Both the position numbers and the translations under genes were made by a program. The notes under the pieces were generated by a model. The model was not told the origin of the DNA and did no database searches. It was given only the letters and a program-made list of their open reading frames with translations. Below are positions 1 to 21,949 of a DNA stretch of 21,949 bases, piece after piece. Origin of the DNA: a virus; IMG/VR virus record IMGVR_UViG_3300046727_000146, positions 1 to 21,949 of that record. One strand, 5' to 3'. The stretch's first letter is position 1, and every line of letters starts with the position of its first letter.

Positions 1-2
1 CG

Positions 3-542
3 GTATCGCGCGACGACACAGGATTGGCCAGCAGCGCGAATGGCCGGGGTCTGCTTGGTGCCGAAATAGCCATCCGAGCCACCAACGTGGATGACGCCAC
101 CAACCTCGGCTCATGGGGCAACGTGGGCAATCGCAAAGCCGTTCACATTTCCCTGACACGCACGGTCGGGGCGCCAGATGTCGAAAGCGGGTTTTCACAT
201 GCCATCTGGATCAGTGGCGACAATACCGCGACCAAGAGCTACATTTCTAGCGTCTACGGTGTGGATACGTTCGTGGACACCTATCAGGTGTTCGATGCGC
301 GCGGAGCAGGCGCGCCGTTCAACTACGGCTCGAACCCGGTTGCGGCGTTGCGGATGGCCGCAGGACAGGTGGTTGATTTCAACGGCGGTCCTGCACTGAA
401 CAGCGCACCCGGTGCCTATCTGCAATATCGCACAGCGACCAGCCGCCTCTACTACGTGGTGGCAGGCGTCGATATGTGGAGCGTCGATACGTCAGGCAAC
501 GTACGCGCCAAAGGCACTCTCACGGGAAGCACCACGCCATGA
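3..542 (+). CDS. Tail fibre or spike protein, C-terminal part (5' truncated)
   Basis: The reading frame is open from the first bases of the window with no stop, so the gene begins upstream. The in-frame TTG at 24 is only an internal codon. About 180 residues are visible. They are rich in G, A, T, S and N, with alternating short hydrophobic stretches that suggest beta structure. The last twenty residues (a V-D-T-S-G-N-V pattern followed by a T/G/S tail) look like the linker strands seen near the ends of phage fibre proteins. No catalytic motif is visible. The stop overlaps the ATG of the next gene (ATGA at 539-542), so the two are probably translationally coupled. The fibre role rests on composition and on the neighbouring fibre, adhesin and S74 genes. 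No family can be named from this fragment. Confidence 0.6.
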   Translation, partial: VSRDDTGLASSANGRGLLGAEIAIRATNVDDATNLGSWGNVGNRKAVHISLTRTVGAPDVESGFSHAIWISGDNTATKSYISSVYGVDTFVDTYQVFDARGAGAPFNYGSNPVAALRMAAGQVVDFNGGPALNSAPGAYLQYRTATSRLYYVVAGVDMWSVDTSGNVRAKGTLTGSTTP

Positions 543-970
543 GCGGCTCCGACTACACCACCACGCCGAACCTCGGGCTGTATATGCCCAACTACGACAT
601 GGACGATGGCACCTGGGGCTTTCACCTCAACAGCAACTTTGCGACTTTGGACGCCGCATGGGCAACCGGAGGAGGAGGCTCGATGGCCGGCGTCACCAAA
701 ACCGACCGCTCGGGGACGATCACCCTTGCCAACACGGCGCAGACCCTAATGCCAGCAAACGCCAGCCGCCACGGCTGGTCGCTGCAGAACAAGTCCAACG
801 CCAACCTGTGGTTCAACGACCTCGGCGGCGCCGCAGATCCTGCCGCCAACAACAGCACCTTCATACCGCCCGGCGCCTACTACGAGAGCGAAACTGGCGG
901 CGCATCGATTACGTCGGTCTCGATCATTGGCGATGCGAACGGCGCGCAATTCGTCGCCAAGGAGTGGTGA
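539..970 (+). CDS. Small tail-fibre protein with a TWG/LN-N-F attachment motif
   Basis: This 143-residue protein starts at an ATG that overlaps the previous stop (ATGA). The open frame extends upstream, but the overlap start is much more plausible. Residues 8-40 contain T-P-N-L followed by D-D-G-T-W-G and L-N-S-N-F-A-T-L-D. Almost the same layout opens the S74 fibre at 4049 (TPNYHF...DTWG..LNANW..LD). This kind of N-terminal segment is common in phage fibre proteins, and I infer that it docks them to the tail. The rest looks like a small beta-rich head domain with several aromatic and Asn/Gly turns. It is probably a receptor-binding or fibre-adaptor protein acting at the virion tail. The next gene starts three bases after the stop. 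Confidence 0.6.
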   Translation: MSGSDYTTTPNLGLYMPNYDMDDGTWGFHLNSNFATLDAAWATGGGGSMAGVTKTDRSGTITLANTAQTLMPANASRHGWSLQNKSNANLWFNDLGGAADPAANNSTFIPPGAYYESETGGASITSVSIIGDANGAQFVAKEW

Positions 971-973
971 GCG

Positions 974-1726
974 ATGCCAATCGCATATCCGCAAGCCGGC
1001 GTTCGTTTTATTGAGTGGTTCACTGCCGGGACTTATACGTTCCTGGTGCCGCCCTCCGTCAGTGGCGCTCTGCTCGATGCGTGCGGCGCAGGTGCCGGTG
1101 GCGCACCCGGCTTCGCCAGCGGCACACAAGCGTCTGGCGGCGGTGGTGGTGGGTCGGGTGCGATGTTCACCGCATATCCGCTCGTGCTGATACCGCAGAC
1201 CACGCTGACGATCGTAATCGGTGCAGGTGGTGTCGGCGGTATCGTTGGTGGTGCTGCGGCGACAACGGGCGGCTTGACAACACTCAGCGGCGCTAATCTG
1301 GCCGGCATAGCTAATACGTACCAATTGCTGGGAGGCAACCCCGGAGCCGCCCCCGGCAGCTCAACAGTGGGCGGCGTTGGTGGCTCTGGTGGTGCGCCAG
1401 GGCAGGGTATTGCAGGCGCCCAGGCTGCCATGGCCAGCGTCTGGTACGTCGGCGGCAGCGGCGGTGGGACCGGTGGCACCAATGTAGCAGCCGGGGGGGT
1501 TGGCGGCGGTGGTGGCCTTGGTGGTGGCGGCGCTGGCGTTGGCAACGGCAGCGGTGGCGGCGGCGGCGGCGGCATGTTTGGCGGCGGTGGTCGTGGTGGC
1601 GCCGGCAGCACCGTGCCGGGTGTCGGCACCACAGCGGTAGCCGGCAGTGGTAGCGGCGGCGGCGGCGGCGGCTGGAACAGTAATGGCGGCAATGGCCGTG
1701 ACGGCTATCTGCGGCTGCGCTTCTGA
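974..1726 (+). CDS. Glycine-rich phage tail/adhesin protein
   Basis: This 250-residue protein starts at ATG 974, with GGAGTGGTGA just upstream acting as ribosome-binding site and as the end of the previous gene. After an N-terminal beta segment (roughly residues 10-40, G-T-Y-T-F-L-V-P-P) the chain becomes extremely glycine-rich. Long G runs are broken by A, V, S and N through about residue 240, and it ends in D-G-Y-L-R-L-R-F. That arrangement, a GTYTF-VP opening, Gly repeats and a closing G-x-LRLR-type strand, is typical of glycine-rich phage tail proteins. It resembles the polyglycine-sandwich tip adhesins known from T-even-type gp38 proteins. It probably sits at a fibre tip and binds the receptor. 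The stop shares a base with the next start (TGATG). Low-complexity coding DNA here may recombine or slip. Confidence 0.6.
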   Translation: MPIAYPQAGVRFIEWFTAGTYTFLVPPSVSGALLDACGAGAGGAPGFASGTQASGGGGGGSGAMFTAYPLVLIPQTTLTIVIGAGGVGGIVGGAAATTGGLTTLSGANLAGIANTYQLLGGNPGAAPGSSTVGGVGGSGGAPGQGIAGAQAAMASVWYVGGSGGGTGGTNVAAGGVGGGGGLGGGGAGVGNGSGGGGGGGMFGGGGRGGAGSTVPGVGTTAVAGSGSGGGGGGWNSNGGNGRDGYLRLRF

Positions 1727-3483
1727 TGCTCGCTCTGCTCAACAAACGCTCGACTACCGACTATCGCAATGCGATCGTTTACGATGGGCATATCAGTTAC
1801 GGCCAGTCGTGGCGGTCGAATGACTTTCCCAGCTTTGGCGCATTCGGGCTGAACAATAACGGCCCCACTGCGCTGATGGTGTCCAGCGTCGGCGTCAGCG
1901 GCGGTTTTCTACCGGGACCACTCAGCAACAGTGCCGGTATCTCGACCACGGGGACAATCATTGGCATTACCAACTACGCCGCCAGCGATACGTTCGCGAT
2001 CGGGCGCTGTGCAGTTCTGGCACAGCAACTCTTGCGTGTCCGCGATGGCGAGACGGCACTACAGCCGGTTGTCGAGTGCTGCGCCGCGTGGCCTGGCAGC
2101 ACATGGACGACCGGCCGGGGCGGTGGCCTCGCTCCCGGCGGCACTGTCACCGGCTCGGTCAGCGGCACCGTGCTGACGGTTACCAGCGCACCGTCAACGA
2201 TCACGCTCGCGGCCGGACAGGTTCTTGTCGGGGCCGGCATCAACGCGCTCACCACCATTCAGTCGTTCGGCACAGCCGCTGGCGGCGCCGGTACTTATAA
2301 CACCGGACTGAATGTCACGATCCTCAGCGCGGCATTTACCGGCACGTCGCCCGCCGCATCATTCACCGCGCAGGTTGTGTTCGGGATTATGACAGTCAGC
2401 GCCGTGGCCACCGGAACGCTGGCGCTCAATCAGGTCATTTCCCATCCGCTTCTGCCGGTCGGCACCATTATCAACGCGCTGGGCACCGGCACGGGCGGCG
2501 TGGGCACGTATTACCTGGGGCTACCGCAGACCGCCGCATCTACTTCGATCCAATGCCTGGGCCAAAGTTGGAACAACATGACGACGGTGCTGACGCAGGC
2601 ACAGGCGGCGATGCCATACCATCATGCCGCCGGGATCGTGTGGTCGTCGGTGGGCTACACGCAGGGCAGTTCGTCTAACGCAGATTCCACATCGCAGAAG
2701 CAAGCCGATCTGGACGACATGATCCGGCATTTCGATCTGCTTGGGCCGCCGATGGTGTTCTATTTCGGGTTGCCTGCACCCACATCCGGAGCGGTCTCCA
2801 TTCCATCCTACGCGCTCGGTGAATGGGCCACTTATCTCTATTGCCGCGTCAATGCCGTCGGTCAGGGCGGCACGTATTCGGGGCGCGTGTTTCCCACCGG
2901 CCCGTCCTATCCGTGGCAGTTCTCCGACGACACCGAGGCGTATTTTGGCAACATCCACACCGATCCGTATGGCACGTCACGCTGGGGCGAAATCGAGGGG
3001 TATGCGCGCTGGCTGTGGCAGGACAAGGGGATCGCCTGGACGCCGCTGTGGCGCCCCTTGACGGGCGGTGCGATCACCCGGAGCGGACAGGTGCTGACGG
3101 TGCCTATGGCCCGTCCCAGCGCCCCGGATTTCGCCGCTGGCGTCATGTCGTTCCAGTCGTCCAATGCGGACGACGGCCTGAAGGTGTGGCCGCAATACGG
3201 CTGGCACGTCTATCGCGCTGGGGTGGAGTTGCCGGTAACGCCATCGATCAGCGGAATGAATGTGCTGCTGACGGTCGGTCCCACCATCAACCCCGGTGAT
3301 GCGCTGGAGGTCTCCTATGCCTGGTATGGCCCCGGTGGCCCGACACCTGGGGTCATGACCGGCGTGGGCGGCAACCTCGTGATGCAGGGGCCGCCGAGCG
3401 TGCTGTATCCGAACGGCTGGAATGGTGTGGCGAAAACAATCGACGCATGGGCGTGGCCGTTCGCCGAAACCGTCACGGCATAG
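1726..3483 (+). CDS. Tail-spike-like protein with SGNH/sialate-O-acetylesterase-like motifs
   Basis: The protein has 585 residues and starts at the ATG of a TGATG junction. Three spaced motifs recall SGNH hydrolases of the sialate-O-acetylesterase type: Y-G-Q-S near residues 25-28 (block I, usually GQSN), W-x5-Y-T-Q-G-S-S-S-N-A-D near 305-320 (family form Q-G-E-x-D), and N-I-H-T-D-P-Y-G near 409-416 followed by W-G-E (His 411 could be the catalytic His). Between blocks I and III, residues about 145-270 hold two related beta repeats of about 50 residues (T-V-L-T-V-T-S ... G-T-G-T-Y). The C-terminal 130 residues look like a separate beta domain. I infer a virion-associated deacetylase or carbohydrate esterase that modifies surface polysaccharide. 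The block substitutions leave activity uncertain, and a purely structural spike is possible. Confidence 0.5.
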   Translation: MLALLNKRSTTDYRNAIVYDGHISYGQSWRSNDFPSFGAFGLNNNGPTALMVSSVGVSGGFLPGPLSNSAGISTTGTIIGITNYAASDTFAIGRCAVLAQQLLRVRDGETALQPVVECCAAWPGSTWTTGRGGGLAPGGTVTGSVSGTVLTVTSAPSTITLAAGQVLVGAGINALTTIQSFGTAAGGAGTYNTGLNVTILSAAFTGTSPAASFTAQVVFGIMTVSAVATGTLALNQVISHPLLPVGTIINALGTGTGGVGTYYLGLPQTAASTSIQCLGQSWNNMTTVLTQAQAAMPYHHAAGIVWSSVGYTQGSSSNADSTSQKQADLDDMIRHFDLLGPPMVFYFGLPAPTSGAVSIPSYALGEWATYLYCRVNAVGQGGTYSGRVFPTGPSYPWQFSDDTEAYFGNIHTDPYGTSRWGEIEGYARWLWQDKGIAWTPLWRPLTGGAITRSGQVLTVPMARPSAPDFAAGVMSFQSSNADDGLKVWPQYGWHVYRAGVELPVTPSISGMNVLLTVGPTINPGDALEVSYAWYGPGGPTPGVMTGVGGNLVMQGPPSVLYPNGWNGVAKTIDAWAWPFAETVTA

Positions 3484-3492
3484 GAGAGCATA

Positions 3493-3816
3493 ATGGCCAC
3501 ATTCGCCGGCTCAATGTCCAACACCGCACAGCCCAACGCGCAGTGGGTGCCGTGCGATGGCGCACCCCATTACGTGCTCTACGATAAGCAGGCGCGGCGC
3601 ACGCCCGGCGTGCTCTCCGAGGGCAACCGCCAGGACTACATCAGGCGCGTCGGCTGGCAGGGCAGACGCCGCGGCCTCGGTCCCCTCGGGTGGATCATCC
3701 TAATGCCCTATGACGCAGGCGCCACCTACAAAATCTCGCTCGCGGACGATCCCGTTGAGACAGCGCTGACGCCGCCGATACCATGGCCCGGCAAGCCACC
3801 GGCGGGGATCAAATAG
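3493..3816 (+). CDS. Hypothetical small protein of the tail-fibre cluster
   Basis: This 107-residue protein starts at ATG 3493 behind a clear ribosome-binding site (GGAGAG, about six bases upstream). I do not recognise the family. It has a single Cys, a basic central stretch (residues about 30-60, several Arg with R-R-V-G-W and R-R-R-G-L), a short hydrophobic segment around residues 63-72 and a proline-rich C terminus. There is no signal peptide or convincing membrane helix. It lies between the esterase-like spike and another small protein, all in the same direction and tightly spaced. It is therefore likely to be a minor virion protein or a fibre chaperone, but nothing in the sequence decides this. 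Confidence 0.55.
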   Translation: MATFAGSMSNTAQPNAQWVPCDGAPHYVLYDKQARRTPGVLSEGNRQDYIRRVGWQGRRRGLGPLGWIILMPYDAGATYKISLADDPVETALTPPIPWPGKPPAGIK

Positions 3817-3819
3817 CCC

Positions 3820-4056
3820 ATGAGCGACAACCCACAGGTCACCCCCGATCAGCCGCTGAGCGTCACGCTGTCGATCGCCCAGTGGCGCGCGGTGCTGGAG
3901 ACGCTGGCGCGGCCCCTGGTGCCCATCCAGCAACTCATCGGCGACATCGAACGGCAATGCCAGACGCAGATCCAGCGGCTGCAGCCGCCGCCCATGGCCA
4001 TGACCATGCCGCCTCGTGGCAATGGAGCGGACGCCGAGGAGCGCGCCCATGAGTGA
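3820..4056 (+). CDS. Hypothetical small protein upstream of the S74 fibre
   Basis: This 78-residue protein has an ATG three bases after the previous stop. Residues about 15-55 could form an amphipathic helix (S-I-A-Q-W-R-A-V-L-E-T-L followed by P-I-Q-Q-L-I-G-D-I-E-R-Q). The C terminus is rich in Pro and Met. The end overlaps the start of the S74 fibre gene by eight bases, which suggests translational coupling. A short helical protein encoded directly before a fibre could be an assembly chaperone or trimerisation partner. That is inference from position only, and I do not recognise the family. Confidence 0.5.
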   Translation: MSDNPQVTPDQPLSVTLSIAQWRAVLETLARPLVPIQQLIGDIERQCQTQIQRLQPPPMAMTMPPRGNGADAEERAHE

Positions 4057-4870
4057 TGCATTTACACCCAACTACCATTTCGATCTACCAACAATAGGCG
4101 GCAGTCAAGACACGTGGGGCAACAAGCTCAACGCCAACTGGACGGCGCTCGACGGCTTCCTGCACACGCTGACCGGTGGCACCGGGCCGACCGGCAGCTT
4201 CCTGCCATCGACCGGGGGCACCATCACCGGCAGTATGGTTGTGACCGGCGGCCTGGATGTCAAAGGCGCCCTCGGTTGCGAAGGTGGGGCAACCATCAGC
4301 ACCCTTGCCGTCAATGGCGCCATCTACTTCGCCCGCTCACAGGTGACCGACTTCACCATCACGCGCAGCTTCCCGCAGCGGATCCTCGAATGGGCGACCA
4401 ACGTCACCGACGTTTACAACGAGTCAACCGGCGACCGCTTCTGGAACGCCAATACGTCTCAAATGCAACTATCCTACGGCGGCAACCTCACCATCGTGGG
4501 CAACGGCTTCAAGCCCGGGGGCGGTTCATGGGCCGCAACCTCGGACGAGCGCGTCAAACGCAATGTGCGGCCATACGATGCGGGTCTTGCGGATATCTGC
4601 GAGCTGCTGCCCATCCGCTTTGAATACAACGGCGATGGCGGCACGACAGACGACGGCGTGACCCACTATGGCCTGTCAGCGCAGAAGACGCGCGAGGTGA
4701 TGCCCGAACTGGTGTTCGAGATGGCAACACCACGGAAGGATGGATCGGTCGATCCGCTGCTGCTGCCAGGGCAGTTGGGCACGCAGCTGGGACCGTTGCT
4801 GTTGGCCGCGTGCAACGCCATCCGCGAACTCGCAGAGCGCGTGACGCAACTGGAACTGACCAGTGCCTAG
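4049..4870 (+). CDS. Tail fibre with C-terminal S74 intramolecular chaperone
   Basis: The protein has 273 residues. The start chosen is ATG 4049 (M-S-D-A-F), because an earlier in-frame ATG at 4016 lies deep in the previous gene. The N terminus carries the same fibre motif as the gene at 539 (TPN ... D-T-W-G ... L-N-A-N-W ... L-D). A central beta-rich stretch contains G-G-T-I-T-G-S-M-V-V-T-G-like repeats typical of fibre shafts. From residue 165 the Peptidase S74 signature appears: S165-D166-E167-R168-x-K170-R, then L-L-P-I-x-F-E-Y and Y-G-L-S-A-Q-K ... V-M-P-E-L. In this family (endosialidase and other spike chaperones) the domain drives trimer folding and is cut off at the S-D dyad, and both residues are present here. 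The mature fibre would therefore be about 164 residues. A coiled coil closes the C terminus. Confidence 0.8.
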   Translation: MSDAFTPNYHFDLPTIGGSQDTWGNKLNANWTALDGFLHTLTGGTGPTGSFLPSTGGTITGSMVVTGGLDVKGALGCEGGATISTLAVNGAIYFARSQVTDFTITRSFPQRILEWATNVTDVYNESTGDRFWNANTSQMQLSYGGNLTIVGNGFKPGGGSWAATSDERVKRNVRPYDAGLADICELLPIRFEYNGDGGTTDDGVTHYGLSAQKTREVMPELVFEMATPRKDGSVDPLLLPGQLGTQLGPLLLAACNAIRELAERVTQLELTSA

Positions 4871-6422
4871 GCTCACCCAATCGCCACCGCCAGGCATCGT
4901 GCGCGAGAGCACCAGCGAGGCGACAAGCGGCCGGTGGTTCACCGGAAATAACGTGCGCTGGCGTGGCGGTGTGCTGGTGCCAGTCGGCGGCAACGCCCTC
5001 GTGCAGGGCAGCGGCGTCTCTGACGTTCCGCGCGACGTCGTCACCTGGCACGATAACAGCTACCAACGCTGGGCGGCGTTCGGCACCGATACCCATCTCT
5101 GGGCATTTTGTTTCGATACGGGCGCGCTCTACGACATCACGCCGACCGGTGCGCCCCCGATCCTGCCGCCAGGCTATGCCAGCGGTTACGGCCTCGGGTT
5201 CTACGGCGATGGCAAGTACGGGATCTCATCACCTACCGGCAGCCCGATCGGGCCACCCGGCATCCTCGGCGCGGTCACCGACTGGTGGTCGATGGACACA
5301 TTCGGCGAGCTGCTCGTGGTCGTCCCAACCCAGGACGGGCATCTGTATTCCTGGGATCCTAAGACGCCCGGCGTGCCTGCCACGCAGGTGCTGAACGCGC
5401 CGGTCGGCAACCGCGGCGTCATCGTCACCGATCAGCGGCAGGTCGTGCTCTACGGTGCCGGCGGCGATCCGCGTCGCGTCGCCTGGTCCGACCAGGAGGA
5501 TATGACCGTCTGGACGGCCGATGTGACCAACCTCGCGGGCGACAAGCAGCTGGTGACCAGTGCGGCTGCGCTCACCGCGTGCAAGGTGGCCGCGGGGATC
5601 ATGATCTTCACGACGAACGACGTGCATCTGATGACCTATGTCGGGCCGCCGTATGCCTATGGCATCAACCAGATCGGCGCGGGCTGCGGTCCCATCTCGC
5701 CGCGTGCGGTCGCCGGCGCGGGATCGTTCGTCGCATGGATGTCGGCGCAGAACTTTTGGTTGTACAACGGCACCGTTCAGCCGCTGCCATGCGACGTGAA
5801 GAACTGGTTCTTCAGCACGCTCAAGGCAGGCGGTGCCGGGCGCCTCTTCGGCTCCGCCAACCCACAGTTCGCTGAACTCTGGTGGGACTGGCCGGATGAG
5901 ACGTCATCGGACGGTGAGAACAACGCTTACATCGCCATGAATTATACGACGATCCCCGGCTACTGGCTGTTGGGACGGCGCGCACGCACAGCCGGCGACC
6001 GCATCGGCACGCTGGATTACCCCATCCTCGGCGGCGTCGGTCCTGGTGGCGGCGCGCTCTACCAGCACGAGAGCGGCTGGACGGACAACGGCGCACCACG
6101 GGCCAGCGCCGGCGAGGTGTTCGCGGAGAGCGGCAGCATCAACCAGGGCGAGGGGGATATTAGGTTCCACGTACGCCAGGTCGTTTTCGATGACACGACC
6201 GATCCCACGCTCGCGCCGCATTTCGGCTTCCGGTTCCTGGCCCGCGAGCAACCTCGGTCCCCAGTCGAAACCGCCAGCGAGCTGTATACACGACTGCATG
6301 ACGGCCTTTTAGATGTGCGGATCTCTGGTCGCAGCATTCGCATGCGAATCGAGGCGATCGATGACGCGCCGTTCAGCGTCGGCCGCAACCGTATCGACAT
6401 CAGCGCCGCGGGCAAGCGCTGA
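4863..6422 (+). CDS. P22 gp10-like tail hub / packaged-DNA stabilisation protein
   Basis: The protein has 519 residues and starts at GTG 4863, overlapping the S74 gene by eight bases. The N-terminal pattern (W-F-T-G-N-N-V-R-W-R-G-G) and the central pattern (R-V-A-W-S-D-Q-E-D-M-T-V-W, then I-M-I-F-T-T-N-D-V-H-L, Y-V-G-P-P-Y-A-Y, G-C-G-P-I-S-P and the W-L-Y-N-G strand) match proteins usually annotated as phage stabilisation protein of the P22 gp10 type. Repeated W- and G-bounded strands suggest a beta-propeller-like fold. In P22 this protein extends the portal channel and keeps packaged DNA in place. The usual family length is close to 500 residues, as here. The stop overlaps the next start (TGATG). 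I identify it by remembered family pattern, not by a search. Confidence 0.55.
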   Translation: MPRLTQSPPPGIVRESTSEATSGRWFTGNNVRWRGGVLVPVGGNALVQGSGVSDVPRDVVTWHDNSYQRWAAFGTDTHLWAFCFDTGALYDITPTGAPPILPPGYASGYGLGFYGDGKYGISSPTGSPIGPPGILGAVTDWWSMDTFGELLVVVPTQDGHLYSWDPKTPGVPATQVLNAPVGNRGVIVTDQRQVVLYGAGGDPRRVAWSDQEDMTVWTADVTNLAGDKQLVTSAAALTACKVAAGIMIFTTNDVHLMTYVGPPYAYGINQIGAGCGPISPRAVAGAGSFVAWMSAQNFWLYNGTVQPLPCDVKNWFFSTLKAGGAGRLFGSANPQFAELWWDWPDETSSDGENNAYIAMNYTTIPGYWLLGRRARTAGDRIGTLDYPILGGVGPGGGALYQHESGWTDNGAPRASAGEVFAESGSINQGEGDIRFHVRQVVFDDTTDPTLAPHFGFRFLAREQPRSPVETASELYTRLHDGLLDVRISGRSIRMRIEAIDDAPFSVGRNRIDISAAGKR

Positions 6423-6637
6423 TGGCGCGGCCGCAAGCCCCGGCTCCGTTCGTTGCGCCGCAGAGCGGTGACATCAACCAGCGGTTTGCGCTCGTGGCTG
6501 CCGCGATCAACGGCAAGGCGCCATCAACCACGACACCAGCGTTCGATAGCATCGTGCTGCGTGCGCCGGATGGCAGTAATTGGGTGGTCAGCGTCGATGT
6601 CGCGGGCGCGCTGATCACCACGCAGGTGATGACGTGA
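6422..6637 (+). CDS. Small virion-cluster protein, unknown
   Basis: This 71-residue protein starts at the ATG of a TGATG junction with the gp10-like gene and ends in a GTGA overlap with the next gene. It has a proline/alanine-rich N terminus, then S-G-D-I-N-Q-R-F-A-L-V-A-A-A-I-N-G-K, a short amphipathic helix, and a C-terminal run of beta-like strands (S-I-V-L-R-A-P-D-G-S-N-W-V-V-S-V-D). Small proteins with an x-G-D-I-N-x-R-F-x-x-I-x-x-x-I-N-x-K helix are common beside phage tail genes, but no function is assigned. The very tight coupling on both sides suggests that it is made in stoichiometric amounts with the tail proteins. Confidence 0.6.
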   Translation: MARPQAPAPFVAPQSGDINQRFALVAAAINGKAPSTTTPAFDSIVLRAPDGSNWVVSVDVAGALITTQVMT

Positions 6638-7014
6638 GCCTGACCGGTGGCGAGAAAGCGTGGAGACTGCAGAAGGCGCTAGAGTGCGGCGGGACACAAA
6701 CGCACCGATTGGACGACGTCGTGCGGATGCTGAAAGCCGGCGAGGCGCAGCTATGGGAACAGGACGACGGCTGCATCATCACCGAGGTCCACACCTATCC
6801 GCTCGGCAAGTCGATTTACTACTGGCTGATCTTTGGAACGCTTGCGGATTGTCTGGCGCTTGAGCCACGTATAGACGAATGGGCGCGTGCGCAGGGCTGC
6901 ACGAATGCTACCGCCATGGGCCGTAAGGGATGGGGCAGGGTAGCCTATTCATCCGGGTGGAGACCGCATTTGCCCACCTTCCACAAGACGCTGGTGACCC
7001 CCGATGGCACGTAA
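6634..7014 (+). CDS. Phage GNAT-like / Gp13-like protein
   Basis: The start chosen is GTG 6634, in GTGA overlap with the previous stop. It gives 126 residues (M-S-L-T-G-G-E-K). The central part reads V-V-R-M-L-K-A-G-E-A-Q-L-W, then a strand pair with I-I-T-E-V and a Y-Y-W-L-I-F-G strand, and then E-W-A-R-A-Q-G-C followed by M-G-R-K-G-W-G-R-V. This order, with a helix before 'A-x-x-x-G-C' and a Gly/Arg-rich G-R-x-G-W motif, is seen in small phage proteins near ejection genes that resemble a reduced GNAT acetyltransferase fold. The classical acetyl-CoA loop (Q/R-x-x-G-x-G/A) is not clearly present, so it may be structural. It overlaps the next gene by eleven bases. Confidence 0.55.
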   Translation: MSLTGGEKAWRLQKALECGGTQTHRLDDVVRMLKAGEAQLWEQDDGCIITEVHTYPLGKSIYYWLIFGTLADCLALEPRIDEWARAQGCTNATAMGRKGWGRVAYSSGWRPHLPTFHKTLVTPDGT

Positions 7015-7495
7015 GCCGGCGCCAGGGCTGCTCGGCACGCTGCCGGAGCCGGTGGCCGACGTGGCCGCGCAGGTTGCTGCCGTCGCTGATCCGCGGAGCG
7101 CCAAGACCTCGGCATTCATGGCCAAGGGCACCAAACTGCCGCCCACGCTGCCGCCGGGGGTCGTGAAGGCCACACGCCGCGAGGGCACGCTCGTTACGAA
7201 GTCGCCGGCGCAGGCGAAGCAGTTCGCCAAGGCACGCACGCTGACCGACGGGCATCTGGCAAAGCAACTCGGCTACCCCGAGAGCAAGCGCCACGCCCTC
7301 GCATCATCCGGTGCGCAGCGTGCTGTGCTGGTGCAAGGCCGCACCCCATCCGGCGCCGTCGCGCATGAGAGCGTCGCCAGCCCGGCCGGCACGCGTTCCG
7401 CGGTGCGCGCTGCGGCGGCTGCGGTGCCCGGCGGCCGTGTCGTGGTGACATCACCGCTGACGGCGTTGTTCCGCCGCGCCGTCATGAAACGATAG
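7004..7495 (+). CDS. Hypothetical basic alanine-rich protein
   Basis: This 163-residue protein starts at ATG 7004, eleven bases inside the end of the previous gene. It is rich in Ala, Lys, Arg and Pro, strongly basic, and has no cysteine or tryptophan. Segments such as L-V-T-K-S-P-A-Q-A-K-Q-F-A-K-A-R and G-T-R-S-A-V-R-A-A-A-A-A-V-P-G-G-R-V-V-V suggest helical, possibly nucleic-acid-contacting stretches joined by flexible linkers. I do not recognise the family. Because it precedes the internal-protein genes directly, a minor internal virion or scaffold-like role is plausible but unproven. The following gene starts nine bases after its stop and has its own ribosome-binding site. Confidence 0.5.
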   Translation: MARKPAPGLLGTLPEPVADVAAQVAAVADPRSAKTSAFMAKGTKLPPTLPPGVVKATRREGTLVTKSPAQAKQFAKARTLTDGHLAKQLGYPESKRHALASSGAQRAVLVQGRTPSGAVAHESVASPAGTRSAVRAAAAAVPGGRVVVTSPLTALFRRAVMKR

Positions 7496-7504
7496 GAGCC
7501 GGCC

Positions 7505-8908
7505 ATGAGGTTCACCGAGGGCGGCCAACCGGACCACCTAGCGTTTGGGGGCGTCTACAAGAACAAGGGCGGCAGCCAGCAGACGGCCACCGACAACACC
7601 TCGAACACGTCCGGCACGTCGCAGACCCAGCTCCCGCCGTGGCTGACGGGTGCCGCACAGCAGGCCGTCGGCACCGCGCAGACGCTGTCGCAGGATCCGA
7701 ACCTGTTCAATCCGTATCCCGGCCAGCAAGTCGCCGATGTGTCGCCCGGCACGCAGGCGGGCTGGAACTACGGCATCAACAACGATCCGACAGCGATGGC
7801 GTCGCAGATCGGCGGCACGACCGGCGGCATCTATAATGCCCTCTCCAACTATCTGCCGCAGGCACAGTCGTATCTACAGCAGGGCCTAGGCAACGCACAG
7901 CAGGCCGAGAACACCGGCCAGCAAGGCGCGCAGGGGGCAATCGCCACCGGGCTGTCGCAAGGTCAGGCAGCGATCAACACCGGGCTCGCGAACGCCCAGC
8001 AGTCGATGCAGGGCGGTCTCAGCAACGCCCAGGGGCTGCTTGGTGCCTGGGGTGGCGGCCCGGTCAGCGCGCAGGAGATCGCGCAGGGTGCCCAGAGCAT
8101 GATGAGCCCCTACACCCAGGCGGTCATCGATCCCACGATGGCGCTCGGCAAGCAGGCGCTGCAGCAGAACCTGCAGCAGGTAGGTGCCAATGCCAACCAG
8201 GCCGGCGCTTTCGGCGGCAGCCGCCAGGGCGTGCAGGAGGGCGTGGCGCAGTCGCAGGCAGCGCTCGGCGAGAGCAACATCCTGGGCAACCTGCTCAACA
8301 CCGGCTACGGCCAGGCACTCGGCGTCGCCGGCACGCTGGGCAATAACCTACAGCAGGACCGGTATGGCGCCGCGAGCACGCTGGCGCAGATGGCCGGCAA
8401 CCAGGGCAGCACCCTGGCCGGCTTGCAGGCGCAGGGGGGTGGCCAGTTCGCGGGACTACTCGGCTCGGGCGCGAACACCCTGGCGAATGCCAACTACGGC
8501 GCCGGCAATACGCTTGCTCAGTTGCAAGCCACCGGCGGCGGCCAGATGGCCGGCTACAACCAGGCCGACATCAACAACGCGCTGCAGACCGGCTCGGGGC
8601 TGCCGCAGCAGTATCTCCAGAACCTGCTCGGTATCGGCGGCCTGCAGCAATCGCAGCAACAGGCCGGACTGAACGCGCAGATGGGGCAGTATTACGGGTC
8701 ACAGCAGCAACCGATCCAGAACCTCGATCTGCTGCTGTCCGCGGTGAGCGGCGTGCCCTACGGCTCATCGAGCCAGACCACGGGCACCGGGCAGACATCC
8801 GGCACCACGACGGGCACCACGACGCCATCCACGGTGGATCAGATCGGGTCGTATCTCGGCTTGATCAGCAAGGTCGCATCGATCGGCGGCGCGGCAGCGG
8901 GGATATAG
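7505..8908 (+). CDS. Q/G-rich internal virion or ejection protein
   Basis: The protein has 467 residues and starts at ATG 7505 behind TAGGAGCC. It is dominated by Gln, Gly, Ala, Asn and Leu, with long predicted helices. The conserved core near residues 198-243 reads M-S-P-Y-T-Q-A-V-I-D-P-T followed by helix residues and then A-G-A-F-G-G-S-R-Q-G-V. That 'NPYTQ-VID ... GAFGGSR' pattern recurs in internal or tail proteins of many podophages, which are usually left without a firm function. Degenerate internal repeats follow (T-L-A-x-L-Q-A-x-G-G-G-Q-x-A-G at two places around residues 290-350). The N terminus is polar, with T/N/S runs. By analogy with P22-type ejection proteins it may be carried inside the virion and expelled with DNA, forming helical assemblies across the envelope. 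That role is inferred. Confidence 0.6.
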   Translation: MRFTEGGQPDHLAFGGVYKNKGGSQQTATDNTSNTSGTSQTQLPPWLTGAAQQAVGTAQTLSQDPNLFNPYPGQQVADVSPGTQAGWNYGINNDPTAMASQIGGTTGGIYNALSNYLPQAQSYLQQGLGNAQQAENTGQQGAQGAIATGLSQGQAAINTGLANAQQSMQGGLSNAQGLLGAWGGGPVSAQEIAQGAQSMMSPYTQAVIDPTMALGKQALQQNLQQVGANANQAGAFGGSRQGVQEGVAQSQAALGESNILGNLLNTGYGQALGVAGTLGNNLQQDRYGAASTLAQMAGNQGSTLAGLQAQGGGQFAGLLGSGANTLANANYGAGNTLAQLQATGGGQMAGYNQADINNALQTGSGLPQQYLQNLLGIGGLQQSQQQAGLNAQMGQYYGSQQQPIQNLDLLLSAVSGVPYGSSSQTTGTGQTSGTTTGTTTPSTVDQIGSYLGLISKVASIGGAAAGI

Positions 8909-8910
8909 CG

Positions 8911-9294
8911 ATGGCATGGGACGATGCAGCCTCGGGCGGCCTTGGTGTTGACAACTCGTCGTGGGGCAGCGGCGCGCTGCCGGCGAGCGCCTGGAACACC
9001 ACCGGAAGCAGCGGTGGCGTCGACTATTCTAAGCTCGCCCAGGGGCTGAAAGATGTCAGCGCAGCTGCGGCACAGCCACAGTCTCCGGCTGCATCCAACC
9101 TACCGCCAGGCGCGCAGGCCGCGGCGGGGCAAGCGGCATCGGCTGCCTACAGCGGCAACCCCGCCAGCATGAATGCGCTCGTCCAAATGCTGATGCAGCG
9201 CGTGCAGGCGCTCCGCGACGCCAGCAATCCAGCTACGGCCCGGCCGGTTAATCTGGGCGGCGGCAGTCGGACATCCGGCTTGTTAGGATTGTAG
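8911..9294 (+). CDS. Hypothetical virion-cluster protein, alanine/serine-rich
   Basis: This 127-residue protein starts at ATG 8911, two bases after the previous stop. The N terminus is rich in Gly, Ser and Asp with two Trp. The middle is Ala/Gln/Pro-rich, and residues about 85-110 form a probable amphipathic helix (S-M-N-A-L-V-Q-M-L-M-Q-R-V-Q-A-L-R-D). The end is G-L-L-G-L. I know no family for it. It lies between two probable internal virion proteins with almost no spacing, which suggests that it belongs to the same assembly, perhaps as a linker or small ejection protein. Confidence 0.55.
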   Translation: MAWDDAASGGLGVDNSSWGSGALPASAWNTTGSSGGVDYSKLAQGLKDVSAAAAQPQSPAASNLPPGAQAAAGQAASAAYSGNPASMNALVQMLMQRVQALRDASNPATARPVNLGGGSRTSGLLGL

Positions 9295-9296
9295 CC

Positions 9297-11651
9297 ATGG
9301 CAGCACCTGACGACACCCAGACGGTAGCGCCTTCGGACTATCCCTCGCCGCAGGAGATCCAGGCGGCGCTAGCTGCCAGGGGAGTTACAGCAGCCGCCGC
9401 GCCGCCACCAAGCGCCGCACCCGCTGCACCAGCAGCAGCGGCCGATCCGATGGCGGACTACATCAGGCGGCAGCTGGCGTTGCTCGATGCGCCACCCCCC
9501 TCGGTGCAGCCTGACACCACACCAGCTCGGGGTGGTATCGTGGGGCTGCTCGGCAGGATCGGCACAGCGCTCGCCGGCGGATCCGTCACCGACGTCCTGT
9601 CACCGGCACAGCGGGAACGTGCCGGCATCCGAGCGCTGGGCGACTTCGGCACGAGCCTGATGGCGGGCTCGGGCTACTACCCAGGCAAGCCGATGTTCGG
9701 CGGCCTGGCGCAGGGCTTCCAAGGCGCGGAACGGAGCGAGGCTGGGTCCGAGCAACAAGCGGCGTCCTATCTCGGCGCGCAGCAGAACTGGCAGATGGAG
9801 CAGCAGAAGCTGCAGCTGGAACGGATCAAGGAGGCGCTGCCGCTACTGCAGATGCAGACCGGCGCGAACCTCCCCAACCCACTGCTCACGAATGCCCCCG
9901 TCGTGCCAGGGACCGCGACAGGCGCTGGGAAGCCAGGCGGGGGCGGCGTCGCGCTGACACCGTTCATCGCCAAGAACCTACCGGCAGGCGTGTCCCCAGC
10001 CGAGGACCAGATGGTGCGAACCGTCTGGGGCGAGGCGCGCGGTGAACCTCTCGCTGGCCAACAGGGTGTGGCTGCCGTCATTAAGAACCGGATGGCGGCA
10101 GGCAACCAGGACGCGCAGGGCGTCATCTTCAAGCCGGGTGCTTTCTCATCATGGGCCGACAAACAACGGCCGGATATGGAGGCGCTAAGCCCGAGCGATC
10201 CGAAGTATCAGGACATTCTCAATAAAGCCGTGCGGCCGGTGTTAGCTGGCGATGTCCCGGACCCGACCGGAGGAGCGACCAACTTCTACGCCCCCACGGG
10301 AATGCCCCAAGGCGGTCCGTCCTGGGCAGCGGGGCAACAGCCTTCTGCCGTCATCGGGGGCCATCAGTTCTACAAGCTGCCGTATGGTCCAGGGACACAG
10401 GTTGCGGGGCCTGGAGCGCCCACAGGCGGCCCTGCCGGGTCTGCTGCACCATCAACCGCCCCCGACGCAACGGCGCCTCCTGCAGCCACGCCAGCCGCCC
10501 CCAGCGAGCAGACGTTCGAGCAGTTCCGGGCACAGAACCAGATTGATCCTGCGAGCTTGATGCCAGACCTGGCAGGAGCCAAGGCAGCGCAGGCTGCGGC
10601 GGCACAGCAACTCTCCCTGGCGCGCGCGGGACGCGGCGGCGATCCGAACAAGTCGCTGTCCGACTACAACACGGCTACCGATGCGGTGAACAAGCTGCAG
10701 CAGGAGGCCAATGCCAAGGTGCTGGATGCCCAGCGCCAGCTCTACGACGCCGCTCAGCAGCGGCAGGCGCAGGCAAAGCTGAAGGCGGATGAACTCGCGC
10801 AGGCCGCGAAGCTGAAGGCTGACGAACTGGCGCAGACGGCAGCGGAGAACGAGAAGAACCGGCAGGCGACGCAACAGCTTGAGCAGACAAAGGCGGGGCA
10901 GACCTTTCACCAAAAGCTCGAAGAGCAATCAGCCCAATACGCGCAGGACAACACCATCAAGCCGATGGCTGCACAGGCGACAAAAGCGCATCAGATGAAC
11001 TTGGGCCTGTCGCAACTCCTGCCTGTGCTCCAGGATCTGCCGAAAGGCGGTGGCGCGTTGGGCAGCGTGCTCGATGCCCACCCAGACCTGGCACCGCTGT
11101 TCAACACCGCCGGTATCCTGACTGATCGATCGGCTGACGCTGTGCGCCTGGTCAATGGGCTGGTGTCCAACATCTCAACCGAGATGAAGCCGACAGGCCT
11201 TGGCGCGCTACGAGAATACGAGTGGGACGCCTTCAAGGCGCAACTGCCAAGCTTGCTTTCGACGCCTGGAGGTCAGCAGAAGGCCGTCGCGATGCTGATG
11301 AACATGAACAATCGCATCCAGGAAGAGGGCAACTGGATGAACAAGTATTTCACCCGTCGGGTGCCAGATGAGACAACCCCCGGTGCCACACGGCCAGCAC
11401 ATAACCTGGAAACCGAGGGTGCCTTAAGCGCCCAACAACAGATGGACAAGGAACTCGGGCCAGTCATTCCGAGTTATACAGGGCCGATGAGTGGCGCCGG
11501 TCAGGCGCAATGGGAACAGGCGTTGCCACCAGGCAAGCCTTACTACAAGACATGGGCGGTGCCTGATCCTAAGAACCCTGGCCAGCCGCTGCGTGACCAG
11601 AGTGGCAATGTGAGGACCACCAAGACGCTGGAGGTCAGGCCATGGCAGTAG
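9297..11651 (+). CDS. Large virion protein with SleB-type cell-wall hydrolase domain
   Basis: The protein has 784 residues and starts at ATG 9297, two bases after the previous stop. The first 230 residues are a Pro/Ala-rich region with a glycine-containing helix (G-I-V-G-L-L-G-R-I-G-T-A-L-A-G-G). Residues about 236-360 match the cell-wall hydrolase SleB family (Hydrolase_2): V-R-T-V-W-G-E246-A-R-G-E, G-x-x-A-V-A-A-V-I-K-N-R-like helix, F-S-S-W, N-F-Y-A-P and a G-G-H-Q-F-Y ending. Glu246 is the likely catalytic acid. Residues about 420-560 form a Gln/Ala/Lys-rich coiled coil with a tandem ten-residue repeat. The C-terminal part is mixed alpha and polar. Its place among ejection proteins suggests local peptidoglycan opening at infection and not the lysis endolysin, but a dual role cannot be excluded. 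It overlaps the next gene by ten bases. Confidence 0.7.
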   Translation: MAAPDDTQTVAPSDYPSPQEIQAALAARGVTAAAAPPPSAAPAAPAAAADPMADYIRRQLALLDAPPPSVQPDTTPARGGIVGLLGRIGTALAGGSVTDVLSPAQRERAGIRALGDFGTSLMAGSGYYPGKPMFGGLAQGFQGAERSEAGSEQQAASYLGAQQNWQMEQQKLQLERIKEALPLLQMQTGANLPNPLLTNAPVVPGTATGAGKPGGGGVALTPFIAKNLPAGVSPAEDQMVRTVWGEARGEPLAGQQGVAAVIKNRMAAGNQDAQGVIFKPGAFSSWADKQRPDMEALSPSDPKYQDILNKAVRPVLAGDVPDPTGGATNFYAPTGMPQGGPSWAAGQQPSAVIGGHQFYKLPYGPGTQVAGPGAPTGGPAGSAAPSTAPDATAPPAATPAAPSEQTFEQFRAQNQIDPASLMPDLAGAKAAQAAAAQQLSLARAGRGGDPNKSLSDYNTATDAVNKLQQEANAKVLDAQRQLYDAAQQRQAQAKLKADELAQAAKLKADELAQTAAENEKNRQATQQLEQTKAGQTFHQKLEEQSAQYAQDNTIKPMAAQATKAHQMNLGLSQLLPVLQDLPKGGGALGSVLDAHPDLAPLFNTAGILTDRSADAVRLVNGLVSNISTEMKPTGLGALREYEWDAFKAQLPSLLSTPGGQQKAVAMLMNMNNRIQEEGNWMNKYFTRRVPDETTPGATRPAHNLETEGALSAQQQMDKELGPVIPSYTGPMSGAGQAQWEQALPPGKPYYKTWAVPDPKNPGQPLRDQSGNVRTTKTLEVRPWQ
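10773..10835 (+). repeat. Tandem 33-bp coding repeat (ten-residue AKLKADELAQ unit)
   Basis: Within the coiled-coil part of the SleB-domain gene, the ten-residue unit A-K-L-K-A-D-E-L-A-Q is encoded at 10773-10802 and again at 10806-10835 with one Ala between. The period is therefore 33 bp (11 residues, three helix turns). The two copies differ only at synonymous positions. This looks like a recent duplication lengthening the coiled coil. Confidence 0.75.
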
Positions 11652-13666
11652 GCGACGATCTGCCATTGCTGCCGGCCGATGCGACCCCAACGCAGCCGTC
11701 GATCGCGGAGCAGCAACGCCAGCACACAGAGCAATCAGCACCGGCTACGTCCGGTGACAACCTGCCGCTCGCTCCTGCGCCGACGCCCGGCATCCTTGAT
11801 AGCTCATGGTCGGTGGCCGGCAAGCAACTGTGGGACAAGGGATCGCGCGGCGTTGGGTTGGGCACGAGAGACGTGGTCGAGGGCGGCACCTCGCCCGTTA
11901 CCGGGGTGCTGGATCTCGCGACGTGGCCGATGCGCGCCTTGCAACGAGCGTTCGGCGTTCCAACAACCGCGCCGTCTGATCTCGTCACAAAGAGCCTTGA
12001 TGCCGCCGGCCTGCCGACACCCCAGACGCCGACAGAACAGAACATCTCGACGTTCAACCGAGGTGTCGCATCGGTGCTGCCCAGCATAGCCGTTGGCGGA
12101 ATGCCGGCAGTGGCGGCAAGGGTGCCAACTGTCGCCCAGCCGTTCGTGGCCGCACCGACAGCCAGCGCGCCCCAGGCGGTGCGTGCATTGGTGGCCGGCG
12201 GCACGGGGGCCGTCGCCGGCGAGAAGGCGGCAGGCTCCGATCTGGTGCCAGCATGGCTCAAGCCCACCGCGAACATCGCTGCCGCCATCGCGGGCGCCAG
12301 GTTTGCCGATGTCGGCGCGAACCTGGGCGCCAAGACCTACAACGCCGTCGCGGGCAACATGAGCCCGACCTACAACGCCTTCGTGCGCGCAGGCGTTGAT
12401 CCCCGGCTGCTTGGAACAGTGGCGGGAGGCGAAGTGGGCCAGTCAGCCGAGGCGGCGGCAACGCGGGTGCCGTTCGCATCCTCCGTTATGCGGCCGGTGC
12501 AGCAGAACACGCTGGATCAATTCGGCAATTCGGTGGAACGCACAGCCAGTCAGCTGGACCCAGCTGGCGCCGGTATCACCGCGCAGACAACCGGTGACCA
12601 CCTGCAGAGCAGCTATCGCAACTGGGTGGATAACGTCTTCAACGGACCACAAGGGCGCCAGGCCGCCGCCTGGAACCCACTCAATCAGCGCATGGCTGGC
12701 GCGTCCGTCGATACAGCGCCATTTCGTGCCGCGCTCACAGATGCTGCGGCGCCGCCAAACCTGGCCAGCATGCCGGCAACGCAGCAGGCGTGGGCCTCGG
12801 GGCAGGCGCAGCGCTGGCTCGATGCGCTGAACACCGACATCGGCCGCGGCAATCTGACCTGGGAACAGGCGCAGGCGATCAGGACGCGCATCGGTGACGC
12901 AATGGGCACCCCAGCGATTGCTGACGCGATCGGCATGCAGCAGCTACGACGAATGTACGGCGGCCTCGCTGATGGGATGCGGACGTCCGCAGTGGCAAAT
13001 GGCCAGGGTGCGCTATTCAATAACGCCAACGCAGTCACTACGGCTGGGCACACCTTCATGGAGAATGTGGGCAGCAAGATCGCTAAGGCGAACAACCCGC
13101 TGCAGGAGACCGTCGCGCCCGAGCAGGCAACCAACAGCATCCTGAATAGCGGCGACACAACCTTGCAGGCGGTTCGGCAGGAGATGCCGGATGCGGCCGA
13201 TGTGCTGGCGGCTTACAAGCTGCGGCAAGCACAAACGGCCAAGCCGTCGATGGCCGGCGCCTACAACGACACCTCGACCGGTACTTTCCTCACCAACATG
13301 AACCGCTCGCAGCAGCAGACGCCAGGCGGCCATAGCGCGCTGTTCCAAGATCCGGCAGTACAGGGGCAACTCGGTGACCTGACTGAGGTAGCGCGGCGGC
13401 TGCGTGCGACTGAGCGTCACCTGAACACATCAGGCACCGCCGAGCAGTTGGGGTGGATGCAGTACCTGCAAGGGATTGGCGAGGCTGCCAGCGAGCTAAA
13501 GCCTGGCAAGTTGGCGGGCGCCATAACTATTCCTCCAACTGTCGGATGGGGCCTTGGGAAGCTTATGACCAACCCGACAGCTACGCGGTTCGCCGCAGCG
13601 CAGGGAGCCGGACAGCCATTGTTAGCGCCACGCATCGCGGGGTTGCTTGGGTCGCAGTCTCAGTGA
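11642..13666 (+). CDS. Large alanine-rich putative internal/ejection protein
   Basis: The protein has 674 residues and starts at an ATG ten bases inside the previous gene. The N terminus (residues 1-60) is polar and Pro-rich. Residues about 130-215 contain Ala/Gly/Val-rich stretches (V-L-P-S-I-A-V-G-G-M-P-A-V-A-A and A-L-V-A-G-G-T-G-A-V-A-G) that look membrane-active. The rest is long, mostly helical and Gln/Ala/Asn-rich. I do not recognise a catalytic domain. As the last gene of the rightward late block, next to the SleB-domain protein, it is best read as an ejection protein that contacts or crosses the host envelope. Its stop lies inside the convergent small membrane-protein gene, with a seven-base overlap of the two 3' ends and no room for a terminator. 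Confidence 0.6.
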   Translation: MAVGDDLPLLPADATPTQPSIAEQQRQHTEQSAPATSGDNLPLAPAPTPGILDSSWSVAGKQLWDKGSRGVGLGTRDVVEGGTSPVTGVLDLATWPMRALQRAFGVPTTAPSDLVTKSLDAAGLPTPQTPTEQNISTFNRGVASVLPSIAVGGMPAVAARVPTVAQPFVAAPTASAPQAVRALVAGGTGAVAGEKAAGSDLVPAWLKPTANIAAAIAGARFADVGANLGAKTYNAVAGNMSPTYNAFVRAGVDPRLLGTVAGGEVGQSAEAAATRVPFASSVMRPVQQNTLDQFGNSVERTASQLDPAGAGITAQTTGDHLQSSYRNWVDNVFNGPQGRQAAAWNPLNQRMAGASVDTAPFRAALTDAAAPPNLASMPATQQAWASGQAQRWLDALNTDIGRGNLTWEQAQAIRTRIGDAMGTPAIADAIGMQQLRRMYGGLADGMRTSAVANGQGALFNNANAVTTAGHTFMENVGSKIAKANNPLQETVAPEQATNSILNSGDTTLQAVRQEMPDAADVLAAYKLRQAQTAKPSMAGAYNDTSTGTFLTNMNRSQQQTPGGHSALFQDPAVQGQLGDLTEVARRLRATERHLNTSGTAEQLGWMQYLQGIGEAASELKPGKLAGAITIPPTVGWGLGKLMTNPTATRFAAAQGAGQPLLAPRIAGLLGSQSQ

Positions 13667-13818
13667 TGGGCGGCCCAAGCTATGGCCGCGCCTACCAGCA
13701 TGCAAGCAGCGAAAATTCCAAGGAATGGCCATACGAAAAGCGCGATGATGAGCAGCGCGTCTTTGAAGATGAAGCTGAACAATACGATTATTGCAACTAA
13801 GCAGAGCCAACCAATCAT
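13660..13818 (-). CDS. 52-residue two-helix membrane protein (holin-like?)
   Basis: Read on the minus strand, ATG 13818 opens a 52-residue protein. It begins M-I-G-W-L-C-L-V-A-I-I-V-L-F, then has one charged pair K-D at residues 19-20, then a second hydrophobic stretch of about 28 residues (A-L-L-I-I-A-L-F-V-W-P-F-L-G and on), ending A-W-A-A-H-H. This is two membrane helices with a short charged turn. A GGA lies eight bases upstream of the start. The gene follows the coiled-coil membrane protein in the same direction, with a possible 12-codon mini-frame (13856-13818 region) between them. Two-helix phage proteins of this size are often holins or holin partners, but nothing here proves it. It is antisense to a weak open frame on the plus strand, and the membrane reading is far more protein-like. 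Confidence 0.65.
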   Translation of the reverse strand: MIGWLCLVAIIVLFSFIFKDALLIIALFVWPFLGIFAACMLVGAAIAWAAHH

Positions 13819-13852
13819 CACATCGATCCAATCACAGTGGATGAGGCGGCGG

Positions 13853-14119
13853 TCATACCCAGTGGAACCCGTGCGCCATCAGGCCGCCGAGCGTGGCAAG
13901 GCCCGCCAGCGTCAACCCGATGGTGACTGTGGTCAGGGTGATTTGCAGGCGGACGAGGAACCGGAAGTCGTCGCCTTGCCTGCTATCGAGCCGCTCCATG
14001 CGCGTGTCGAAGCGGGCTTCCATACGGTCCAGCCGGGTCTCAATGCGTATCAGCGTGTCGCGGGTCTCTCGCGCAATCTGTTCAAGGATCGCCACACGAG
14101 GAAGAATGTCGTCAGCCAT
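13853..14119 (-). CDS. Coiled-coil protein with C-terminal membrane helix (XhlA-like layout)
   Basis: The protein has 88 residues. Its ATG at 14119 has GGAG seven bases upstream. Residues 5-50 form a heptad-rich charged helix (L-P-R-V-A-I-L-E-Q-I-A-R-E-T, then T-L-I-R-I-E-T-R-L-D-R-M-E-A-R-F). Residues about 58-82 are one hydrophobic helix (L-Q-I-T-L-T-T-V-T-I-G-L-T-L-A-G-L-A-T-L). The same layout is found in phage XhlA/haemolysin-type accessory proteins that sit beside holins. The following 52-residue two-helix protein strengthens a lysis-module reading. However, both genes lie at the distal end of the PL operon with recT, so an early membrane function such as superinfection exclusion is equally possible. 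The stop overlaps a mini-frame start (GTATGA). Confidence 0.65.
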   Translation of the reverse strand: MADDILPRVAILEQIARETRDTLIRIETRLDRMEARFDTRMERLDSRQGDDFRFLVRLQITLTTVTIGLTLAGLATLGGLMAHGFHWV

Positions 14120-14191
14120 GTCGTAGCTCCATTCTGCGGCATCGGTAGGGCCGGTGGCGGCATTGGCAGTGCTGCCCCGGCCCGATTTATA

Positions 14192-15166
14192 TCAGCCGGC
14201 CGCGAGCTTTGCTTCCCCTTCGATGTGGACCTCGTCCAGGTCGTCGTCTACGGCCTCCGTCTCATCCGCGGGGAACCTGTCGAAAGCATGGTTCAGCGCT
14301 TTCGTGACCCACATGCTCAGTTCCGGTATGCCGGAGTTCTGCGCTGCGTGGACGGATTTCAGGCCGCCAACTGCGACGACATCGGCCCGCGATTGCGCCG
14401 AGGCCAGCTTGGCCAGCAGGTTCCGCTTCCACCTCTCCTCGTCAGTCTCCGTCGGGCCAGCCTCGTAGGGCGTTGGGTCCACCTTGCGCTCTGCCCGGGG
14501 CGTGGCGGCGGCGGCGGAGCGCAGCGGGATCGTATCGTTCAGCGCCTTGCGGGCCGCATCAACTTCGGCAAGCTCCATCTGGGTCAAGCGGCGATCGGTC
14601 GGCGGCTGCTCCTCTGCGGTGCCATCGATGATCGGCCCCATCTCCTCGCGCGAGTAGACGCCAAGGATCACAGCAGGCGTCCAGCGCCGCGCCCAAACCC
14701 TGGCGCCATGATAGACGAGCTGCTGGTCTGGCTGCTTCACCCACAGCGGATTGGGGGTCTTCGCATCCGCTAGTTTGACTAGGACAGTGCGCGGGTTGGT
14801 CTCGCCGCGTCTGGTGGCGGTCACGGTGATGCTGCGGGCATCGCCAACACCTTCGAACTCGTAATCGATGTGGCCGACGATTGCGCCGCTGTTCTCGACC
14901 GCGGCAGCCACCAGCTTTCCCTCGATCATCAGCTTGCCGGAAATCACACTGGTCCCCTGTGCTACGGCGAAGGGAGACATGCCCCATCGCATGGCGAGCT
15001 CGACCACCATCAGGCAGTCGCCGGGGCTGTCCTGCAGATGCTTCGGAACGGTGCGGGCGCGTGACATGAACTCAGCGAGACGCAGTGCCTCATCCATGTT
15101 GCGCGGCACCAGGCCGGTGCCGGGATTGAATGAAGCGGTGTCGGTGGTCGTCAGTGCTTGGCTCAT
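14192..15166 (-). CDS. recT: RecT-family single-strand annealing protein
   Basis: The protein has 324 residues and starts at ATG 15166 in ATGA overlap with the upstream gene. Residues about 20-180 carry the RecT pattern: a helix with L-A-E-F-M-S-R-A, P-x-H-L-Q-D-S-P-G-D-C-L, then E-L-A-M-R-W-G-M-S-P-F-A-V-A-Q-G, then G-K-L-M-I-E-G-K-L-V-A-A-A-V, and later Y-H-G-A-R-V-W-A-R-R-W-T-P-A-V-I-L-G-V-Y. RecT proteins anneal complementary single strands during phage recombination. Normally they work with a 5'-3' exonuclease (RecE, lambda Exo or YqaJ). No such nuclease is visible in this operon. The C-terminal 130 residues are variable and charged. It is probably expressed early from PL. The gap of about 70 bases to the next gene holds only that gene's ribosome-binding site. 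Confidence 0.8.
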   Translation of the reverse strand: MSQALTTTDTASFNPGTGLVPRNMDEALRLAEFMSRARTVPKHLQDSPGDCLMVVELAMRWGMSPFAVAQGTSVISGKLMIEGKLVAAAVENSGAIVGHIDYEFEGVGDARSITVTATRRGETNPRTVLVKLADAKTPNPLWVKQPDQQLVYHGARVWARRWTPAVILGVYSREEMGPIIDGTAEEQPPTDRRLTQMELAEVDAARKALNDTIPLRSAAAATPRAERKVDPTPYEAGPTETDEERWKRNLLAKLASAQSRADVVAVGGLKSVHAAQNSGIPELSMWVTKALNHAFDRFPADETEAVDDDLDEVHIEGEAKLAAG

Positions 15167-15480
15167 TGTGTGGCCTTCTCGGGTTTGCGACGCAGGCTGG
15201 TCAGCTCGCCGTCCTCGTTGATGCCGCGTAGCTCGACGCGCTTGTCGAACACGGTGTGCGTGAACTCCTCGGCGAGCTTGGGATGCATGGCGCGCAGCTC
15301 TTTCACATCCAGACGGGCCGTGGCCACGTCTTTGACCTCGACGCAGTAGTGGTTCCCGGTTCTGGCCGAAGGGTCCGCGATGACGGTCGCCTTCAGCTCG
15401 CGCTCTCTCGATGTCAGGTGCTTGATTTTATCCCGCACGGCCCAAAGCTCATCCGCGGGCGGTAGCTGGTCAGTCGGCAT
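15163..15480 (-). CDS. Hypothetical protein upstream of recT
   Basis: The protein has 105 residues, with ATG 15480 overlapping the end of the previous gene. The first 40 residues form a charged helix (E-L-W-A-V-R-D-K-I-K-H-L-T-S-R-E-R-E-L-K). A short beta part follows (N-H-Y-C-V-E-V-K-D-V), and then a second helix (V-K-E-L-R-A-M-H-P-K-L-A-E-E-F). Proteins with this layout sit beside recombination genes in many phages and are left without a function. The direct ATGA coupling to recT suggests a partner or regulator of annealing. It is too small, and lacks the acidic cluster, to be the missing exonuclease. Confidence 0.6.
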   Translation of the reverse strand: MPTDQLPPADELWAVRDKIKHLTSRERELKATVIADPSARTGNHYCVEVKDVATARLDVKELRAMHPKLAEEFTHTVFDKRVELRGINEDGELTSLRRKPEKATQ

Positions 15481-15685
15481 CGTGGCTCTCCCGAAGCTTG
15501 TGGAAGCCCAGCCGCACCTCTGGAGAGTCCAGCCGCAGCGGGACGTTCTCCATGTGCTTCACCTGATCGGCGAGTGCCATCAGCTTCGCGGCCAGCAGGC
15601 CGGCGGTGCGATACGGGATGTCCTTCTTGTGGAGGGCCCAGCCGGCGATGAAGTCTGCCGTGCCCTGTATGTCGTTGCTGATCAT
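15470..15685 (-). CDS. Small helical early protein, unknown
   Basis: The protein has 71 residues. ATG 15685 has GGAG about nine bases upstream. It is mostly helical by eye (F-I-A-G-W-A-L-H-K-K, then A-G-L-L-A-A-K-L-M-A-L-A-D-Q-V-K-H-M-E) with a charged C terminus ending R-E-S-H-D-A-D. There are no cysteines. It overlaps the next gene by eleven bases. I know no family for it. Its position between the first PL genes and recT suggests an early accessory role such as host takeover or recombination support. Confidence 0.6.
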   Translation of the reverse strand: MISNDIQGTADFIAGWALHKKDIPYRTAGLLAAKLMALADQVKHMENVPLRLDSPEVRLGFHKLRESHDAD

Positions 15686-15713
15686 GATCGGTCTCCGAGG
15701 GAGCTGATGGTGG

Positions 15714-15992
15714 TCACGCGCCGGGGGCGTCGGATTGCAGCGGCAGTTCGTCGTCGTCGGGCGGTTCGTTGACCCCGCCGGCGACGTGCAGCGGTGGGTC
15801 GGACGGGGTGACGCGGCGGGGGGTGAACACAGCCCGCGGTCCTGGTGGGCGGCCGCGCTTGCGCTGCGGGTGCTCCAGGCGTTCGATCAGCTCGGCCAGC
15901 TCGCTGATGCGGCTCTTTACCGCGACTGCATCCAGCTCCAGATCCCGCATCCTGAGTTGCAGCGCCGCGAGCAGATCGGGGCAGGCGTTCAT
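15714..15992 (-). CDS. Coiled-coil small protein, unknown
   Basis: The protein has 92 residues, with its ATG in ATGA overlap with the upstream 56-residue gene. Residues 8-42 form a clear coiled coil (L-A-A-L-Q-L-R-M-R-D-L-E-L-D, then I-S-E-L-A-E-L-I-E-R-L-E). A basic patch follows (Q-R-K-R-G-R-P-P-G-P-R) that resembles an AT-hook core (R-G-R-P), and the tail is acidic (P-P-D-D-D-E-L). The combination suggests a dimer that touches DNA. The AT-hook resemblance is only four residues and may be chance. The stop is followed by about 28 untranslated bases carrying the next gene's ribosome-binding site. Confidence 0.6.
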   Translation of the reverse strand: MNACPDLLAALQLRMRDLELDAVAVKSRISELAELIERLEHPQRKRGRPPGPRAVFTPRRVTPSDPPLHVAGGVNEPPDDDELPLQSDAPGA

Positions 15993-16159
15993 GGCGCGCT
16001 GTCCTTGAGCGCTCGCTCCAGGCCGTTGAGGAATGTCTCAGCGGTGTTCTGGAGGTGCTGTGCCAGGGTGCGTAGGGACTCGTGGTAGTCGGCGCCAAGA
16101 TCCAGGTGACGCAGGAAGTATTCGGCCAGCAGCTCGCATTGCGGGTCGTAGGCCATCAT
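15989..16159 (-). CDS. 56-residue helical early protein
   Basis: This short gene reads M-M-A-Y-D-P-Q-C-E-L-L-A-E-Y-F-L-R-H-L and ends L-E-R-A-L-K-D-S-A-P. It is bounded on both sides by ATGA overlaps, with the upstream 122-residue gene at 16156-16159 and the downstream gene at 15989-15992. The chain is almost entirely amphipathic helix with a few aromatic residues. The tight double overlap is the main evidence that it is real. The start could be either of two adjacent ATGs. No family or function is recognised. Confidence 0.65.
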   Translation of the reverse strand: MMAYDPQCELLAEYFLRHLDLGADYHESLRTLAQHLQNTAETFLNGLERALKDSAP

Positions 16160-16524
16160 GCTGCCCTCCGCTGGCTGCGGCGCACGGCCGCCTCGAACGC
16201 GGCACGCTCTGGCTGCAAGTAGTCGCGTCTGAACCGGGCGATGTCGTGGAGCGCGAGGCGGCGCCAGAAGCCCCTGAACTGCGGGCTGGCGGCGCGGTAT
16301 TCACGGATGCTGGCGAGCATCTCATCGAGCGCCTGCTGGCGCAGCGTGCCGGTTATATTTGGCACACCAATACGCTCGTTTCGATCGGAACGACTGGCGC
16401 AATTATCGCTTGGTCTATGTGACTGAGGGATTACACTGACGCTGGAGGCGTCTTGCGGACGCGGGGATACAACGAACGGGAGGGCCGAACCTTGCCGAAA
16501 CGAGCCGCCGTAAAAGCCATACAT
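16156..16524 (-). CDS. First gene of the PL operon, unknown
   Basis: The protein has 122 residues. ATG 16524 lies about 30 bases downstream of the predicted PL -10 and has AAGG eight bases upstream, which supports this start. The N-terminal 50 residues are Ser/Pro/Arg-rich and probably disordered. Residues about 60-120 form helices (R-Q-Q-A-L-D-E-M-L-A-S-I-R-E-Y, F-R-G-F-W-R-R-L-A-L-H-D-I-A-R-F-R-R-D-Y) with many Arg, so nucleic-acid binding is conceivable. A later start that removes the N-terminal stretch is possible. I do not recognise the family. As the first product of the leftward early transcript it occupies the position of lambda N, but no arginine-rich antitermination motif can be claimed. 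Confidence 0.5.
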   Translation of the reverse strand: MYGFYGGSFRQGSALPFVVSPRPQDASSVSVIPQSHRPSDNCASRSDRNERIGVPNITGTLRQQALDEMLASIREYRAASPQFRGFWRRLALHDIARFRRDYLQPERAAFEAAVRRSQRRAA

Positions 16525-16555
16525 CGTGAACGCCTTACGCCAGATGACGCAGACA

Positions 16556-16584
16556 ATTCACCACATTGGTTAGACGATAGTCAA
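16556..16584 (-). promoter_or_regulatory. Leftward early promoter PL
   Basis: On the minus strand TTGACT (16584-16579) is followed after 17 bases by GTGAAT (16561-16556). The -35 matches five of six consensus bases. The -10 is weak (three of six). An operator copy overlaps the spacer and the -10, just as one does at PR. The first leftward ATG lies about 30 bases further on. The -10 position is less certain than the -35, and a spacing of 18 (TGAATT) is also possible. Confidence 0.5.
16558..16572. promoter_or_regulatory. Operator OL1 (TCACCA-CAT-TGGTTA)
   Basis: This is an imperfect 15-bp inverted repeat, 11 of 12 arm positions matching the perfect copies TCACCA-N3-TGGTGA. It lies over the spacer and -10 of PL. 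Its centre is exactly 35 bp from that of OL2. A repressor dimer bound here would block PL. Confidence 0.6.
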
Positions 16585-16592
16585 CAGGAAAA

Positions 16593-16607
16593 TCACCACA
16601 GTGGTGA
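16593..16607. promoter_or_regulatory. Operator OL2 (TCACCA-CAG-TGGTGA)
   Basis: This is a perfect 15-bp inverted repeat (17 bp if the outer A/T pair is counted), placed between the repressor stop codon and the PL -35. Read as leftward RNA it could also form a seven-base stem with a three-base loop followed by a run of U, so a weak terminator for the repressor gene is an alternative or additional role. The second perfect copy at PR and the 35-bp spacing favour an operator. Confidence 0.65.
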
Positions 16608-16611
16608 TGGC

Positions 16612-16962
16612 CTATCTGGTGGGCCGCTTCTTGGGTTTTCCGTTGAGAATGTAGATCCCCTTGCTGGCGGCAAAAGCGGCAATCATGCGCCTCTCGTCCA
16701 GGGACAGGAGCCGCCAAAACCGGACGAGGGCAGCCTCCTCGCGGATCTCGACGGGCTCGCGGTTATCTGGAGTGCTGTCCGCGAAAAGATCGGCAGGTCC
16801 GACTCCTAACGCGGTGGCAATGCGCCGCATCCAGTCCTCGTTCAGACGGCGGTCGCCTAGCTCCAGCCGCGAGAGTTGCTGAACGCTGGTGCCGACACGT
16901 TCGGCAACCTCTTCCAACGTCAGTCTTCTGGCGAGCCGCAACGGACGTATGCGATTGGGCAT
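16612..16962 (-). CDS. CI-like XRE-family repressor
   Basis: The start chosen is ATG 16962, giving 116 residues (M-P-N-R-I-R-P-L). The frame stays open further upstream but that part crosses the operator region and looks non-coding. Residues 5-60 are an XRE helix-turn-helix: R-L-A-R-R-L-T-L-E-E-V-A-E-R-V-G-T-S-V-Q-Q-L-S-R-L-E-x-G-D-R, then L-N-E-D-W-M-R-R-I-A-T-A-L-G-V. The rest holds a helix (L-V-R-F-W-R-L-L-S-L-D-E-R-R-M-I-A-A-F) that may be for oligomerisation, and a basic tail. There is no LexA-type S24 peptidase domain, so RecA-stimulated self-cleavage is unlikely and induction would need an antirepressor or another route. It is divergent from the Cro-like gene and probably binds the TCACCA-N3-TGGTGA sites. 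No strong Shine-Dalgarno is seen. Confidence 0.75.
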   Translation of the reverse strand: MPNRIRPLRLARRLTLEEVAERVGTSVQQLSRLELGDRRLNEDWMRRIATALGVGPADLFADSTPDNREPVEIREEAALVRFWRLLSLDERRMIAAFAASKGIYILNGKPKKRPTR

Positions 16963-16970
16963 ATCGCATA
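16948..16970. promoter_or_regulatory. Palindrome over the repressor start codon
   Basis: TATGCGAT and ATCGCATA form a perfect inverted repeat with eight-base arms and a seven-base spacer. The repressor ATG (16962-16960) lies inside it. The sequence is unrelated to the TCACCA operators. It could be a binding site for a second regulator such as the Cro-like protein, or an RNA hairpin that limits repressor translation. Confidence 0.5.
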
Positions 16971-16995
16971 ATGGTTGTTCTGGTGATTCATCCCA

Positions 16996-17010
16996 CGCCC
17001 AGGCTGGTGA
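16996..17010. promoter_or_regulatory. Possible degenerate operator OR2 (CGCCCA-GGC-TGGTGA)
   Basis: The right arm is a perfect TGGTGA and the left arm matches three of six positions (nine of twelve overall). Alone this would be weak. However, its centre is exactly 35 bp from OR1, the same spacing and the same side relative to the repressor gene as the OL1/OL2 pair. Confidence 0.4.
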
Positions 17011-17020
17011 GATGACATCC

Positions 17021-17049
17021 TTGACAGGGTTCACCAGCGTGGTGACAAT
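17021..17049 (+). promoter_or_regulatory. Rightward early promoter PR
   Basis: A perfect TTGACA at 17021-17026 is followed after 17 bases by GACAAT (17044-17049, four of six -10 positions). A perfect operator copy (17031-17045) fills the spacer and touches the -10. Predicted transcription start is about 17055-17058, at the ATG of the Cro-like gene, so the message would have essentially no leader. Confidence 0.7.
17031..17045. promoter_or_regulatory. Operator OR1 (TCACCA-GCG-TGGTGA)
   Basis: This is a perfect 15-bp inverted repeat with arms identical to OL2 and a different three-base spacer. That is what is expected of a protein-binding site read in its arms. It lies between the -35 and -10 of PR, so occupancy would block RNA polymerase. 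Confidence 0.7.
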
Positions 17050-17055
17050 CCCCTC

Positions 17056-17262
17056 ATGCGCCTTCGCCAGTATCTTTCTACCCACGATATCTCCATGGCG
17101 GCGTTCGCAGCGCGCATCGGCGTCAGCACGCAGGCGGTTCATCGGTATCTGACTGGCGACCGTCTGCCGCGTCCCGACGTGATGATGCGGATCAAGGAAG
17201 AGACGCGCGGCGCGGTGCAACCCAACGACTGGTTCCGTCCTCCTGGGGAGGCCGCCGCCTGA
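17056..17262 (+). CDS. Cro-like helix-turn-helix protein
   Basis: The protein has 68 residues with its ATG at 17056. Residues 14-34 form a helix-turn-helix (S-M-A-A-F-A-A-R-I-G-V-S-T-Q-A-V-H-R-Y-L-T-G), followed by D-R-L-P-R-P-D-V-M-M-R-I, in the style of small phage Cro/YdaS-type regulators that pair with a divergent repressor. The C terminus is short and Pro/Ala-rich, with no extra domain. It is the first gene under PR. There is no Shine-Dalgarno, and the predicted transcription start falls on or next to the ATG, which suggests leaderless translation. It probably binds the shared operators and turns the repressor off during lytic growth. Confidence 0.75.
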   Translation: MRLRQYLSTHDISMAAFAARIGVSTQAVHRYLTGDRLPRPDVMMRIKEETRGAVQPNDWFRPPGEAAA

Positions 17263-17298
17263 ACACCTGACGACGTCACGACCAAGGGAGGGAACCGT

Positions 17299-17370
17299 AT
17301 GCACACCAATGACATGACGCTCACACGCTTACCCTCGCTCGGCCGTCTCTGGCGTGGCTTGGTGGCGTAG
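17299..17370 (+). CDS. 23-residue small protein or leader peptide
   Basis: ATG 17299 has a very strong ribosome-binding site (AGGGAGGGAA, about six bases upstream) and opens a frame of 23 residues: M-H-T-N-D-M-T-L-T-R-L, ending R-G-L-V-A. Its stop overlaps the GTG start of the next gene (TAGTG). The ribosome-binding site is better than that of most neighbours, so it is likely translated. It may serve mainly to couple translation into the following gene. No function is recognised. Confidence 0.5.
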   Translation: MHTNDMTLTRLPSLGRLWRGLVA

Positions 17371-17747
17371 TGGTCGTGACCGGCTCAACAGGAAAACTGT
17401 CGGACTGGACGGAGCCAGCCATAATGCTGGTCCGCAAGCTGGTCGCTGCGCGGCGGCGCTGGGGCATTCCAGGCGCCGCAGCAATCACTGACGTAGCACC
17501 GGAACTTGGCATCAGCCCGTGGCGCGTGGAGACGCTCTTCTACCGCTACCGCATGTGTCTGATGCGTCCGGTACTACTCGCTGAATGGGATCGGCTGCGC
17601 GAGCGCGGCGCGGCGATGCTGCGGGCCGAGGCGGTGCGCCTGCGTCGTCTGGCCGACTATCTGGAGAGCGGCCAATCCCAATCTCACGGAGCGACCCGAT
17701 GCGAACCTGCGCCTGGCGTCGCTGCCTTGCTCGAGGTGGCCGAGTGA
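17370..17747 (+). CDS. Hypothetical early regulator-like protein
   Basis: The protein has 125 residues and starts at GTG 17370 in TAGTG overlap with the 23-residue frame. Residues about 20-65 read P-A-I-M-L-V-R-K-L-V-A-A-R-R-R-W-G-I, then A-A-I-T-D-V-A-P-E-L-G-I-S-P-W-R-V-E-T-L-F-Y-R. The second part has the spacing of a helix-turn-helix (helix, G-I-S turn, helix). Residues about 75-105 are an Arg/Leu-rich amphipathic helix. It may be a DNA-binding regulator in the position of a CII-type gene, but this is inferred from one weak motif and position. The stop overlaps the next start (GTGA). Confidence 0.55.
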   Translation: MVVTGSTGKLSDWTEPAIMLVRKLVAARRRWGIPGAAAITDVAPELGISPWRVETLFYRYRMCLMRPVLLAEWDRLRERGAAMLRAEAVRLRRLADYLESGQSQSHGATRCEPAPGVAALLEVAE

Positions 17748-17860
17748 TCGCGGCACGTCTCGATAGAATGTCGAGGGATCGGATGGTGCTCACGCTGGAA
17801 CTGCTGCTGCTGTGGCTGCTGGCTGACGCGCTGATCGCGGTCGTGGTGCTGTGGCGGTGA
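17744..17860 (+). CDS. 38-residue single-helix membrane protein
   Basis: GTG 17744 overlaps the previous stop (GTGA). The product starts M-I-A-A-R-L-D-R-M-S-R-D-R-M, a basic cytoplasmic stretch. It is followed by a single hydrophobic helix of about 22 residues (L-T-L-E-L-L-L-L-W-L-L-A-D-A-L-I-A-V-V-V-L-W) and a terminal Arg. The charge layout predicts a membrane protein with its N terminus inside. Its end overlaps the start of the nuclease gene. The function is unknown, and small early membrane proteins of phages often modulate host physiology or block superinfection. Confidence 0.6.
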   Translation: MIAARLDRMSRDRMVLTLELLLLWLLADALIAVVVLWR

Positions 17861-18303
17861 GTGACGACCGGCCGATGCGTGTTGGTGGCGCCGTGGCGGG
17901 CGTCGCGATCCGCACCCCGGCCAAGTTCCGGCTCACCGCCCCTGTCGCCGCGGAGGACGAGCTGCATGCCAGCGTTGCGGACGCGCTGCGCTACCTGTGC
18001 CCGTCGGATGCGGTGGTGAACACCTGGGAGCTGCGCAACGCCTCCAGCGCCGTCGAGGGCGCGCGGCGTAAGCGTCTCGGAGCGTTGCCCGGATTTCCGG
18101 ATTGCGGTGTGTTCTGGCGTGGCCGCCTCGTGTTGTTGGAGCTGAAGCGCAGCCGCGGCGGGCAGCTCTCGCCGGCACAGAAAGCGCTGCATCCGAGGCT
18201 GGAGGCCGCCGGCTTCCCGGTGGCTGTCGTCCGCTCAGTGCCTGAGGCGCTCGATGCGGTGGCTGCGGCCGGCGTTCCGTTGCGCGGGCGGGTGGCAGCG
18301 TAA
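17857..18303 (+). CDS. VRR-NUC domain nuclease
   Basis: The protein has 148 residues from GTG 17857, which sits in GTGA overlap with the previous stop. GTG 17851 or ATG 17875 are alternatives. The VRR-NUC (PD-(D/E)XK type) pattern is visible: Glu33-Asp34-Glu35 in the first helix, P-G-F-P-D82, then L-L-E95-L-K97-R, and Q108 in the following helix (L-S-P-A-Q-K), with a closing G-F-P-V-A-V-V-R-S strand-helix. Stand-alone phage VRR-NUC proteins are thought to act as structure-specific nucleases or Holliday-junction resolvases. Here it could process recombination intermediates made by RecT, or act in replication. Metal-binding residues look intact. TAATG links it to the next gene. Confidence 0.8.
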   Translation: MSDDRPMRVGGAVAGVAIRTPAKFRLTAPVAAEDELHASVADALRYLCPSDAVVNTWELRNASSAVEGARRKRLGALPGFPDCGVFWRGRLVLLELKRSRGGQLSPAQKALHPRLEAAGFPVAVVRSVPEALDAVAAAGVPLRGRVAA

Positions 18304-18926
18304 TGATCGCAGCGCTCTACGTTCAGGCCGATGGGGTGTACTTGGGGCTTCCCGACGTGGAGCTGTGGCCGGTCGAGCGCGACGCCCGCACATATGCCGG
18401 CCCGTGGCCGGTGGTGGCGCATCCGCCGTGCCAGCGCTGGGGCAGGTTCTTTCACGGCAGCACGCGCAGGCCGCATCAGTTCGTGCTTGGTGACGATGGC
18501 GGCTGCTTCGCGGCTGCGCTGGCGTCTGTGCGGCGCTGGTGCGGCGTGCTGGAGCATCCGGCCTATAGCCATGCGTGGGAGGCTTACGGCCTGCCCTGGC
18601 CCGCGGCGGAAGGCTGGCAACAGGACATCGGCGGTGGATGGTGCTGTCGCATCGAGCAGGGCTTTTACGGCCACCTGTCGCGCAAGCCGACGTGGCTCTA
18701 TGCCAACGGCGTCGATCTGCCGGAACTGCGCTGGGGGCACGGTGAGCAGCGCATCCACCCGAGGGCGCTGGAGCTGCACGGCTACGAAAAGGCGCGTCGC
18801 ATCGGCATGATGGCGATGGTGGGCGGCAAGCGAAAGACGGAGATCAGGAACGCAACCCCGCCCGCGTTCCGCGATCTGCTGCTGTCAATCGCCGCGAGCG
18901 CGCAGCCGGGAGTGCTTGCAGCATGA
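18303..18926 (+). CDS. Phage protein with HPPC and EHP motifs, methyltransferase-like
   Basis: The protein has 207 residues from ATG 18303 (TAATG). Distinct motifs are V-V-A-H-P-P-C43-x-R-W-G-R and G-V-L-E84-H-P, then a R-K-P-T-W-L-Y strand and G-x-x-R-I-H-P-R near the end. Proteins with this order occur in many phages and are usually called hypothetical. The P-P-C with a later E-x-P recalls motifs IV (P-C) and VI (E-N-V) of cytosine-5 methyltransferases. The N-terminal SAM motif (F-x-G-x-G) is missing, so it may be a diverged relative, a base-modifying enzyme or unrelated. Its last 83 bases are antisense to the helix-turn-helix gene on the other strand. Confidence 0.6.
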   Translation: MIAALYVQADGVYLGLPDVELWPVERDARTYAGPWPVVAHPPCQRWGRFFHGSTRRPHQFVLGDDGGCFAAALASVRRWCGVLEHPAYSHAWEAYGLPWPAAEGWQQDIGGGWCCRIEQGFYGHLSRKPTWLYANGVDLPELRWGHGEQRIHPRALELHGYEKARRIGMMAMVGGKRKTEIRNATPPAFRDLLLSIAASAQPGVLAA

Positions 18927-19077
18927 AGGCGATGGCGACCCTCGCAGGCCCGGCCACGTTGCGCGCGCCGCTCTCCCACTGCTGCACGGCGCGCACGGTG
19001 CATTCCAGCGCGGTGGCGAGTTGCTGCGTGGTGAGGCCCAGCCGCTCGCGGGCGGCGCGGACTTCAGCGGGCTGCAC
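18844..19077 (-). CDS. XRE-like helix-turn-helix regulator of a leftward two-gene island
   Basis: The start chosen is GTG 19077, overlapping the end of the upstream 61-residue gene, and gives 77 residues. Residues 4-50 form a helix-turn-helix: A-E-V-R-A-A-R-E-R-L-G-L-T-T-Q-Q-L-A-T-A-L-E-C-T-V-R-A-V-Q-Q-W-E-S-G-A-R, as in XRE-type antitoxins and phage regulators. The tail is basic and short. It reads against the rest of the rightward operon, and its 3' end overlaps the gene at 18303 by 83 bases. The pair could be a self-regulated module, possibly of toxin-antitoxin type with the regulator second. That is inference from architecture. Confidence 0.65.
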   Translation of the reverse strand: MQPAEVRAARERLGLTTQQLATALECTVRAVQQWESGARNVAGPARVAIAFMLQALPAARSRRLTAADRGTRAGLRS

Positions 19078-19249
19078 GGCGGCGCTTCGGCTCGGCGGTT
19101 GCGACCACGACGCCATCCAGCAGCGCGCGGTGCGGATACTGGATCGCGTAGGCCGGGAGCTTTCTGGTGATCTCTTCGACGGTGCCGGTGAAGGCGCCCT
19201 CGCCGCGCAGTTCCCAGCCCCGGCCCCTGTCCATCTCGATCCGCAGCAT
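19064..19249 (-). CDS. 61-residue protein paired with the HTH regulator
   Basis: The start chosen is ATG 19249, with GGAG nine bases upstream. An ATG at 19270 in the same frame lies almost at the predicted transcription start and is less likely. The product begins M-L-R-I-E-M-D-R-G-R-G-W-E-L-R-G and continues with T-V-E-E-I-T-R-K-L-P-A-Y-A-I, then A-L-L-D-G-V-V-V-A and a basic R-R-R-A-A-R tail. It looks like a small alpha/beta domain with a basic C terminus. No known toxin family is evident. It is the first gene of the leftward island and is translationally coupled to the regulator. Confidence 0.6.
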   Translation of the reverse strand: MLRIEMDRGRGWELRGEGAFTGTVEEITRKLPAYAIQYPHRALLDGVVVATAEPKRRRAAR

Positions 19250-19277
19250 TGTCGTGGTCTCCGTTTCCATGCCCCCG

Positions 19278-19318
19278 GACATACGAGCATTGTTCGTGGG
19301 CGTCAAGCACAATGTTCG
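19278..19318 (-). promoter_or_regulatory. Promoter of the leftward island with two CAWTGTTCG repeats
   Basis: On the minus strand TTGACG (19306-19301) is followed after 17 bases by TATGTC (19283-19278). The plus strand shows CATTGTTCG at 19288-19296 (inside the spacer) and CAATGTTCG at 19310-19318 (just upstream of the -35). The two are direct repeats 22 bp apart, about two helical turns. They are good candidates for the binding site of the regulator encoded in the same transcript. The expected start site leaves a leader of about 22 bases before ATG 19249. Confidence 0.5.
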
Positions 19319-19335
19319 CATCTGATGGTGGCGGC

Positions 19336-19437
19336 ATGAGCCTGCTGCGGGCGGTGCTGATCACGCTGTGCAGCTGGGCTATGGCGTCTGGCTGCACCTG
19401 GGCGGTGGTGACGCTGCTGGGGGAGGGGGTGCGATGA
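19336..19437 (+). CDS. 33-residue hydrophobic small protein or leader peptide
   Basis: ATG 19336 opens M-S-L-L-R-A-V-L-I-T-L-C-S-W-A-M-A-S-G-C-T-W-A-V-V-T-L-L-G-E-G-V-R. It is hydrophobic over most of its length with one Arg near the start, so a single membrane helix is likely. The A-S-G-C stretch at residues 17-20 loosely resembles a lipobox but lacks the usual Leu. The ribosome-binding site is weak (GGTGGCGG). Its stop overlaps an ATG at 19434. Being directly in front of a structured leader, it could instead act as a leader peptide. Confidence 0.4.
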   Translation: MSLLRAVLITLCSWAMASGCTWAVVTLLGEGVR

Positions 19438-19610
19438 GCCCCTTCCGACTCAATCATTCTCAGGGTAGAAACGAGAACGCCGCCCATGCTGGAAACATGG
19501 GCGGCGCCTGTAACTGCATAACTGGCTTCGGGGTTGCACCCACCGAAGGGGAAGAAGCTGACGCCCCCTTCATAACGCAGCTCCGTGGCCTGAGCAAGGG
19601 AGCGCGTACC
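19434..19610 (+). promoter_or_regulatory. Structured leader RNA with alternative hairpins
   Basis: Several inverted repeats are packed here. Hairpin 1: CGCCGCCCATG (19478-19488) and CATGGGCGGCG (19496-19506), 11 perfect pairs with a seven-base loop. Hairpin 2: CTTCGG (19526-19531) with CCGAAG (19543-19548), plus inner GGT/ACC. Hairpin 3: GAAGGGG (19545-19551) with CCCCTTC (19565-19571). Hairpins 2 and 3 share bases 19545-19548, so only one can form. Further on, GCTCC (19580-19584) can pair with GGAGC (19599-19603), which covers the ribosome-binding site of the gene at 19611. No U-run follows any stem. The frame from ATG 19434 (good ribosome-binding site GGGAGGGGG) is open into the next gene, so part of this region may also be translated. 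Confidence 0.5.
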
Positions 19611-19868
19611 ATGTCCATCAGCTATTCACATTCGAGGCCGGAAGGCCGATCCCACCGCGCCAAGATCGAGCGCTGGATATTGCCGCGCCTGACGCCTGGC
19701 TGCCGGGTGCCGTCGGCAACCTGGATGGCGAAGTTCCTGGGGATTTCGTCCTCTGAGGGCGCGCGGCAGATCCGGCGGGCGCTCACGGAAGCTGGCATTG
19801 CCACGGAGACGCGAGGCGTGGGGCGTGACCGGCGGATTTATGTGGTGACATTGGGAGAGCGGCCATGA
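19611..19868 (+). CDS. Winged-helix-like small protein before the replication gene
   Basis: The start chosen is ATG 19611, with AAGGGAG eight bases upstream, giving 85 residues. An in-frame ATG at 19434 would add 59 residues of unusual composition that overlap RNA hairpins. The body reads H-R-A-K-I-E-R-W-I-L-P-R-L, then S-A-T-W-M-A-K-F-L-G-I-S-S-S-E-G-A-R-Q-I-R-R-A-L-T-E-A-G-I, then T-R-G-V-G-R-D-R-R-I-Y-V-V. This is helix, helix-turn-helix, and a beta wing ending in I-Y-V-V, as in small winged-helix DNA-binding proteins. Just before a replication initiator it may bind the origin or regulate early genes. The stop overlaps the next start by four bases (ATGA). Confidence 0.6.
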   Translation: MSISYSHSRPEGRSHRAKIERWILPRLTPGCRVPSATWMAKFLGISSSEGARQIRRALTEAGIATETRGVGRDRRIYVVTLGERP

Positions 19869-20806
19869 GTGATCTGCCGCATCCGCTGACGCCACCGGAC
19901 TGCGACTTACGCGGCTTCGAGTGGATGCAGCTCTGGGGCCATCGCATGTTCACCAGCAGCTGGTATCGGGCCGCCCGCAAGGATGGCCGCGGCGGCATCG
20001 CGTCGCTCAAGCTCTATTGGTCCGCCATGCTGCAATGCCCTGCTGGCAGCTTGCCCAACGACGAGGAGGAGCTTTGCATGCTGGCCGACTTTGGCGAGGA
20101 CATGCGGGCGTGGGCCAGGCACCGTCCGGTTGCCATGCACGGGTTCGTGCTGTGCGCCGACAATCGCTGGTATCATCCGGTGGTAGCGGAACAGGTGCTC
20201 GACGCCTACGACCGCAAGCTCAAATCAGCCCGCACCAGGGAGGTTGACCGGGAGCGTCTCAAGCGGTGGAGGGCAAACCACAACGGCGCCACCCCACCCG
20301 ACAAACCCAACGGGCAAACCCACCCAGAACCACCTCGTGAAACGCGTTTCGAAACGCCATCCGAAACGCATCACATACCGCTAATGCGAATGCCTGAAAC
20401 GCGTTTCGAAACGCAGCATGAAACGGGGTGTGAAACCCCCGACGAAACGTCGCGCGCGACTACAACACAGTACCAGACAAGACAAGAAACCCTACCCCAT
20501 ACCCCTTCCCACGGCTGGGAAGGGGCCGGCACCCCGGCCGAGCCGGGGGCCCCGCCAGCGCGGCGCGCCGATGGAACCAATCCTCGGGCTGTAGGCACAA
20601 ACCCACGGGAGATCGGCGGAAACCCACGGAAATCCGCCATAAATCCACGAGCCATGGGAACCAACCCACGGGCAAAACCACCTCGCAGTGGCTTCAAAGC
20701 CGTCGAGCAACGGCTGGCCACAATCGAGGGAACCGCCGAGGAAGTGGCGGAAATGCACGAGTTTGCCAGCCGGCTGCGGCTGGTGGCAGGAGGCTCCAGT
20801 GGCTGA
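19865..20806 (+). CDS. DUF1376 (YdaU-like) replication protein
   Basis: The protein has 313 residues and starts at ATG 19865 in ATGA overlap. Residues about 5-125 match the DUF1376 pattern: P-H-P-L-T-P-P-D-C-D-L-R-G-F-E-W-M, then W-x-A-x-x-Q-x-P-A-G-S-L-P-N-D-E-E-E-L-C, then G-F-V-L-C-A-D-N-R-W-Y-H-P-V-V-A-E-Q. DUF1376 proteins occupy the replication-initiator position in many temperate phages. Residues 125-155 are basic helix. Residues 159-197 are four-residue E-T-x-x repeats, residues 238-270 seven-residue N-P-R repeats, and a short C-terminal helix follows. The repeat region coincides with DNA repeats that look like an origin. AGGAGG near its end is the ribosome-binding site of the next gene, whose GTG overlaps by eight bases. 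Confidence 0.75.
   Translation: MSDLPHPLTPPDCDLRGFEWMQLWGHRMFTSSWYRAARKDGRGGIASLKLYWSAMLQCPAGSLPNDEEELCMLADFGEDMRAWARHRPVAMHGFVLCADNRWYHPVVAEQVLDAYDRKLKSARTREVDRERLKRWRANHNGATPPDKPNGQTHPEPPRETRFETPSETHHIPLMRMPETRFETQHETGCETPDETSRATTTQYQTRQETLPHTPSHGWEGAGTPAEPGAPPARRADGTNPRAVGTNPREIGGNPRKSAINPRAMGTNPRAKPPRSGFKAVEQRLATIEGTAEEVAEMHEFASRLRLVAGGSSG
20339..20455. repeat. 12-bp GAAACG iteron-like array
   Basis: GAAACG begins at 20339, 20351 and 20363 (block A) and at 20396, 20408, 20420, 20432 (GAAACC) and 20444 (block B), exactly every 12 bases within each block. Each block opens with the 20-mer TGAAACGCGTTTCGAAACGC, which contains the palindrome GAAACGCGTTTC. The array encodes E-T-x-x units. Seven of eight E-T pairs use exactly GAA ACG although other codons exist, which hints at selection on the DNA or at recent duplication. 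Confidence 0.8.
20502..20553. other. Two strong hairpins between the repeat arrays
   Basis: CCCCTTCCCA (20502-20511) and TGGGAAGGGG (20516-20525) are a perfect ten-base inverted repeat with a four-base loop. CCCCGGC (20532-20538) and GCCGGGG (20542-20548) follow with a three-base loop, and GGGGCC (20522-20527) can also pair with GGCCCC (20548-20553). They lie inside the coding region. The stretch just before them (about 20460-20500) is poorer in GC than its surroundings. Confidence 0.75.
20579..20671. repeat. Five 21-bp-spaced AAYCCWCGR units
   Basis: Nine-base units start at 20579 (AATCCTCGG), 20600, 20621 (both AACCCACGG), 20642 (AATCCACGA) and 20663 (AACCCACGG). The spacing is exactly 21 bases throughout, two helical turns, so the same face of the DNA is presented each time. 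They encode N-P-R within seven-residue repeats. The 12 bases between units vary. Confidence 0.8.
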
Positions 20807-21272
20807 CCAGCTCATCGTCCAGCGTTGGCTCATCCGGCTCGGGAAAATCACCAGCGCCAGGATCAGCGAGGATGACGCCGCCGATTTCATCGAGGAATTC
20901 TCCCCGCTTCTCGCCATGCGGTTCGGCGATGACGCGTTCACAAATGTCTCGCTCGAGTTCGTCGCAGCGGAATGTAAATACCTCCCCACATACGGCGAAC
21001 TCGTCGCCCTGCTCCGCGACTGGAAACGACAACTGCCAGCGCCATCCTATCCCGCCCTCAACGACAACGTGGCCGACATGGACGCCAAGAACCGACACTG
21101 GCTCAGCTACTACCAACGCCGCGAACGCGAGGGCTTCGCACCGCTCCGCGAAAAGGATGGCAGGTTGTCACGGCCGGATATCACCGATTGGCGCGAACAC
21201 ACCCTCAGCCTGATCCGCCAACACGCCCCCGACGCCTGGGCCTACCTCCACCGCGATCACCATGCCGCTTGA
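20799..21272 (+). CDS. Putative replication accessory protein (helicase-loader position)
   Basis: The protein has 157 residues. The start chosen is GTG 20799, with AGGAGG six bases upstream and an overlap of eight bases with the DUF1376 gene. The frame is open upstream but has no better start. The sequence is largely helical (V-Q-R-W-L-I-R-L-G-K-I, A-A-D-F-I-E-E-F-S-P-L-L-A-M-R-F) with P-T-Y-G-E-L-V-A-L-L-R-D-W near the middle, a pattern seen in phage proteins that follow initiators, and a charged C terminus. By position it resembles lambda P or DnaC-type loaders, but no AAA+ Walker motif is present. I do not recognise a named family. Confidence 0.6.
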   Translation: MADQLIVQRWLIRLGKITSARISEDDAADFIEEFSPLLAMRFGDDAFTNVSLEFVAAECKYLPTYGELVALLRDWKRQLPAPSYPALNDNVADMDAKNRHWLSYYQRREREGFAPLREKDGRLSRPDITDWREHTLSLIRQHAPDAWAYLHRDHHAA

Positions 21273-21277
21273 CGCCA
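21261..21277. repeat. 17-bp direct repeat, copy 1
   Basis: The 17 bases CATGCCGCTTGACGCCA recur exactly at 21481-21497, 220 bp further on. Here they cover the end of the helicase-loader-position gene (A-A-stop) and the start of the zinc-ribbon gene (M-P-L-D-A). Confidence 0.85.
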
Positions 21278-21492
21278 CCATGACCCACCAACCCACCTTC
21301 GAGCCCCTCTGGTGCGCCTGCAAAGCCTGCGGCCACTGGTGGGACGACTGGCAGCCGTCAAACTGCCCCATCGCCACCTGGGTCGCGCACGTCCGAACGC
21401 TCCAGTGTCCCAACTGCGGCCAGGGCCGACGCAACGTCCTCCTCCGCACCAAGCCACTCGCCGAAAAGCCCGATGGCCCACATGCCGCTTGA
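21262..21492 (+). CDS. Zinc-ribbon small protein
   Basis: The protein has 76 residues from ATG 21262, overlapping the previous stop. ATG 21280 (M-T-H-Q-P) is an alternative start. It shows two CxxC pairs: Cys20/Cys23 (C-K-A-C-G-H-W) and Cys49/Cys52 (C-P-N-C-G-Q-G), about 25 residues apart and with Trp between, which is a zinc-ribbon layout. Cys18 and Cys35 are extra. Small phage zinc-ribbon proteins often bind nucleic acid or RNA polymerase. Here it lies between replication genes and a NusG-like gene, so a role in transcription or replication is likely but not shown. Confidence 0.65.
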   Translation: MPLDATMTHQPTFEPLWCACKACGHWWDDWQPSNCPIATWVAHVRTLQCPNCGQGRRNVLLRTKPLAEKPDGPHAA

Positions 21493-21497
21493 CGCCA
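21481..21497. repeat. 17-bp direct repeat, copy 2
   Basis: This is identical to 21261-21277 and again spans the end of one gene (A-A-stop of the zinc-ribbon protein) and the start of the next (M-P-L-D-A of the NusG-like protein). Confidence 0.85.
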
Positions 21498-21949
21498 GCG
21501 TGAACGAGTGCGTAGCTATACCAGAACCCGCAGTCGGTGACCTCGGGTGCGGTAGCCGTTGGGGCGTCGTCCACACCCACCCACAAGCCGAGCATTGGGC
21601 CAGCGCCAACCTCCGCCGCCAAGGCTACCAAGTCTGGCTCCTCACCCGCTCAGTCCTGCGACGCGATCCAGTCACCCGCACCATGACACGCCGCGTCGAC
21701 GTGCCGCTGTTCAGCAGCTACCTGTTCGTGGCAGTGCCACTGTCCCAGTGGGCGCCAATCCCCCACTCCCGCGGAGTTAATCGCCTCATGATGGCAGGAC
21801 CAAACCCGTATCTACTGCCAGAAGGCGCTGTGAGCGCGCTACGCGGCGTAGAGGCGTTCGCCGCTACCCAACAGCGGAAAGAGGCCCAATGGCACCTGGG
21901 CGACGCTGTGGCGCCTCGCGTGGGGCCTCTGGCAGGGCTGCCAGAGGCC
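21482..21949 (+). CDS. NusG/RfaH-like antitermination protein (3' truncated)
   Basis: The frame starts at ATG 21482 (in overlap with the previous stop) and runs 156 codons to the window edge without a stop. Residues 26-120 match the NusG N-terminal domain: R-W-G-V-V-H-T-H-P-Q-A-E-H-W-A-S-A-N-L-R-R-Q-G-Y-Q-V-W-L, then D-V-P-L-F-S-S-Y-L-F-V-A-V, then the G-V-N-R-L-M-M helix-strand and L-P-E-G-A-V-S-A-L. A KOW domain begins near residue 139 (L-G-D-A-V-A-P-R-V-G-P-L-A-G-L). NusG paralogues of the RfaH kind keep RNA polymerase going through terminators. As a late member of the early operon it could license late-gene transcription. A first start at GTG 21500 is also possible. Confidence 0.75.
   Translation, partial: MPLDASVNECVAIPEPAVGDLGCGSRWGVVHTHPQAEHWASANLRRQGYQVWLLTRSVLRRDPVTRTMTRRVDVPLFSSYLFVAVPLSQWAPIPHSRGVNRLMMAGPNPYLLPEGAVSALRGVEAFAATQQRKEAQWHLGDAVAPRVGPLAGLPEA

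Follow-up and report, generated by a model that had tools for sequence, protein, structure and literature searches.

In bacteriophage lambda, the initiator O binds iterons that lie within its own gene and opens the AT-rich region that adjoins them (PMC7466680), the AT-rich tract having nearly all of its purines on one strand (PMC5043065). The general idea of origin repeats inside a gene is also known from Pseudomonas phage MD8, where repeats inside the O-like gene have been noted and an in-gene origin proposed (PMC8508860). The present work concerns a 21,949-bp linear virus record (the window, by which we mean the whole stretch of DNA that was analysed), in which an initial annotation had read repeats inside a DUF1376-type gene as an origin of this kind. 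The locus resembles the lambda-type origins (lambda, the Stx phages and, as proposed, MD8) in that candidate iterons lie in the coding sequence of a putative initiator, with a strand-asymmetric AT-rich segment alongside, and in that the gene is an early one between a Cro-type regulator and the next replication gene. It differs in its putative initiator, a DUF1376 protein without detected relation to O, and in its half-sites, which follow the pattern G-N-N-A-C and are spaced 12 bp apart; moreover, many DUF1376 relatives have a hexamer run, (GGGANA)n, instead of an AT-rich tract.

Two further systems invite comparison. With the iteron origins of plasmids P1, F and RK2 the locus shares a direct-repeat array, a putative initiator protein and an adjoining AT-rich segment, but here the array is inside the candidate initiator gene, is out of helical phase (12 bp) and contains palindromic pairs; a search of the window for DnaA boxes gave none. 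In the DnaA-trio of bacterial oriC, short tandem repeats on one strand beside the initiator sites mark the start of unwinding. Short one-strand tandem repeats near candidate initiator sites are likewise a feature of many DUF1376 genes, although these repeats have a period of 6 rather than 3 and are G-rich, and the corresponding segment of the window itself is without a repeat. DUF1376 proteins are common in proteobacterial phages and prophages and are catalogued as of unknown function.

Results

Taken by itself, the window protein has a weak Pfam match to DUF1376 (PF07120, E 0.0015, 19-21 bits, against a gathering cut-off of 30.1). The assignment is backed by a match to PHROG 22470, 'replication protein' (E 2e-19), by PF07120 matches in 56/56 alignment members at E <= 0.01 (the best, 1e-11, among the relatives), and by the predicted fold. 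The only other Pfam family matched was Phage_186_Fil, weakly, in 12 alignment members; the lambda O family was absent from the Pfam matches of the window protein and the alignment members. An AlphaFold2 model of the N-terminal domain had a mean pLDDT of 93, and its nearest neighbours in BFVD were DUF1376 proteins and, weakly, phage replisome-organiser proteins. Comparison of this model with PDB structures gave nothing significant (best E 0.3); the weak neighbours were mostly winged-helix proteins, mostly MarR-type repressors, with two plasmid initiators among them (E 1.4-2.0), and a profile search of PDB sequences gave no meaningful match. The predicted fold is compatible with, rather than proof of, a DNA-binding initiator.

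The order of CI-like, Cro-like, DUF1376 and next gene in the window (Table 1) fits the initial description of the gene as placed like lambda O. The order in phage phi297 is cI, cro, cII, a DUF1376 'replication protein' and a DnaB-like helicase, and its DUF1376 gene holds GTGAC/GTCAC repeats followed by (ACAGGG)5; in D14L the DUF1376 gene is followed by an annotated DnaC/DnaI loader and a helicase. A lambda-type context, that is, an early gene 3' of divergent CI/Cro genes and before a loader or helicase, is found through the HTH genes of the window together with phi297 and D14L, the window's own next gene being a candidate for the latter role. A longer ORF that contains this 157-aa gene (20688-21272) had no Pfam or PHROG match, and the model of the 157-aa product was of low confidence (pLDDT 68) and too poor for structure comparison. 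Distant relatives of the gene occur in the Komagataeibacter phages phiKX1 and phiKX2, and also after the DUF1376 genes of three homologous loci (L161, L158 and L221). We note that a 23-bp direct repeat (21261-21283 and 21481-21503; CATGCCGCTTGACGCCACCATGA / ...AGCGTGA, 91%) lies at two successive gene junctions. The NusG-domain gene that begins at 21473 may encode an antitermination-type regulator, and within it, at the window end, is a 12-bp perfect inverted repeat (21924-21949, GGCCTCTGGCAG-TG-CTGCCAGAGGCC).

Table 1. Positions of the genes and sequence features discussed in the text
Feature	Position	Strand	Remarks
CI-like HTH repressor	16612..17304	-	Pfam HTH_31/HTH_3; divergent from early genes
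Cro-like HTH gene	17056..17262	+	Pfam HTH_3, E 1.5e-6; Cro/C1-type HTH
DUF1376-type replication (initiator-like) gene	19865..20806	+	313 aa; conserved N-terminal domain, about codons 1-140
Iteron block 1 (array 1)	20339..20374	+	GAAACG at 20339, 20351, 20363 (12-bp spacing); CGTTTC at 20345
Iteron block 2 (array 1)	20396..20461	+	GAAACG at 20396, 20408, 20420, 20444; GAAACC at 20432; CGTTTC at 20402; frozen tail GAAACGTCGCGCGCGACT
AT-rich, nearly T-free segment, candidate DNA unwinding element	20462..20489	+	ACAACACAGTACCAGACAAGACAAGAAA; conserved in five relatives
Four C-tracts	20490..20510	+	CCCTACCCCATACCCCTTCCC, pattern match; four G-tracts on the template strand
Perfect hairpin	20502..20525		CCCCTTCCCA-CGGC-TGGGAAGGGG, 10-bp stem
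21-bp array (array 2), 5 units	20570..20674	+	Peptide heptads GTNPRAx; 105-bp insertion private to the window; outside the conserved element
Gene after the DUF1376 gene	20799..21272	+	157 aa; overlaps the DUF1376-gene stop; in the place of a helicase loader/helicase

The positions of the units confirm the 12-bp GAAACG array (array 1, 20339-20449) as eight units in two blocks, with a spacing of exactly 12 bp inside each block and 33 bp between the blocks; seven units are GAAACG and one is GAAACC. Overlooked initially were two copies of CGTTTC on the opposite strand, which create perfect palindromes of 12-14 bp (GAAACGCGTTTC and GCGTTTCGAAACGC). In a randomisation in which each codon was swapped for a random synonym, weighted by the codon usage of sampled window genes, the protein predicted 1.19 GAAACG/CGTTTC words in the gene against the 9 present, a number reached in 0/20,000 trials. 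All eight glutamate codons of the array are GAA, a codon used for 29% of glutamates in the sampled genes.

By the initial annotation's own standard, an origin would have been refuted by homologues in which the codons vary freely; in array 1, homologues freeze them. In a codon alignment of six relatives, synonymous variation was counted in columns where a degenerate amino acid is invariant. It was present in 82/105 such columns of the domain and in 6/28 of those from array 1 to the AT-rich segment (Fisher p 5e-8; amino-acid-matched expectation for the 28 columns, 22.5). Block 2 shows nearly no synonymous change across the six; block 1 is kept in three close relatives (L005-L007) and shortened in two (L008 and L009). 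A scan with the 17-bp tail GAAACGTCGCGCGCGAC gave 11 loci, the array being present only in the five known relatives and the other matches being due to chance. In some homologues the DNA word is preserved although it is read in another frame: the 19-bp word GAAACGCGTTTCGAAACGC, read as ETRFET in the window, has a counterpart in L190, GGAAACGCGTTTCGAAACGCG, that is read as GNAFRNA, and in L146 GTGAAACGCGTTTCA is read as VKRVS. As one DNA word appears in several frames, selection on the peptide cannot explain it. Array 1 is real and is selected as DNA, because the relatives keep the same signals even in other frames, and the locus has repeated candidate initiator sites in a replication gene that are conserved as DNA, as in the lambda type. 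An overlapping gene across array 1 was considered and rejected, since no alternative frame is open in all six relatives.

Immediately after the array comes a 28-bp segment that is richer in AT than any other of that length in the gene (AT 0.61; mean over the gene, 0.36) and has one T in 28, so that an AT-rich, strand-asymmetric segment lies beside the candidate iterons as it does in lambda. Where other DUF1376 genes have a (GGGANA)n run, it is at this position, and the runs in relatives are purine-rich (mean purine 0.73). At the place of the C-tracts a C-rich stretch is also present in L005-L009. The hairpin has a different perfect counterpart, with stems of G/C7-8, at the same place in relatives (L005-L009, L143 and L052; not all homologues have one), and from this comparison the pairing seems to be kept while the letters change. 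In the window (maximum at 20273) and in G006 (15494 vs 15447) the cumulative GC skew peaks at the element; it does not in G001, G002 or phi297, and the measure is confounded by transcription.

The initial annotation also described, about 130 bp after array 1, five nine-base units spaced exactly 21 bp, and took these as a second iteron family with a different helical phasing. The number, spacing and distance stand, whereas the nine-base cores, which start at 20578, are identical in 3/5 units (AACCCACGG), the others being AATCCTCGG and AATCCACGA. Compared with L005-L009, this array 2 is an exact insertion of 105 bp (5 x 21 bp) between GGCGCGCC and AAACCACC. Its 126 inter-unit DNA matches compare with 125.4 +/- 5.7 from the heptapeptide alone, and 2384/5000 synonymous randomisations reach 126; no DNA-level signal beyond the peptide was detected. 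No relatives of the array were found in viral contigs (an exact scan gave 1 locus and a relaxed scan 4, all five unrelated sequences), and nothing like it was seen in other DUF1376 genes. Because it is a private insertion, with the similarity that its peptide gives and no equivalent in other DUF1376 genes, array 2 was left out of the element. The hairpin segment just 5' of the insertion also differs from that of the relatives.

A scan for three GAAACG words at 12-bp spacing gave at least 119 stretches, six of them in DUF1376 genes 34-40% identical to that of the window; in these six the array lies just after the domain, and a GGACAG run comes next in 5/6. Since such a scan presupposes GAAACG, homologues were then gathered by protein alone, and at least 80 virus loci and at least 80 prokaryote genome loci, with the earlier ones, made up 172 genes in 138 clusters. 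For the prokaryote genome contigs, a query with the whole protein gave no match and one with the domain alignment gave 177. The counts from pattern scans and homologue searches are samples, taken among the matches listed, and the clusters are phylogenetically non-independent.

For each segment of a cluster, the commonest 6-mer on both strands was compared with synonymous randomisations (p < 0.01), and repetition beyond that given by the protein was found in the linker of 52/137 clusters, in the domain of 1/137 and beyond codon 215 in 2/126, among the homologues listed. The commonest linker words were of the GAAACG, GTGAC/GTCAC, GGGAC/GTCCC and GGAAT types, of which the GGGAC words may overlap the hexamer run in some clusters, and about one-third of the clusters were without a clear repeat by simple count. 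Repeat type tracks the domain tree, with 48 changes against a shuffled mean of 77 (0/200), the GAAACG type having 6 changes in 19 rows; a domain that reads the repeat would lead to such a pattern, and so would joint inheritance alone.

The period-6 run downstream in many homologues is mostly GGGACA, with GGGAGA, GGGAAA and GGGATA also present, and encodes GQ, TG or DR depending on the frame. Among the matches listed, (GGGACA)2 is present in 35 homologue clusters, in all three frames (23/8/4). A protein-blind scan of IMG/VR for (GGGACA)4 gave at least 120 loci, and 87 of the 120 listed were inside ORFs matching the DUF1376 profile. These 87 were spread over all three frames (59/24/4) and lay without exception on the coding strand (0 on the opposite one); of the other 33, several at contig ends resemble the rear parts of DUF1376 genes by eye, and some are low-complexity genes without relation to the family. 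In 37/137 clusters the coding strand of the linker has at least four G-tracts, a motif present in the domain of 0/138 clusters and further on in 0/109. The clade of the window has its G-tracts on the other strand than these 37 clusters.

Discussion

The repeats, the DNA-level selection on the array and the downstream segment, the conservation across the family and the gene context are direct observations. By analogy with lambda, we consider it likely that the array is a phage replication origin embedded in the gene that encodes its own initiator, with the GAAACG sites bound by the DUF1376 protein and the AT-rich segment as the site of melting. That part of the initial reading which saw a lambda-type element within the gene holds up for array 1 as DNA, with its frozen codons and its appearance in other frames; the part that saw two iteron families does not. 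We propose that the GAAACG half-sites, arranged as 12-bp direct repeats and two palindromes, would be recognised by the DUF1376 protein, probably through its N-terminal domain, and that binding would distort the DNA and melt the strand-asymmetric segment just downstream. The helicase could then be loaded at the melted segment, aided by the products of the next genes, and the linker peptide (ETxxETxx...) would be largely a by-product of the DNA. Points against an origin are the 12-bp spacing, which does not correspond to full turns of the helix, the inconsistent position of the GC-skew switch relative to the element, the lack of a significant PDB match for the domain model, and the roughly one-third of the clusters listed that show no clear repeat by simple count.

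Another possibility, although an unlikely one, is that the element is a DNA control site of a different kind, such as an operator through which early transcription is controlled by a phage repressor (the DUF1376 protein or a different one), or a partition or packaging site, which is in this gene by chance. Palindromic half-sites would suit any dimeric DNA-binding protein and MarR-type repressors predominate among the weak PDB neighbours of the domain model, but the element is linked to a single family of replication genes across widely different phages and prophages, and the adjoining AT-rich or strand-asymmetric segment has no obvious operator role. In addition, a promoter and terminator scan gave nothing above chance, with no promoter-like site around the element (promoters by sigma-70 consensus only).

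We regard as improbable an element that acts at the RNA level, with the purine runs and hairpins working in the mRNA for translation control, anti-termination or protection from Rho. As such an element would have it, all the runs are on the coding strand and a hairpin lies downstream in the clade of the window; however, palindromic repeats such as GAAACGCGTTTC suit double-stranded DNA better, the hairpins are not common to all homologues, and the window has no Rfam match.

It is very improbable that the ETxx tetrapeptides, and the GQ, TG and DR dipeptides elsewhere, are kept for the use of an unstructured linker, with the DNA repeats a consequence of this or of slippage. Slippage does expand and contract repeat arrays, 12-bp units preserve the frame, and GAAACG after the domain is mostly in the ET frame (64/94 occurrences in the homologues listed). 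This explanation is nevertheless contradicted by the frozen synonymous sites, by the uniform use of GAA and by the restriction of the hexamer runs to the coding strand, and is largely refuted by the frame switches, in which the same DNA gives quite different peptides. Finally, the view that array 2 supplies the same origin with a second family of iterons can hardly be maintained. The exact 21-bp spacing of its five units, equal to two helical turns, is set against its absence from all five close relatives, its nature as an exact insertion, a DNA similarity that does not exceed that given by its peptide, and the lack of a homologue elsewhere in the scans.

A broader but tentative and rather doubtful extension is that DUF1376 genes are widespread self-contained phage replicons. 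Each would carry an in-gene origin in one of several interchangeable half-site dialects (GAAAC, GTGAC, GGGAC and GGAAT, or G-N-N-A-C/T), with the period-6 (GGGANA)n run as unwinding element and its four or more G-tracts as a possible G-quadruplex on the displaced strand. In the open-licence literature searched we found no link between DUF1376 and an origin, nor an extension of the in-gene origin idea to this unrelated and widespread gene family. If true, the sequence would suffice to locate the origin, and to name its initiator, in many temperate phages, both uncultured and cultured. The GQGQ, TGTG and DRDR dipeptide runs in replication proteins would then be shadows of a DNA signal, and the family would provide natural pairs of protein and site with different half-sites, in which the co-evolution of an initiator and its origin could be studied in the same DNA.
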